From an uncultured Nitrosomonas sp. (GTDB lineage: Bacteria > Pseudomonadota > Gammaproteobacteria > Burkholderiales > Nitrosomonadaceae), in the NCBI GenBank assembly GCA_902826115.1, contig CADEDO010000002.1:62001-126000 (forward strand): a DNA stretch of 64,000 bases. The letters run 5' to 3'. The notes under the pieces were generated by a model. It did no database searches and had not been told where the DNA came from. It saw nothing but the letters and a program-made list of their open reading frames with translations. This document shows positions 1 to 64,000 of the stretch, in pieces; position 1 is the first letter of the stretch; the number at the start of each line of letters is the position of its first letter. Position numbers and translations under genes: made by a program.

Positions 1-4
1 CTGA

Positions 5-33
5 TTGAAGCGCAAATATTCAATGAGTATAAC
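5..33 (+). promoter_or_regulatory. sigma70-type promoter for the cyclophilin pair
   Basis: TTGAAG (5-10) and TATAAC (28-33) are separated by exactly 17 bp, close to the sigma70 consensus. The start codon of the first cyclophilin follows about 50 bp after the expected transcription start, with a weak CAGGA ribosome site at 78-82. Read from sequence only. Confidence 0.55.
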
Positions 34-88
34 ATAACGTCAGATCGAAACTCTTGCCCTCTATCTCCGATATCTAACAGGATTAAAC

Positions 89-679
89 ATGCGAATACGC
101 CAGCTTCTGATTTCCCTAGTATTGATTTCAGCCACTATTAATGTATATGCCACTAACATTAGCGTTGAAATGAAAACGAATCTCGGGAACGTAGTGCTCG
201 AGCTTTATCCAGACAAGGCACCTAAGACAGTTGAGAATTTCTTAAAGTATGTTGAAGATGGATTTTATAAAAATACAGTATTTCATCGCGTAATCCCTGG
301 CTTCATGATTCAAGGAGGAGGTTTCGATACGGCGCTTAAACAAAAACCAACTCGATCACCTGTTCAGAATGAGGCTGATAATGGTTTAAAAAATGAGGTT
401 GGAACAATAGCCATGGCGCGCACTCAAGATCCACATTCTGCTAGCGCACAATTTTTTATTAATGTTGCCAACAATGAATTTCTTAATTTTAAGGCTCCCA
501 ATCAAAAGGGATATGGTTATGCTGTATTTGGCAAAGTAACTCAGGGTATTGATATTGTAAATAAAATTGCATCAATCCCAACGGGATCAGGTGGTCCATT
601 TTCAGGTGATGTGCCTAAAAGCACTGTCATTATTGAAGATATCGTTAAATTACCCATTCCTGAGAAAAATATTCAATAA
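89..679 (+). CDS. ppiA: periplasmic peptidyl-prolyl cis-trans isomerase (cyclophilin)
   Basis: This is a cyclophilin-type prolyl isomerase that speeds folding at X-Pro bonds, probably in the periplasm. Residues 1-21 form a signal peptide (basic start, hydrophobic core, cut after VYA). The cyclophilin domain fills the rest: FHRVIPGFMIQGGG at 65-78 carries the catalytic Arg67 and substrate-contacting Gln75, and QFFINV lies at 121-126. The length of 196 aa is normal for an exported cyclophilin. A cytoplasmic paralogue starts 30 bp downstream, so the two look like a tandem duplication in one transcript. The sigma70-like promoter at 5-33 probably serves both. Confidence 0.93.
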   Translation: MRIRQLLISLVLISATINVYATNISVEMKTNLGNVVLELYPDKAPKTVENFLKYVEDGFYKNTVFHRVIPGFMIQGGGFDTALKQKPTRSPVQNEADNGLKNEVGTIAMARTQDPHSASAQFFINVANNEFLNFKAPNQKGYGYAVFGKVTQGIDIVNKIASIPTGSGGPFSGDVPKSTVIIEDIVKLPIPEKNIQ

Positions 680-709
680 GAAGAATCAAAAACTAATACA
701 AGGATTGAT

Positions 710-1201
710 ATGGTCAGATTACAAACCAATTTTGGCGTCATAAAACTTGAACTTGACAGCGAAAATGCCCCTGAAACTGTACAAAATTTTCTGAATTACG
801 TGAACAGCGGATTCTATGACAACACCTTGTTTCATCGTGTGATTGATGATTTTATGATTCAGGGGGGGGGATTTGAACCGGGCATGAAGCAAAAGAAACC
901 ACAAGCCCCCATAAAGAACGAAGCGGCTAATGGACTCAAAAACGACGCTTATACCATAGCAATGGCTCGCACTGCAGATGTACATTCTGCCACAGCACAA
1001 TTTTTTATCAATGTAACCAGCAATGGATTCCTCAATTACAAATCACCTTCTGCGCAAGGCTATGGTTACTGCGTGTTTGGCAAGGTTGTGGAAGGACAGG
1101 ATATCGTGGATAAAATTAAGAAAGTAAAAACCGGTGATTATGCCGGCCACCAGAATGTTCCGCTTGAAGATGTCATCATTCAGAAAGCTGAAGTTGAATA
1201 A
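710..1201 (+). CDS. ppiB: cytoplasmic peptidyl-prolyl cis-trans isomerase (cyclophilin)
   Basis: A leaderless cyclophilin of 163 aa, the usual size of cytoplasmic Ppi[15 protein letters not shown] spans residues 41-54 (Arg43, Gln51) and QFFINV follows near residue 100. It is clearly homologous to the exported copy just upstream and probably shares its transcript; AAGGA lies 6 bp before the ATG. The QGGG codons contain an uninterrupted run of nine G (862-870), which the paralogue breaks up with adenines. Such a run could cause slippage. It converges on metZ without an obvious terminator between them. Confidence 0.93.
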
Positions 1202-1262
1202 TTACTCAACAATTGCTCTTTAATTCCGGTGCAATTTAAAAGCAGGTAATCGTGGTGGGGGA

Positions 1263-2438
1263 TTATGATAATCCTCTAGCCAAGTCAGCTTGCAGATCTT
1301 GCACCGCTTCCAAGCCAACCGCAATACGCAACAAACCATCTGAAATACCCGCGGCATCCCGTGCTTCTTGACTGATACGAGCATGGGTTGTTGTTGCAGG
1401 GTGAGTCAGCGTGCTTTTTGCATCACCAAGATTGGCAGTAATCGATATCAGACGTGCTGAGTCGATGACTCTCCACGCAGCTTCTCTGCCTCCTTTCACT
1501 TCAAAGGTAACAATACCACCACCCGATTTCTGCTGGTGTTTTGCCAATTCATGTTGTGGATGAGACATCAGTCCGGGATAAAACACACGCATTACATTTG
1601 GTTGAGATTCGAGCCATTGAGCCATTTGCAAGGCATTGGCTGAATGTGCTTCCACGCGAATTTTGAGTGTTTCAAGACCTTTCAGGATGACCCAGGCATT
1701 GAATGCGCTCAACGTCGGCCCGGCCGTGCGCAAGAATCCATAGATCCCCCCATCCATCAGTAAATCCCGCTTGCCTAATACCGCACCACCCAATACCCTG
1801 CCCTGTCCATCCAAATACTTAGTGGCTGAATGGATGACGATATCGGCACCTAACTCAAGGGGTTTCTGCAAGATCGGCGTGCAAAAACAATTATCGACCG
1901 CCAACCAAATACCGGCTTTCTTAGCAACTTTCGATAATTCAGTGATATCTGAAACCTCCGTTAATGGATTAGAAGGCGTTTCCAGAAAAAACAGTTTGGT
2001 ATTGGGTTGTATGGCAGCTTGCCATGAGTTGATATCCGTAGCCGAAACATAGGTTGTATCAATATTAAATCGTTTTAATATGTTATTGAATAAATTTACA
2101 GTTGCGCCAAACAGACTACGCGATGCGACAATATGATCTCCTGCTGATAATAATCCCATTACACAGGCCAATATAGCCGACATTCCAGAAGAAGTTGCTA
2201 TACAAGCTTCCGCTCCTTCAAGCATAGCCAGCCTTTCTTCAAACGCTGTTACCGTAGGATTAGTAAAACGAGAATAAATATTTCCCGGCTCATTGCCAGA
2301 AAACCGTGCGGCTGCTTGAGCGGCACTGTCAAAGACGAAACTCGAAGTAAGATACATCGCTTCAGAGTGCTCATTAAATTGACTGCGGTGAATACCGGTA
2401 TGGAGCGCCAGTGTTTCTGGTTGCAAATGATCAGACAT
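1263..2438 (-). CDS. metZ: O-succinylhomoserine sulfhydrylase
   Basis: A PLP-dependent Cys/Met-metabolism enzyme of 391 aa that joins O-succinylhomoserine with sulfide to give homocysteine in methionine synthesis. SATKYLDGQGR around 204-214 holds the PLP-binding Lys207; SSGMSAI (83-89) and NIYSRFTNPT (53-62) are typical of the family. MetZ rather than MetB or a gamma-lyase is inferred from the overall sequence and from its place directly downstream of purF, a common order in Betaproteobacteria and Pseudomonas. The 131-bp gap to purF shows no clear terminator, so cotranscription is likely. Confidence 0.9.
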   Translation of the reverse strand: MSDHLQPETLALHTGIHRSQFNEHSEAMYLTSSFVFDSAAQAAARFSGNEPGNIYSRFTNPTVTAFEERLAMLEGAEACIATSSGMSAILACVMGLLSAGDHIVASRSLFGATVNLFNNILKRFNIDTTYVSATDINSWQAAIQPNTKLFFLETPSNPLTEVSDITELSKVAKKAGIWLAVDNCFCTPILQKPLELGADIVIHSATKYLDGQGRVLGGAVLGKRDLLMDGGIYGFLRTAGPTLSAFNAWVILKGLETLKIRVEAHSANALQMAQWLESQPNVMRVFYPGLMSHPQHELAKHQQKSGGGIVTFEVKGGREAAWRVIDSARLISITANLGDAKSTLTHPATTTHARISQEARDAAGISDGLLRIAVGLEAVQDLQADLARGLS

Positions 2439-2569
2439 ATCTATTAGGCCTCAGATAATCGCTGTATTTATTAAAGGTTATATTTTGTCAAAAGTCAGAT
2501 TAATTGTATAGAAGACTAAAAATGGATATTCCTCAATAATAGCAATAGCCTTCTTTACAAATCAGTTAC

Positions 2570-4090
2570 CTAATCGGAAACAATCAAGCTTAAATCCAGT
2601 TGGGTATTTGATTTCGATTGTGAAGTTGAAGAACTAGAATTTCTTTGCAATTCAATGGTGCGCAAATATTCCGAAGTCACATCACCTGTTATGTAATCCC
2701 CATTGAAACATGAGGTTTCAAAATTCTTTACAGTCGGCGATACTTTTGCCACCGCATGATTGAGTGCATCCAAATCTTGGAAAACCAGATAATCCGCACT
2801 GATCTCATTACAAATCTCCTCAGTGTTACGATCAGTCGCAATTAACTCCTGACGAGTCGGCATATCGATACCATATACATTCGGATATCTAACCGGTGGC
2901 GCAGCTGAAGCAAAATAAATTTTATTGGCACCCGCTTCCCGTGCCATCTGTACAATCTCACGGCTGGTCGTACCACGCACAATTGAATCATCAACCAGTA
3001 AAACATTCTTTCCGCGAAACTCTATGCTCATTGCATTTAATTTTTGCCGGACCGATTTACGCCGTTGCTGTTGTCCTGGCATGATAAAAGTACGTCCCAC
3101 ATAACGATTTTTGACAAAACCCTCGCGGAAATCGACACCCAATCGATTAGCAAGCTGCAAAGCGCTAGGGCGACTTGAATCCGGTATCGGAATGACCACA
3201 TCAATATCCAGATGATGCATTGATTTTTTTATTTTTTCAGCAAGATGTTCACCCATATTGAGCCGGGTTTCATAGACAGAAATACCATCAATCATTGAAT
3301 CAGGGCGGGCGAGATAGACATACTCAAAGATACAGGGGTTCAGAGAATGTTTGGGCGCACACTGCTGACTGTAGAAATTACCCGCTTCGTCTATAAAAAT
3401 AGCCTCTCCCGGGGCTACGTCGCGAATCAGTTTAAAGCCCAGTGTATCCAAGGCAACGCTTTCTGAAGCCACTAGATACTCGTCACCCAATTCATTTTCA
3501 ATCGTGCCGAAGACCAGTGGGCGTATTCCATAGGGATCCCGGAAAGCCAACAACCCATAACCAGCGATCATTGCCACAACTGCATAAGCGCCTCTGCAAC
3601 GTTTATGAACGCCGGATACTGCGGCAAAGATGGTTGCTGGATCAAGCTGATTATTGCGGGTACTTTCCTGTAATTCATGAGCAAGTACGTTGAGCAATAC
3701 TTCCGAATCCGAATTGGTATTGACATGCCTGAGATCGGCCCTGAATAATTCCTGCTTCAGTTGCTCCGCATTCGTTAGGTTTCCATTATGGCTAAGCACA
3801 ATACCGAAGGGCGAGTTCACATAAAAAGGTTGTGCTTCAGCAGGTGAGCTTGCAGAGCCTGCAGTGGGATAACGAACATGACCGATACCCATGTTACCCG
3901 TCAATGCACGCATGTTTCTTGTACGGAAGACGTCGCGCACCAGACCACAACCTTTATGCATATGAAAAGTACTACCTTGCGCCGTTACAATACCACTTGC
4001 ATCTTGTCCACGGTGTTGTAGCATTAATAAGCCATCGTAAAGTAACTGGTTGGCTGGCGATTGTGCAACGATGCCGAGAATCCCACACAT
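2570..4090 (-). CDS. purF: amidophosphoribosyltransferase
   Basis: Catalyses the first committed step of purine synthesis, moving the amide nitrogen of glutamine onto PRPP to give phosphoribosylamine. The protein starts MCGILGIV, so Cys2 becomes the N-terminal nucleophile of the glutaminase half (about 1-230). The phosphoribosyltransferase half has the PRPP loop [14 protein letters not shown] at 363-376. At 506 aa it is of standard length. It belongs to a leftward block folC - SPOR gene - cvpA - purF - metZ, a conserved proteobacterial order. Confidence 0.97.
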
Positions 4091-4218
4091 AGAAATACTC
4101 CGTAAATTTCGCTCTATTCAACTAGGCTATAAATTGAAGACACCCAAGAATAAAATTGCATCATAGAAGAGTAACTGTGCAAACAAGCTTATTCAGGATT
4201 CTTTGATAATGAATCATA

Positions 4219-4725
4219 TTAAGAGTTTTCCTTCCTCTCAAAACTAATGCGTTTTGATAGATCATTCGGTAACCAAGGTAAAACTTGCAGTGCAATTACT
4301 TCCAATGGACGACTTAAAACAGCTTGCTGCCAGAAACTCTGATTGGGAATCGCCGTTAGGCCGGCGATTAGCGTAATTATCGTCACAATAACCAATGCCC
4401 TTAACAGCCCGAATAGGGAACCTAACAATCGATCAATGAATCCGAGTCCAATACCTTTGATCAAGGCCGATAACAACATAGTCATTAAAGCCGTTATCAA
4501 TAACACTGAAAGAAACACAAGGACAAATGTAATCGAGTATCGCAGTGTTTCACCGATGATTTCCGTTGGCAGGAATGGCTCGAAATAACCCGTGTAAGCA
4601 CCAGCAACAATAAACGCCACCACCCAACCGGCGATAGATAGCGATTCACGCACAAATCCCCTGATAACACTTAGAATGACCGATACCAGAAAAATGCCAA
4701 AAACAACGTAATCAAAAACAGTCAT
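4219..4725 (-). CDS. cvpA: CvpA family membrane protein
   Basis: A 168-aa inner-membrane protein with about four hydrophobic helices (roughly 5-25, 30-50, 65-90 and 100-130). It matches CvpA, named for colicin V production in E. coli and almost always found next to purF, as here. A Gly/Arg/Ser-rich loop (VIRGFVRESLSIAGW) after the first helix is characteristic. The molecular role is not established; work in enterobacteria links it to envelope homeostasis. Confidence 0.88.
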   Translation of the reverse strand: MTVFDYVVFGIFLVSVILSVIRGFVRESLSIAGWVVAFIVAGAYTGYFEPFLPTEIIGETLRYSITFVLVFLSVLLITALMTMLLSALIKGIGLGFIDRLLGSLFGLLRALVIVTIITLIAGLTAIPNQSFWQQAVLSRPLEVIALQVLPWLPNDLSKRISFERKENS

Positions 4726-4778
4726 TAATTAAAATACATCTGATACATTAAATTGATAGCCTCATGAATCTTTGCAAT

Positions 4779-5465
4779 CTATCTCGGACTGACTACGCCA
4801 TCGAATCCAAGTTTTTTTAGCTTTTTCAATTCAGCTTCAGCAGCGCTTCTCGTTGCAAATGGTCCCACTCTCACCCGAGTCACTTCATTCTGATCGACTT
4901 TGAGCGTCTCGGTATATGCATTAAAACCACCCGATAACAAGTTGCTATGCTGTTGCTTAGCTTTTGATGGATCTGAAAATGCACCTAACTGAACGACAAA
5001 CCCTTTTGCCGTATCTTTTGGTGCATCCGCCACAACACTGGCTGAAGGATTACTTGCAACCGGAGCCGGGGTTGCATGTTTTACCTCAGCAGGAGGTATG
5101 TAAATTTTTGGTTTAATGCCTGGGATTGGAATGCGCTTGCGATCACTAGGCGTTTCTGTCGCGTCCTCAATGCTCTGTTGATTCGTCTGAGGCTTGCCTT
5201 TAAATTCTGGTGAAGCATCCAGGTTATCGAGTGTTTCACGAACAACTGATTCAGCTTTGGGAACTGAAGCCAATCCGTTTTTGGCATTCTTGCCGGAATT
5301 GGGTAAATTAATCGCGATTTCATGTTCCTCATTATCTGGCTTAGGCTCATCGAAAATCATTGGCAATACAATGATAGAAAAGATCACCAGAACAATTGCA
5401 CCCACTAAGCGTCTTCTAGCACGCTTTCTTAGCAATAACTCTTCTTCGCTGATATTTTTAGTCAT
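4779..5465 (-). CDS. SPOR-domain cell-division protein (DedD-like)
   Basis: A single-pass inner-membrane protein of 228 aa. It has a short basic cytoplasmic tail with RKRARRR, a transmembrane helix at about 20-40, a Pro/Lys-rich low-complexity linker, and a C-terminal SPOR domain (about 150-226, beginning FVVQLGAFSDPSKA). SPOR domains bind denuded septal peptidoglycan, so a role at the division site is likely. Its place between folC and cvpA is the position of dedD in E. coli. The sequence is too divergent to be sure of one-to-one orthology. Confidence 0.85.
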   Translation of the reverse strand: MTKNISEEELLLRKRARRRLVGAIVLVIFSIIVLPMIFDEPKPDNEEHEIAINLPNSGKNAKNGLASVPKAESVVRETLDNLDASPEFKGKPQTNQQSIEDATETPSDRKRIPIPGIKPKIYIPPAEVKHATPAPVASNPSASVVADAPKDTAKGFVVQLGAFSDPSKAKQQHSNLLSGGFNAYTETLKVDQNEVTRVRVGPFATRSAAEAELKKLKKLGFDGVVSPR

Positions 5466-5478
5466 TTGAAATATCCGA

Positions 5479-6786
5479 TTATTGTTTACCTTGCAGCGTG
5501 TTCAGATGCTGCAGCACGCTACCTACCGTATAGAAAGATCCGAACACGCAGATTCTATCATTTTTAGTGGCTTGTTCACAGGCATAAACAAAAGCCGCTA
5601 CGCAATCCGGGAATGCATGGATAGTATTTTTTTCATTTGAAATATTGGCCTTATGCATTTCATCAATTAAATAATCGGCCGACGCAGCTCGAGGAGAGTC
5701 AAGCGTTGATACTAGCCAGAAATCAATCTCATTTCTTAATTCCTGAATGACTCCAGTGATATCTTTATCCTTCAGCATGGCCAATATAGCATAGGTATAT
5801 CCGACTGGTTTTGTCGCCGCCAGATTTTCAGCCAGAACTGCTGCAGCACCTGGATTATGCGCCACATCCAAAATAATCATCGGTTGAGTTGACACGACCT
5901 GAAAACGACCGGGAATCACAGCTTCAGTAAGCCCCAGGCGCACTTCATGCATGCTGACAGGCAACAATTCACTCATCGTGTCCAATGCAACCAAGCAAGT
6001 GCTTGCATTTTGCAGTTGTTTCCCCCCACGCAAAGCGGGAAGCGGCAAAGAATGCCGCTTCCCTTTCGGCCCCCAGAAGTCCCATTGGAATCCCTTGCTA
6101 GAGAAGCCAAATTCCTTGGTAAATTGAAAAAAATGCGCGCCTATGTTATCAACCTGTTGACGAACGGAATCAGGTATATCGATCTCGGAGCAAATGGCCG
6201 GTTTATTTTTTCTAAAAATGGCCGCTTTCTCGAAGCCTATCTTTTCTCGCGTATCTCCAAGATATTCAATATGATCAAAATCTATACTGGTTAAAATGGA
6301 ACAATCCGCATCGAATGCATTCACTGCATCCAGGCGTCCTCCTAAACCCACTTCTAAAATAGCCACATCCACCTGAGCTTCTATGAACAAACCCACAGCC
6401 GCCAAGGTGCCAAACTCGAAAAAGGTTAATGAAGTGTCACACGCTGTTCTTGCAGTTTCAATTTGATGAAAAATCTGACATAACTTGTCATCTTCGACTA
6501 CTGTTTTATTTATCCGGATACGCTCGTTATATTCGAGTAAATGAGGCGATGTATAGCAGCCAGTTTTATAGCCGGCACAATGCAAAATCGATTCCAGCAT
6601 GGCACAGACAGAACCTTTGCCATTGGTGCCGCCCACCATGAAAATCGGAAAGGAAGGAGTCAAACCAAGCGCCGTTTTAACACGATCAACACGCGCCAAC
6701 CCCATATCAATGGTTTTAGGATGCAGCGTTTCAAGATAGATCAACCAATCAACAAGTGAACTGGGCTCTGCGCTAGAGTCATTCAT
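5479..6786 (-). CDS. folC: dihydrofolate synthase / folylpolyglutamate synthase
   Basis: A bifunctional Mur-ligase-type enzyme that adds glutamate to dihydropteroate and then extends the folate polyglutamate tail. The ATP loop GGTNGKGSVCAML lies at 52-64, and DFDHIEYLGDTREKI is the conserved Asp/His segment of the central domain. At 435 aa it has the usual length. Only 13 bp separate it from the SPOR gene downstream. In many Betaproteobacteria accD lies directly upstream; here an EI24-type membrane protein takes that place. Confidence 0.95.
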   Translation of the reverse strand: MNDSSAEPSSLVDWLIYLETLHPKTIDMGLARVDRVKTALGLTPSFPIFMVGGTNGKGSVCAMLESILHCAGYKTGCYTSPHLLEYNERIRINKTVVEDDKLCQIFHQIETARTACDTSLTFFEFGTLAAVGLFIEAQVDVAILEVGLGGRLDAVNAFDADCSILTSIDFDHIEYLGDTREKIGFEKAAIFRKNKPAICSEIDIPDSVRQQVDNIGAHFFQFTKEFGFSSKGFQWDFWGPKGKRHSLPLPALRGGKQLQNASTCLVALDTMSELLPVSMHEVRLGLTEAVIPGRFQVVSTQPMIILDVAHNPGAAAVLAENLAATKPVGYTYAILAMLKDKDITGVIQELRNEIDFWLVSTLDSPRAASADYLIDEMHKANISNEKNTIHAFPDCVAAFVYACEQATKNDRICVFGSFYTVGSVLQHLNTLQGKQ

Positions 6787-6840
6787 TAAGGACCACCGCG
6801 GGTTTATTTAATGCCTATCAAAGATCAATTTTAAATGGAC

Positions 6841-7593
6841 CTATTCTTCCAGAGCCACAACGGCATCATTCCTTTTCTCATTGTTTGTTCTTAGCAGCTG
6901 CAATTGATCCAATCCAAAATGGATAAATGCCAGCGCTGTAAAAATTGGTGCCAATAAATTAAGTACTGGCACAAATTGCAACATGCCCGTCAACAATCCC
7001 AACCCCCACAGCGAGTATCTGTTTGACGCACAGATCTCCTTGATTTCTCGCTTATTGGCATGTTCGGATAGTGCGTCATACCGAAACAGTTGTTGATTCA
7101 TGAAAGCAGCTGCGATAAAAGGAATGAATACTCCCACACCGAATGTCCACAGCGGCAAAGAAACCACCCAGATCAATATAAAAACACCCGTCGCTAGCAC
7201 CGCGTTCACAATGCTGCCGCTAATACTTCCACCGTTTTCCCGTTTTAACTCTGGATAATTACGCTTAGCAACCAGCTTGATCAAGGCCGGCATGATAAAA
7301 ATAGTCGTAATAATCAGCGTTGTCATGATTACCAGCGGAATAAATACAATGATATGAATCAGGTTTTGAATACTGGTAGCAATCCATGCAGGTTCAACAT
7401 TCTTCAGCCACTCACCTACTCCCATTTCGCCAAATGCTAAGTAAATCAATTCTGTAAAGCTATCTCCGAAGAGGTAACCGATGACAGACCAGAAAAGTGT
7501 TGCGGCCAAAACTGGCCATATGATGATCCATGCAATCTTAAAACGAACTAAGTCTCTGAATGCACTTGCAATTGATTTAAATATAGAAGACAT
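6841..7593 (-). CDS. EI24 / CysZ-like membrane protein
   Basis: A 250-aa integral membrane protein with about five hydrophobic segments (roughly 20-45, 75-105, 130-165, 205-230). The overall plan, including the FRYDALSEHANK segment and a hydrophobic stretch ending in FIHFGLDQL, fits the EI24 domain family that includes the E. coli sulfate permease CysZ. There are no sulfur genes next to it, so sulfate transport is only a possibility. It lies in line with dapD upstream (138-bp gap) and folC downstream (54 bp). Confidence 0.7.
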   Translation of the reverse strand: MSSIFKSIASAFRDLVRFKIAWIIIWPVLAATLFWSVIGYLFGDSFTELIYLAFGEMGVGEWLKNVEPAWIATSIQNLIHIIVFIPLVIMTTLIITTIFIMPALIKLVAKRNYPELKRENGGSISGSIVNAVLATGVFILIWVVSLPLWTFGVGVFIPFIAAAFMNQQLFRYDALSEHANKREIKEICASNRYSLWGLGLLTGMLQFVPVLNLLAPIFTALAFIHFGLDQLQLLRTNNEKRNDAVVALEE

Positions 7594-7731
7594 TTGGACT
7601 CACATTAAAGAGAATTTAGACAATGAAGCACATCTGGAACTAGAACTGACACCCTGCCACGTTGCGACAGGATGAAGTAGTGATTGAAGTTGGATTACGA
7701 TGCTTTATCACATGGTATGCGCGAATCCAAA

Positions 7732-8553
7732 TCAGATGCCACGCAGCAGCTCATTGATGCCTGTTTTTGAACGTGTCTTAGCATCCACCTGTTTAACGAT
7801 TACCGCACAATACAGACTGTATTTTCCGTTCTCAGCAGGTAAATTGCCCGAGACTACGACCGATCCTGGAGGAATACGGCCATAGGAAATTTCGCCTGTT
7901 TCTCGGTTATAAATTTTTGTACTCTGACCAATATACACCCCCATGGAAATGACTGAGTTCTCACCCACGATCACTCCTTCAACCACTTCAGAGCGTGCAC
8001 CGATAAAACAGTTATCTTCAATAATCGTCGGATTGGCTTGCACCGGTTCCAGCACACCACCGATACCAACACCGCCGGATAAATGTACATTCTTGCCAAT
8101 TTGTGCGCACGATCCAACCGTTGCCCAGGTATCGACCATGGTTCCTTCATCCACATAAGCGCCGATATTCACATAAGACGGCATCAATACCACGTTATTG
8201 GCAATAAAAGAGCCTTTGCGCACGGCTGCGGGCGGTACCACGCGGAAACCTCCATCACGAAAATCCCTGGAACTGTAATCAGCAAACTTTGATGGCACCT
8301 TATCAAAATAATTGGAAAAACCACCTTTGATAAAACTATTGTCCTCGATACGGAATGACAACAACACCGCCTTCTTGATCCACTGATGCGTCACCCAGTC
8401 GCCATCGATTTTCTCCGCCACACGCAGTTTGCCACCATCGAGCATATTGAGTACTTGTGCGATGGACTCTTTCAGATTGGCATCCACATTACGTGGCGTA
8501 ATTTCGGCACGACGATCAAACGCTTCTTCAATGATGGTTTTTAATTCATTCAT
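7732..8553 (-). CDS. dapD: 2,3,4,5-tetrahydropyridine-2,6-dicarboxylate N-succinyltransferase
   Basis: Transfers succinyl from succinyl-CoA to tetrahydrodipicolinate in the succinylase branch of lysine and meso-diaminopimelate synthesis. At 273 aa it has the expected length, with a left-handed beta-helix made of hexapeptide repeats at about 110-230 ([20 protein letters not shown] and [10 protein letters not shown] are typical). It follows dapC by 32 bp on the same strand, so two consecutive pathway steps are transcribed together. dapB is about 5 kb away on the other strand. Confidence 0.96.
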
Positions 8554-8585
8554 AATTTTTCCTAATAATTAAAATTCAACCCGGT

Positions 8586-9782
8586 TCAACTCAAGTGAGT
8601 CACCAGGCTCTTGATTCTGCCCATGGCTTCGATGCATTCCTGCGGCGAAGCAACCAATGCAATCCGTACAAAATTTTTCCCAGGATTCATGTCGTGCGCA
8701 TCACGTGCCAAATAACTCCCTGGCAACACCGTGACATTATAATCTTGATACAGTTGTTTGGTGAATTCGGTATCGCTGATAGGGGTTTTTAGCCACAAAT
8801 AAAAACTGGCATCCGGCATCTGCACCGTAGTGACTTCAGATAATAGTGCGACCGCAGCAGAAAATTTCTGTGCATACAAACGGCGATTTTCTACTACATG
8901 CATCTCATCACGCCATGCCGCAGCACTGGCAGCTTGCGCAGATGGATTCATAGCACTGCCATGATAGGTTCGATACAGCAGAAACTTCTCCAATAACGCA
9001 GCATCTCCGGCCACAAATCCCGAGCGCAATCCTGGCACATTGGATCGTTTCGACAGGCTATTGAATACTACCAAACGCGGGAAACCAGCGCGCCCCAATT
9101 GTTGCGCAGCATCCAATGCTCCCAACGGCGGATTGTTCTCATCAAAATAGATTTCCGAATAACACTCATCCGCAGCAATCACAAAACCATATCGATCAGA
9201 CAATGCAAACAACTCCCGCCATACATCCAGTTTCATGACCCCGCCAGTAGGATTATTCGGCGAGCAAACATAGATCAGCTGGGTGCGCGCCCACACCTCA
9301 TCGCTTAATTGCGAGAAATCCAATGCGAAATGATTTTCCGGCAGGGTATTAATAAAATACGGCGTAGCACCCGCCAATAGTGCAGCGCCCTCGTATATCT
9401 GATAGAACGGATTGGGACAAACCACGGCAGGGCGATTGGCGCCAGGATCAATCACTGTTTGAGCAAAAGAAAACAATGCCTCACGGCTACCATTCACAGG
9501 AATGATTTGCGTATCCGCATTGATTTCAAGCAGATTAAAACGGCGCTTGGCCCACGTGGCAATGCTATTGCGTAATGCCGCCGTCCCTAGCGTCGTCGGA
9601 TAAGTGGATAGTCCATCCAAATGATCGATCATCGCCTGACGAATAAAATTGGGGGTCGCATGCTTGGGTTCGCCAATTTGCAATTCAATTGAACTGAGCT
9701 TCGCATTGCGTACCACTCCGTCAAACAGTTGACGCAGTTTCTGGAATGGATAAGGTTGCAGTTGATTCAGATTTGGATTCAT
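8586..9782 (-). CDS. dapC: succinyldiaminopimelate transaminase
   Basis: A class I PLP aminotransferase of 398 aa that converts N-succinyl-2-amino-6-oxopimelate to N-succinyl-diaminopimelate. NSLSKRSNVPGLRSG at 241-255 contains the Schiff-base Lys245; SPNNPTGG (174-181) and AADECY (203-208) bind the cofactor. Similar folds occur in other aminotransferases, so the assignment rests on the tight arrangement with dapD and on overall resemblance to proteobacterial DapC. GGAC lies just before the ATG as a weak ribosome site. Confidence 0.9.
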   Translation of the reverse strand: MNPNLNQLQPYPFQKLRQLFDGVVRNAKLSSIELQIGEPKHATPNFIRQAMIDHLDGLSTYPTTLGTAALRNSIATWAKRRFNLLEINADTQIIPVNGSREALFSFAQTVIDPGANRPAVVCPNPFYQIYEGAALLAGATPYFINTLPENHFALDFSQLSDEVWARTQLIYVCSPNNPTGGVMKLDVWRELFALSDRYGFVIAADECYSEIYFDENNPPLGALDAAQQLGRAGFPRLVVFNSLSKRSNVPGLRSGFVAGDAALLEKFLLYRTYHGSAMNPSAQAASAAAWRDEMHVVENRRLYAQKFSAAVALLSEVTTVQMPDASFYLWLKTPISDTEFTKQLYQDYNVTVLPGSYLARDAHDMNPGKNFVRIALVASPQECIEAMGRIKSLVTHLS

Positions 9783-10150
9783 GTCCTATTAAGCACAGTG
9801 ATCAATCATAAGCTGTTAACTCAAGCTTATAGAAAACACCCATTGCCGAGAAAATTAGATTGTTAGATTTATGGATAGATTATAAAACGCGCTCATCAGA
9901 ATGGCCAATTATAACTCACCCACGCATTGCTCATAGATAGCGTGAGTTTATTTAAAATAAACAATCTAGCTCATTGATTCACAGATGTTTAATAGCCTCA
10001 CCAATGCTTCCCAGAAATAACAATCACTCTAGTATTTCAATGCACTGATGTGTGGTGAACCTCAGGATCAATCAACCGCCAGTATTTTTGTATTTTGATA
10101 TGCAATCAACGTTCTATCGCAATTAAGCGCTGCCAGCAGCAAACTTACTC
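9783..10150. other. intergenic region between divergent dapC and mdh
   Basis: No credible gene. It is AT-rich and contains a 17-bp palindrome at 9946-9962 (GTTTATTT-A-AAATAAAC). Just before it is an imperfect hairpin made from AACTCAC at 9913-9919 and GTGAGTT at 9942-9948. The region must hold the dapC promoter, but I could not pick a convincing -35/-10 pair on that strand. The mdh promoter candidate follows at 10151-10179. Confidence 0.4.
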
Positions 10151-10179
10151 TTCCTTGAGGTTATGATTGCAAGTATAAT
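10151..10179 (+). promoter_or_regulatory. probable sigma70 promoter for mdh
   Basis: TTCCTT (10151-10156) and a perfect TATAAT (10174-10179) lie 17 bp apart. Transcription would start near 10186 and give a leader of about 65 nt before the chosen mdh start. The promoter overlaps the upstream in-frame start at 10163, which supports the later ATG. Confidence 0.55.
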
Positions 10180-10249
10180 TCGTGCAATTTTTCCCCATAT
10201 TACCGCCAATTACCACAGTCTATTGACGGCTTCTCGAGGATTGGAAAAA

Positions 10250-11236
10250 ATGAAACCGCCTATTCGTATTGCCGTCACCGGCGCAACAGGACAGATTTGC
10301 TATAGCTTGCTATACCGTATTGCAGCGGGCGAAATGCTTGGCAAAGACCAGCCGATTATCCTGCAGCTTCACGATATCACTGATGCACAGCCATTTTTCG
10401 ATGCTATTGTCATGGAGCTGTATGACTGTGCTTTTCCGCTATTAACAAAAATCGTCACCACTGATAACCCAGAAGTTGCATTTGATAGTGTGGATATCGC
10501 ATTATTGGTGGGCGCGCGCCCACGCGGTGAAAACATGGAACGCAAAGATCTTCTGGCAGCCAATGGCCCTATATTCATAGAGCAAGGAAGAGCATTGAAT
10601 TCGGCTGCCAAACGCAATGTCAAGGTGTTGGTGGTTGGCAATCCCGCCAACACGAATGCCTACATTACCTTAAAAAATGCACCAGACCTTGATCCTGCAA
10701 ATTTCTCAGCCATGTTGAGGCTGGATCACAATCGCGCACTGTCTCAGGTCGCCCTCAAACTGCGAGTTCCGGTATCGGATATCAAAAAAATGATCGTCTG
10801 GGGCAATCATTCCAATACGCAATTTCCTGATTTAAGTCATGCTACCGTTGGCAATGACAAAGTTACCTCACTATTGACCGACTTCTCCTGGATCGAGAAT
10901 CACTTTATTCCGACGGTACAAAAACGCGGGACAGCCATCATTGAAGCACGTCGCGGTAAATCGAGCGCTGCCAGTGCGGCTAACGCGATTATCAATCATA
11001 TGCAGGATTGGATTTTTGGCACGGCACAAGATAATTGGGTATCGATGGGAGTACCTTCCAATGGATCCTATGGCATCCCCAGCGGAGTCATCTTTAGCTT
11101 TCCTGTGACCTGCCAGAACGGTCAGTATAAGATTGTTCAGGGACTGGAGCAAAGTGCTTCAGACAAAGAAAAAATGCAAAAAAGCTATCAGGAGTTAATT
11201 TCCGAGCAAGAAGCCATCAAGCATCTTCTGAAATAA
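10250..11236 (+). CDS. mdh: malate dehydrogenase
   Basis: NAD-dependent interconversion of malate and oxaloacetate in the citric acid cycle. The chosen ATG gives 328 aa, the normal size of the proteobacterial enzyme; an upstream in-frame start at 10163 would add 29 unrelated residues and overlap the promoter. GAGGA lies about 9 bp before the ATG. GATGQI (11-16) is the dinucleotide-binding loop, GARPRG (88-93) the active-site loop, GNPANTNA (130-137) and LDHNRA (158-163) substrate-binding segments, and WGNHS has the catalytic His187. Small deviations from usual sequences are GQICYS for GQIGYS and MELYDC for MELDDC. Confidence 0.95.
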
Positions 11237-11279
11237 ATTAGAAGAAACGCAATACTGTCCTAGCAATAATCAGACTAAA

Positions 11280-12554
11280 CTATTGAGTCCGTGCACTGGC
11301 CGCTTCACGGATAGCCAGCAACAATGCTGCATCCAGATGACCATCTGCGATCCGTTGTGTCTTTTGCTGAAAACGGCTGATTGCCTGACGAGTAACCGAC
11401 CCCAACACGCCATCAGCTTCTCCCGCATCTATGCCCAATGTCGATAAATCCTCCTGCAATTGACGCACTTGCTCTCGGGTGATCTTCACTGTATCAACTT
11501 GCGGTGTACGCTGTAATGCGGCTGCGCCTGCTATGCGATCCGCCAAATGCCCCACTGACAAGGCATAAAACTCAGACCGATTCCAACGCATGATGATATA
11601 AAAATTTTTGGTGACCAAAAAAGCCGGCCCTTGATGGCCCGCAGGAACCAATAATGCTGCTTTTTGTTCGGTCGGCGCCAATATTGCCCCAGAAGCCGTA
11701 GTAACGCCCAGATTTGCCCACTCAACATGACTCAACATCTGATCCCGGCCAGCCAATGAATAATCAAATGAGGATGGCAACCGAACCTCTTGCCCCCAGC
11801 TTAAGCCAGCAATCCAACCCAATTGCCGCAAGAAATTTGCCGCTGATCCCATGGCATCCGGGATACTGCCCCAAAGATCACGACGCCCGTCGCCATCGAC
11901 ATCTTTGGCATAACGTATAAAAGTAGAAGGCATAAATTGCATGTGCCCCATGGCACCGGCCCAAGAACCGATCATTCGCTCAGGAGAAATATCTCCTGCA
12001 TCGAGAATGCGCATTGCATTTAGCAATTCCTGAGTAAAAAAAGTACTGCGACGCGGATCACAGGCAAGCGTTGCTAATGAATCAGGCACCGACCAGTCAC
12101 CAAAATAGCCGCCATAATTGGTTTCCAAACCCCAGAATGCCACCAGATACTGAGCCGGAATGCCTGTTTCCTGCTGAATCTGATTCAATAGAGCACGATG
12201 CTTAGCCAGCAATTCACGTCCGCGTTGAACGCGCTCATCATTGATACGTGTGTTAAAGTAATTGGCAAACGTTTGTGTAAATTCGGGCTGACGCCGATCC
12301 AACTCAATAACCCGTTGGATATATTTAACTTTGCTTAATATTTGGTGAACGGTTTTATCGGAAATACCTTCGGATCTCGCTTGCAATTCAATTCGCGATA
12401 TACACTCGCTAAAATGAGGATTATTCGCCTGAGCCTGTACTGGCACCATCCAGCCGGTAAACGCCAGAAAGCCAGAAAAAAGGCATCGATAACTTAATCG
12501 ATGCAATATGGAAAGTTTAATTTTTGGAGAATAGCTTGAAACAAGCGCTTGCAT
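11280..12554 (-). CDS. mltB: MltB-type lytic murein transglycosylase
   Basis: Cleaves the MurNAc-GlcNAc bond of peptidoglycan with formation of 1,6-anhydroMurNAc. The chosen ATG (4 bp after the fur stop codon) gives 424 aa. A hydrophobic signal segment lies at about 20-42, ending VQAQA. The SLT_2 domain follows, with GLETNYGGYFGDW holding the catalytic Glu, then SWAGAMGHMQFMPSTF. A C-terminal peptidoglycan-binding helical domain covers about 360-420. An upstream frame would overlap fur by 89 bp and was rejected. Coupling to the end of fur is unusual. Confidence 0.9.
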   Translation of the reverse strand: MQALVSSYSPKIKLSILHRLSYRCLFSGFLAFTGWMVPVQAQANNPHFSECISRIELQARSEGISDKTVHQILSKVKYIQRVIELDRRQPEFTQTFANYFNTRINDERVQRGRELLAKHRALLNQIQQETGIPAQYLVAFWGLETNYGGYFGDWSVPDSLATLACDPRRSTFFTQELLNAMRILDAGDISPERMIGSWAGAMGHMQFMPSTFIRYAKDVDGDGRRDLWGSIPDAMGSAANFLRQLGWIAGLSWGQEVRLPSSFDYSLAGRDQMLSHVEWANLGVTTASGAILAPTEQKAALLVPAGHQGPAFLVTKNFYIIMRWNRSEFYALSVGHLADRIAGAAALQRTPQVDTVKITREQVRQLQEDLSTLGIDAGEADGVLGSVTRQAISRFQQKTQRIADGHLDAALLLAIREAASARTQ

Positions 12555-12558
12555 ATCG

Positions 12559-12999
12559 TTATTTTCGATGCGGGCAAGCCGGTTTAGTGCAATCCGCATA
12601 GAGTGACAATGAATGTTCCTGAAGTGTAAAACCTCGGTCTTTGGCAATCGCTATCTGACGCTTCTCAATTTCCGAATCATAAAACTCTTCCACACGACCA
12701 CACTGCAAGCACACTAAATGATCATGGTGACCATCACCTTTGAGTTCAAAAACTGCCTTACCGCTTTCGAAGTGGTGCCGTTCCAGCAGACCAGCTTGTT
12801 CAAATTGCGTCAGAACGCGATAGACAGTGGCTAGCCCAATGTCTTCACCTTCACTCAGAAGCTCTTTATAAACATCTTCAGCGGACAAATGACGTACACT
12901 GCTCTGCTCAAACAAATTCAATATTTTGAGTCGAGGTAAAGTTGTTTTAAGTCCGATATTTTTGAGGTCTATGCTTTTCAGATCGCCCGAGTTATTCAT
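12559..12999 (-). CDS. fur: ferric uptake regulator
   Basis: A metal-dependent repressor of iron genes, 146 aa. The N-terminal winged helix includes [15 protein letters not shown] (57-71). The metal/dimer part has HHDHLVC (91-97), CLQCG (97-101) and a C-terminal Cys pair at 137 and 142, so both the regulatory and the structural zinc sites appear intact. It is divergent from bamE, the usual fur-omlA arrangement in beta- and gammaproteobacteria. The N-terminus contains a small repeat of the form [10 protein letters not shown]. The lytic transglycosylase begins almost at its stop codon. Confidence 0.95.
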
Positions 13000-13076
13000 G
13001 GTTATCTCTGTTCAGAAAATAATTTGCTGTATCATATAGTGCTATGCACACTTTGGAAACACATAATATCAATAAA

Positions 13077-13478
13077 ATGGTTGCAAAAACTTTCACACTG
13101 CTGGTTTTGCTAGTACTTGCAGGGTGCTCATTGGTTCCTCACGTGTTATATCGAATTGATGTACAACAAGGCAATGTGGTCACCGATGAAATGGTAGAAA
13201 AACTAAAACCGGGCATGACTAAGTCACAGGTATTATTCGTGATGGGTTCGCCATTGATTATAGATGCTTTTCGCGATAATCGCTGGGATTACGTCTATTT
13301 GTTTCATAAACGCGGTGATTTGGTCGAACAAAAGCGATTGACCATCTTTTTTGATGGCGACCGGCTAGCCAATATCGAAAACTATCTGCAATTCTCCAAA
13401 GAACCTGTTGAATCCAAGCCTGCTGCAACCAGCCCCGATAAAAAAGAAGACAACACTGAAGATAAAGAATCCAAATAA
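13077..13478 (+). CDS. bamE: outer membrane assembly lipoprotein BamE (OmlA/SmpA)
   Basis: A small lipoprotein of the BAM complex that inserts outer-membrane beta-barrels. The chosen start gives MVAKTFTLLVLLVLAGC, a compact lipoprotein signal with lipobox LAGC, and 133 aa. An upstream in-frame ATG at 13044 would add 11 residues including acidic ones, which is less suitable for a signal. The domain carries IDVQQGNVVTDEMVEKLKPG and the GSPLI segment typical of SmpA/OmlA. Neither start has a Shine-Dalgarno sequence. It is divergent from fur, and the C-terminus is a charged Lys/Glu tail. Confidence 0.9.
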   Translation: MVAKTFTLLVLLVLAGCSLVPHVLYRIDVQQGNVVTDEMVEKLKPGMTKSQVLFVMGSPLIIDAFRDNRWDYVYLFHKRGDLVEQKRLTIFFDGDRLANIENYLQFSKEPVESKPAATSPDKKEDNTEDKESK

Positions 13479-13509
13479 TTAAATTGTTCATATCCTATGG
13501 GATATTTAA

Positions 13510-14340
<831 letters not shown>

Positions 14341-14363
14341 TATCCCTATCCTAACAGCACAGC

Positions 14364-15167
14364 ATGGCAACTTATGCAATCGGTGACCTCCAGGGTTGCT
14401 TTAACGCATTCCAGAAACTGATTGATTTCATTCAATTTGATCCCACACAGGATAAATTGTGGCTGGTTGGCGATATTGTCAATCGCGGACCTGATTCTTT
14501 ATCGCTATTACGCACCATCAAGCAAGCTGGCGATGCCATGGTCATGGTGCTCGGCAATCATGATTTGCATTTATTGATGGTTGCCGCAGGCATTGCCAAA
14601 GTCCATCGCAGTGACACGCTGCAACCTATTTTGGATGCGCCCGATCGGGATGAATTACTGCATTGGCTGCGCCAACAAAAATTATTTCACTCTGCCGGCC
14701 CCTATGCCATGGTCCATGCAGGTTTACTACCCTCCTGGTCAATCACACAAGCCGGCCAATTAGCGCACGAAGTTGAGAATGCTTTGCGCCAAGACAATTA
14801 TCCGGAGTCATTTGCCCATATGTACGGCAACGATCCCCACTACTGGCGGGATGGCTGGACTGGCTATCAACGCTTGCGGGTCATCATCAACGCAATGACA
14901 CGGATGCGCATATGCACTCCGGAAGGCGTAATGAATTTTGCGTTCAAAGGTGACCCACAATCCATTCCAACGGGCTATTTGCCCTGGTTTAGCTTACCCC
15001 AGCGAGCCAGCCAAGAAACCACCCTCATTTGCGGTCATTGGTCTGCATTGGGGTTGTATGTCACCGACAATTTGATTGCACTGGACAGCGGATGCGTTTG
15101 GGGCGGGCAATTGAGTGCTATTCGTCTGGAAGATCGACAAATTTTCCAGATCCCTTGTAAGGGATAG
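14364..15167 (+). CDS. apaH: bis(5'-nucleosyl)-tetraphosphatase (symmetrical)
   Basis: A metallophosphatase that splits Ap4A into two ADP and also acts on Np4-capped RNA in enterobacteria. The 267-aa protein shows the PPP-family metal motifs: GDLQGC (7-12), GDIVNRGPDS (about 37-46) and GNHD (about 66-69). The 3' end overlaps the convergent acyltransferase by 50 bp; both frames look genuine at their ends. It probably shares a transcript with dapB. Confidence 0.95.
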   Translation: MATYAIGDLQGCFNAFQKLIDFIQFDPTQDKLWLVGDIVNRGPDSLSLLRTIKQAGDAMVMVLGNHDLHLLMVAAGIAKVHRSDTLQPILDAPDRDELLHWLRQQKLFHSAGPYAMVHAGLLPSWSITQAGQLAHEVENALRQDNYPESFAHMYGNDPHYWRDGWTGYQRLRVIINAMTRMRICTPEGVMNFAFKGDPQSIPTGYLPWFSLPQRASQETTLICGHWSALGLYVTDNLIALDSGCVWGGQLSAIRLEDRQIFQIPCKG

Positions 15168-15912
15168 GCAGCGATAACGTTTGTGCAATTGCGTGCTCAG
15201 ACAGACGCGCCAGTTCACGTCGATTCTTCATGCCACATTGAATGGGCTCGTTAAAGGTCAACTCAACATCAATACGCGTCTGACTCAGTATTTTTTGTAG
15301 CGACAACACCAAAGACGAATCGATATAAGCGGCCTCCTGACAAACATCTCCCGTCGAATCTCGATAACTGATAGCCACTGGATAAAGCAGCGCATCCGCA
15401 GTAACCGCTGACTGCAATAGCGATGCGTGAAAATGATTTAATTGCGTGCCGTCGGCAGTAGTTCCCTCCGGAAAAACTGTCACGCGTTCGCCCTTTTCCA
15501 ATACTTCGGTGATCTGCTGATTGATTCGCAGCGTATCGCTCCGCTTTGCACGCTCAATGAATAATGTGCCGGCATTACGACTCAACAAACCCAATACCGG
15601 CCAATGGCTGATTTCCGCTTTGGCCACAAAACGCGTCGGACAAGCCGCCATCAACACACACACATCCAACCAGGAAACATGATTGGCAGCAAACAGTGCA
15701 CGCGGAATTTCATGACCTGGTGAATGGCCGTGACAATGCAGTTTAATATTGAGTATCGCCAATACACCGACCGACCAATTTTGCATCATGCGGCGCTGAA
15801 TATTGTGCGGAAAATACGGATAAACGATGGATTGCAACAAACCGGAAACAACATGTATCAATAAGTGCGTTAATCGCATAATGCGCAACAGCGCAGGAGT
15901 CAGTGTTTGCAT
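15118..15912 (-). CDS. 1-acyl-sn-glycerol-3-phosphate acyltransferase
   Basis: A PlsC-type membrane-associated acyltransferase that makes phosphatidic acid from lysophosphatidic acid. Of 264 aa, the first 45 include a hydrophobic anchor. NHVSWLD at about 77-83 is the HX4D catalytic motif, and FPEGTTADG at about 147-155 binds glycerophosphate. The C-terminal 16 codons overlap the end of convergent apaH. Whether it is the main PlsC or a paralogue such as an ornithine-lipid OlsA type cannot be told from the sequence. Confidence 0.87.
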   Translation of the reverse strand: MQTLTPALLRIMRLTHLLIHVVSGLLQSIVYPYFPHNIQRRMMQNWSVGVLAILNIKLHCHGHSPGHEIPRALFAANHVSWLDVCVLMAACPTRFVAKAEISHWPVLGLLSRNAGTLFIERAKRSDTLRINQQITEVLEKGERVTVFPEGTTADGTQLNHFHASLLQSAVTADALLYPVAISYRDSTGDVCQEAAYIDSSLVLSLQKILSQTRIDVELTFNEPIQCGMKNRRELARLSEHAIAQTLSLPIPYKGSGKFVDLPDE

Positions 15913-16487
15913 GTAGTGGATTGGGTCATTAACTATTAATCATTTCAACCATAAACCATGGTGATTACATTTTGTGTGTCAATTTAGCTGAATTTTATAT
16001 GCACAAACAATTTATCAGCAAAAGGGACCATGCGCTATGTAATCATGCATGCAAAACATTCAGTGCGACAGGCTCGCGCATACAATGCTAGAATGCGGCG
16101 CTATTCCGATCTGCATTTTTCTCCGTTTTCCCCTCCAAATAATTTGATTCGGCTTATCAGGAGCTTGAGGTTTATTTATTCATGCAAATGATTAAAAGTC
16201 ATCATTAACCTCGTGTATAAAAGGATAATTCTTACAAGAATTATTTTGGATTAGTGTACAATACCGGCACATCAAAGCATCGGTAACATCTGGGTATGCA
16301 ATTTATCTATTTAAATTATTTTCCATTCAAATAATTATCGATGATTCTTCTGAAATCACTATCATTCGATGTCAGGAAAACATCATTAAGCTATTGAATT
16401 ATTTTCGACTATTGATTTTCTATTAGAAAACCAGTGCCAGGATTAAAAATAATTTTAAAAGACCTACCAAATTGGAGAGAAAAAACA
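15913..16487. other. 575-bp intergenic region with a palindrome near the pbpG promoter
   Basis: No convincing gene in either strand. It contains a perfect 9+2+9 palindrome, ATAATTCTT-AC-AAGAATTAT at 16225-16244. Shortly after is TACAAT at 16257-16262, which could be a -10 box (TTACAA at 16232 as -35 would leave a long 19-bp spacer). A second possible start signal, TACAAT/TAGAAT, lies near 16083-16093. A short regulatory RNA cannot be excluded. Confidence 0.35.
16225..16244. promoter_or_regulatory. 20-bp perfect palindrome, candidate operator
   Basis: Arms of 9 bp with a 2-bp centre. It overlaps a possible -35 region and sits 13 bp before a TACAAT -10-like box, about 240 bp upstream of the PBP7-type endopeptidase. 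The placement suggests a dimeric repressor or activator site. It is only partly similar to a Fur box and I do not recognise the regulator. Confidence 0.35.
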
Positions 16488-17315
16488 ATGAAACAAGCCA
16501 TCCTCTTATTTTGCATCCTATTTCTTGCTACCCAAGTCGCCTTTGCACAAAAAAATAACCTTGATGTCAAATCGGAAGCCGCGATGGTATTTAATGCCCA
16601 AAATGATCGCGTCATTTATGACAAGAATGCAGACAAGGTCATGCCGATTGCCTCGATCACCAAATTGATGACCGCCATGGTCACGTTGGATGCGCGCCTA
16701 TCGCCGAATGAGAGAATCACGATTACACAGGCCGATGTCGACAAATTAAAACGCACATCTTCCCGCTTGCCCGTAGGCAGCAGCTATCCGCGCCATGAAT
16801 TATTACGCCTCGCGCTGATGTCTTCCGAGAATCGCGCAGCCGCTGCGCTGGGCCGCACTTATCCCGGCGGCATCAATGCATTCGTCGCTGCAATGAATCA
16901 AAAAGCCCGGAAGATTGGCATGACGAACAGTCGATTTGTCGATTCCTCCGGCTTGAATAGTAACAACGTGGCTACCGCACGGGATCTGGCAAAAATGGTC
17001 ACCGCTTCCAACAATTATGCCGCCATTCGTGAATTTTCAACCACTTCCAAGCATTTCGTATCGCCTGGCAATAAACGCGGACCATTGCAGTATGTCAATT
17101 CCAACAGTTTGGTACGCAACCAGGATTGGGCCATTAATGTATCCAAAACCGGCTATTTGAATGAAGCCGGGCGCTGTTTAGTCATGCAAGCCAAAATTTC
17201 AGGACAGCCGGTAGTAATTGTGCTGCTGAACTCATGGGGCAAGAATACCCGTATCGGCGATGCCAATCGCGTTAAAAAATGGATCGAAAACACCCAAGGT
17301 CGCCGGCAAGCCTAA
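16488..17315 (+). CDS. pbpG: D-alanyl-D-alanine endopeptidase (PBP7 type)
   Basis: A low-molecular-weight penicillin-binding protein that cuts peptide crosslinks in the periplasm. The start at 16488 is preceded by TTGGAGAG and gives a clean signal peptide (1-20, ending AFA); an upstream in-frame ATG would add 18 residues. The serine motifs are SITK (56-59), SEN within SSENRAAAALG, and KTG in SKTGYLNEAGR. At 275 aa it lacks the C-terminal domain of PBP5-type carboxypeptidases, which points to PBP7. It converges on the M32 peptidase with only 9 bp between them. Confidence 0.92.
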   Translation: MKQAILLFCILFLATQVAFAQKNNLDVKSEAAMVFNAQNDRVIYDKNADKVMPIASITKLMTAMVTLDARLSPNERITITQADVDKLKRTSSRLPVGSSYPRHELLRLALMSSENRAAAALGRTYPGGINAFVAAMNQKARKIGMTNSRFVDSSGLNSNNVATARDLAKMVTASNNYAAIREFSTTSKHFVSPGNKRGPLQYVNSNSLVRNQDWAINVSKTGYLNEAGRCLVMQAKISGQPVVIVLLNSWGKNTRIGDANRVKKWIENTQGRRQA

Positions 17316-17324
17316 AATCATCCA

Positions 17325-18842
17325 TCAAACGGAAGTCAGCCCATAAATTTCGCTGTATTTATGCTTGAGATGACCAATAAAATGGTCTGGATTCAAAGCT
17401 TCTCCAGTAACCAGTTGAACCAATTCCTGAGGTGTGTATAGCCTGCCCTGACGGTGGATTTTTTCATTCAGCCACTGCTTGATCGGCGCAAAATGGCCAT
17501 TTGAAATATGCTTTTCCGTATCCGGCTGCTCGCGCAGCAAGGTGTTATAGAACTGACAGGCATACATCGCGCCCAAGGTATAAGAAGGAAAATACCCGAA
17601 CGCTCCCCCGCTCCAATGGGAATCCTGTAACACGCCCAACGCATCGTTAGGTGGCTGAATGCCGAGATACTTCATCATCAGTTCATTCCAAATCTCCGGC
17701 AAATCATCGACCCTCATCGAACCATCAAACAAGCCCTTCTCGATTTCATAGCGCAGAATGATATGCAGCGGATAAGTCACTTCGTCCGCTTCCACCCGGA
17801 TAAAATCGGGTTTGCAGGTATTAATCGCGCGATAAAACGAATCCACGCTCGCGTGTTGCAAGTTATCCGGAAATGCCGCGCGGATCGTCTCGAAATAGTG
17901 CTGGCAAAACGGCTTACTCTGCGCAATCATGCGCTCCCAAAATAGCGATTGGGATTCATGGATTCCCATTGTCAGCGATTCCGATACCGGCAAATCCCCC
18001 AGCGCATGCGGGCGTCCCTGCTCATAGAGCGCATGGCCGGTTTCATGAATCACTGCATACAGCGATTCGACAAAATTACTGTCCTTGTAGCGCGTGGTAA
18101 TGCGCACATCGGTCGGATGACTGCCGCCGCAAAATGGATGCACGGACACATCCATGCGCCCCTGGTCAAAATCAAAACCAATGTCGCGGCTGATTTGCCG
18201 AGCCAACGCTTCCTGCTTGTCGCGCGCAAAGTGACCTTGCAGGAAGGAAGTATCCGGTTGCACCGCATGCGCCTGAATGGCATGAATCAACGGAATCAGC
18301 TCTTGTTTGAGTCGCTCGAATATCGGCGTAATCGTTGCCATTGTGGTGCCGCGCTCAAACAGATCGATATTCGCATCGTAAGCACTCAATTCAGGCGACA
18401 CGCACTGCGCCCATTCCTGCTTCAAATCCAGAAAACGCTTGATCACCGGCGCAAAATCGGAGAATTTGTTGTCTTGCCGCGCCGCCACCCAAACCCCATG
18501 CCCACGCGAACCCAATTCAGCCAATTCCTGCACCAGGCGCTTAGGCACTTTCGTTTCCAATTCATAACTGCGCAGCGCCTCGCGGATATTGCAACGCTCA
18601 AATTCATTAAACGCATCCATACCGCTATTAGTCAGCTCAGCCAGACAATCCCCCAGTTGCGGGTCCGTCATGCGCTCATGAATGACGCCAGCCAGCGCTG
18701 AAATCTGCATGGCACGCGCTTCCGCTGCGCCCGCTGGCAGCATGACTTCCTGATCCCAGCCGATCGTGCTCATGACTCCGTTCAAATGGGTAATTTCTTC
18801 CAGTTTATTGACCAAATGCTGATAGTGTCGATTCATATTCAT
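17325..18842 (-). CDS. M32 family metallocarboxypeptidase (Taq type)
   Basis: A zinc carboxypeptidase of 505 aa. IHETGHALYEQG (about 264-275) holds the HEXXH zinc motif with catalytic Glu, and downstream Glu residues in ESLTMGIHESQSLFWE complete the site. The DXRXT-like TDVRITTRY and GXXQDXHW-like LGVLQDSHWSGGAFG signatures of M32 are both visible. It is cytoplasmic (no signal). The substrate is unknown, probably peptide turnover. It is divergent from hemJ. Confidence 0.92.
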   Translation of the reverse strand: MNMNRHYQHLVNKLEEITHLNGVMSTIGWDQEVMLPAGAAEARAMQISALAGVIHERMTDPQLGDCLAELTNSGMDAFNEFERCNIREALRSYELETKVPKRLVQELAELGSRGHGVWVAARQDNKFSDFAPVIKRFLDLKQEWAQCVSPELSAYDANIDLFERGTTMATITPIFERLKQELIPLIHAIQAHAVQPDTSFLQGHFARDKQEALARQISRDIGFDFDQGRMDVSVHPFCGGSHPTDVRITTRYKDSNFVESLYAVIHETGHALYEQGRPHALGDLPVSESLTMGIHESQSLFWERMIAQSKPFCQHYFETIRAAFPDNLQHASVDSFYRAINTCKPDFIRVEADEVTYPLHIILRYEIEKGLFDGSMRVDDLPEIWNELMMKYLGIQPPNDALGVLQDSHWSGGAFGYFPSYTLGAMYACQFYNTLLREQPDTEKHISNGHFAPIKQWLNEKIHRQGRLYTPQELVQLVTGEALNPDHFIGHLKHKYSEIYGLTSV

Positions 18843-18955
18843 TGTCTTTAAAGTAAAGGATTATCTCTGTGCGCGACTCACCTGATCGCAAAGGATGGTG
18901 CTAAAATCACAAGCCTATTATCATAACCACTTTAACACGCACCATTCATACTGCC

Positions 18956-19423
18956 ATGCTCTGGATAAAATCACTGCACATTATTTTCATGGTTACCTGG
19001 TTCGCGGGACTGTTCTACCTGCCGCGCTTATTCGTCTATCACGCCATGTGCGAAGACCAGCCCGGCAAGGAACGCTTCAAGGTCATGGAACGCAAGCTGT
19101 ATTATGGCATCATGACCCCCGGCGCGGTACTGACAGTTGTGTTCGGCGTATGGCTGTGGCTGGGATACGGCTTTTCCGGAAGTTGGTTGCATGCCAAACT
19201 CGCCTTGGTGCTTACTCTGATCGCCTATCATTATTACTGTGGAAAATTTGTCAAAGCGTTTAAAACCGACAGCAACACACATGGCCATGTATTTTACCGC
19301 TGGTTCAATGAATTTCCGGTGCTGGTTTTGTTTGCAGTGGTGATTTTGGTGGTGGTTAAGCCGGATTTGGTTGCGGTGATTTCAGAGTTTTTGAATAGCA
19401 ACAATTTTGATTTCTTCAATTAA
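18956..19423 (+). CDS. hemJ: protoporphyrinogen IX oxidase HemJ-like membrane protein
   Basis: A 155-aa membrane protein with four helices. SLHIIFMVTWFAGLFYLPRL at 5-24 is the hallmark of HemJ, the oxygen-independent oxidase that converts protoporphyrinogen IX to protoporphyrin IX in haem synthesis; the conserved His is in the first helix. Other family segments are KLYYGIMTPGAVLT and WLHAKLALVL. A C-terminal stretch rich in Asn and Phe extends slightly beyond usual homologues. The last 4 bp overlap the convergent gene at 19420. Confidence 0.88.
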   Translation: MLWIKSLHIIFMVTWFAGLFYLPRLFVYHAMCEDQPGKERFKVMERKLYYGIMTPGAVLTVVFGVWLWLGYGFSGSWLHAKLALVLTLIAYHYYCGKFVKAFKTDSNTHGHVFYRWFNEFPVLVLFAVVILVVVKPDLVAVISEFLNSNNFDFFN

Positions 19424-20034
19424 TTTCCAATTCCTTTCAGCTTCTGAAGTGCTTCCATTGCTAAATCCATACGATTTGCTTCGAAAGTAAATTGCTGAAA
19501 TGCCAGAAGCGCGAATATACCAGCAAGCTTAATTACTTCTGCAATCTCTTCAGATGAGAAGTTTGGTTCTATATACGAATCTTTCGAACGGCGTCCAACT
19601 TGTTGCATACCGCCATGTGTGTAGCTATGCATGGCACGCATGCTATTTTTCTTCAAACTAGAAAGCGTCCCATCCTGAAAAGCATCCAACTTTTCAATTG
19701 ACTCAAGTAATTGATAGAAAGATAAATCGAGTTTATCTTTAATGAATTGACTAATCTGATTCTCCGTTGCACAGCGGCGGAGCCAAACACCACGCACAAA
19801 GGTCTCAAAAACTGGACGAACAAGCGCAAAGGCTGATCCATTAAATCTAGATTTAAATAGCATAGCAATACCAATATGATGCTCGATTACAACATCATAG
19901 CAGGAGACGGCAAGTATTATCCTTTGCTCTCGAGGGATATCCAGCCCATTTAAGCGATGAGTAATCCATCCATGTAACTTGAAAGCCTGGATAATGAGGA
20001 TCTTTACATCTGCATCTGAACTTAGATTAGACAT
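19420..20034 (-). CDS. hypothetical protein, DUF6988/DUF5677-like
   Basis: A mostly helical soluble protein of 204 aa. From memory, segments such as RFNGSAFALVRPVFETFVRG and MRAMHSYTHGGMQQVGRR resemble an uncharacterised family recorded as DUF6988; conserved His and Arg residues in these blocks suggest a ligand or catalytic site, but no function is known. The ATG at 20034 is chosen; a TTG at 20049 would overlap the def stop codon. Codon use is visibly more AT-rich than in its neighbours (def, mtnP-like, M32 peptidase), so it may have been acquired by transfer. It lies directly downstream of def. Confidence 0.65.
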   Translation of the reverse strand: MSNLSSDADVKILIIQAFKLHGWITHRLNGLDIPREQRIILAVSCYDVVIEHHIGIAMLFKSRFNGSAFALVRPVFETFVRGVWLRRCATENQISQFIKDKLDLSFYQLLESIEKLDAFQDGTLSSLKKNSMRAMHSYTHGGMQQVGRRSKDSYIEPNFSSEEIAEVIKLAGIFALLAFQQFTFEANRMDLAMEALQKLKGIGN

Positions 20035-20045
20035 AAGGCTTAAAC

Positions 20046-20579
20046 TCAATCATCCACAACCACTTGCTCAGGAAACAGCACATCGGTAAACCCAAACAAG
20101 CGAAAATCCTTAATCCGCATCGGGTACAGAATTCCCTGCAAATGATCGCATTCGTGCTGCACCACGCGCGCGTGAAAGCCGCTGACGGTACGGTCAATCG
20201 CCGTGCCATATTGATCCACGCCTTGGTAGCGCAAGTGCGCAAAACGCGGCACCATGCCGCGCATGCCGGGCACGCTGAGGCAGCCTTCCCAGCCGTCTTC
20301 TATTTCGTCGGAAAGCGGCGTCAACTGCGGATTCAGCAATACCGTAAAGGGAACCTCGTCGGCATCGGGATAGCGCTGGTTCTTTTCAAACCCAAAAATC
20401 ACCACCTGCAAGCTCACGCCGATCTGCGGCGCGGCCAGGCCTGCGCCATTCAATGATTCCATCGTATCGTGCATGTCCTGAATCAATGCGTGCAGTTCGG
20501 GAGTATCGAATCGATCGACGGGTTTAGCCACTTGCAGCAATACAGGATCACCCATTCTCAGTACCGGTTTAATCGCCAT
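20046..20579 (-). CDS. def: peptide deformylase
   Basis: Removes the formyl group from the initiator methionine of new proteins. All three metal motifs are present in 177 aa: GLAAPQIG (about 46-53), EGCLSVPG (about 98-105) and QHECDHLQG (about 140-148), the last with the HEXDH zinc site. It is not beside fmt as in many bacteria. Its start overlaps the end of the nucleoside phosphorylase gene by 11 bp, which suggests translational coupling. Confidence 0.96.
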
Positions 20580-21315
20580 GACAATTCACCACATGTTCCA
20601 AAATGTTTCTAACCCCCACCATCGACTGTTCAAGCACTGCGTAAATTTCCTTGAGCGGAATGCCCGTCGCGTTGGTGCCTCTTCCGGCGGCATAATTGGC
20701 CACCACGGCAATGGTGGCGTAATTGAGGCCGAGTTCTCTCGCCAAGGCCGTTTCCGGCATGCCGGTCATGCCGACCATATCCGCACCATCGCGTTCCAGC
20801 CGGTTGATTTCAGCCGCCGTTTCCAGTCGGGGCCCTTGCATCGCTGCATATACTCCGCCATCAATAATTTGCGTATTCGCATTGCTTGCGCCTTTTAGCA
20901 CCAATGCACGTGTTTTCTGGCAATAGGGCAATGTGAAATCAACATGCGTCACCCGCCGTTCCGTGCCATCAAAATAAGTGAATTGACGCCCGTGGGTATA
21001 GTCGATGATCTGATCCGGCACTACCAACCGCCCGGGCGCAAGATCGGCGCGTATGCCTCCTACAGATGCCACCGCAACCACATGCGATGGCTTCAGTGAA
21101 TGCAAAGCCCACAGGTTCGCGCGATAATTGATCGCATGCGGCGGTATGGTATGTCCGTGCCCATGCCGCGCCAGGAAAACGATATCCTGATCCTTGATTT
21201 TGCCAAACGTCAACGGCCCGGAAGGCTCGCCGTACGGTGTGCGTATGATTTGCCGATGCGATATTTCGAGGCAGGATAGCTGCGTCATGCCACTGCCGCC
21301 AATAATTGCTAGCAT
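20569..21315 (-). CDS. S-methyl-5'-thioinosine/thioadenosine phosphorylase
   Basis: A purine nucleoside phosphorylase of the MTAP family (248 aa) that splits methylthio-nucleosides from polyamine synthesis with phosphate. GGSGM (6-10) and [11 protein letters not shown] (50-60) are phosphate/ribose-binding segments, and [10 protein letters not shown] (161-170) is family typical. At the base-contacting position, adenine-specific MTAPs have an Asp-X-Asp; here the segment reads [10 protein letters not shown] with Asn207. This favours a 6-oxopurine and hence methylthioinosine, as in Pseudomonas MTIP. The hypoxanthine phosphoribosyltransferase gene 12 bp upstream fits that product. The specificity is inference. 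Confidence 0.88.
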
Positions 21316-21327
21316 TTTTCTCCCATT

Positions 21328-21873
21328 TCAATCTTTCACTGCATAAATCGCCGGCAAATTCCGCCAGGCACCATGTATGTCCATGCCAAAGCCAAACACA
21401 TACCGGTTCGGCACGGTCAGTCCGACAAAATCGGCGCTGAATGGCTTGGGTTGCCCGGTCTGTTTCTCCACCAGTACCGCACTATAAAATGCTTGGGCGC
21501 CATTTTCCAATACTTTGTCACGAATGGCAGCCAGCGTCACGCCTTCATCCAGAATATCATCCAGCACCAGCACCACCCGGCCATGCATATTTTCCTTGGG
21601 TTCGGCTTGCCAGTGAATGGCTCCACCCGTCAACGCCTTGTCATAGCGCGTCAAATGCAGGTAATCGAAATCCAGCGGAAATCCGAGCAGCGGCAGCAAT
21701 TGTCCGGTAAATACTACCGCACCGCCCATCACGCATAGAACTAATGGTTGCTGATGCGATAACACCTGCGTGATATCTGTCGCCAATCGTTGAACTGTGT
21801 GCGCGATTATCTGCTCAGAATGAATTAATTCTGCTGAATCCAGAATTTGTTGAAGTTGTTGGTTGGTACGCAT
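21328..21873 (-). CDS. hpt: hypoxanthine-guanine phosphoribosyltransferase
   Basis: Salvages hypoxanthine and guanine with PRPP to IMP and GMP. It has 181 aa; VVLVLDDILDEGVTLAAI (about 101-118) is the PRPP-binding loop, with the LDDILDEG acid pair, and the family core is intact. It begins a leftward run hpt - methylthio-nucleoside phosphorylase - def. The product of the second enzyme may be the substrate of this one. The 270 bp before it contain only a poorly supported short open frame (21874-22098). Confidence 0.9.
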   Translation of the reverse strand: MRTNQQLQQILDSAELIHSEQIIAHTVQRLATDITQVLSHQQPLVLCVMGGAVVFTGQLLPLLGFPLDFDYLHLTRYDKALTGGAIHWQAEPKENMHGRVVLVLDDILDEGVTLAAIRDKVLENGAQAFYSAVLVEKQTGQPKPFSADFVGLTVPNRYVFGFGMDIHGAWRNLPAIYAVKD

Positions 21874-22138
21874 TTAATTTTTCTGGGCCTTTGGAAGTAA
21901 AACACAACGTTTGATTCCCAGGAAATAATCCCAGGCATGACAATGATCACAGGCAATCTTCACATATTCAATACTCAAATTGCAAAATAGCGGCGATGAC
22001 TTAAATGACCACAAACCACTCACTCTCAAATAATACCGTGCTGCCATCGGCAAAAACCCATCCGCGGCAGGTAATATTTTTACCCATGCATCGATCATTT
22101 TATGTTTAAATGAAAACTCCTCTCATATCAAGGAGTAG

Positions 22139-22768
<630 letters not shown>

Positions 22769-22769
22769 A

Positions 22770-23336
22770 ATGCAATTATTCAAAATCATTTTCTTGGTAG
22801 TCGCAGCATCCGCTTTACTGATGAATCCTGTTTTTTCACAACAAAACACGCCCGCATCCGATTACCCCACCTTTAAAGACGGGAAATTAACCATTCCTCG
22901 AATTGATACGGAAGAACAAGCAGGAAATTATCAGAAAGCGGAGTTTCAGTTTGATCATTCCACGAATAGCTGGAAGCTGTTGAATTATATTGAAACCAAG
23001 ATTGTTCCTGGACCAACCACTTATGAAGAGAAAGTGGAAGCCATCATTGTTGATTCATCGCCTGTGCAAGTTTTTCTCAAACTCAGCGGACAGTTTTCCA
23101 ATGGGTGCGCTTATTTTCAACAAATCAACCAGACACTCAAGAACAATACATTCAAAATTACACTCCATTTAGGGCCCAATCCGTTTCCTTCAGGCATCGC
23201 TTGTACCCTGTCGCTTGTTCCTTACGAGAAAATCATCCCGCTCGAAGTTTATGGGCTTCCCGCTGGAACCTATGAGTACAGCGTCAATGAGCAACATACC
23301 GGCACATTCACATTATCGAAAGATAATACTTTGTAA
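22770..23336 (+). CDS. secreted hypothetical protein paired with the aquaporin
   Basis: I do not recognise a family. The 188-aa protein has a signal peptide (about 1-23, ending VFSQ) and a mostly beta-strand mature part. Two cysteines (SNGCAYF and GIACTLS) may form a disulfide, and the C-terminal part (LEVYGLPAGTYEYSVNE) reads like an immunoglobulin-like beta domain. Its start lies one base after the aquaporin stop codon, so it is translated from the same message and may modify or depend on channel activity. An upstream in-frame start inside the aquaporin was rejected because it would precede the signal peptide. Confidence 0.7.
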   Translation: MQLFKIIFLVVAASALLMNPVFSQQNTPASDYPTFKDGKLTIPRIDTEEQAGNYQKAEFQFDHSTNSWKLLNYIETKIVPGPTTYEEKVEAIIVDSSPVQVFLKLSGQFSNGCAYFQQINQTLKNNTFKITLHLGPNPFPSGIACTLSLVPYEKIIPLEVYGLPAGTYEYSVNEQHTGTFTLSKDNTL

Positions 23337-23343
23337 GTCAATG

Positions 23344-23376
23344 AATCAAAAGGCAGCTGATCGCTGCCTTTTGATT
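23344..23376. terminator. bidirectional rho-independent terminator
   Basis: A perfect 14-bp stem, AATCAAAAGGCAGC (23344-23357) with its complement (23363-23376), closes a 5-nt loop. The A/T-rich base of the stem provides U tracts in both directions. It lies between the convergent secreted-protein gene and ligA. Confidence 0.85.
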
Positions 23377-23397
23377 ATTCCGGAAGACAGCAGGCGA

Positions 23398-25428
<2,031 letters not shown>

Positions 25429-25688
25429 TTATAACTGTGTGCTGATTGATTATCATGTGCGGGTTCATGCGATCATTGCCAATGGACGAAGTATTCAATT
25501 TAATACTAAAACCAATATTGTTAGCCAGATAGCTTACTGCATTTTTTCAGCCGCCTTAATATAAATCTGACAAAATCTGTGGCCAATGTTTACAAGGCGG
25601 GATTCTTTTAATCTGAAGAAATCCTTTATACTGGATATCAACCAGGAGATTAACTTTCAGACATATTCATGTCTCGAGATACTTGATT

Positions 25689-26570
25689 ATGAGCGACAAT
25701 AAATTAAAAATCCGCATTCAGATTCAACAGCCTCCACAAGCCATAGAACAAATTTATCCTGATCTGCCCGAACCCGAGATCATCTATGAACAAATCATCG
25801 ATTGGAAAAAAATTTCCATTGCGGCTGCGATCCTGGTCTTGATTTTCGCTGTCATCAGTTATCTCCTTTTCAGTTCAGATGGCCAAACAATTTCTGCAAA
25901 CGAAGCCACGCCAACTATCGCTCATCCAGCTGCGATGCAGGCGGATAACGTTCCAGTGGATAAAATTGCTCCAGCTTCAGCGCCTGCAATAGCTCCTGCG
26001 GCAAATGAAACCAAATTAAATGAATCATCTTCCGCTCGCAATGATTCGCAGGTATCGAACACACCTAAAGCACCGCCTCCAACAGAAAAAACAACCAAAC
26101 CTGCCAGCGACAAGGCGATCCCAATACCGAAATTGAAACCTGAGCTTAAGGCGGCTCAGCCCATAACTGCTCCGGCAAAGAAGCCTAAGTCGGCCATACC
26201 GCCGGATACTCACACGACTGCTCGCGATACTTCTGATCACCCACAAGTGGTCAGAGCGCAACTAAGTCACGATATCAAAGCACGTGAACCGGTAGATTCC
26301 ATTGATTCAGTTCAATTACTGCCGGGCAAATCCATGCCCATTTATTTTTATTTGCAATTGAAGGACATGCAAGGAAAGAAAGTCAGCATTTTCTGGTATC
26401 ACAACGACAAGCTGGATTCACAATTGCCTTTGGAAATTCGCAATGATAACTGGCGAACGAATGCCAGCAAGCATTTGGATCATCAGCGACTGGGCGCATG
26501 GCGCGTCGAATTGGTGGATGGTGCCGGCAATTTATTGGCAAAACGCAGTTTTACCGTAACCAAGCAATAA
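25689..26570 (+). CDS. DUF2914 domain membrane-anchored protein
   Basis: A 293-aa single-pass protein. A cytoplasmic N-terminus is followed by a helix at about 44-64, a long Ala/Pro/Lys-rich linker (about 70-185), and a C-terminal beta domain of DUF2914 type (RAQLSHDIKAREPVD..., YFYLQLKDMQGKKVSIFWYHN). DUF2914 has no established function; its periplasmic position and linker suggest a wall-spanning structural or sensory role. ATG at 25689 is preferred to the TTG two codons earlier. Confidence 0.75.
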   Translation: MSDNKLKIRIQIQQPPQAIEQIYPDLPEPEIIYEQIIDWKKISIAAAILVLIFAVISYLLFSSDGQTISANEATPTIAHPAAMQADNVPVDKIAPASAPAIAPAANETKLNESSSARNDSQVSNTPKAPPPTEKTTKPASDKAIPIPKLKPELKAAQPITAPAKKPKSAIPPDTHTTARDTSDHPQVVRAQLSHDIKAREPVDSIDSVQLLPGKSMPIYFYLQLKDMQGKKVSIFWYHNDKLDSQLPLEIRNDNWRTNASKHLDHQRLGAWRVELVDGAGNLLAKRSFTVTKQ

Positions 26571-26636
26571 AACCCCACCTTCTGACTTCGTGCAATGGTT
26601 ATCGAAAGTTTGCTTCATTGAAATTGAGAGTTCCCT

Positions 26637-27182
26637 ATGAAATATTGTAGCCACTGTAGTGCCACGGTTGAATTGCAAATTCCCGAAGGGGATTCTCTGC
26701 CGCGATATGTATGTACGACCTGTCATGTGATTCATTATCAGAATCCAAAGATGGTGGTCGGTTGCATTCCGGAATGGGAAGATAAAATCTTGTTGTGCCG
26801 GCGCGCCATAGAGCCGCGCAAAGGCTGGTGGACGCTGCCGGCAGGCTTTATGGAAAACAACGAAACCCTGGCTCAGGCAGCAGCTCGAGAAACGCTAGAA
26901 GAAGCCAATGCGCGAGTTCAAATCGGCGATCTTTATGCGATCTACAGTCTGCCCCATATTAGCCAGGTTTATATACTGTTTCGCGCACAATTACTGGATC
27001 TTGATTTCAAACCCGGTATTGAAAGCCTGGACGTCAAATTGTTATCGGAACATGAAATTCCTTGGGAAGAAATGGCATTCCGAGTCATTCATGACCCCTT
27101 AAAACATTACTTTAAAGAACGCAATCAGGGTAAACTGGGCTTTCATATGGGCGTGATCGATCGCCCTTCAGGCACAACCTGA
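26637..27182 (+). CDS. Nudix hydrolase with N-terminal zinc ribbon
   Basis: A 181-aa Nudix enzyme. Residues 4-31 have two CxxC pairs (CSHC and CTTC), a small zinc ribbon as in NudC-like and ADP-ribose pyrophosphatase-like members. The Nudix box runs through GFMENNETLAQAAARETLEEANA (about 70-92) and matches GX5EX7REUXEE. The substrate is unknown; NADH or ADP-ribose type dinucleotides are plausible because of the zinc ribbon. Confidence 0.88.
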   Translation: MKYCSHCSATVELQIPEGDSLPRYVCTTCHVIHYQNPKMVVGCIPEWEDKILLCRRAIEPRKGWWTLPAGFMENNETLAQAAARETLEEANARVQIGDLYAIYSLPHISQVYILFRAQLLDLDFKPGIESLDVKLLSEHEIPWEEMAFRVIHDPLKHYFKERNQGKLGFHMGVIDRPSGTT

Positions 27183-27225
27183 TTTATTCATATTATTGAT
27201 TATATTAGATAGAAAAAACGATGGT

Positions 27226-27253
27226 TTTAGATTCCCTTATGGCACGATATAAT
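27226..27253 (+). promoter_or_regulatory. possible sigma70 promoter for the dacC operon
   Basis: TTTAGA (27226-27231) and a perfect TATAAT (27248-27253) are 16 bp apart. It lies just upstream of the preferred dacC start and inside the extra N-terminal codons that an upstream ATG (27221) would add, which supports the later start. Confidence 0.45.
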
Positions 27254-27274
27254 GTTCATTTTTTGCTATTTCCT

Positions 27275-28396
27275 ATGAAGTGTTTATTCCCATTATTGTT
27301 ATTGTGCCTTGCTATTTCATCCGTATCCGCTCAACAGCAAGACATATCCATAGCCGCCAAGTCGTACTTGCTCTCGGATTTTCAAACCGGACAAGTATTG
27401 GCAGGTCATAATGCGCATGAACGCATCGAACCCGCGTCTTTGACCAAGTTGATGACCGCTTACGTGGTATTTTCTGCCATCAAGAAAAACCGCTTGACGT
27501 TGAATCAAACGGTTCCTGTATCTGATAGTGCGTGGCGTATGATAGGTTCGCGCATGTTTATCGAACCCAATAAGCAAGTGACTGTTGATGAACTGATTCG
27601 CGGCATGATCGTTCAATCCGGAAATGATGCATGCATCGCCCTGGCGGAAGCTGTCGCGGGCTCCGAAACCAGTTTCACCAATCTCATGAATAAAGAAGCT
27701 GAACGTATGGGAATGAAAAATACGCATTTCACCAATACGACCGGATTGCCTGATCCCAATCATTATACGACGGCACATGATTTGACCCTGTTGGCAACCG
27801 CCATCATTCGTGATTTTCCGGAGTTTTATCCGCTCTATTCATTGAAAGAATATACCTATAACAATATTACCCAACCCAACAGAAATCGTTTGCTATGGCT
27901 TGATCCGCATGTGGATGGCATGAAAACAGGATGGACTAAAACTGCTGGTTACTGTTTGATTACGTCGGCCACACGCGATAAGAGACGACTCATTTCGGTA
28001 GTCATCGGCGCCAAATCCGCCAACGCGCGCAGCATCGAAAGCCAACGGCTGTTGAACTATGGATTCCAGTCTTATGACACCGTGCGTTTATATAAAAAGA
28101 ATGATTCGCTAACCACTATCCATTTGTGGAAAGGCGCGCAGAATGAAATCAAGGCTGGTTTCGATCGGGACGTATATTTCACGCTGCCCAAAGGTCAATC
28201 CGACAAATTGAAGGCCACCATGGAATATAAGCAACCGCTGATCGCCCCCGTTCAGCTTGGCCAAGAAGTTGGCACGGTGAAATTTACGCTGGATGACAAA
28301 ACTATTGAAACTTATCCGCTCGTTTCCCTGGAAAAAGTTGAGGCAGGGAATATCTTTGGGCGCACGTGGGATAGTGTAAAATTACTGCTCAATTGA
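27275..28396 (+). CDS. dacC: D-alanyl-D-alanine carboxypeptidase (PBP5/6 type)
   Basis: Trims the terminal D-Ala of peptidoglycan pentapeptides. The chosen start gives 373 aa with a signal peptide 1-19 (ending VSAQ); in-frame ATGs at 27221 and 27239 precede it. The motifs are SLTK (55-58), SGN in VQSGNDA, and KTG in MKTGWTKTAGYC. The PBP5 C-terminal beta domain follows from about residue 270, and the end (IFGRTWDSVKLLL) fits an amphipathic membrane anchor. It heads a conserved betaproteobacterial run with dat, ybeD, lipB and lipA. Confidence 0.92.
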   Translation: MKCLFPLLLLCLAISSVSAQQQDISIAAKSYLLSDFQTGQVLAGHNAHERIEPASLTKLMTAYVVFSAIKKNRLTLNQTVPVSDSAWRMIGSRMFIEPNKQVTVDELIRGMIVQSGNDACIALAEAVAGSETSFTNLMNKEAERMGMKNTHFTNTTGLPDPNHYTTAHDLTLLATAIIRDFPEFYPLYSLKEYTYNNITQPNRNRLLWLDPHVDGMKTGWTKTAGYCLITSATRDKRRLISVVIGAKSANARSIESQRLLNYGFQSYDTVRLYKKNDSLTTIHLWKGAQNEIKAGFDRDVYFTLPKGQSDKLKATMEYKQPLIAPVQLGQEVGTVKFTLDDKTIETYPLVSLEKVEAGNIFGRTWDSVKLLLN

Positions 28397-28429
28397 TCAA
28401 TCTCTTACTTAAACATTACGAAGGCTCGC

Positions 28430-29281
28430 ATGATATATCTGAACGGTAAATTTATGCCTATTGAGGAAGCATGCATTCCTGTCCTGGATCGTGGTTTTAT
28501 TTTTGGGGATGGCGTGTATGAAGTGATACCCGTCTACTCACGCAAACCATTTCGCCTTATTGAGCATCTGAATCGGTTACAACACAGTCTGGATGGCATA
28601 CGCCTGAAAAATCCTTTCAGCAATGATGAGTGGAGTCATTTGCTGGAGCAGCTCATCGCAAAGAATGACGGGGAAGATCAGTATATATATTTGCACATCA
28701 CGCGAGGCGTAGCCAAGCGAGATCATGCTTTTCCACAAGTTCCGCCCACCATTTTCATTATGAGTAATCCGCTGCTCCCGCCTCCTGCTGAATTGCTGGT
28801 CAGCGGTGCATCGGCCATTACTGCCACCGACAATCGCTGGATTCGATGCGATGTTAAAGCCATTTCATTATTGCCTAATGTATTGTTGCGCCAAATGGCC
28901 GTGGATGTCCAAGCAGTCGAAACCATTCTGATCAGAGATGGGTTCCTGACCGAAGGTGCTGCCAGTAATATCTTCGTGGTTAAAGACAAGATGTTGCTGG
29001 CTCCACCCAAAAGCCATTTGATGCTGCCCGGCATCACTTACGACGTGGTACTTGAATTAGCGGCAGCGAACCAGATTGCACATGAAGTCCGGGAAGTCTC
29101 GGAAACAGAAATACGTGCAGCGGATGAAATCCTGTTGACCTCATCCACGAAAGAAATCATGCCGATCACCAAACTGGATGGAAAACCTGTGGGTAATGGC
29201 AAACCGGGGACGATGTTTAGTCAATTACACGACCTCTATCAGCAATACAAAGCCACGCGCATGCGCGGTTTCTCCAGTTAG
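28430..29281 (+). CDS. dat: D-amino acid aminotransferase (class IV)
   Basis: A fold-type IV PLP aminotransferase of 283 aa. It probably interconverts D-alanine and D-glutamate, which suits its place between a D-Ala carboxypeptidase gene and the lipoate genes. RGFIFGDGVYEV (about 22-33), CDVKAISLLPNVL with the catalytic Lys, and EGAASNIFVV are class IV signatures. Branched-chain aminotransferase and aminodeoxychorismate lyase are relatives; the D-amino acid role is supported by context. Confidence 0.86.
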   Translation: MIYLNGKFMPIEEACIPVLDRGFIFGDGVYEVIPVYSRKPFRLIEHLNRLQHSLDGIRLKNPFSNDEWSHLLEQLIAKNDGEDQYIYLHITRGVAKRDHAFPQVPPTIFIMSNPLLPPPAELLVSGASAITATDNRWIRCDVKAISLLPNVLLRQMAVDVQAVETILIRDGFLTEGAASNIFVVKDKMLLAPPKSHLMLPGITYDVVLELAAANQIAHEVREVSETEIRAADEILLTSSTKEIMPITKLDGKPVGNGKPGTMFSQLHDLYQQYKATRMRGFSS

Positions 29282-29338
29282 GGGCTGGCAGCAGCATTCC
29301 GGAATACTTTGAATTGAAGCAATAGCCCAGTTCCTCAT

Positions 29339-29605
29339 ATGTCAGAGCAACCTTCTCTCATCGAATATCCCTGCGACTTTCCCATCAAAATCATGGGAAA
29401 AGCGCAGCAAGAATTTACGCAAATAGCGTTGGCTATCGTCAAATATCATGCACCGGATTTTGATGACGCTAGCATCACCGTCAAAGCCAGCAAGAATGGC
29501 ACATATTTAAGTATTACCTGCACCATACGAGCAACATCCCGCTCACAACTGGATGCGCTGTATCAGGCGTTGTCGGACCATCCTTTGGTCGCCGTGGTAT
29601 TGTGA
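29339..29605 (+). CDS. YbeD/DUF493 family protein
   Basis: A small ferredoxin-like alpha-beta protein of 88 aa. FPIKIMGK near the N-terminus and the final SDHPLVAVVL are conserved in DUF493 (YbeD), a family with an ACT-like fold that almost always precedes lipB. Its role is unknown. The 7-bp gap to lipB indicates cotranscription. Confidence 0.88.
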   Translation: MSEQPSLIEYPCDFPIKIMGKAQQEFTQIALAIVKYHAPDFDDASITVKASKNGTYLSITCTIRATSRSQLDALYQALSDHPLVAVVL

Positions 29606-29611
29606 TCGCGA

Positions 29612-30262
29612 ATGCCATCATCACTTTCAGTGTCGACGTTTGAGCATCCCCATTTTATTGTCAAAAAAATGGGGATATGTGATTACCAAGCCACGTGGCA
29701 AGCCATGAAAGCGTTTACTCAAAGCCGAACGGCACAAACCTGCGACGAAATATGGTTATTACAACACCCGGCAGTGTTCACTCAGGGCATAGCGGGAAAG
29801 CCTGAACACTTGCTCATGCATCATCATGGCATCAACTTGATCAAAACTGATCGTGGCGGGCAAATTACTTATCATGGACCGGGGCAAATCATCGCTTATT
29901 TGCTACTGGATATCCGCCGGTTAAAACTTGGCGTGCGCGAATTGGTCAGATGCATGGAAAATGCCGTGATAGACTTGCTGCATGATTATCACGTCACAGC
30001 AACAGGACGCATAGAAGCGCCGGGGGTTTATGTCGATAACGCAAAAATTGCCTCATTGGGTTTAAAAATAAGGAAAAATTTTTGCTATCACGGCATTGCG
30101 CTCAATGTGAATATGGATTTGACGCCATTCTCTTACATCAACCCGTGCGGATATCAAGGACTGCGAGTGACACAAACCAAGGATTTGGGCATTACCGACG
30201 ACATAGAGGTTTTAAGTAATCAGCTTGCTCAGAAATTACAAGAAAAACTGTTTAAAGGATAA
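29612..30262 (+). CDS. lipB: octanoyltransferase LipB
   Basis: Moves octanoyl from acyl carrier protein to the lipoyl domains of 2-oxoacid dehydrogenases and GcvH. The 216-aa protein has [12 protein letters not shown] (about 82-93), the lysine of KIASLGLKI and the thioester cysteine in INPCGYQG, the Lys/Cys pair of the active site. It stands between ybeD and lipA. Confidence 0.95.
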
Positions 30263-30275
30263 TTTATTTACCATC

Positions 30276-31220
30276 ATGACCACTGATACTCGCCAGAAAG
30301 GCGCTGACAAAACCGCACGCAATCCGATTAAAGTCACCCCACAATCACGCAGTGATCTACTGCGTAAACCTTCCTGGATTCGCGTGCGCTCATCCAGCAG
30401 TGAAAACTTTTATGAAGTTAAGCGATTACTGCGGGAACATAAATTGCACACAGTCTGCGAAGAAGCTTCCTGTCCAAACATCGGCGAATGTTTCGGTAAA
30501 GGCACTGCCACCTTCATGATTCTGGGTGATTTGTGTACCCGCCGCTGCCCCTTCTGCGATGTGGCTCATGGCAGACCCAAACCACCAGATGCCGATGAAC
30601 CGTTGCATCTGGCTCAATCTATCGCGGCCATGAAATTGAAATATGTCGTGATCACCAGTGTGGATCGAGATGATCTGCGTGATGGTGGCGCACAACATTT
30701 CACCGATTGCATTCGTGAAATACGCACGCATGCGCCGCACACAAAAATTGAAACACTGGTGCCAGACTTCAGAGGTCGACTGGACATTGCTTTGGAGAAG
30801 CTCGCTGCTTGCCCACCCGATGTTCTCAACCACAATCTTGAAACCGTGCCCAGATTGTATAAGCAATGCAGGCCGGGAGCAGATTACGCTAATTCTCTGA
30901 GGCTACTGAAAGATTTCAAAGCAAACTTTCCACATATTCCGACCAAGTCGGGATTGATGCTTGGATTGGGCGAGACCGACGAAGAAATTATGGAGGTGTT
31001 GCGCGATTTACGCGCTCACAATGTAGAGATGTTGACGATTGGTCAATATTTACAACCCAGCATTGGCCATTTACCAGTAATGCGTTATGTCACGCCAGAA
31101 GGTTTCAAGGTGTTTGAGCGGGCAGCCCTTGAAATGGGATTTAGCCATGCAGCGTGTGGGCCGATGGTGCGCTCCAGTTATCATGCCGATCAGCAAGCCC
31201 ACGAATCCGGCTTGCTATGA
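30276..31220 (+). CDS. lipA: lipoyl synthase LipA
   Basis: A radical SAM enzyme that inserts two sulfur atoms into protein-bound octanoyl groups. From the chosen ATG it has 314 aa. The auxiliary cluster cysteines are Cys61, 66 and 72 ([12 protein letters not shown]) and the radical SAM cluster is CTRRCPFC (87-94). An in-frame start at 30225 would overlap lipB and is unlikely. It ends the ybeD-lipB-lipA run. Confidence 0.96.
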
Positions 31221-31261
31221 ACCATGCCATGGCGATGCCATTTTCACGGTAAATGGTATCG

Positions 31262-31693
31262 CTAATTAGGTTGGGCGCTGGATTGTATAATCTCAAAATC
31301 ATGCGTAATTTTCACAGTACTTTTCAGCATGATGGATGCAGAGCAATATTTCTCGGCCGATAGGTTGATGGCGCGTTCAACCTGCTGGAGGTTCAGATGA
31401 TTGCCGGTGATTATGAAGTGCAAGTGAATATGGGTAAAAACCTTGGGATCAACAGGCGCACGCTCCGCTTCAATTTCCACCACACAATCACTGATCTCTT
31501 GACGGCTTTTTTTAAGTATCAACACCACGTCAAAAGTAGTACACCCGCCTAACCCCATCAACAGCATTTCCATCGGACGCGGTCCCATATTTTGTCCACC
31601 GGCTTCCGGAGCGCCATCCATTAGCACCGAATGACCGCTCCCAGACTCAGCCTGGAAACTGACATTCCCCTTCCAAGTTATACGCGTTTTCAT
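31262..31693 (-). CDS. OsmC family protein (YhfA-like)
   Basis: A 143-aa OsmC-fold protein. RPMEMLLMGLGGCTTFDVV holds the first conserved cysteine (GGC) and AEKYCSAS the second, the pair used for peroxide or thiol chemistry in OsmC/Ohr proteins. MGP before RPMEMLL is typical of the YhfA branch, whose substrates are not well defined. It is probably monocistronic, divergent in a loose sense from cytochrome c and convergent with lipA. Confidence 0.88.
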   Translation of the reverse strand: MKTRITWKGNVSFQAESGSGHSVLMDGAPEAGGQNMGPRPMEMLLMGLGGCTTFDVVLILKKSRQEISDCVVEIEAERAPVDPKVFTHIHLHFIITGNHLNLQQVERAINLSAEKYCSASIMLKSTVKITHDFEIIQSSAQPN

Positions 31694-31765
31694 TTCTTCC
31701 TCGCTTGGATATACAAGTTATTGCTAGCAATCAATATACAAAAAATTTGCTTTGGCGCAAATAAA

Positions 31766-31791
31766 AAGCCGACGTTGTTACGCGTCGGCTT
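31766..31791 (-). terminator. rho-independent terminator of the cytochrome c gene
   Basis: Read on the minus strand, AAGCCGACG pairs with CGTCGGCTT (31766-31774 and 31783-31791, 8-nt loop) and is followed by TTTTTATTTG. It lies 19 bp after the cytochrome stop codon. Confidence 0.88.
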
Positions 31792-31809
31792 CTTTTCAGC
31801 TAAAACGTA

Positions 31810-32121
31810 TTATTTCAATGTCAGGATAAAATCTGCCAACACTTTAGCGTTTTCTGGGCTAACGTTAGCATTTGGCGGCATTGGAATTGGACCCCAAACA
31901 CCATTGCTTCCTTTAATGATTTTATCAGTCAGATATGCAGAAGCATCATCTTTGCCAGCGTATTTTGCTGCCACTTCTTTCAATGCTGGACCAACCAGTT
32001 TGGTATCAACATTATGACAGTTCAAGCAACCACTGCTTTTTGCCAGTTCAGCACTTGCGTGCACACCACCAGCGAGTAATAAGGCAGATGCAGCAACGAC
32101 TCCTATTAATACTTTTTTCAT
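31810..32121 (-). CDS. cytochrome c-552 type small class I cytochrome c
   Basis: A periplasmic one-haem electron carrier of 103 aa. A signal peptide ends HASA (about 24). CLNCH at 32-36 binds haem with His36, and Met81 in PIPMPPN is the likely sixth ligand. Size and sequence resemble cytochrome c-552 of Nitrosomonas and c-551 of Pseudomonas; in ammonia oxidisers it carries electrons from hydroxylamine oxidation toward the terminal oxidase. The ribosome site is AAGGA. GGGTA...TACCC (32149-32165) frames a TAGAAT -10-like box upstream. Confidence 0.92.
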   Translation of the reverse strand: MKKVLIGVVAASALLLAGGVHASAELAKSSGCLNCHNVDTKLVGPALKEVAAKYAGKDDASAYLTDKIIKGSNGVWGPIPMPPNANVSPENAKVLADFILTLK

Positions 32122-32398
32122 ATTTTTTTCCTTATTAAAATTATAAAAGGGTAATCATTCTACCCTGAACTTCGCAGACATGCAGCAAATCCTGCAAATT
32201 TGTTCTTTCAGGTATGCATCTTGTTACCGAACATACCCTCGCGCTCACAAAATCCGCTGCTGCAACTGATGATACTGCGTTGCTAAGACTTCATGGTAAA
32301 TTATTAGTTCCAGCGTCGATAGCAGCAGCTAGTTTTACGCACTTTCATTCATCGGCATTTTCGTCACGCAGCAACTCTCAATCGGAGACGATACACAC

Positions 32399-34072
32399 TT
32401 AGTCAGTAATGGCACCTACACTCGCAGTTGATACCAGCTTCGCATATTTGGACAATACGCCACGAGTATACCGTGGTTGTGGTGGTTGCCAGGCAACACG
32501 CCGTTGCGCCAGAATCTCATCTGAAACATTCAATTGCAACAAACGTTGTTCAGCATCAATAGTAATTGAATCACCTTCTTCGACCAGCGCGATGGTTCCT
32601 CCGACAAAAGCCTCAGGAGCAACATGTCCTACCACCATACCATAGGTTCCTCCGGAAAAACGCCCATCTGTAATCAATCCAACAGAATCTCCCAGTCCTT
32701 CACCAATCAAGGCCGAAGTGGGTGAAAGCATTTCACGCATGCCAGGCCCTCCTTTCGGTCCTTCGTAGCGAATCACAACCACATCGCCCGGTTGAATTTT
32801 GCGGGCGAGAATCGCTGCCATGCAGGTTTCTTCCGATTCAAATACGCGTGCAGGTCCAGTAATTTTTGGATTCTTAATACCAGAAATTTTTGCCACACAA
32901 CCTTCCGTGGATAGATTGCCTTTCAGTATTGCCAAATGTCCTTGCGCATACATTGGATTATCCCATTGGCGAATGACATTCTGATCGGCACGCGGCGAAT
33001 CGGGAATATCTTTCAAGATTTCTGCAATGGTTTGTCCACTGATGGTAATGCAATCTCCATGCAGCAAACCATGCACCAACAGCATTTTCATCACTTGCGG
33101 GATGCCGCCTGCACGATGCAGATCAGCCGTGACATAGCGTCCAGAAGGCTTCAGGTCGCACAAGACAGGTACTTTGCCACGTATGCGCTCAAAGTCATCA
33201 ATATTGAATGGAACTTTTGCCGCATGCGTAATCGCCAGAAAATGCAGCACCGCATTGGTAGATCCACCCACAGCCATGATGACTGCAACAGCATTTTCTA
33301 CCGACTTGCGAGTAATGATATCGCGCGGCAGAATTTGTTTTCTGATCGCGTTGACCAGAGCTTCAGCGGATTGCCCAGCGCTAACCAGTTTTTCATCATC
33401 TTCCGCAGACATGGTGGAAGAATAAGGCAGGCTCATGCCCATCGCTTCAAAAGCGGACGACATGGTATTAGCCGTGAACATACCGCCACAAGAACCGGCG
33501 CCGGGACAGGCATGGCGCTCCACTTGCAGCAATTCTTCATCGTCTATTTTATGCGCACTGTGCTGGCCGACTGCTTCAAATGCACTGACAATAGTGAGGT
33601 CCTGTCCTTTATAGTGCCCAGGTTTAATCGTACCGCCATACACAAAAATTGCCGGCACATTCATCCGCGCAATCGCAATCATTGCACCCGGCATGTTCTT
33701 ATCGCATCCGCCAATGGCTATGACACCATCCATACTTTCCGCTTGCACGCAGGTTTCAATGGAATCGGCGATGACTTCGCGCGAAACTAGAGAATATTTC
33801 ATACCTTCCGTACCCATTGAAATGCCATCCGATACCGTGATGGTGCCGAACATTTGCGGCATGGCGCCGGCTTGCCTCAATGCAGATTCCGCTTTCAACG
33901 ACAACTCATTCAATCCCTTATTACAGGGCGTGATGGTTGAATAGCCGTTTGCCACGCCGACAATCGGCTTGTTGAAGTCTCCGTCATTAAATCCAACGGC
34001 GCGCAGCATCGCGCGATTGGGCGCCCGTTGGGCACCTTGAGTAATGGCCTGGCTACGTTTATTGTCTGACAT
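32399..34072 (-). CDS. ilvD: dihydroxy-acid dehydratase
   Basis: Dehydrates dihydroxyisovalerate and dihydroxymethylvalerate to the 2-oxoacid precursors of valine and isoleucine. At 557 aa it is full length. Cluster cysteines appear in [10 protein letters not shown] (about 122-131) and [16 protein letters not shown] (about 190-205); the carbamylated Lys region and the C-terminal [15 protein letters not shown] are also present. It is divergent from lgt across about 106 bp. A long antisense open frame lies inside it but is a shadow. Confidence 0.96.
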
Positions 34073-34178
34073 GCTTGCTCCTGGAAAAGATAAAAATACA
34101 ATTTATGACAAGGCGTACGATTATCACAAACGCACTTGGTATAATGAATAGTATTTTACCGTAAATAAGGTCAAAGCT

Positions 34179-35003
34179 ATGCTCGTTCATCCTCAAATTG
34201 ATCCGGTTGCCATTTCAATGGGACCACTTTCCGTCCATTGGTATGGATTGATGTATTTGATCGGTTTTGTGCTGTTTATCTTATTAGGGCGCTATCGAAT
34301 CAAGCACAATCCACATTCTGTTTTTACCTATGAAATGCTCGATGACGCATTATTTTACGGAATGCTAGGTGTGATTCTGGGAGGGCGCTTAGGTCATGTC
34401 TTATTTTATCAATTCGGCTACTATCTGGAGCATCCCTTACAAATCCTGGCCATCTGGGAAGGTGGCATGTCTTTCCATGGCGGATTTCTGGGTGTTTTTT
34501 TCGCCATGATTTTGCTTGCGCGCAAACATGAATTACCATGGCTCGCTGTCACTGATTTCGTCATTCCACTGATCCCTCTTGGATTGGGGGCCGGTCGTAT
34601 TGGTAATTTCATCAATGCCGAGCTCTGGGGACGTCCTACTGATGTGCCTTGGGCCATGGTTTTCCCTTATGTCGATGAACTACCCCGCCATCCTTCGCAG
34701 CTGTATCAATTTGCACTTGAAGGCATCGTGCTCTTTCTATTCATTTGGATTTATTCCTCCAAACCCCGTGCAACCGGCGCAGTCACCGGAATGTTCATGA
34801 TTGGTTATGGTGTACTGCGTTCCTTTGCAGAATTTTTTCGCGAACCGGAAGATGGTTTTATGGGCATATTGACGCTAGGAATCACAATGGGTCAATGGTT
34901 ATCAATTCCCATGATTTTAGCTGGAATAACCGCTGTGATATGGTCAAATCGCCAAACAGTCGCTCCAGAGAATCATCGTCCTGCTAAACGTAAAAAACGT
35001 TGA
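34179..35003 (+). CDS. lgt: prolipoprotein diacylglyceryl transferase
   Basis: Attaches diacylglycerol to the lipobox cysteine of prolipoproteins in the inner membrane. The 274-aa protein has seven hydrophobic helices. HGGFLGV (catalytic His region, about 103-109) and [20 protein letters not shown] (about 142-161) are the Lgt signatures. The basic tail ends RPAKRKKR. Its clients in this window include BamE and the lipoprotein encoded immediately downstream. Confidence 0.95.
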
Positions 35004-35322
35004 ATAGAATGGAATCTTATCAAGTATATTGGTGCATCGAGTATTGATGATTTGACGAAAGTAATCAAGATTTCATTCATCCATAGCTATTAATGCATTC
35101 ATCCAACTCTGTAGGTAAGCAGAAGAGAATCCGCTTAGGGTTTTCTTCCATTGTTTTTTCTCCATAAAATTCACGCCAAAGCTGGTTAGCTTTAATCGTT
35201 ATCAGACACCGCAAGGCTTCCTAATGGTTTCCCGTACCAAAAAACCAGAGTTTCCCCAATAGTCGTTGCTTGTTGACTGAGTTACGATGCTATTACTGGT
35301 TTATGTTTGGAGGGTACCGATC
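35004..35322. other. intergenic region before the exported-protein gene
   Basis: About 320 bp with no convincing gene. The last 100 bp carry the paired GTTTCC repeats described separately and the ribosome site GGAGGGTAC. The first 220 bp hold nothing I can identify. Confidence 0.4.
35227..35262 (+). promoter_or_regulatory. paired GTTTCC repeats, copy A
   Basis: GTTTCC (35227) and GTTTCCCCAATAG (35250-35262) start 23 bp apart with CAAAAAAC between them. The second repeat begins 73 bp before the ATG at 35323. The same arrangement, with identical distances, precedes the paralogue at 37742. A TACGAT box near 35283 could be the -10. I take the repeats as binding sites for a shared activator. Confidence 0.55.
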
Positions 35323-35745
35323 ATGAAAGCACTAAAAATCATAGTATGGCTGCCTTTACTTGCGTTCGTTTTATTGACCTCTTGTGCACAAATGAATCCT
35401 TCGGTCATTGCTCAAACGCATGTTGCACATAACGACCATAATGCAATGGCAAAATATTACGAAAATCAAGTGAACGAAGTAAAAATCAGATTAGAAGCCA
35501 ATCAAAAAGTACTTGAGGAATGCGAAGCTCATCCTTACTATTATAGTCGGCAAGGTCAGGATATGAGATCGCATGCTTCTGCAAATATTCACGAATACCA
35601 AAAGGCTTTGAAAGAAAGCCTAAGAAGTGCTGAGCAGCACAGAATCATGGCGATAGAACAAGAACAGCAAATCAATAAAACGAAAGCTCACCTTAATCAT
35701 GATTTGACGCTAGAACCATCAGAATCTTCAGGTAAAGAACTTTAA
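35323..35745 (+). CDS. small exported lipoprotein, paralogue A of a pair
   Basis: I do not recognise the family. The ATG at 35323 is 5-6 bp after GGAGGGTAC; an ATG 12 codons earlier lacks this. The signal ends in lipobox LLTSC (Cys21), followed by Ala-Gln, which suggests the outer membrane. The 120-aa mature part is mainly helical and rich in His, Glu and Lys: HNDH (36-39), a coiled stretch, AHPYYYSRQGQ (69-79), SHASANIHEYQ and HRIMA. The protein at 37742 shares all of these blocks. Conserved His residues could bind metal, but this is conjecture. A terminator hairpin follows at 35755. Confidence 0.75.
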   Translation: MKALKIIVWLPLLAFVLLTSCAQMNPSVIAQTHVAHNDHNAMAKYYENQVNEVKIRLEANQKVLEECEAHPYYYSRQGQDMRSHASANIHEYQKALKESLRSAEQHRIMAIEQEQQINKTKAHLNHDLTLEPSESSGKEL

Positions 35746-35754
35746 GCAAAAACA

Positions 35755-35788
35755 TAGCAACTACTAACCTGCGCGTCGGTAGTTGCTA
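35755..35788 (-). terminator. terminator hairpin, mainly for the porin gene
   Basis: TAGCAACTAC (35755-35764) pairs perfectly with GTAGTTGCTA (35779-35788) around a 14-nt loop. On the minus strand the stem is followed by TGTTTTTGC, so it would end the beta-barrel transcript. On the plus strand it lacks a U tract but could still protect the lipoprotein message. Confidence 0.7.
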
Positions 35789-35809
35789 CAATCTGGCAAT
35801 CCCTTTCTT

Positions 35810-37150
35810 TTAAAAAGGGAGTAAAAAGTCGAGAGAAAATAGTATTTGATCCTTATTGCCGTCAAATGGTTGATAGGCTGCTGTTTTATATGCGTCCACT
35901 CGATCGTAGCGAATATTCGGGCGAATATTCAGCTTCTTTAATAGCTCAGATCTAATATTCAACGCTTTGGCCGCCTTCCAATTAAGCCCCACTGTTACGC
36001 TATAATAATCAGCGGGCGCAATACTGACAGTGCGAAGATCTCCCGCAAAACTGACCGGAGTGCCATTAACATTCTGCGCAGCAGCAGCTATTCGGAAGGG
36101 TGATGGGTTACGAAAACCATCTCTATCGCGATACCACTCCCCTCGGGCACCGACTGATAATGTATCGGTCAAATCGTAGTATAAATGCGCAACAACGCTA
36201 TACCATTCAGCATCTTTAGTGACATTGGTGTATTTGGAATTGTTTAACAGTACACCTCCCGCATGACCAAACACATGATGCAAAACAACAAGTGTTTTTG
36301 GAGTAATCCTGTGCTGCAACACTACATTGTAGAATCCCCAGGTTTCGCTACTGCGTGTAGAAGTTTCGCCGTAGGTGCCAGAAAAATGAAATGAAGTGGC
36401 CTGATTGTCGCTGGTCCATGTAAAACCGGCAATTCCGCTCCAGTTTCCCAATTGTTTGTCCCACCCTCCATCCCATCCACCAGTCGCACTACCGGTAATA
36501 GGACCACCCAAGATTAACCAATTTTTGTTGACGGTATAGTTTGCCAATAAACCAGTGTGCGTAAATGGCTCACCTGCATTCAAGGTGTAAGCGCGTGAGT
36601 AGAAAAAATTATCTGGTGCCGAAACCGTTTCAAATCCTGTGGGCGTATAAAAATGCCCCAATTTCACGTTAAGCCCATTGCCGACAGGCACATAAGCTTC
36701 CAGGTAGGTTTGCGGCAGGGCTATTCCGTAGGTTCGGGTCGATGAGCAACATAGATTCAAATCCCAATGGCCTCTTTTCAAAGGCTCGCCGCTATTCACA
36801 TCATAAGCTGGCACACCAAATGCTTGCGTAAAGATGGCATCGGTCCCAAACATAAAATCGAAACGCCCACCAAAATCCCATTGCTTGCCTTCCGAAACCA
36901 CTGAGCGTCGCAAAAATACATTATATTGATTCAGTTGAAATCGATTTGCCTGATCATTGAAAATAACCGGCCCGTTAAATCCATTCGTTTGACTGGGATT
37001 AAAAGTAGCTCCCGCATTAATCCATCCCCCCAGTTCTATTCGATTTTCCTTGATAAAGCTTTTCAGAGTCTTAGCATGCACGATCGATTGAGTCGGAAAA
37101 AAAAGCGTGCAGCCTGCTATGGCAGATAACAACCATTTTTGGATTTTCAT
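35810..37150 (-). CDS. outer membrane beta-barrel protein (porin-2/OmpL-like)
   Basis: A 446-aa outer membrane protein. A signal peptide ends VHA (26). The mature part alternates hydrophobic and polar residues in strands with many aromatic girdle residues (GGWINAGATF, WDFGGRFDFMFG, VKLGHFYTPTGFETV) and ends SLDFLLPF with C-terminal Phe, as required for BAM recognition. The pattern fits the bbp2 (OmpL-like putative porin) family common in Nitrosomonas-like genomes. It may be a general or solute channel; substrate unknown. Two cysteines in LCCSSTRT are unusual for a barrel. Flanked by two paralogous small exported proteins. Confidence 0.85.
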   Translation of the reverse strand: MKIQKWLLSAIAGCTLFFPTQSIVHAKTLKSFIKENRIELGGWINAGATFNPSQTNGFNGPVIFNDQANRFQLNQYNVFLRRSVVSEGKQWDFGGRFDFMFGTDAIFTQAFGVPAYDVNSGEPLKRGHWDLNLCCSSTRTYGIALPQTYLEAYVPVGNGLNVKLGHFYTPTGFETVSAPDNFFYSRAYTLNAGEPFTHTGLLANYTVNKNWLILGGPITGSATGGWDGGWDKQLGNWSGIAGFTWTSDNQATSFHFSGTYGETSTRSSETWGFYNVVLQHRITPKTLVVLHHVFGHAGGVLLNNSKYTNVTKDAEWYSVVAHLYYDLTDTLSVGARGEWYRDRDGFRNPSPFRIAAAAQNVNGTPVSFAGDLRTVSIAPADYYSVTVGLNWKAAKALNIRSELLKKLNIRPNIRYDRVDAYKTAAYQPFDGNKDQILFSLDFLLPF

Positions 37151-37334
37151 TTTTGGATAACGGTAAGGATTAGTTCGTAAATGCGCAATTCAACCACAAC
37201 TCATTGAATCAAATTGAAATATTAAATCAATCCATGTACTGTGGTTTTCGGGTGTTTCGCTAACTCATAGACCTAACTTTGCTGTTCTTTATTGAAAATT
37301 GAATAATTTTCTTATAGGCAACTGATGATTCTAT

Positions 37335-37348
37335 GTGATATGTATCAT
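37335..37348. promoter_or_regulatory. CRP/FNR-like inverted site
   Basis: GTGAT-ATGT-ATCAT is symmetrical, with the TGAT-N4-ATCA core of FNR-type sites and resemblance to TGTGA-N6-TCACA of CRP. It is 187 bp upstream of the porin start and about 390 bp upstream of paralogue B. Whether a CRP/FNR family protein binds is not shown. Confidence 0.3.
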
Positions 37349-37645
37349 AAATTCTATGTGGTCTATGAAATTACAATGCTTGACTCTTCTCATCCATTGA
37401 CAATCTTGCAAACTCACGAGGTTTATAACCGCATTAGCAGCATGTCATATTTGATTGTATATATTTACATAAAAGAAGATCAATAGATTTCTTGAAAACA
37501 TTGCAGAATTGGCAAGTCCTAGCGGAATAGTCAAAACTTCAGGCATAGAAAACAAGATCATCAATTTTAACCGCAATGCTTATCTGAGCTTCGTATCCAG
37601 CACTAATTTCGATTTTCTGCTAGGAAAAACTCATTCAATTTAAGG

Positions 37646-37681
37646 GTTTCCATTAGCAAAAAACAATGGTTTCCCCAATAG
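37646..37681 (+). promoter_or_regulatory. paired GTTTCC repeats, copy B
   Basis: GTTTCC (37646) and GTTTCCCCAATAG (37669-37681) start 23 bp apart with CAAAAAAC at the same internal offset as in copy A. The second repeat begins 73 bp before the ATG at 37742, exactly as at 35250/35323. TAAGAT near 37702 corresponds to TACGAT of copy A. Outside these blocks the two upstream regions differ, which suggests selection on the repeats. Confidence 0.55.
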
Positions 37682-37741
37682 GCACAACTCATTAAACGAA
37701 CTAAGATGCCATCATTCGTTGACACCTGGAGGGTACTTAGC

Positions 37742-38122
37742 ATGAGAACACTAAAATTTTTAACCTTGTTACCTTTGCTTACATTGAGTATGTTCGCTTC
37801 ATCCGTAATGGCACAAAACGAAATCAATCATAACGACCATGCAGCTTTAGTTAAGCATTATGAAAATATAGCTAAAGAAGCAGAAACAAATTTGCAAGAA
37901 AATAAAGAGGTACTCAAGCAATATGAGGCGCATCCTTATTATTATGGAAGACAAGGGCAGGAGCTTCAGTCACATACTTCAGCGAATATTCGTGAATATG
38001 AAAAAACTGTAAAAGAGAGCAAGATACATGCAGATTTACATAGAAAAATGGCAGTATCACAAAATCCCATCACTAACAAAGCTAAACTCAATCTGGACCA
38101 TGATTCCCCAGTAATCAGGTAA
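37742..38122 (+). CDS. small exported protein, paralogue B of a pair
   Basis: Homologous to the lipoprotein at 35323 but with an ordinary cleavable signal (VMA-QN at 24/25) and no lipobox, so it is probably soluble in the periplasm or secreted. 126 aa. Shared blocks are HNDH (30-33), a Glu/Lys-rich helix, EAHPYYYGRQGQ (62-73), SHTSANIREYEK and HRKMA, and both end with an acidic-His sequence containing HD. GGAGGGTAC before the ATG is identical in both genes. A perfect palindromic terminator follows. Function unknown. Confidence 0.75.
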   Translation: MRTLKFLTLLPLLTLSMFASSVMAQNEINHNDHAALVKHYENIAKEAETNLQENKEVLKQYEAHPYYYGRQGQELQSHTSANIREYEKTVKESKIHADLHRKMAVSQNPITNKAKLNLDHDSPVIR

Positions 38123-38156
38123 TGCTATTCCCGTAGCAAAAGATTCAGCAGCAGCT

Positions 38157-38186
38157 AAAAGACCACCGACTAGTCGGTGGTCTTTT
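38157..38186. terminator. bidirectional palindromic terminator
   Basis: A perfect 30-bp palindrome centred on CTAG, with AAAAGACCACCGAC at one arm and its complement at the other. U tracts follow in both directions (TCTTTTCTTATTG on plus). It ends the paralogue B message and probably also that of the Cys-rich gene from the other side. Confidence 0.88.
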
Positions 38187-38293
38187 CTTATTGTTTCATG
38201 TTACCTAGATTAGCTCATCAGATTAGATGAACCCCATACTCAAGCCGATTACCGCCGCAAGTTGGAATAATAGCGCTGATTCTAGGAAACGGA

Positions 38294-38572
38294 CTAATTA
38301 CATTGTCCTGTTTCGGAACCATCACTGTTAGTTTCTTTGCCATCTTCTTTCACACATAAGTTTTGGCAGACACCTGATTTCTTACATGATTTACCGGCTG
38401 TAAGGCTTTTCTTATCAATACAATTTCCTTCTACCAAGTAACATACTTGATTGGCAGCACATGCACTTTTACCATCTTTCTCAGTATCAAGACTACATGC
38501 TGCAAATGCACTGCTTGCGGTGAAAGCCATGGCAACAACTAATGCTAAGGCGCTTGCTGTTTTTTTAAACAT
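38294..38572 (-). CDS. small exported eight-cysteine protein
   Basis: I do not recognise a family. The ATG at 38572 is preceded by AAGAGGAG and gives 92 aa. A signal peptide ends SSAFA (about 24). The mature 68 residues hold eight cysteines spaced as in small disulfide-rich proteins (ACSLD, SACAAN, QVCYLV, GNCID, KSCKK, GVCQN, NLCVK, QCN) and are rich in Lys, Asp and Gly. Four disulfides are likely after export. It could be a periplasmic structural or binding protein, or a secreted peptide. It lies downstream of phoR on the same strand, about 240 bp away. Confidence 0.7.
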   Translation of the reverse strand: MFKKTASALALVVAMAFTASSAFAACSLDTEKDGKSACAANQVCYLVEGNCIDKKSLTAGKSCKKSGVCQNLCVKEDGKETNSDGSETGQCN

Positions 38573-38599
38573 ATTTTTCTCCTCTTTTTTCAATTTATA

Positions 38600-38620
38600 A
38601 GCAAAAACTCAGTTTTTGCT
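38600..38620 (-). promoter_or_regulatory. 21-bp palindrome at the Cys-rich gene promoter
   Basis: AGCAAAAACT-C-AGTTTTTGCT is a perfect 10+1+10 inverted repeat. On the minus strand it is followed directly by TATAAA (38599-38594), a possible -10 box, so the palindrome would cover the -35/spacer area. An operator is likely. As RNA it could also form a terminator-like hairpin ending phoR transcription. Confidence 0.45.
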
Positions 38621-38812
38621 CAGTCAGAATAGCAGAAAAAATTTCTATTAGGTGCAGATTGTTAATGTGCAATTACATCACGAGATGATTTGCAGTCTAT
38701 TCAAGTGGCAATCAAAGTTGTAAGAAATAACTCACTCATTAAAACATTTCTACTTATTGATTAAAAACAATATTAAATAAACAACGCGAGACTAATCATA
38801 GTACACAAAAAA

Positions 38813-40126
38813 TTACTCATCACTATCGCTGGTGATGAGTCGTTTGGCAGAAAACCATATATTGAAGCAGCTGCCCTTACCTACTTTGCTGATAATTTCC
38901 AGACGCGCATCGTGTCGATTCAAAACATGTTTTACAATAGCAAGCCCAAGCCCGGTACCACCGGTTTCTCGTGAGCGACTGCTATCGACACGATAAAAAC
39001 GCTCCGTTAAGCGCGGGATATGCTGAGACTCAATGCCGATACCACTATCCTGCACAGAGAACAATCCCTGCCCGTCTTTTTTCTCCCAGTTAATACTGAT
39101 CTCGCCACCATCTGGCGTATAGCGAATAGCATTGCTGATCAAATTACCAAAAGCACTACGCAACTCTTCTTCACTCCCCGATAATTGATCCCGGGTCGCG
39201 ACATTTAATCGGATGTGATGGCGACCCGCACTGAGAGATTCTGCGTCCTGCAAGGCACTCTGCAATAAACTAGCCACATCAACGGGCTTGTCATTTACTT
39301 TATTCTGTTCATTCTCAAGACGCGACAACACCAACAAATCTTCAACCAACCGTTGCATGCGCGTAGTTTGCTGAGTCATTAATGCCAAGGCACGTTTATT
39401 GAAATCGACACTGACAGGCTCATCGGCGGACAAAGTCTCGAGAAAGCCACCAACGACTGTCAGCGGTGTGCGCAACTCATGCGACACATTGGCGATAAAA
39501 TCACGTCGCATGGTTTCTATTTTTTCAAAGCGCGTGATATCGCGACTGATCAATAGCTTCTGCTTATAGCCGTAAGGTACCAATTGTAAAGAAACGATGA
39601 TTCCCTGCTGACGCGTTTGCTTAAGGATCAGAGGATTACTGTACTTGCGCGCCGCCAGATATTCAACAAAAGGGATTTGCCGCACCAGATAAGTGATTTG
39701 CTGCCCTGCATCCAATGATAAATTGATTCCTAAGTGCTGCTCTGCAACCGGATTACACCATTCAATCCGATCCGTTTCATCCAGAATGACAATTCCATCT
39801 GGCATGGCCGAAGTAATTTTTTGCATTCGCTCCAGAGCAAGACTCAATTGCTCCTGACTTTGACTGTGCTGGCGAACATATCGCGCCAAATGCGCAAATA
39901 CATCATCCCAGGCGCCGGATCCGGCCGGAATGCTTGCCGGCGTATGATCGGAAACCTGCAACCAGCGCTCCAGCGCCACTAAATGCCTGACATGGTGAAA
40001 CACCATCCATAACAAAGCACCGCTGCAGAAAATGAGTGCATTCACGGCGCCGAAAATCATCCAGAGCACCGCAGTGATCAGGACAACCAGAATCATATTA
40101 AAGGAACGTTCCCAGATATCAGACAC
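38813..40126 (-). CDS. phoR: phosphate regulon sensor histidine kinase PhoR
   Basis: The sensor kinase partner of PhoB. Two close N-terminal transmembrane helices (about 10-28 and 30-46) without a large periplasmic domain, then a PAS domain (about 98-195), the H-box FIANVSHELRTPLT with His216, and an ATPase domain with SNAIRYTPDGG, DSGIGI and GGTGLGLAI. At 437 aa it fits PhoR. It starts 16 bp after phoB. No pst or phoU genes follow. Confidence 0.92.
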   Translation of the reverse strand: MSDIWERSFNMILVVLITAVLWMIFGAVNALIFCSGALLWMVFHHVRHLVALERWLQVSDHTPASIPAGSGAWDDVFAHLARYVRQHSQSQEQLSLALERMQKITSAMPDGIVILDETDRIEWCNPVAEQHLGINLSLDAGQQITYLVRQIPFVEYLAARKYSNPLILKQTRQQGIIVSLQLVPYGYKQKLLISRDITRFEKIETMRRDFIANVSHELRTPLTVVGGFLETLSADEPVSVDFNKRALALMTQQTTRMQRLVEDLLVLSRLENEQNKVNDKPVDVASLLQSALQDAESLSAGRHHIRLNVATRDQLSGSEEELRSAFGNLISNAIRYTPDGGEISINWEKKDGQGLFSVQDSGIGIESQHIPRLTERFYRVDSSRSRETGGTGLGLAIVKHVLNRHDARLEIISKVGKGSCFNIWFSAKRLITSDSDE

Positions 40127-40142
40127 TTACATTATCCTGAAA

Positions 40143-40865
40143 TTACATCTCTGCATCGGAGTCAACTGCGGGTAATGCTGGAATCGATGAGAATCGATAC
40201 CCTGAACCGCGGACAGTTTGTATCAGCGCATCTTTACCGACCAATTCTAGTGCTTTGCGTAAACGGCGTATATGCACATCTACGGTACGATCCTCGACAA
40301 ACACATGATCTCCCCAAACCCGGTCCAGTAATTGATTGCGCGAATAAACACGTTCCGTATGCGTCATCATGAAATGCAGCAGACGAAATTCTGTAGGCCC
40401 CAATTCGATTTCTTTATTCTCAACCGTAACTCTATGATTCACTGGATCAAGACGCAAACCGTCCAATTCAACGACTTCCTCAGTTGCCTCTGGAATCAAT
40501 CTACGCAGAACTGCATTGATGCGGGCGATCATTTCGCGGGGCGAAAAAGGCTTAGTCATATAATCGTCCGCGCCGATTTCCAGACCTGTTACCTTATCCG
40601 CCTCCATCGAGCGCGCGGTCAGCATAATAATAGGAATTAAGCGGGTGCGCTCCCCTTTGCGCAAAATGCGTGCAAACTCAATGCCGCTCATATTGGGCAA
40701 CATCCAGTCCAATAAAATCAAATCGGGCAATGCTTCATTAATAATAGACATCGCCTTCTCAGCATTATCGGCACATAGTGTTTCGTAGCCGGCTTGCTGT
40801 AAATTATAAGTAATCAGTTCCTGTATAGCGACTTCATCTTCCACGATTAGTATTTTTGCGGCCAT
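40143..40865 (-). CDS. phoB: phosphate regulon response regulator PhoB
   Basis: An OmpR-type regulator of 240 aa. The receiver domain has the acidic pocket VEDE (8-11), Asp53 in LLDWMLP and Lys105 in TKPFSPRE. The winged-helix domain (about 135-230) ends with [13 protein letters not shown] and RGSGYRF. It controls phosphate starvation genes together with PhoR downstream. I could not find a convincing pho box in front of it. Confidence 0.93.
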
Positions 40866-40964
40866 CGGTCAATTCCAGATTGGATTAAATGAATCCTGTA
40901 ACGTTTGCCATTCATGAGTTTATCGATTACTCTTCATCCATTTCAATTTGTACTAATGCATCTT

Positions 40965-41378
40965 ATGGCTGGTTTAACCAAAGACACACCTTATCCTACA
41001 GAAATCAAATTACACCAGAAATCCAGAATATTGGATGTTTCTTTCTCGGACGGCAAAACTTTCCACTATCCATGTGAATTTTTACGCGTGCACTCGCCAT
41101 CAGCCGAAGTGTCTGGCCACAGCCCTGGACAGGAAGTGCTGCAGACCGGTAAGAAACTGGTCAGCATTAGAAGCATCGAGCCTGTTGGAAATTATGCCAT
41201 ACAACTGAATTTTTCCGACGGTCATAATACAGGACTTTATTCCTGGGATTTGCTCTATAACTATGGTCTCAATCAAGATAATATGTGGCAACGTTATCTG
41301 CAACGATTAGAAGCAGCCGGGGCCAGTCGCGAACCTGTCGCCAAGCCGCAGCAAACCACAAGTCATACCTGCAAATAG
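40965..41378 (+). CDS. DUF971 domain protein
   Basis: A 137-aa protein of DUF971, the N-terminal domain of gamma-butyrobetaine hydroxylases. PTEIKLHQKSRILDVSFSDG and LRVHSPSAEV are family segments. In other proteobacteria short DUF971 proteins have been linked to iron-sulfur or ubiquinone functions, and here ubiE follows. A CK ending is seen but no complete metal motif. In-frame starts at 40905 and 40956 also exist; 40965 was chosen by comparison with usual lengths. Confidence 0.85.
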   Translation: MAGLTKDTPYPTEIKLHQKSRILDVSFSDGKTFHYPCEFLRVHSPSAEVSGHSPGQEVLQTGKKLVSIRSIEPVGNYAIQLNFSDGHNTGLYSWDLLYNYGLNQDNMWQRYLQRLEAAGASREPVAKPQQTTSHTCK

Positions 41379-41474
41379 AATGTAAAATTGCGCCAGACCA
41401 GATGGTTCATTTTCAATAAATCAACCATCAACGATTATCATCTAGCTATAACAACTTTAAACTCAATCATAATC

Positions 41475-42209
41475 ATGACTAAAACTACTCATTTTGGCTT
41501 CAATACCGTTTCTGAAGATGAAAAAGCCGGCAAAGTTGCCGAAGTTTTTCATTCCGTGGCCGAACGCTACAATCTGATGAACGACCTGATGTCCGTGGGT
41601 CTGCATCGCTTATGGAAACGCTTTGCCATTGAAACCAGCGGCGTGAGAAGTGGCGACAAGGTGTTGGATATTGCCGGCGGCACCGGTGATTTGAGTGCAT
41701 TATTCCTGCAGAAAGTGGGTAAATCCGGTGAGGTGTGGTTAACAGACATCAATAACTCCATGCTGTCCATCGGTCGGGATCGCCTGATTGATGAAGGCAC
41801 GCCAACTCCGGTCGCACAATGTGACGCCGAGAAATTACCCTTTCCGGATAACTATTTCAACTGCGTCAGCGTGGCGTTTGGTCTCAGAAATATGACCCAC
41901 AAGGATGTTGCGCTGAAGGAAATGCTGCGTGTCATCAAACCCGGCGGAACCGTCATCGTGCTGGAATTTTCCAAAGTCTGGAAACCCCTGCAACCCGCTT
42001 ACGATGCTTATTCATTCAAACTGCTGCCCACCATGGGAAAAATGATCGCCAATGACGCGGAAAGCTATCAATACCTGGCAGAATCCATCCGCATGCACCC
42101 TTCCCAGGATGAATTAAAGGAATTAATGGCACGGGTTGGTTTTGAGCGAGTGGAATATTTCAACATGACCGCAGGGATTGTAGCGTTGCATCGCGGTTAT
42201 AAATTTTAA
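41475..42209 (+). CDS. ubiE: ubiquinone/menaquinone methyltransferase UbiE
   Basis: A SAM-dependent C-methyltransferase of ubiquinone synthesis. From 41475 it has 244 aa, the family norm; an in-frame ATG at 41388 would add 29 residues and is unlikely. [21 protein letters not shown] (family signature, about 26-46), [11 protein letters not shown] (motif I) and [15 protein letters not shown] further on are clear. It follows the DUF971 gene. Confidence 0.95.
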
Positions 42210-42389
42210 TCGCCCAGAAATTTTTACTCACCGGAGAGATTCACGGCGATGCCCGTAAAACAAGGCAGTCATCGGAAGATAATGACGATCACAGCGAAGA
42301 TAAATGGCACGGCAGGACAAGTTACATACCAGAGTTCATTAATCAGAAACTGGTCAGGCAAATAACGCTGTCTAAATTCAAGCGGAATA

Positions 42390-43178
42390 TTATTTGCTTA
42401 ATATTGAATGTTTTATGCTGGACTCAAACAAACTATCCAGAAAAGGACTTGGGTTGGCCGTCAAATATTCATCCTGCTGCCGCCAATATCCTTTAAGAGA
42501 CGCCATATTCTCCATAGCCATGCGAGAACCTTTGGCAATGATGGAATCAGCACCGATATCGTCGATGACCAGGTCCAAATGAGTGCCACAGAATAGATGA
42601 TCGTAGGCGTTCAATTCACGTTCGCTAAAGCAATACGATTGCTCTTTAAACAAATGATAGAGGCCTGCCAGCGTATCCCAAAAAACCCACTCGGAACCCA
42701 CAATGGCTGTTTGGTGCGTAATGGGATCGAAGTAACGTGCTGTTTTTATGGTAAAATGTGAACGCAACTGCTTCAAATCCGGCAACCACATCAGGCTCGA
42801 ATGTAGGCGACTGACCGTATGGCAGCGCGTATAGTGGTCATAGAAATTCGGGATTAGACGCCCAGCTATTAAATAATGGGAAAAATCCCAATGCTCTACT
42901 TGCTCCCAAAAAATGATGTCCGGATCTACCAGGATTGCATTGGGCTCATTCAATAAAATTAACTTGAGGTATGCGTGATGCCTTATTTCCTTTTCAAAGC
43001 GAAAATATTGAGCACCCACTTCCTGGCAAAGCCGCTTGGTTTGCTCGCCGATGATGCTGGCGTTGTCATATACCACCACCTCAGAGGAAGGAAATCCGGT
43101 ACGCAGCGTACGAAAGGTCAATAAGGAGTTATTGGCATTCGCAGGATTCTTGCACCAGATCAAAATGAATACTTTCAT
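42390..43178 (-). CDS. putative GT-A glycosyltransferase-like protein
   Basis: Not a family I know by name. The 262-aa cytoplasmic protein has a Rossmann-like start (MKVFILIWCKNPAN, then VVVYDNAS) and an acidic AILVDPDIIFWE with a DXD-type motif at about 82-84, typical of metal- and nucleotide-sugar-binding GT-A transferases. HLDLVIDDIGADS further on could be the second acidic cluster. No signal or membrane helix. It follows yggS by 39 bp on the same strand and may be cotranscribed; no polysaccharide genes are near. Confidence 0.6.
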   Translation of the reverse strand: MKVFILIWCKNPANANNSLLTFRTLRTGFPSSEVVVYDNASIIGEQTKRLCQEVGAQYFRFEKEIRHHAYLKLILLNEPNAILVDPDIIFWEQVEHWDFSHYLIAGRLIPNFYDHYTRCHTVSRLHSSLMWLPDLKQLRSHFTIKTARYFDPITHQTAIVGSEWVFWDTLAGLYHLFKEQSYCFSERELNAYDHLFCGTHLDLVIDDIGADSIIAKGSRMAMENMASLKGYWRQQDEYLTANPSPFLDSLFESSIKHSILSK

Positions 43179-43217
43179 AAGCAGACAGTCATTAGGCGTG
43201 ACCAGGTTGTGCGCTGT

Positions 43218-43967
43218 CTAACCCAATCCCGGCCAGTAATGACTATCCGGCAAAGGCCGTTTGCCAAAAATAGCCTGCCCGACCCGCACGACCGTTGCTC
43301 CTTCTTCAATCGCCAATTCGTAATCGCCCGACATTCCCATTGAGAGTTCGTCAAATGACAATCCTGCTGGCGCTTCCTGGCGCAACATCGCTTGGATGTC
43401 ACGCATTTTGACAAAGCATTCGCGTACACGATCATGGTCGGTCGAAAAAATGGCCAGCGTCATGAGCCCTTTGATACGAAGGGATGAATAATTTGGCAAT
43501 TGTTGAACAAACGCGCGCACTTCTTCCGGCGGCAGGCCGAATTTGCTGGCTTCACCGGAACTGTTGACTTGCACATAAACATCAATCGCACGCCCCTCAT
43601 TTTGCAGGCGCTTGTCGAGCTCTTCCGCGACTTTCAAACTATCCAGCGCCTGGAATTCATTGGCAAAGCGCGCCAGATATTTAGCTTTGTTGGTTTGCAA
43701 ATGACCAATGATTGCCCATTTGATGTCCAAGTCCTGCAGCGCTTCGGATTTCTCGCGCGCTTCTTGAATCTTATTTTCTCCCATCTCATGGCATCCCGCT
43801 GCAAAAGCAATGCGCAATCTCTCCGCCGGTACTGTTTTGGTGACAGGCAGGAGCCGAACACTGGATGGATCGCGCCCAATTCGCTGGCAGGTATCAGCAA
43901 TCCGTTGTTTAACTGTAGCAAGATTTTTTTTAATCTCGTTTAATTGCTGCTCTTCATTGAATTCCAA
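43218..43967 (-). CDS. yggS: YggS family PLP homeostasis protein
   Basis: A PLP-binding alanine-racemase-fold protein of 249 aa that buffers and distributes PLP. The cofactor lysine is Lys44 in LLPVTKTVPAERL; HLQTNKAKYL (about 93-102), YVQVNSSGEASKFGL and ELSMGMSGDYELAIEEG are family signatures. Elsewhere it often precedes proC or yggT; here the glycosyltransferase-like gene follows. The repeat element at 44040 lies 70 bp upstream of its start and may affect its transcription. Confidence 0.93.
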   Translation of the reverse strand: MEFNEEQQLNEIKKNLATVKQRIADTCQRIGRDPSSVRLLPVTKTVPAERLRIAFAAGCHEMGENKIQEAREKSEALQDLDIKWAIIGHLQTNKAKYLARFANEFQALDSLKVAEELDKRLQNEGRAIDVYVQVNSSGEASKFGLPPEEVRAFVQQLPNYSSLRIKGLMTLAIFSTDHDRVRECFVKMRDIQAMLRQEAPAGLSFDELSMGMSGDYELAIEEGATVVRVGQAIFGKRPLPDSHYWPGLG

Positions 43968-44039
43968 TATGTTCTCCTAGTGTTCAAATCAAATTGATTG
44001 GTTATTGATCAACGCTTGTTTCCATTGCTTCATATGTAC

Positions 44040-44190
44040 TTAAGGAAACGCTGATTAATTGACTGCACGAGCGAATTGCTTCGTTGCGCGGTACTCACTC
44101 CCTCGCCTATCAGATTGATATGTCTCGGTTGTTGCGTTCCGTGCGCCTCGCCCTTCATCACGTTCGTTGAATTAATCAGCACTTCCTTAA
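44040..44190. mobile_element. MITE-like element with long terminal inverted repeats
   Basis: TTAAGGAAACGCTGATTAATT (left, from 44040) and TTAAGGAAGTGCTGATTAATT read inward from 44190 match at 19 of 21 positions. The 151-bp element is more GC-rich than its surroundings and contains no transposase. I see no clear target duplication. On the minus strand an open frame of 42 codons (44158-44030) runs through it and out at the left end. From memory, similar repeats are scattered in Nitrosomonas genomes. It separates the DUF4440-like gene from yggS. Confidence 0.75.
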
Positions 44191-44210
44191 ACATCCGGAA
44201 CTACAGTGAA

Positions 44211-44591
44211 TCAGTCAGTAATTTTTGATGCTTGATGAAATATCATTTTCCAAGCACTTCCTTGGCGTCGCCAGATCGAAGTTCTCATGGATCCTTTGCT
44301 GAGGTTATTCCTATCGTTCATTTTTTGGGCAGTATACATTGCCATCACCAACTCATCCGTCAGCATGCGGATTCTAAAATCATTCAGCGACCATTGAAGA
44401 TGAATGTCTTTATGAATGAGCCAATCAACCACATCGCGCCTGGCATTTATTTTCCCGCTCTGACTGATTTCTTCAAAATCATGAGACAGCAAATCATTAA
44501 TCAGTTCAGGTTCTGTCTTCAGATCAAGGTGTAATAATTTTAGTTCCAGTTGTTTGATCTGCTCGGCGATACCATTCATTGGCAAGCTCAT
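44211..44591 (-). CDS. DUF4440/SnoaL-like small protein
   Basis: A 126-aa protein of the NTF2/SnoaL cone fold, resembling DUF4440: LKTEPELINDLLSHDFEEISQSGKI is its typical start, followed by strands containing RIMLTDELVMAMYTAQK-like sequence and the final TSIWRRQGSAWKMIFHQAS. These proteins often bind small ligands; function unknown. It starts 13 bp after the metG stop codon and is probably its downstream partner. Confidence 0.78.
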   Translation of the reverse strand: MSLPMNGIAEQIKQLELKLLHLDLKTEPELINDLLSHDFEEISQSGKINARRDVVDWLIHKDIHLQWSLNDFRIRMLTDELVMAMYTAQKMNDRNNLSKGSMRTSIWRRQGSAWKMIFHQASKITD

Positions 44592-44603
44592 CGAAAATGG
44601 TGA

Positions 44604-46712
44604 TCACTTCACCCGCATTCCCGGTTGTGCGCCGTCATCCGGAGAAAGTATGAATAATTCGCCTGGATTGCCGCCACCGGCAGCCAACACCATTCCTTCC
44701 GACAGTCCAAATTTCATTTGCCGTGGCGCTAGGTTTGCGACCATAACCGTCAATCTCCCCTTGAGCTGCTCAGGATCATAGGCCGATTTAATGCCGGCAA
44801 ACACCGTGCGTTGCTCATTGCCAATATCCAGTGTCAACTTCAATAGTTTTTCTGCACCCGGGACATGCTCGGCATTGATGATTTTTGCAATGCGCAAATC
44901 GATTTTACTGAAATCATCAATGGAAATCGTGTCAGCAATCGGCATAACGGCGTGCTGCTGTTTTTCTGCATGACGCGCGGGAGAATCGTGGTGCGCGGCA
45001 GGCGCCAAGCTGTGCGTATTGGCAGCTATCAATGCATCGATCTGCTTGGCATCGATACGCGTCATTAAATGCTGATAAGCATGGATCGCATGGCCTGCGG
45101 GCAACAATAAATCAGCCACGGGTTGCCCTGCATTCAACTGCGGCCAGGCCAAAGGCTCACAATTGAGAAAACCCTCGATTTGTTGCACAGTTTCCGGCAA
45201 GATCGGCTTCAGGTAACGCGACAACAAATAAAACAGTTGAATACCCAGACTGCAAACGCGTTGCAATTCATCGTTACGGTCCGGATTCTTGGCAATTTCC
45301 CAGGGCGCCAGTTCGTGAATCATTTCATTCGCTTCATCGGCAAACTTCATGATATGGCGAATCGCAGCTGAAAACTCCCTGTCCTCAAAAGCTTTCTCAA
45401 TCTGATCCGGGCGCCAGGTAGCAAAGCGCTCATTAACCATGGCTTGTAATAGTTGATATTGCCGACCATCCACTAACTTGCCATCAAAGCGCTTGCTGAT
45501 GAATCCAGCACAACGGCTAGCAATATTAATGAACTTGCCCACCAAATCCGAATTGACGCGCGCAACAAAATCCTCCAGATTCAGATCGATGTCTTCCAGC
45601 GTTCCATTCAGTTTCGCTGCATAGTAGTAGCGCAGCCATTCAGGATTGAGTCCTTGTTTCAAATAGCTTTCTGCCGTGATGAATGTACCACGGGATTTAC
45701 TCATTTTTTCGCCGTTCACGGTGAGAAAACCATGCGCAAAAATCTTGGTAGGTGTGCGGTAGCCGGCATTTTCCAGCATCGCAGGCCAGAATAAGGCGTG
45801 AAAATAAAGAATATCCTTGCCGATAAAATGATACAACTCGGCATCCGAACCTTGTCGCCAGAATTCATCAAAATCAATGTGCTCACGGACGCATAAATTC
45901 TGAAAGCTTCCCATATATCCGATCGGTGCATCCAGCCAGACATAAAAATACTTGCCCGGTGCATCGGGAATTTCAAAGCCAAAATAAGGTGCATCCCGGG
46001 AAATATCCCAATCGGACAGCTTGTTTTCTCCGGCTTCACCCAGCCATTCACGCATTTTATTCGCAGCTTCGATCTGCAAATGATCGGCTTCACTCGTCCA
46101 ACAGCGTAGAAAATCAGCGCAGCGCACATCAGACAAACTGAAAAAATAGTGCTCCGATGATTTTTTAACTGGCTTGGCACCGGAAACCGCCGAATACGGA
46201 TTTTTCAGATCCGTCGGCGCATAAGCTGCCCCGCAGGCTTCGCAAGAATCGCCGTATTGATCCTTAGCGCTGCATTTTGGACATTCCCCTTTAACAAACC
46301 GATCGGGCAAGAACATATTTTTGACCGGATCATACAATTGCTCGATACCTCGCACTGCAATCAAGCCGGCAGTTTTAAGCTTGCCATAGATCTCTTCTGA
46401 AAAACGGCGCGTTTCCAACGAATGCGTGCTGTAATAATTGTCGAACTGAATATGAAAGCCGATAAAATCCCCCAGATGCTCATCGTGCACGCGCGCGATC
46501 AGCATTTCTGGTGATATCCCCTCTTTTTCTGCGCGTAGCATGATCGGAGTTCCATGCGTATCATCCGCACACACATAATATACTGTGTGTCCACGCATTT
46601 TCTGAAAGCGCACCCAGATATCCGTTTGAATATATTCCACCAAATGACCTAAGTGGATACTGCCATTGGCATAGGGAAGCGCCGAGGTAACCAGAATTTT
46701 TCGCTTATTCAT
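44604..46712 (-). CDS. metG: methionyl-tRNA synthetase
   Basis: Charges initiator and elongator methionine tRNAs. 702 aa. The HIGH motif is HLGH in [12 protein letters not shown] (about 17-28) and the KMSKS motif [10 protein letters not shown] (about 336-345). The zinc knuckle CPKC...CEAC (about 144-160) is present, and the C-terminal EMAPII-type tRNA-binding domain begins near 600 ([16 protein letters not shown]). It is divergent from apbC. Confidence 0.97.
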
Positions 46713-46837
46713 TGACTCTCAAGAAACCGTATTGGATAAAGGCTTATTGTAACAAACTGTGTGCGCAATCCTGATATTTGTTACCATCCATTTATTAAAT
46801 TGTTAACCTTTAATAGGTCGAAAAAAGGAGCTTAGTA

Positions 46838-47926
46838 GTGACGATTTCAGAACAACAAATACAGTCTGCACTCAAACAAATCATTGATCCCACCACCGGC
46901 AAGGACTATATCAGCACTCAATCCGTACGCAATATTCAGATCGATCAACAGCACGTATCGATCGACATCGAATTAGGTTATCCGGCGAATAGTGTCAAAC
47001 AGACTATCCAGAAACAAATAACCGATGCGCTGCACGCAATTCCAGGCATCGAAAAAATCCAAGTGTCAGTCAACAGCAAAATTATTCCTCACAGCGCACA
47101 GCGTGGCGTCAAACTGATTCCCGGAGTAAAAAACATCATCGCAGTGGCATCCGGCAAAGGTGGCGTGGGCAAATCCGCCACCGCGGTCAACCTGGCTTTG
47201 GCGCTATCAGCCGAAGGCGCTTCTGTGGGCATTTTAGATGCGGACATTTACGGCCCATCTCAGCCGCAAATGCTCGGCATCACACAGCATCCGGATTCGC
47301 TTGATGGCAAAACCATGGAGCCGGTTATGGCGCATGGCATTCAGGCCATGTCGATTGGTTTACTGATTGATGTGGAAACTCCAATGGTATGGCGCGGACC
47401 GATGGTGACTCAGGCTTTACAGCAATTACTGAACGACACCAATTGGAAAGACCTGGATTATCTGGTCGTTGATTTACCACCCGGCACCGGCGATATTCAA
47501 TTGACATTGGCACAAAAAATTCCCGTGACAGGCGCAGTGATTGTCACGACGCCACAGGATATTGCCCTGCTCGATGCCCGCAAAGGCTTGAAAATGTTTG
47601 AAAAGGTCGGCATTCCCATTTTTGGAATTGTGGAAAATATGAGTACGCACACCTGTACGCAATGCGGTCACACAGAGCCGATCTTTGGTACCGGCGGCGG
47701 CGAAAAGATGTGTAAGGACTACAACGTCGAGTTTCTGGGTGCATTGCCACTCGACATTAAAATCCGCGAACATACGGATATGGGCAAACCCAGTGTCGTC
47801 GCTGAGCCTGATGGAAAAATTGCTGAAACTTATCGCATGATTGCGCGGCGTATCGCTGTCAAAGTAGCCGAATCTGCTGAAGATCATTCAGATTTATTCG
47901 CCAAAATCGTAATGGAAAATGACTGA
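46838..47926 (+). CDS. apbC: iron-sulfur cluster carrier ApbC/Mrp
   Basis: A P-loop ATPase that carries and delivers 4Fe-4S clusters. GTG start, preceded by AAAGGAG. A DUF59 domain (about 5-80) precedes the ATPase with GKGGVGKS (108-115) and the later TQCG segment with the CXXC pair (CTQC) for cluster binding. At 362 aa it is standard. The neighbouring metG is a common partner. dcd follows by 13 bp. Confidence 0.95.
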   Translation: MTISEQQIQSALKQIIDPTTGKDYISTQSVRNIQIDQQHVSIDIELGYPANSVKQTIQKQITDALHAIPGIEKIQVSVNSKIIPHSAQRGVKLIPGVKNIIAVASGKGGVGKSATAVNLALALSAEGASVGILDADIYGPSQPQMLGITQHPDSLDGKTMEPVMAHGIQAMSIGLLIDVETPMVWRGPMVTQALQQLLNDTNWKDLDYLVVDLPPGTGDIQLTLAQKIPVTGAVIVTTPQDIALLDARKGLKMFEKVGIPIFGIVENMSTHTCTQCGHTEPIFGTGGGEKMCKDYNVEFLGALPLDIKIREHTDMGKPSVVAEPDGKIAETYRMIARRIAVKVAESAEDHSDLFAKIVMEND

Positions 47927-47939
47927 GCAGGATTAAAGC

Positions 47940-48506
47940 ATGACGATTAAATCAGATAAGTGGATCCGCCATATGGCACAAGCGCATGGCATGATTGAAC
48001 CTTTTGAACCCGACCAAATTCGCGAGAAAGACAACCAGCGCATCGTTTCCTATGGCACTTCCAGCTATGGTTACGATATCCGTTGCTCGGATGAATTCAA
48101 GTTATTCACCAATATTAATTCCACGATCGTCGATCCGAAGAATTTTGATTCCAATTCATTTGTTGATGTAAAAAGTGACATTTGCATTATTCCTCCCAAT
48201 TCGTTTGCGCTGGCGCGTACTGTTGAATACTTTCGCATACCGCGCAACATCCTGACCATTTGTTTGGGCAAATCCACCTACGCCCGGTGTGGCATCATCG
48301 TCAATGTCACCCCTTTTGAACCCGAGTGGGAGGGTTATGTCACGTTGGAGTTTTCCAACACCACCCCCCTGCCCGCCAAGATTTATGCCAACGAAGGGGT
48401 AGCACAAGTCATTTTCTTTGAATCGGATGAAGTCTGTGAAACTTCCTATAAAGATCGGGGAGGGAAATATCAAGGGCAACAAGGAGTGACATTGCCAAAA
48501 ATATGA
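47940..48506 (+). CDS. dcd: dCTP deaminase
   Basis: Deaminates dCTP to dUTP, feeding dTMP synthesis with thyA about 3 kb away. 188 aa. [13 protein letters not shown] (about 38-50), [11 protein letters not shown] (catalytic Ser/Arg region) and [15 protein letters not shown] with the catalytic Glu are typical. The metG / apbC-dcd order is common in Betaproteobacteria. Confidence 0.96.
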
Positions 48507-48601
48507 GCGTCTCATTGACAAGCTTTGTCAGGATAGGCTGCGCGCCTGTGCACATTTGAGCCTGTGCGGTTGCGTGGACCAATCCTTACAAAGTCGATTA
48601 C

Positions 48602-48961
48602 ATGTCACTAACGTCTGCGCTGGCATTCGGTTTCGACAAAAATACTGCTCCTCAGACTGTGCACCGACAGCACTTAATCTCTATCTCAATTCACGCAGCC
48701 TCAGTCCTTTCAATGATCGTATTTGCTCAGTACCTCGGATAAAGCACGCAGGTCCTTTCACACTTCATTCTCAACAACCCACTATGCATCGCGGAGAAAA
48801 TCTATTTCATTTCCAGTTTAATGAAAAAACAGATAATTACCTGCGATTTTATTGGCATTGATCATTCTTCTTATCGGTTATATTTGGATCAATGTGGCGT
48901 ACTGGATTTCATTACGCTCAGAGGCGAGCAGTTGAAAATCACTGAATGCTTAAAACTGTAG
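48602..48961 (+). pseudogene. possible gene debris, TonB-like start and membrane segment
   Basis: Codons 48602-48742 spell a 46-residue start with a basic segment and a hydrophobic helix (HRQHLISISIHAASVL), reminiscent of the N-terminal anchor of TonB-type proteins, and then stop. A frame at 48837-48935 reads PAILLALIILLIGYIWINVA, a strong membrane helix without a start codon. The pieces are in different frames and none has a ribosome site. I read this as decayed coding sequence of unknown origin; chance hydrophobicity is possible. Confidence 0.3.
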
Positions 48962-49084
48962 AAATTTCATAAACTTTTCTTAAAAAAACTCGTCTAATGG
49001 AGTATAAATGGCAATTGCACAACTTATTGTTTTTTTAAATAAACTTTTAGTAAATTAAAAATTAATTTTAACGTAAAAAAATGC

Positions 49085-49112
49085 TTGATTTGCCCGCGAT
49101 GCAGACTATAAT
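49085..49112 (+). promoter_or_regulatory. sigma70 promoter of the leader-decarboxylase unit
   Basis: TTGATT (49085-49090) and a perfect TATAAT (49107-49112) are 16 bp apart. The 130 bp upstream are extremely AT-rich, like an UP element. The transcript would start near 49119, about 40 nt before the small reading frame. Confidence 0.65.
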
Positions 49113-49157
49113 GCGTGCAAATTAAAAACACATGAATTCACCGATAAGGAGGTCATC

Positions 49158-49223
49158 ATGATAAGTATCAAGAACTTTTTTGCCCCAGCTGATTTAGTAA
49201 ACATTCATATTCCTGTTACGTAG
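49158..49223 (+). CDS. 21-codon reading frame, candidate leader peptide
   Basis: MISIKNFFAPADLVNIHIPVT, then TAG. It is preceded by AAGGAGGT 5 bp before the ATG, a near-perfect complement to 16S rRNA and stronger than the site of the next gene. It ends 22 bp before the start of a PLP decarboxylase, in a different frame. A translated short ORF here resembles regulatory leader peptides such as SpeFL, the ornithine-sensing leader of E. coli speF. Alternatively it is a remnant: KNFFAPADL recalls the N-terminal helix of ornithine decarboxylases. Function is inference. Confidence 0.55.
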   Translation: MISIKNFFAPADLVNIHIPVT

Positions 49224-49245
49224 CCATTTTTAAAGGAAAGCACTC

Positions 49246-50421
49246 ATGCGAACATCCTCTTCTACAGTTCAAAAATCTGATCAATCAGAAGTTCTATTCG
49301 ATACCCACCATGAAGTTAGTCTGGATTTTAAGCACGTCAAGAACGCCTTAAAAGATGGCTATCAGCGCCCATTTTTATTAGTCGACAGCAATATTATTCG
49401 ACAAAAAGCTCGGCGCTTTAAAGCAGCAATGCCTCGAGTTCACCCTCATTATGCAGTCAAAGCCAATCCTGATGCTCGCGTATTAACAGCGCTGATTGAG
49501 GAAAATGTCGGCTTCGAGATTGCTTCTATTGCCGAACTTGATCTGCTCATGCAACTTGGCGTACCGGCAGCTGAAATTTTTTATAGCAATCCGATGAAGT
49601 CTCGCGCTTACCTGGAATATGCAGCATCCAAGGGAGTCGAATGGTATGTATTGGACAGTGTAGAAGAATTACGCAAAATAGTCAGTGTCAAGCCAGATGC
49701 AAAGATGTATTTACGCATCGATACCCCCAATATTGGTAGCGATTGGCCATTAGCCGGTAAATTCGGTACACACCTCGGGGATATTCATGAGATTATTCAC
49801 GAAGCTGTAGAGCTGAAAGCAGACTTAGCCGGAGTAACCTTTCATGTAGGCTCGCAATGCCGCAATCCTCAGAATTGGCGTGTTGGTATTGAACGTGCCA
49901 AAAAGGTCTTTGCAGATATGCAGATGGCAGGCTTGAATCCCCGATTACTGAATATTGGAGGAGGCTATCCGGTTCGCCACGTCAAACCTATTCCTTCCAT
50001 TGAAATCATTGCTGATGTCATTAATGAAGCCATTGCTGATTTACCAGATAACATACGCATCATGGCTGAACCTGGTCGGTATTTAGTATCCGACTCGGCT
50101 TATTTTGTCTGTCGGGTTGTCGGCAATGCAACTCGCAATGGAAAACGCTGGATGTACTGGGATGCTGGTATGTTTGGCGGCGTGATAGAAATTACTGAGG
50201 GTTTGCGTTATGAAATTCTCACGGATCGCAAAGGCAGTAACATTCCTTGGTCGGTTGCCGGTCCAACTTGCGACTCAGTCGATATTCTGGTGCATGATTT
50301 AATGCTACCGAATGATGTACAAGAAGGCGATTTCATCTACATTCCTAACGCCGGTGCTTATACCACTGCTTATGCCAGCAATTTCAATGGCTTTCCACTG
50401 CCTGATGTTAAAGTGATATAA
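49246..50421 (+). CDS. type III PLP-dependent decarboxylase (ornithine decarboxylase-like)
   Basis: A fold-type III decarboxylase of 391 aa that probably makes putrescine from ornithine; lysine or carboxynorspermidine are possible. HYAVKANPD (68-76) holds the PLP Lys72, HVGSQC and GGGYPVRH bind the phosphate, MAEPGRYLV follows, and GPTCDSVDIL carries the catalytic Cys342. The CDS motif matches ornithine decarboxylases rather than diaminopimelate decarboxylase. The N-terminal 35 residues are poorly conserved. AAAGGAAAG precedes the ATG. A strong terminator follows at 50473. Confidence 0.88.
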   Translation: MRTSSSTVQKSDQSEVLFDTHHEVSLDFKHVKNALKDGYQRPFLLVDSNIIRQKARRFKAAMPRVHPHYAVKANPDARVLTALIEENVGFEIASIAELDLLMQLGVPAAEIFYSNPMKSRAYLEYAASKGVEWYVLDSVEELRKIVSVKPDAKMYLRIDTPNIGSDWPLAGKFGTHLGDIHEIIHEAVELKADLAGVTFHVGSQCRNPQNWRVGIERAKKVFADMQMAGLNPRLLNIGGGYPVRHVKPIPSIEIIADVINEAIADLPDNIRIMAEPGRYLVSDSAYFVCRVVGNATRNGKRWMYWDAGMFGGVIEITEGLRYEILTDRKGSNIPWSVAGPTCDSVDILVHDLMLPNDVQEGDFIYIPNAGAYTTAYASNFNGFPLPDVKVI

Positions 50422-50472
50422 GCTTCCAATAGAATCTGAATCGCACGTCTTGATGTTGTGTAGACAGTCAAT

Positions 50473-50510
50473 AAAATGGCGAACTGATAAAACAATCAGT
50501 TCGCCATTTT
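50473..50510. terminator. bidirectional rho-independent terminator
   Basis: A perfect 16-bp stem, AAAATGGCGAACTGAT (50473-50488) with its complement (50495-50510), around loop AAAACA. T-rich flanks occur on both sides. It lies between the convergent decarboxylase and folA. Confidence 0.9.
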
Positions 50511-50525
50511 CTTCAAGGATTTAAG

Positions 50526-51035
50526 CTACATCTTGCGATCCAATATCACAAAATGATATTCGAAAATATCATTGCCTTCGGAGAAATGCTGATCGCGCTG
50601 CGCTTCCTGCCATTCATTTGAATCAAATTCCGGAAAAAAAGCATCTCCGTCAAAATCCTTCTGAATTTCGGTAATATACAGTCGCTGACAATACGGCAGA
50701 GTTTGCCGATAAAGATTCTCACCGCCGATAATGAAACTTTCATGCTGGACTGCGTTATTTTCCTGGCATTTCTGCAGCGCGCTTTCAATCGAATGAACGA
50801 CAATGGCTCCAGGTACCTCAAAAGTTTCCTGATGAGTCATAATGATATTGGTTCTACCGGGTAAAGGGCGGCCAATAGACTCATAAGTTTTACGCCCCAT
50901 TACAATAGGATGTCCCATTGTCAGGGACTTAAAATGTTTTAAATCAGCTGGTAAGTGCCAGGGTAATTGATTTTTCTGACCAATTACCCGATTTCTGGCC
51001 ATTGCCACCAGGATAGACAAGCGTGGTGGTGTCAT
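50526..51035 (-). CDS. folA: dihydrofolate reductase
   Basis: NADPH-dependent reduction of dihydrofolate to tetrahydrofolate. 169 aa. [20 protein letters not shown] (about 19-38) includes the active-site Trp and Asp, and [15 protein letters not shown] and the IIGGENLY loop bind NADPH. The first codons overlap the thyA stop by 4 bp (ATGA), so the two are translationally coupled and act in consecutive steps of dTMP synthesis. Confidence 0.96.
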
Positions 51036-51826
51036 ACGGCTACCGGAGCTTTGATGGCGGGATAAGGATCATAATTTTCCAATACAAAATCTTCATACTT
51101 AAAATTCAGGATGTCTTGTATATCGCTATTTAGCCGCATATAAGGCAATGCCCTGGGCGTCCGCTTGAGTTGCTCATGGGCTTGTTCGAGATGATTCAGG
51201 TAAAGATGAGCATCACCCAATGTATGCACAAAATCACCGGGTTGAAGGTTGCAAACTTGCGCTATCATCAGAGTTAATAATGCGTACGACGCAATATTAA
51301 AAGGCACACCCAGAAAAATATCCGCACTGCGTTGATATAGCTGGCACGACAATCGATTATCCGCCACATAAAACTGAAAGAAAGCATGGCAAGGTGGTAA
51401 TCTCATTTTGTGTAAATCACCCACATTCCAGGCTGAAATCAGCATGCGACGCGAGTCGGGGTTATTTTTTATCTGTTTGATGACTTCCTGGAGTTGATCC
51501 ACATACTGTCCATCCGATGCTGTCCAAGACCGCCATTGGTGGCCATAAATAGGTCCAAGATCGCCATTCTGATCTGCCCATTCATCCCATATGGTCACTC
51601 CGTTCTCATGCAGATACCTGATATTCGTATCACCTTGCAGGAACCACAATAGTTCATGAATGATCGACTTTAAATGGCATTTCTTTGTCGTCACCAAAGG
51701 ATAACCATCGACTAAATTGAAGCGCATTTGATATCCAAACACTGATAGGGTGCCAGTACCCGTACGATCGGATTTTTGATGACCATGATCAATAACATGT
51801 TGCATTAATTCGAGATATTGCCGCAT
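51032..51826 (-). CDS. thyA: thymidylate synthase
   Basis: Methylates dUMP to dTMP with methylenetetrahydrofolate. 264 aa, the E. coli ThyA length. [17 protein letters not shown] (about 20-36) binds phosphate, [12 protein letters not shown] contains the nucleophilic Cys (about 146) and [21 protein letters not shown] is the signature. folA follows with a 4-bp overlap. Confidence 0.97.
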
Positions 51827-51996
51827 TCTTATTTTAATCCCTTTATTGAAGCCAGAATAAATTCTATCCGTTAATGCCTATCTCAGCCATAATGCACATA
51901 AGACGTATATAATACAAAGATTATCAGCAATCATTCTTTATGCAATGACTCCCGATATCGTCATTCAAAAAAAATTATTTGACAGGAAAGCTTTCA

Positions 51997-53460
51997 ATGC
52001 TGGCATCACTTTTCCAGAATATATCACCTATTGATCAAACTATTAAAGCATCACACATTCTCGTAATACTCCCCCAATTAGAAAAGTTACCCAAGAAATA
52101 CGATATCCCTGGCGAAGAAACCTTGGGAAAGTTGCTTTTGCGTCGTGAGATGGCTTTGACTGACCTCTGTGATACACCGGTGAGCGCAAATCTTGCAAAT
52201 GGTGAATTGTGTACCTGGGTAATGCTCAATACGAGCAAATCCACATTTGATCTACAAACTTGCATACGCAAAGCTATCAAATTACTGCTTATAGAAAACC
52301 CAGCTGAAATTCACATTGCTGTTTATGGAACGATGCATCAGAGGAAAATATTTTCCGAATTAGCCGTCTATGCTACTTGGGTTAATGGTGCAGCTTTGCC
52401 AGTACGCAAAAATAAACCTGTTAGAAAATCAGTAACCAATATATTTCTGTATGGCTACAAGGATGCAGAGAACTTTACACTACAACGGGCAATGGCTGAG
52501 GGTAACTTATTAGCCCGTGGCTTGACAGTACTGCCAGCCAATGAACTGACGCCAAAAACTTATCGTCAACAGATTAAGAAATTGGCTGAGAACGAAGGTT
52601 GGGAATATCAGGAGTTTGATCTAGCGACTTTGAGAGAATTGGGAGCTGGTGCGTTTGTAGCCGTTGCCCAAGGAAGCAATCCTGAGGATGCAGCCATTGT
52701 TCATTTGCAGCATAACTGCAGTAAAAAGAATACGTCCAGCAAAAGCATTGCAATTGTGGGAAAAGGCATTTGTTTTGATACCGGCGGCCACAATTTAAAG
52801 CCAGCCGGCTCAATGCAGGGAATGCATGAAGATATGAACGGCTCCGCAGTTGCACTTGGTATTTTACTGGCCGCCACACGTGCTGAAATCCCAGTTAAAA
52901 TTGATTGCTGGCTTGCGATTGCGCAAAATCATATCAGTCCGCAGGCATACAAACAAAATGACATCATTTCAGCATTAAGCGGCTTATCTATTGAGATCGT
53001 CCATACTGATGCTGAAGGACGAATGGTTTTAGCAGATACGCTCACTTTGGCGACCAAACTCAAGCCAGACCTGATAATCGATTTTGCCACCTTGACAGGC
53101 AGCATGAAAACAGCGTTAGGCTCACGTTATAGCGGTATTTTTAGCAATCGCGATGATTTGACTCAGAAAGCCATTTCTGCAGGCAAAAAAAGTGGAGAAC
53201 GGGTCTGTGCGTTTCCAATGGATATCGATTATGAAGAAAGCCTTGAGAGCAATATTGCAGATATCAAGCAGTGTGAGTTAGGTGGAGACTTTGATCATAT
53301 TCTCGCTGCCTGTTTTCTGCGAAAATTCGTGAACGATACGCCCTGGCTACATATGGATCTATCAGCCAGTAGTCATAAAAATGGTTTAGGCGCTGTTGAT
53401 AGTGAAATTACAGGATTTGGTGTCAGTTGGGCCATCGAATTTCTAAGCCACATTGATTGA
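51997..53460 (+). CDS. M17 family leucyl aminopeptidase
   Basis: A two-metal cytosolic aminopeptidase of 487 aa. GKGICFDTGGHNLKP has Lys256 and Asp261, MHEDMNGSA Asp279, and TDAEGRMVLADTL Asp338, Glu340 and Arg342; all key residues are present. The usual NTDAEGR reads HTDAEGR. The N-terminal domain is weakly conserved and closer to PepB-like M17 members than to classic PepA. The ATG at 51997 has AGGAAAG upstream; a TTG 6 codons earlier is possible. A TATAAT at 51908 may be its -10. Confidence 0.9.
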   Translation: MLASLFQNISPIDQTIKASHILVILPQLEKLPKKYDIPGEETLGKLLLRREMALTDLCDTPVSANLANGELCTWVMLNTSKSTFDLQTCIRKAIKLLLIENPAEIHIAVYGTMHQRKIFSELAVYATWVNGAALPVRKNKPVRKSVTNIFLYGYKDAENFTLQRAMAEGNLLARGLTVLPANELTPKTYRQQIKKLAENEGWEYQEFDLATLRELGAGAFVAVAQGSNPEDAAIVHLQHNCSKKNTSSKSIAIVGKGICFDTGGHNLKPAGSMQGMHEDMNGSAVALGILLAATRAEIPVKIDCWLAIAQNHISPQAYKQNDIISALSGLSIEIVHTDAEGRMVLADTLTLATKLKPDLIIDFATLTGSMKTALGSRYSGIFSNRDDLTQKAISAGKKSGERVCAFPMDIDYEESLESNIADIKQCELGGDFDHILAACFLRKFVNDTPWLHMDLSASSHKNGLGAVDSEITGFGVSWAIEFLSHID

Positions 53461-53504
53461 TGCTGGTGCAGAAGGCGTACCAGACACAATTTACGGAATT
53501 TCAA

Positions 53505-54794
53505 CTAACTTCTTGAAAGTTGCAGTTTCTGACCAATGGATAAGTTTTCATCGCTATCATTCCACAATTTGATTTGATCAACGGTGGTACCATGCCGTTT
53601 TGCGATTTCAGATAAAGTATCGCCCTTTCTGACGATATAAACACCCGACCGGTAATTCTGTAATTGTTTTTTCCTATGGGCAGTATTCTCTGCATAAATT
53701 TCACCAATTGCCTGAGGAACCAATATCTTCTGACCGAGTGTGAGATTTTTATTTCTAGAAATTCCATTAATGGCTTGCAATTGCTTGACAGTGGTTCCAA
53801 AACGGGTTGCAATCTCATGAATATTCTCATCTTTCTTAACCCGATAGAACTGCCATGAAACTTTTGGATCCTGGTAAGTCTCCAGATTCTTCAAGAAAAT
53901 TTCTTTATTGTCTCTTGGTAATAACAATGTACGCGGCTCACTCATCACTTTGATTACATAACGATTATAGGCGGGATTGAGTGCGTTGAATTCAGCTTCT
54001 GAGATATTTGCAAGGCGAGTAACAAGAGAAATATCGATGGGTTCGCGTATTTGCACTGTATCAAAATACGGTCGATTCGGTACCGGTCGCAGTTTTATGC
54101 CGTATTTTTTTGAATTAACAATAAGATCTTTAACAGCCAACAAGCGGAATACATAATTTTTTACTTCAGTAGGAAGATTTAGATCGTAAAAGTTAACGGC
54201 TCTTCCTTTATGAACACTCTTGGCTAATATTTTACTAACAGCACCCTCACCTAAATTGTAGGCGGCAATAGCCAATTTCCAATTATTGAATTTTTTATAA
54301 AGATATTGCAGATAATCAAGAGCTGCTTGTGTAGATGCGACGATATCACGTCGATCGTCATGCCATACGTTTTGAGCTAGACCTAAAATTTTTCCTGTTG
54401 CTGGTATGAATTGCCACAGGCCAGCAGCTTGTCGATGGGATTTATTCATTGGATTATATGAACTCTCAATCACCGGCAGGAGTGCAATTTCCATCGGCAT
54501 ATCGCGGCGCTCAATCTCGTCAACAATATAATACAAATATCGTTCACTGCTCGCAACAATACGGTTAAATGCTTCCGGATTTTGAGCATATAGAGCTTCA
54601 ATTTTTCGTATTGCTTTACTATCTGGCGGGAGTGCTAATGCAAATCCACTTCTTATACGATCCCACAAATTTGCATGATATTGGTTCTTGTTTTGTACGA
54701 GTCTTTCGGCTGATGCGTCAAAGGGTATAAATGTACAAGTCCAAAAAAGCAGTGATATGAGTAAAGCAAATAGGTTATTTCTTATAAAAATCAT
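53505..54794 (-). CDS. mltD: membrane-bound lytic transglycosylase D with two LysM domains
   Basis: A peptidoglycan lyase of 429 aa. The signal peptide covers about 1-29, ending DASA; there is no lipobox cysteine in the usual place, unlike E. coli MltD. The SLT domain has ALLPVIESSYNPMNKS with the catalytic Glu (about 111), GLWQFIPATG and AAYNLGEGAV. Two LysM repeats follow (about 313-360 and 384-428, the second starting YIVRKGDTLSEIAKRHGT). It joins mltB, pbpG and dacC as wall-remodelling enzymes in this window. Confidence 0.9.
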   Translation of the reverse strand: MIFIRNNLFALLISLLFWTCTFIPFDASAERLVQNKNQYHANLWDRIRSGFALALPPDSKAIRKIEALYAQNPEAFNRIVASSERYLYYIVDEIERRDMPMEIALLPVIESSYNPMNKSHRQAAGLWQFIPATGKILGLAQNVWHDDRRDIVASTQAALDYLQYLYKKFNNWKLAIAAYNLGEGAVSKILAKSVHKGRAVNFYDLNLPTEVKNYVFRLLAVKDLIVNSKKYGIKLRPVPNRPYFDTVQIREPIDISLVTRLANISEAEFNALNPAYNRYVIKVMSEPRTLLLPRDNKEIFLKNLETYQDPKVSWQFYRVKKDENIHEIATRFGTTVKQLQAINGISRNKNLTLGQKILVPQAIGEIYAENTAHRKKQLQNYRSGVYIVRKGDTLSEIAKRHGTTVDQIKLWNDSDENLSIGQKLQLSRS

Positions 54795-54948
54795 TTACAT
54801 AGATTATTTTCATCTTTATCCTGGTTAACAGGATATATAAAAATTTAATCTTTGCAAACTGTTTTTTACATAATTATTTTTTACAAATTAATAATAAACA
54901 TTATATATCATGAAGTTAATAACACTACTTCTAGCATTACATTACAAA

Positions 54949-55368
54949 CTAGCTACGGACATTCGATTGAGTATCGAATTCTTGAAGAAAAATAGCTGGT
55001 TTTGGCTGCCACCCTTTTTTCCGAAAATCTACAGTAACATTGGTAAAAATGCCACCGCGCACATAAAAACGTGCTGTTAGACGTATGTATCTTGGCTTCA
55101 AAGCAGTAACCAGATCATCAAGGATTTTGTTCGTCACTGCCTCATGAAATACACCTTCATCACGATATGACCAGGTATAAAGTTTCAGGCTTTTCAACTC
55201 AACACATTTTTTGTCCGGAATATAATCCAGAATTAAAGTTGCAAAATCAGGCTGTCCCGTTTTGGGGCATAGGCAAGTGAATTCTGGAATTTCCATATGG
55301 ATATGATAATCCCTATCGATAAAAGGATTAGGAAAGGTATCGAGATTCTTCTCAGGTTTACTGGCCAT
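54949..55368 (-). CDS. queF: NADPH-dependent preQ0 reductase QueF
   Basis: Reduces 7-cyano-7-deazaguanine to preQ1 in queuosine tRNA modification. 139 aa, the short single-domain form. [14 protein letters not shown] (about 30-43) carries the catalytic Cys34 and Asp41, and [10 protein letters not shown] has the substrate-binding Glu. No other que genes are in the window. Divergent from smc. Confidence 0.95.
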
Positions 55369-55471
55369 TCTTCGTACTCATAGTTAGATTAATTCGGTTA
55401 CAATGATGTATTACAGATCTCTCGATAAGTAATACCGCTATTATAACCGTCTTACCTTCTAAACAAAAAAA

Positions 55472-58400
55472 TTGCGCTTAGCCCATATTAAACTTGCCGG
55501 CTTCAAATCATTTGTTGACCCAACTGCCATTCCAGTTTCTCAAGATTTAGTAGGTATCGTAGGACCCAATGGATGCGGAAAATCAAATATTATTGATGCT
55601 GTACGCTGGGTACTGGGCGAATCCAAAGCATCCGCATTACGCGGTGATTCTATGCAAGACGTTATTTTTGCTGGTTCTGACAATCGCAAGGCCATAGGTC
55701 GTGCCAGCGTTGAAATAGTCTTCGAAAATCACGCCAGCAAGGCAATCGGCCAATGGTCTAGTTATGCTGAAATTGCGATCAAGCGCGTGCTTCAGCGTGA
55801 TGGCGTATCCAGTTACTACATTAATAATCTTCCAGTACGTCGACGTGATATTTCGGATATTTTTCTGGGAACCGGTGTAGGTGGCCGTGGTTATGCAATT
55901 ATCGAGCAAGGCATGATTTCACGCATTATCGATGCGAAGCCATTAGAGTTAAGAAGTTTTCTGGAAGAAGCCGCGGGAATATCGCAATATCGGGAAAGAA
56001 GACACGAAACCTCTCTACGCCTAACCGATACTCGCAAAAATCTAACTCGCCTGGAAGATATTTGTCGAGAGCTAGCAGGACAGTTGCACCATCTTGAAGC
56101 CCAAGCGGAAACTGCCCGACACTTTCAATTACTGCAAGAAAAGTTACACACTGCACAAGCCCTATTATGGTTACAGCGAAGGGATGAAGCGATTCATCAG
56201 TGCACACTGGCAGAAAAGGACATCCAGCAACTTGAAACAGAATTGGATATTGCGCTATCCAATCAGCACAACGCTGAAAAAGCTTATGAAGAAACCAGAA
56301 CGAAAGAATATGCCATCAATGATCAGCTACTCCAAATACAAGGACAGCTTTACTCAGCCGATGCGGAAATCGGACGTGTCGAACAAGAAATCCATTTTCT
56401 GAATAATACCCGTGAACGCTTGGCACAGCAGCTTCGGGAAATCGATCATCAATTGGAAAGAAGCAAACAAATACAACACGCCTCCTCGGAAAACTTAATC
56501 CAGTGGCACCAGGAAAAAGCAAAAGCCGAACTTGCTCACCAACAGCACATTGAAATCAATAATGAAGCAGTTAAAAAACTACCTAAGATTGAAGCTGAAT
56601 TTCATCGTTGCCAGGCAGAGCTCAGCAAATGCAAGCATCATCTACTCTTAACCGAACAAGCCAATCAGCTGGAAGAAAGCCATCTCAACCACGCTACCAA
56701 AAATATTCAGCAACTTGAAACCCGCCACTCGCGTTTATTAAAGGAACAAACTGAGCTTGCTGCTATAGACCAACCACGCTTGATAGCGCTGGAATCAGAG
56801 ATCAGTCAAATTGACCTGGCTTTGCAAGCGGAACAACAAAAACATCTGGATATGCAGAGCCAGTTGTCTGCAGCTATTCAACTGAAACAAACCATCACAA
56901 ACGAAATCCAAGAACTGCAACATGCCTTATCCCAGGCTACAGCACGCTTCAAAGCACTGCAGAATCTTCAACAGAAACTGGATAACAATCAGAATTTAAG
57001 TTCCTGGTTAAAAAAACAACAATTGGATGCCCTACCGCGTTTGTGGCAAAAAATACAGATTCAGCCCGAATGGGAAAATGCATTAGAGGCTGTTTTACGT
57101 GAGCGGCTCAACAGTATTGAAGTCGAACAAATTGATTCCATTCAAAACTTACTCAATAACCTGCCCTCTGGAAAATGGACTCTGTTCGAAAATATACAAA
57201 CGGCATTCCCCGAGCACACTCAATCCACTGTTTCAGATTCAATCAATGGCCAAAAATTAATTGACCATGTAACCACTCATCAGCCAGAGATTCAGCACAC
57301 ATTAGCAGATTGGTTGGGATCGACCTATGTAGCCACAGGTATCCAGGAAGGACTCAGCAAGAGATCGCTGTTACATACCGGCGAAATGCTCGTCACCCCG
57401 GAAGGTCATATCATCACGCGTACAAGTCTGACCTTTTATGCGCCTGACACTCAATTACACGGTGTTTTGTCGAGACAACAAGAGCTTAAAAATATCCAAA
57501 AAGAGATCGATCAATTGGAATCTCTGCTCCAAAAGCAGCATGCATTACTGGAAGACGCCAAACATGACAATACTCAACTGACCGAAGCCATTCACGCATC
57601 CAATCTGCACAGCAAGCAAATACAGCAGCGTCGACATGATTTACAACTCGAATTGGTAAAATTGTCACAAATCAATGAACGAACAACTCATCGCAATCAG
57701 CAGATTAGTTCCGAATTGACAGAAATTAAGCAGGCATTGGATCACGAAATTTCGCTACTAGAATCTGCAAAAGCGAAACTGACCAATAACTTGGAACAAA
57801 TTGACACGCTAAAAAAGCATAAGCTACAAGCTCAAGCAGCTTGGGAAGCAGCCAATCAATTACTTGCCAATCAACGACACAGCGTACAGCAATCCACAAA
57901 ACAACTGCAGGAGGCAGTATTCCAGATAAAAACTTGCCAAAGCAAAATCGATGAAATTGAACACACTGCACAGTCAGTTCTGCAGGATTTGCAGACACTA
58001 TCGCAGAATCACTCTGATCTGCTCAAAGAACAAGAAAGCCTGGATACTACATCATTGAATAATCAGCTGGAAACGCTTCGGCAACAACGCAAATCCATTG
58101 AACAGACCGCTTTGCAAGTGCGCCAAGCAGTCGAGGATACCGCAAAGTGTTTGCGTGAAATAGAAAGCACACGCATGGCATCAGAACAAAAATCGTATGC
58201 ATTAAAAGAAACTGTCAATCAGCTGCGTCTCAAAGCACAAGCTGCCAGCATCACCGCTACCCAGTTTAATGATCTCATCCGAGAGGCAAAGATTGATGCG
58301 GATTCATTATCCCCATTATTGGGCAAAAAGAGTGTGGCAGCCCTCCAAACTGAAATTAACCGGTTGAATACTGACATCAATAAGCTGGGCCCGGTCAATC

Positions 58401-59020
58401 TTGCGGCACTAGAAGAATTAGAAAATGCCCGTGCCCGTGAGTCCACTCTCATTAGCCAATTACAGGATTTGAACGAAGCGATTATGACGCTAGAAAATGT
58501 CATTCAACAAATAGACCGTGAAACGCAAATCCGCCTGCAGGAAACTTTTGACAAGGTCAATCAATATTTAAGCGAGATCTTTCCCGTCATATTTGCGGGT
58601 GGGCAAGCCAGGCTTGAGCTATGCGATGGTAAGATTCTGGATGCAGGTTTATTGCTAATGGCTCAACCACCCGGAAAGAAAAATAGCTCCATTCATTTGC
58701 TGTCAGGAGGAGAAAAAGCACTAACAGCCTTAGCACTGATTTTCTCACTATTCCGACTCAACCCCGCACCCTTCTGCTTATTGGATGAAGTCGATGCGCC
58801 TTTGGATGACAGCAATACCGGACGCTTTTGTGAGTTAGTAAAAAATATGTCAAAACAAACTCAATTCTTATTCATCAGCCATAATAAAATCACCATGGAG
58901 ATGGCGCAGCAATTAATTGGAGTTACAATGCAAGAACAAGGTGTGTCCAGAATTGTCGCGGTTGACATCGCCGATGCCATCAAAATGGGCAAGCGCGACA
59001 AACAACCTGTGATTCAGTAA
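55472..59020 (+). CDS. smc: chromosome partition protein SMC
   Basis: A structural maintenance of chromosomes ATPase of 1182 aa that compacts and segregates DNA. It starts at TTG, giving MRLAHIKLAGFKSFVDPT, the conserved family start; no Shine-Dalgarno is visible before it. Walker A GPNGCGKSN is at 31-39, two long coiled coils flank a hinge at about 510-670, and the C-terminal head has LLSGGEKALTALAL and Walker B LLDEVDAPLDD. zipA follows by 80 bp as usual; ligA does not. Confidence 0.97.
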   Translation: MRLAHIKLAGFKSFVDPTAIPVSQDLVGIVGPNGCGKSNIIDAVRWVLGESKASALRGDSMQDVIFAGSDNRKAIGRASVEIVFENHASKAIGQWSSYAEIAIKRVLQRDGVSSYYINNLPVRRRDISDIFLGTGVGGRGYAIIEQGMISRIIDAKPLELRSFLEEAAGISQYRERRHETSLRLTDTRKNLTRLEDICRELAGQLHHLEAQAETARHFQLLQEKLHTAQALLWLQRRDEAIHQCTLAEKDIQQLETELDIALSNQHNAEKAYEETRTKEYAINDQLLQIQGQLYSADAEIGRVEQEIHFLNNTRERLAQQLREIDHQLERSKQIQHASSENLIQWHQEKAKAELAHQQHIEINNEAVKKLPKIEAEFHRCQAELSKCKHHLLLTEQANQLEESHLNHATKNIQQLETRHSRLLKEQTELAAIDQPRLIALESEISQIDLALQAEQQKHLDMQSQLSAAIQLKQTITNEIQELQHALSQATARFKALQNLQQKLDNNQNLSSWLKKQQLDALPRLWQKIQIQPEWENALEAVLRERLNSIEVEQIDSIQNLLNNLPSGKWTLFENIQTAFPEHTQSTVSDSINGQKLIDHVTTHQPEIQHTLADWLGSTYVATGIQEGLSKRSLLHTGEMLVTPEGHIITRTSLTFYAPDTQLHGVLSRQQELKNIQKEIDQLESLLQKQHALLEDAKHDNTQLTEAIHASNLHSKQIQQRRHDLQLELVKLSQINERTTHRNQQISSELTEIKQALDHEISLLESAKAKLTNNLEQIDTLKKHKLQAQAAWEAANQLLANQRHSVQQSTKQLQEAVFQIKTCQSKIDEIEHTAQSVLQDLQTLSQNHSDLLKEQESLDTTSLNNQLETLRQQRKSIEQTALQVRQAVEDTAKCLREIESTRMASEQKSYALKETVNQLRLKAQAASITATQFNDLIREAKIDADSLSPLLGKKSVAALQTEINRLNTDINKLGPVNLAALEELENARARESTLISQLQDLNEAIMTLENVIQQIDRETQIRLQETFDKVNQYLSEIFPVIFAGGQARLELCDGKILDAGLLLMAQPPGKKNSSIHLLSGGEKALTALALIFSLFRLNPAPFCLLDEVDAPLDDSNTGRFCELVKNMSKQTQFLFISHNKITMEMAQQLIGVTMQEQGVSRIVAVDIADAIKMGKRDKQPVIQ

Positions 59021-59100
59021 ACAATTGCGGTTGATCATATAGAGCTGACATGATCTAATTCGTGTGCTTTGCATAAAGGTATTTTTAGGAGATATTAAAT

Positions 59101-60261
59101 ATGAGTGACTTGCAGATGAGCTTGATTATCATCGGCATTATAGTGATCGCCGGTGTCGCTATATTCAACTGGCTACAACAACTGCGTTATCGACGCAAAG
59201 TACAAGCAGCATTCGATCATAAACACGATGATATTCTTTTAGATCCTCATCACTCTGAAGAGAGCACTCAACGCATTGAACCGAAATTTAATAAAACGCC
59301 GGTTTCTGACGATCAGTTTGATATATTGATGCCTGATGACCTACCAGCTGCGCATACTGACACCAAAAAACCTTTCGTTGCACCCAATCCATCCATCCAT
59401 ATTTCAACACACTCATCGGCCACTTCGCCTATTTTGGATTATGACAACGTCACCAATTACATCGTCAATATCCGATCAGAATCAATCATCGCCAATACTT
59501 ACATTGCTAAATTGTTACAGAGAAAATTTGATTTTGGAAAATCTGTTTGTTGGCTGGGTCAACGGCATAAAGATGAAGCATGGGAAGAAATCACCAATGA
59601 ATCCAATGTCGAAAGCGACGGTTACATCTGCCTAAAAGGATGCTTGCAACTTGCTGACCGGGCAGGCCCCATCAGTGAAGTCAATCTATCCAAGTTTCGT
59701 GATTTGGTGCAAGACTTCGCAACGCAAGTGCACGCGACCGCCGATTGCCCTGATATAGTCGCCACTCATGAGAAAGCGGTTATCCTCGATAAATTCTGCG
59801 CTGAAGTGGACGTGATGATAGGTATCAATATTATTAGCAAGGATGATGGCGCATTTGTCGGCACTAAGATTCGTGCATTGGCGGAGGCTTCCGGATTCAA
59901 ACTTGAGTCAGATGGATTGTTCAAATATCGCGATGACAGTAATAATGTTCTATTCACATTAAGTAATTATGAATCGCCCCAATTTTTGTCAGAAAATATG
60001 AAATCGCTGACAACGCACGGCGTAACTTTCTTGCTTGATGTTCCCAGAGTAGCTCATGGAGAGAGAGTATTTGATCAAATGACTCATCTGGCAAAAATTT
60101 TCTCCAATACGCTTGGCGGCATTCTCGTCGATGACAATCGCGTTCCATTGAGTGACAGCGGCATTCAGAAAAGTAAGCAACAATTGGTTGAAATACAATC
60201 CTTGATGAAGAAAAATCATATTAATGCTGGCAGTGCAAGTGCATTGCGCTTATTTGTATGA
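59101..60261 (+). CDS. zipA: cell division protein ZipA
   Basis: An FtsZ-binding septal protein. An N-terminal transmembrane helix (about 7-25, with the N-terminus outside) is followed by a basic stretch (RYRRK), an acidic and Pro/Thr-rich linker (about 40-110), and the C-terminal ZipA domain (about 240-375). The domain is recognised by GFKLESDGLFKYRD and LLDVPRVAHGERVFDQM. 386 aa. A middle segment (about 118-230) of unknown fold is longer than in E. coli ZipA. Confidence 0.85.
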   Translation: MSDLQMSLIIIGIIVIAGVAIFNWLQQLRYRRKVQAAFDHKHDDILLDPHHSEESTQRIEPKFNKTPVSDDQFDILMPDDLPAAHTDTKKPFVAPNPSIHISTHSSATSPILDYDNVTNYIVNIRSESIIANTYIAKLLQRKFDFGKSVCWLGQRHKDEAWEEITNESNVESDGYICLKGCLQLADRAGPISEVNLSKFRDLVQDFATQVHATADCPDIVATHEKAVILDKFCAEVDVMIGINIISKDDGAFVGTKIRALAEASGFKLESDGLFKYRDDSNNVLFTLSNYESPQFLSENMKSLTTHGVTFLLDVPRVAHGERVFDQMTHLAKIFSNTLGGILVDDNRVPLSDSGIQKSKQQLVEIQSLMKKNHINAGSASALRLFV

Positions 60262-60400
60262 GACATGTTTTTTAATTAAGTTAGCATAACAATAGGTTAG
60301 ATGTTATTTATTAATGCTAATTATGCAATAATGATCATAGTCTTTCTTGGCGGGATCATTATGCTTTATATGAATTCTATTATTTAGCCTGGAGATAAGA

Positions 60401-60646
60401 ATGAGTGAAATTTCTAATCAAGAGCCATCTTTTTCACCCATTGAAGTTAAATTGGAAGCTGGGAAAGACTATTATTGGTGCACTTGCGGTCGGAGCAAAT
60501 CTCAACCCTTTTGTGATGGTTCGCATAAAAATACAGAATTTACTCCCAAGAAATTTAGTATTGCCGAAACTAAAACAGCTTGGCTATGTACTTGCAAAAA
60601 GACAAATAACGCTCCTTATTGTGACGGCACTCATCGCAAGCTGTAA
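60401..60646 (+). CDS. CDGSH iron-sulfur domain protein
   Basis: An 81-aa protein with two CDGSH clusters. The first is CTCGRSKSQPFCDGSH (Cys27, 29, 38, His42) and the second CTCKKTNNAPYCDGTH (Cys63, 65, 74, His78), each suited to a 2Fe-2S centre. Tandem soluble forms occur in many bacteria; the role in electron or cluster transfer is not settled. SD GGAGATAAG lies before the ATG. It lies apart from the zapA pair downstream. Confidence 0.93.
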   Translation: MSEISNQEPSFSPIEVKLEAGKDYYWCTCGRSKSQPFCDGSHKNTEFTPKKFSIAETKTAWLCTCKKTNNAPYCDGTHRKL

Positions 60647-60776
60647 GATTCTATGATTACTGCATTATTTAAAAAATAGCCCTATGGTTTGAACGAGTAT
60701 GCGGCACGACTAGAGTAAACAGAATTAAACTTGGTTACCCATTAACCTTTTAGTGGTTCATAAATATAGTGTGTCC

Positions 60777-60974
60777 ATGGAAAAAGAACTAAAATCTCTA
60801 GAAGAAAAAGTTTTTTTGCTTTTACGTCTATATCACGATACTTGTAAAGAAAATGTTAAGCTGCGCAAAGAGCTTGCAGATACACTGACTGAAAACACGA
60901 AATTAAATGAAAAAATTCATACGGTGGCTGGCCGCCTTGAAACGCTATTGTTAAATATACCTGATGAAGAATAG
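60777..60974 (+). CDS. ZapB-like coiled-coil protein (TIGR02449 type)
   Basis: A 65-aa protein predicted to be a single coiled coil: MEKELKSLEEKVFLLLRLYHD then heptads of Leu, Val, Asn and Lys. The position directly before zapA, with an 11-bp overlap, matches the TIGR02449 (DUF904-like) family thought to function like ZapB in Z-ring organisation. An alternative GTG start at 60753 would add 8 residues. Confidence 0.75.
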   Translation: MEKELKSLEEKVFLLLRLYHDTCKENVKLRKELADTLTENTKLNEKIHTVAGRLETLLLNIPDEE

Positions 60975-61266
60975 TAAAACGCTGAATATTAAAATCATGG
61001 GTAGGGAATTCTATATAACCTGCCCGAATGAAGAACAAGAAGACATTCAGCTTGCTGCAACCTATCTGGACAAAAAAATTCAAGAAGTCAAAGCAGAAGG
61101 AAAAGTAATCGACTCTGATCGCATAGCGATTATTGCTGCCCTGAGTATTTCCCATGAGCTGCTGACATTACGTAATGGAACGAGTTTTGACATGGATGAA
61201 TTTAAGCGTAGAATTGCATCATTGAAAAAGAAAGTTGATGAAGTCATCATCAAAAAAGAAAGTTAG
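60964..61266 (+). CDS. zapA: cell division protein ZapA
   Basis: Crosslinks FtsZ filaments. 100 aa: KTLNIKIMGREFYITCPNEE (about 5-24) is the ZapA globular start, and LAATYLDKKIQEVKAEGK and IAIIAALSISHELL form the dimerising helices. It overlaps the ZapB-like gene and is followed by 6S RNA, the standard proteobacterial arrangement. Confidence 0.92.
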   Translation: MKNSKTLNIKIMGREFYITCPNEEQEDIQLAATYLDKKIQEVKAEGKVIDSDRIAIIAALSISHELLTLRNGTSFDMDEFKRRIASLKKKVDEVIIKKES

Positions 61267-61284
61267 TTTTATACAAAAGTTTAA

Positions 61285-61456
61285 TCCCTGCTGTGTTTGT
61301 TAAGATCTATATTCTTTGAACCAAGTATTAGAAAATGGTTGTGGACTTTAGTGATACTGTTGTGCGCATCTTTATTAGACGTGCCTGATGTATCCGTGAA
61401 GCAACCGCCTTGGACCTCATGGTTCAAGATGAAGATCTGACGGCATATGTGGGGAG
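61285..61456 (+). ncRNA. ssrS: 6S RNA
   Basis: Binds sigma70 RNA polymerase and mimics an open promoter. It lies 19 bp after zapA, the usual locus. The 3' half has CCTTGGACCTCATGGTTCAA followed by GAAGATCTGACGGCAT, very like the E. coli 6S block with CCUUGAACCAAGGGUUCAAG and GCGGCGGCAU. TCCCTGCTGT at the 5' end pairs with ACGGCA and GGGG at the 3' end to close the stem, giving about 172 nt. TATACA at 61270-61275 may be its -10 box. Exact ends are estimates. Confidence 0.85.
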
Positions 61457-61463
61457 CTCTTAC

Positions 61464-61503
61464 AGAACAGGGAATGCTAATAGCATTCCCTGTTCTTTCA
61501 TTT
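61464..61503 (+). terminator. rho-independent terminator of 6S RNA / zapA
   Basis: A perfect 15-bp stem, AGAACAGGGAATGCT (61464-61478) and its complement (61482-61496), with loop AAT and a T-rich tail (TTCATTTTG). Confidence 0.88.
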
Positions 61504-61540
61504 TGTGCCTGTCGATTTATTGTTTTGATGAGTTTGCAAC

Positions 61541-62179
61541 ATGCCGCAAAAGAATAAAACCTGTTCAGATTGCTATTCAAAAACATTTCTAATTGATATT
61601 GGGCGCGTGTTACTCAATTTTGATTTTGAATCCTCGCTTATAAAGCTGATTCCTGAAGATATTGATAATCCGAAAGAACGTGTTCAATGTATTCTTGAGA
61701 AAAAAGATGCGCTTGAATCCGGATTAATCGCTCCCGAGCACTATGCCAATTGGGCGCTGAAGATACTGGGCAGTCATGCCACCATAGAACAGTTTTATCA
61801 TGCATGGCAGCAAATCTTTACTGTCAACGAAGCTATGTGGCGTTGTGTTCATCAGCTTGCCAACCAAAAACACTCATTAATTCTAATTTCAAATATTAAT
61901 GCCATTCATTGCCCCTGGATATTCTCTGCATATCCGGAATTTTCATATTTCAAGCATAAAATTTTATCTTATCAGATCGGAATTCTGAAACCGGAGCCTG
62001 CAATCTATCGATATGCAATCGATCATTTCAAACTTGATCCCAAGTCGACACTTTATATTGATGATATGCCGCAAAATATTGCATCTGGCCGAGAAGCAGG
62101 TTTTCAATGCTGGCAATATGATTTAAATAATCATCAGGCTTTTGAGAATTGGCTTGCACAAGCCTTGACATCCCAATAA
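61541..62179 (+). CDS. HAD-superfamily hydrolase (YihX-like)
   Basis: A 212-aa HAD-IA phosphatase-like protein. LIDIGRVLLNFD (17-28) is motif I in the DxG form seen in YihX; ILISNIN is motif II; GILKPEPAIYRYA has the motif III Lys; YIDDMPQNI is motif IV. The core acidic residues are all present, so it is probably active on a sugar phosphate or nucleotide; substrate unknown. It lies downstream of the 6S RNA terminator. Confidence 0.85.
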   Translation: MPQKNKTCSDCYSKTFLIDIGRVLLNFDFESSLIKLIPEDIDNPKERVQCILEKKDALESGLIAPEHYANWALKILGSHATIEQFYHAWQQIFTVNEAMWRCVHQLANQKHSLILISNINAIHCPWIFSAYPEFSYFKHKILSYQIGILKPEPAIYRYAIDHFKLDPKSTLYIDDMPQNIASGREAGFQCWQYDLNNHQAFENWLAQALTSQ

Positions 62180-62248
62180 TTTACACCTATTTATTAATGA
62201 GATAGGCAGTATCCGTGCAGAAATTCATTAACGATGCCTTCCCTTGGT

Positions 62249-62902
62249 TCATACTTCTGCCAAGAAATGCTCGACCATCGCTTGCTTATGCTCTACCTGA
62301 CCAAATGAAACATCTTTTAGCTGGCCTTTACGATCGAATAAAATGCACGAAGGGGTTCCTTGCAAAGCAAAACGTTCAAAAGTCTCGGCCTTCATAGATT
62401 TTTGTTCCAGGTAATGTCTGACTTGCTGCAATACGGATTTTTGCTGCTCGTTACTGAAATTCTCAAAATCAGGCAGAAACTCGCGTGCATAGCGTTGCAC
62501 TCTTTCATCCGTCACAGGTTCGGTCTCTGCCACCACGCGATCCATCCCAACTGCGAAAGGTATCTTCCATTGGAGCTTGCCTTCAGACAGCTGGCCATAT
62601 TGATTCAGCGCTTTAAAAGTTTGACCGATCACTTCCCCTGTTTCAACTAATTTGCGCAAGTTTTCCAGCGTATTTTTATCATAATCTTCAAATGCAGTCG
62701 CCAAACCAATGACAATCAGCCCCTGATCATGATATTTCTCATGCAGCTCAATGGCCTTAGGTAGAGAATAAATGAAGCAACCAGGGCAATTAACCTGAAA
62801 AATTTCGATTAACACCACAGAACCAACCAAATTGCTTAATGCGCCTGGTTCGCCTTGAACCCAAGTATCAACGGAAATATCAGAAAGAGAATGATTAATC
62901 AT
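62249..62902 (-). CDS. thioredoxin-like (TlpA/ResA type) protein
   Basis: A thioredoxin-fold protein with active site CPGC (39-42) in QVNCPGCFIYSLPKA, followed by a long helical insertion (about 80-180) and a C-terminal strand pair with LQGTPSCILFDRKGQ containing the cis-Pro segment. The chosen ATG gives 217 aa without an export signal. In-frame codons continue upstream to 63097 and include a hydrophobic stretch (LWFCEVLTLLILTSV), so a membrane-anchored 282-aa form is possible. The function is probably thiol redox or antioxidant. Confidence 0.75.
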   Translation of the reverse strand: MINHSLSDISVDTWVQGEPGALSNLVGSVVLIEIFQVNCPGCFIYSLPKAIELHEKYHDQGLIVIGLATAFEDYDKNTLENLRKLVETGEVIGQTFKALNQYGQLSEGKLQWKIPFAVGMDRVVAETEPVTDERVQRYAREFLPDFENFSNEQQKSVLQQVRHYLEQKSMKAETFERFALQGTPSCILFDRKGQLKDVSFGQVEHKQAMVEHFLAEV

Positions 62903-63167
62903 TGTGACTGTCGTTAGAATGAATGAATAGAATTTCAGTAGTATTGAAAAAAGACCCTCGGCAATAATTACACTGGTCAATATTAACAATGTGAGCACTT
63001 CGCAAAACCACAAAAACTGCTTACGAAATGGGCACTGACATTGCCCCAGTGACATATCCCGACATCGTGGCAAAATAGCATATTTCAATGAAGTCATAAA
63101 AAGAATTTAAGCCAAACTTGCAGTAAACTGATCCTGTTTGGTGAAAACATTACAATCGATCATAAAA

Positions 63168-63623
63168 ATGCGTTATTGGTTAATGAAATCGGAGCCCTAT
63201 AAATTCAGTATTGATAATTTCTCAGCACTGCCTAATCGGACGGTTGCATGGGACGGCATTCGTAATTATCAATCGCGCAATTTCATGCGCAATCAAATGG
63301 CTGTGGGTGATCAAGCTTTCTTCTATCACTCCTGCTGCAAGGAACCCGGGATTGTGGGTATTGCCACAGTGAGTCAGGCCGCTTACCCCGATGCCACACA
63401 ATTCGATCCGCAGAATAGGCATTTTGACCCTAAAGCAACACTAATCAATCCACGGTGGTTTAACGTTGAAATTACGCTGGTGAGTACAACCCGCCTCATT
63501 CCCATCAAAGAATTAAGGCAATATCCGGAATTATCCAGAATGCGCGTGCTGCAAACAGGCAACCGATTATCGATCACTCCGGTTGACCCGGCGGAATGGC
63601 GATTCATCATGAATCTTCTGTAA
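63168..63623 (+). CDS. EVE domain protein
   Basis: A PUA-like EVE domain protein of 151 aa starting MRYWLMKSEP, the canonical start of the family (an upstream GTG at 63138 would add 10 residues). WDGIRNYQSRNFMR and GDQAFFYHSCCKEPGIVGIA are typical. EVE proteins are thought to bind modified bases in DNA or RNA; in other genomes they lie near restriction or defence genes, but no such genes are present here. Confidence 0.92.
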   Translation: MRYWLMKSEPYKFSIDNFSALPNRTVAWDGIRNYQSRNFMRNQMAVGDQAFFYHSCCKEPGIVGIATVSQAAYPDATQFDPQNRHFDPKATLINPRWFNVEITLVSTTRLIPIKELRQYPELSRMRVLQTGNRLSITPVDPAEWRFIMNLL

Positions 63624-63679
63624 TTCAGATCAATTTTTTCATTTTTTCTATTAAGTCTTACAAGGACAAGGATTGATTC

Positions 63680-64000
63680 ATGGAATGGTGGCTAATTTAC
63701 CTGCTGACCGGTGCATTTGTCGGTTTTTTTGCGGGTTTACTCGGTATCGGCGGTGGACTCATCATTGTCCCTGTGCTGATCTCACTATTCACCGCACAGG
63801 ACTTCCCTGCCGATCGCATCATACATCTGGCGCTGGGCACCACGATGGCCACCATCATTTTCACCTCGGCAGCCAGCTTGCGTGCACATCATCAGCATCA
63901 AGCCGTTCAATGGCGAATTGTAAAGAATATAACACCGGGAGTCTTGCTCGGCACTTTCGCCGGAGCTGCTTTGGCAAGCTCGATGACCGGACAGATTCTA
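63680..64000 (+). CDS. TauE/SafE family permease, truncated by window end
   Basis: The first 107 codons of a sulfite exporter TauE/SafE family membrane protein: MEWWLIYLLTGAFVGFFAGL then LGIGGGLIIVPVL, the conserved GIGGG repeat, and the ALGTTMATIIFTS motif of the second half-helix pair. AAGGACAAGG precedes the ATG. The gene is open to base 64000 and continues outside the window. It may export sulfur-containing anions; substrate unknown. Confidence 0.9.
   Translation, partial: MEWWLIYLLTGAFVGFFAGLLGIGGGLIIVPVLISLFTAQDFPADRIIHLALGTTMATIIFTSAASLRAHHQHQAVQWRIVKNITPGVLLGTFAGAALASSMTGQIL

Follow-up and report, generated by a model that had tools for sequence, protein, structure and literature searches.

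SpeFL, the leader peptide of the ornithine decarboxylase gene speF, is described in PMC8429421 as arresting at termination, where it inhibits RF1-mediated release. In the account given for Salmonella in PMC6386406, the frame (ORF34/SpeFL) has 34 codons, its stop is given as UGA, and it acts through Rho and RNA refolding; the leader and speF start at nt 32 and 516, respectively, and are thus 484 nt apart. The 34-codon leader MdtU precedes the spermidine exporter genes mdtJI of E. coli, and its stop is placed 106 nt upstream of mdtJ in PMC7815308. In alpha-proteobacteria, the odc1 motif (uORF-25-1) is presented in PMC8632094 as an 11-aa frame with a UUG start located 2 nt before the main UUG start, and as carrying a conserved hairpin and pseudoknot. 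The speF RNA element RF00518 lies before an ornithine decarboxylase gene in alpha-proteobacteria, according to PMC1273637. Among eukaryotes, the uORFs of HOL1 (PS-stop) and AZIN1 (PPW) are summarized in a review (PMC11550727) as cases of repression of the main ORF by polyamine, through slower release or elongation. Here we describe a leader of 21 codons that precedes an ornithine-type decarboxylase gene in an uncultured Nitrosomonas sp.; the window analyzed was a stretch of 64,000 nucleotides.

Anatomy of the locus

The features of the locus are as follows.

47940-48506, + strand: dcd, the gene upstream of the ODC promoter (name given from its sequence)
49085-49112, + strand: promoter, TTGATT-16-TATAAT (10 of 12 consensus matches)
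49146-49153, + strand: leader Shine-Dalgarno sequence AAGGAGGT (from sequence); with the CATC after it, this forms, on the same strand, the block AGGAGGTCATCATGA, which is conserved in the compared upstream regions
49158-49223, + strand: leader peptide ORF, 21 codons plus TAG, MISIKNFFAPADLVNIHIPVT (from its ATG start and coding selection)
49206-49223, + strand: kept leader tail, His-Ile-Pro-Val-Thr-UAG (CAT ATT CCT GTT ACG TAG; from the locus comparison)
49232-49237, + strand: ODC gene Shine-Dalgarno sequence AAAGGA, weaker than that of the leader and 9-14 nt past the leader stop (from sequence)
49246-50421, + strand: ornithine-type PLP decarboxylase (ODC), 391 aa (from Pfam and the nearest structures)

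A sequence-only reading of this DNA had pointed out the 21-codon ORF and its AAGGAGGT site, 22 nt before the decarboxylase gene and in another frame, and the coordinates confirm this arrangement. The gap between the leader stop and the ODC ATG (49246) is 22 nt, and the two start codons are 88 nt apart (49246-49158), which places the leader and ODC in different frames. A sigma70 promoter had also been proposed. Our promoter scan returned six promoter-like sites where 5.2 would be expected by chance, and the 10/12 match alone therefore carries little weight; however, 108 of the 114 tail-bearing loci described below have an exact TATAAT in the 120 nt preceding the leader ATG, and in 107 of them it was located at 27-63 nt before the ATG. 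The leader had likewise been said to have a stronger ribosome site than the enzyme gene, which holds in the window and in most relatives: the match to the anti-Shine-Dalgarno sequence was longer for the leader than for ODC in 90/114 loci, but not longer in 24/114.

The enzyme matched the Pfam families Orn_Arg_deC_N and Orn_DAP_Arg_deC. Among solved structures, a lysine/ornithine decarboxylase was the nearest, and viral arginine and eukaryotic ornithine decarboxylases came next. No NCBIfam equivalog scored above its cut-off; the name ODC therefore rests on the nearest relatives, and the substrate is putative. A search of the same genome with PF02675, the one AdoMet decarboxylase family used, gave no match, which tentatively favors putrescine over spermidine as the end product, although this genome does contain two spermine-synthase-like matches (L253 and L254). 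Burkholderia and Cupriavidus are stated in a review (PMC10385936) to contain putrescine and 2-hydroxyputrescine. Frames with dcd-like ends also precede ODC in L192, L194, L196, and L206, so the neighborhood (47940-50421 in the window) seems old; it is no obvious polyamine operon.

Survey of leaders upstream of ODC genes

The enzyme or a paralogue was detected in 124 of 125 family genomes at E 1e-3, and the loci from named records, the best 80 of 92, were mostly from Nitrosomonas, Nitrosospira, and Nitrosovibrio. Our collection of 151 ODC loci comprised 85 deduplicated loci and 66 drawn from the order and family, for which the ODC start codons were set by a chosen rule; species repeats persist between the collections, and the 151 loci are thus not independent. 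L096, in which the contig begins inside ODC, was left out. Leaders were recognized by the tail rule [HDQL][ILTV]P[VEL]T, which makes Pro19 and Thr21 invariant by construction and biases pN/pS at codons 17-21.

A tail-bearing leader was found in 114/151 loci. The tail was HIPET in 51 of these, HIPVT in 46, HTPVT in 5, and of other types in 12; the leader had 21 codons in 100/114 (13-24 in the rest) and ended in TAG in 113, with a single TAA. With the exact head GGAGGNCATCATG as the sole criterion for choosing leaders, the tail was present in 69 of the 79 distinct ones, all with TAG, and the ten without it ended in TAG (6), TAA (2), or TGA (2). The gap between leader and ODC ranged from 12 to 48 nt across the 114 loci and was 26 nt or less in 110. 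Since the gap takes all three frames (52, 33, and 29 loci by length modulo 3), no fusion product is selected. A leader-ODC fusion through frameshifting is ruled out by the same varying frame relation.

The head AGGAGGTCATCATGA was kept at the nucleotide level, spacer included. Under the strict rule, 12/151 loci had the head only and 25/151 had neither head nor tail. Of 24 head matches, one (L113) belonged to an unrelated longer ORF and another (L114) was cut by a contig edge. The strict rule scored three loci with the AAGGGGGTCATC head (L105, L106, and L207) as having neither element, and L207 was reassigned by hand to the head-only class. A head (AAGGAGGTCATCATGA or AAGGGGGTCATC) without the HIPVT tail was observed in L103-L107, L110, L189-L192, L196, L199, L205, L207, and L210. 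In L103/L189 and L190 it is followed by a 7-codon frame ending in RNY and then a stop, and in several other tail-less lineages the frame runs into the ODC start. The retention of the head in tail-less lineages suggests that it has a separate role.

Two further observations concern atypical loci. In L231, the tail VNIHIPVT-TAG is out of frame with the likely ATG and lies beside T-runs; this is a broken leader or an assembly error. Four loci of family f18 (L213, L214, L215, and L217) contain ODC-like genes with neither head nor tail and share an upstream block of their own, GTGACTTGAAAAAGC.TTGATAGGAG, possibly another regulatory element.

Breadth across lineages

From the order, 399 genomes were drawn evenly, and 68 of them carried the enzyme at E 1e-100. 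One of these was left out since its ODC was cut at a contig edge (G153), and 67/68 were examined, with G027, G038, and G084 represented by the records L035, L034, and L048, respectively. Of the 67 genomes, 37 had the tail, and these belonged to 10 of the 17 families surveyed; 9 genomes had the head only and 21 had neither. Head-only loci included 5/6 in family f22 and 2/2 in f9. The occurrence of the head (AGGAGGTCATCATGACA) without the tail in 9/67 genomes, and of neither in 21/67, indicates that an ODC can do without the tail; the head may serve a separate function, one for which the termination-sensor model set out below gives no account.

When 140 genomes of the order were searched with a strict tail pattern, 11 matches were obtained, all upstream of ODC, versus one for the reversed control; the ODC of one matching genome (G244) contains 100 consecutive N. 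A looser tail pattern occurred once in the genome of the window. Neither the strict head nor the strict tail was found at ten remoter decarboxylases (34-46 percent identity) from nine other genomes of the class. The strict head AGGAGGTCATCATGACAAG, a form that misses the window too, had no match in 299 genomes of the phylum. Our survey with RF00518 gave 37 matches in 36 of 299 genomes, and 30 loci were fetched. Within positions 1301-2100 of these 30 alpha-proteobacterial loci, the head and the tail were each found in 0/30, and a scan of the correct strand over this interval found no frame of 12-30 codons preceded by a Shine-Dalgarno sequence. Identity with the alpha-proteobacterial speF element was rejected, since RF00518 has no match at this locus and 0/30 of its loci carry the head or the tail.

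Coding selection on the leader frame

For 79 unique 21-codon leaders, pairs with a divergence of 35 percent or less gave a pN/pS of 0.33 in frame, compared with 1.39 and 1.08 in the shifted frames. To remove most double counting, we used 37 non-overlapping nearest pairs, which gave 0.29 in frame versus 1.15 and 1.12 when shifted. In frame, codons 2-21 of these pairs contained 135.2 nonsynonymous differences over 1725 sites and 134.8 synonymous differences over 495 sites (Fisher p 6e-27), and the differences fell at third, first, and second codon positions 143, 67, and 60 times, respectively. Because the tail rule biases codons 17-21, codons 2-16 were tested separately, and pN/pS was still 0.34 (p 2e-17), versus 0.92 and 0.90 in the shifted frames. 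The best-kept residues outside the tail were Asn6 (66 of 79), Asp12 (65), Asn15 (63), Leu13 (62), and Ser3 (61); within the tail, the residues not fixed by the rule were also well kept (His17 in 73 and Ile18 in 74), and position 20 was Val in 44 and Glu in 34.

The search for a conserved small frame that the sequence-only reading had called for was thus positive, with tail leaders in 114/151 loci and a pN/pS of 0.29 (0.34 for codons 2-16), and its proposal of an independent leader ORF distinct from SpeFL is strongly supported by this codon-level selection. Judged by these substitution patterns, the leader is a conserved gene, neither a chance frame nor a relic.

Constraint at the stop and final codons

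All 61 distinct leaders of the mostly Nitrosomonadaceae set ended in TAG, compared with 17 of 78 ODC genes in that set. The last leader codon was ACG in 54/61 distinct leaders, whereas 209 of the 1198 Thr codons of those ODC genes were ACG; the leaders are mutually related, so neither count represents independent events. Of 95 distinct leaders, 72 had C directly after the stop. RF1 is the factor that reads UAG, and in E. coli a stop followed by C is weak. The retention of both the stop and the final codon suggests that termination is the event that matters, although it may be the nucleotides of ACG-UAG-C, and not the peptide, that are constrained.

RNA structure and database searches

The region folded began 30 nt upstream of the leader and ended 40 nt inside ODC; the mean z-score was +0.87 relative to shuffled sequences, and 0/83 sequences scored below -2. 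RNAalifold returned 0.0 for gapped (52 and 83 sequences) and gapless (85 and 38 sequences) alignments; column-shuffled alignments also scored about 0, so this test has no power either way. Pairing between the leader and the enzyme ribosome site, which the sequence-only reading had raised, found no support in single sequences, which folded no better than shuffles, and the consensus test was powerless on the point. No terminator-like site was detected in 48500-50600, no Rfam family, RF00518 included, matched this interval at E up to 1, and RF00518 had no match elsewhere in the same genome. A riboswitch or structured RNA is not supported, given the lack of an Rfam match and the single-sequence z-score of +0.87. 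Features of an amino-acid attenuation leader were also not found: the peptide contains no regulatory codon run, and the interval 48500-50600 has no terminator-like site.

The leader of the window matched no Pfam family at E up to 0.001, a search in which a 21-aa query has little power, and five leaders matched no NCBIfam family at E up to 10. No description of the leader was found in the open-licence PMC literature, and passages from PMC3711429 and PMC10746267 do not bear on it.

A model for the leader and its alternatives

Three features recurred widely in our comparison: the tail [H/D]-I-P-[V/E]-T, the UAG stop, and the proximity of the leader to ODC. The features general to termination-arrest leaders (TnaC and SpeFL), that is, a conserved C-terminus and stop, a short 5' ORF, and coding selection, are also present here. 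On balance, and by a slight margin over an even chance, we consider the leader to be a cis-acting nascent-chain sensor that would slow RF1 release at UAG, with the paused ribosome repressing ODC. The strong leader site, just past the transcript start, would load ribosomes that end at UAG, where the tail would render RF1 release slow or conditional. Counted from the first P-site base, the leading edge of a ribosome lies about 15 nt downstream. A ribosome paused with Thr21 (49218-49220) in its P site would thus cover the mRNA to about 49233; it would reach the ODC ribosome site and overlap the initiation stretch (from about 49226) for the start at 49246. By this overlap, slow release would repress ODC, whereas after prompt release ribosomes could initiate or re-initiate 22 nt downstream. 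Putrescine or ornithine would be the likely signal and would place the first step of polyamine synthesis under feedback. The 22-nt spacing suggests that the ODC ribosome site is blocked directly, rather than through pairing by the leader. In its mode of action the leader would resemble SpeFL or MdtU, although it departs from SpeFL in sequence and spacing.

Translational coupling without sensing, in which the leader would simply deliver ribosomes to the weak ODC site for re-initiation 22 nt on, is unlikely. The short gap and the longer ribosome-site match of the leader (90/114 loci) are what coupling would lead one to expect, but coupling requires no particular C-terminus, final codon, or stop, and these are widely kept.

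We regard as somewhat less likely again that a stalled leader induces ODC as enteric SpeFL does, with ornithine as the signal and RNA refolding or a block to Rho as the means. The leader holds the same place before an ODC, and SpeFL too, as characterized in PMC8429421, arrests at termination by blocking RF1. However, the two ORFs here are separated by 22 nt, compared with starts at nt 32 and 516 in the Salmonella transcript as given in PMC6386406; moreover, the interval 48500-50600 contains no terminator-like site, and single sequences fold weakly. The consensus-structure test, which had no power, does not count against RNA refolding.

A reading in which conservation acts on the AGGAGGUCAUCAUGACA head, as an RNA or protein-binding site, and the ORF is secondary is improbable. 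Such a site would account for the kept head nucleotides, including the spacer TCATC, and for their persistence after loss of the tail, but it leaves the codon-level selection on codons 2-16 and the tail unexplained. Marginally more improbable is a trans-acting small peptide, for example a regulator that binds ODC and is made from the same mRNA: purifying selection on the peptide would fit, but a free peptide gives no reason for the kept UAG or ACG, and the tail pattern was met beside ODC only, both in the 140 genomes and in the genome of the window. Finally, a chance ORF or the frame-broken relic of a decarboxylase N-terminus that had earlier been entertained is refuted by the in-frame pN/pS of 0.29 (1.15 and 1.12 shifted) and by the leader's own start, C-terminal tail, and stop, which recur in 10 families.

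The termination-sensor model, if true, would mean that many beta-proteobacteria, including ammonia oxidizers, control the first polyamine step by an undescribed nascent-chain switch, and that such a switch may need no RNA refolding. With 21 codons, a near-fixed UAG, and 79 natural 21-codon sequences, the system is unusually compact and suits the question of how release factors are slowed by a peptide acting with a small metabolite. It also raises the question of whether bacteria and eukaryotes have converged on stalling near a stop-codon proline to sense polyamines.

Comparison with known systems

Like SpeFL/ORF34 of speF in gamma-proteobacteria (PF10940, DUF2618), the leader is a short ORF near the transcript start before an ODC. 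SpeFL, as reported, has 34 codons, a long gap, and UGA in Salmonella, whereas the leader has 21 codons, a 22-nt gap, and UAG; the PF10940 profile did not match the leader of the window, a 21-aa query that gives this search little power. SpeFL induces its target, whereas the leader would probably repress by occlusion. MdtU resembles the leader in that conservation is highest at the C-terminus, and PMC7815308 ties it to the polyamine response; by the same account, however, MdtU acts with Rho on an exporter, whereas here the gene is an ODC and the gap is 22 nt. The odc1 motif is, as set out in PMC8632094, also a conserved small peptide before an ODC, but the leader departs from it in its 21 codons, ATG start, and 22-nt gap. 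RF00518 likewise stands before a gene of the ODC family, but no covariance match to it was found at this locus. The HOL1 and AZIN1 uORFs, as reviewed, share with the leader a proline near the peptide end; they depend on eukaryotic scanning and queueing, and we claim no homology.

We tentatively suggest, as a possibility that falls short of an even chance, that the leader is a third, independently evolved ODC-controlling peptide besides gamma-proteobacterial SpeFL and alpha-proteobacterial odc1, in which putrescine or ornithine would be sensed as RF1 terminates at P-[V/E]-T-UAG, with repression of ODC through a directly blocked ribosome site, making it a bacterial counterpart of the eukaryotic proline-stalling uORFs. 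As far as searches of the open-licence PMC literature reach, the leader is a device of a known type, with a distinct anatomy, whose sequence family is new and unrelated.
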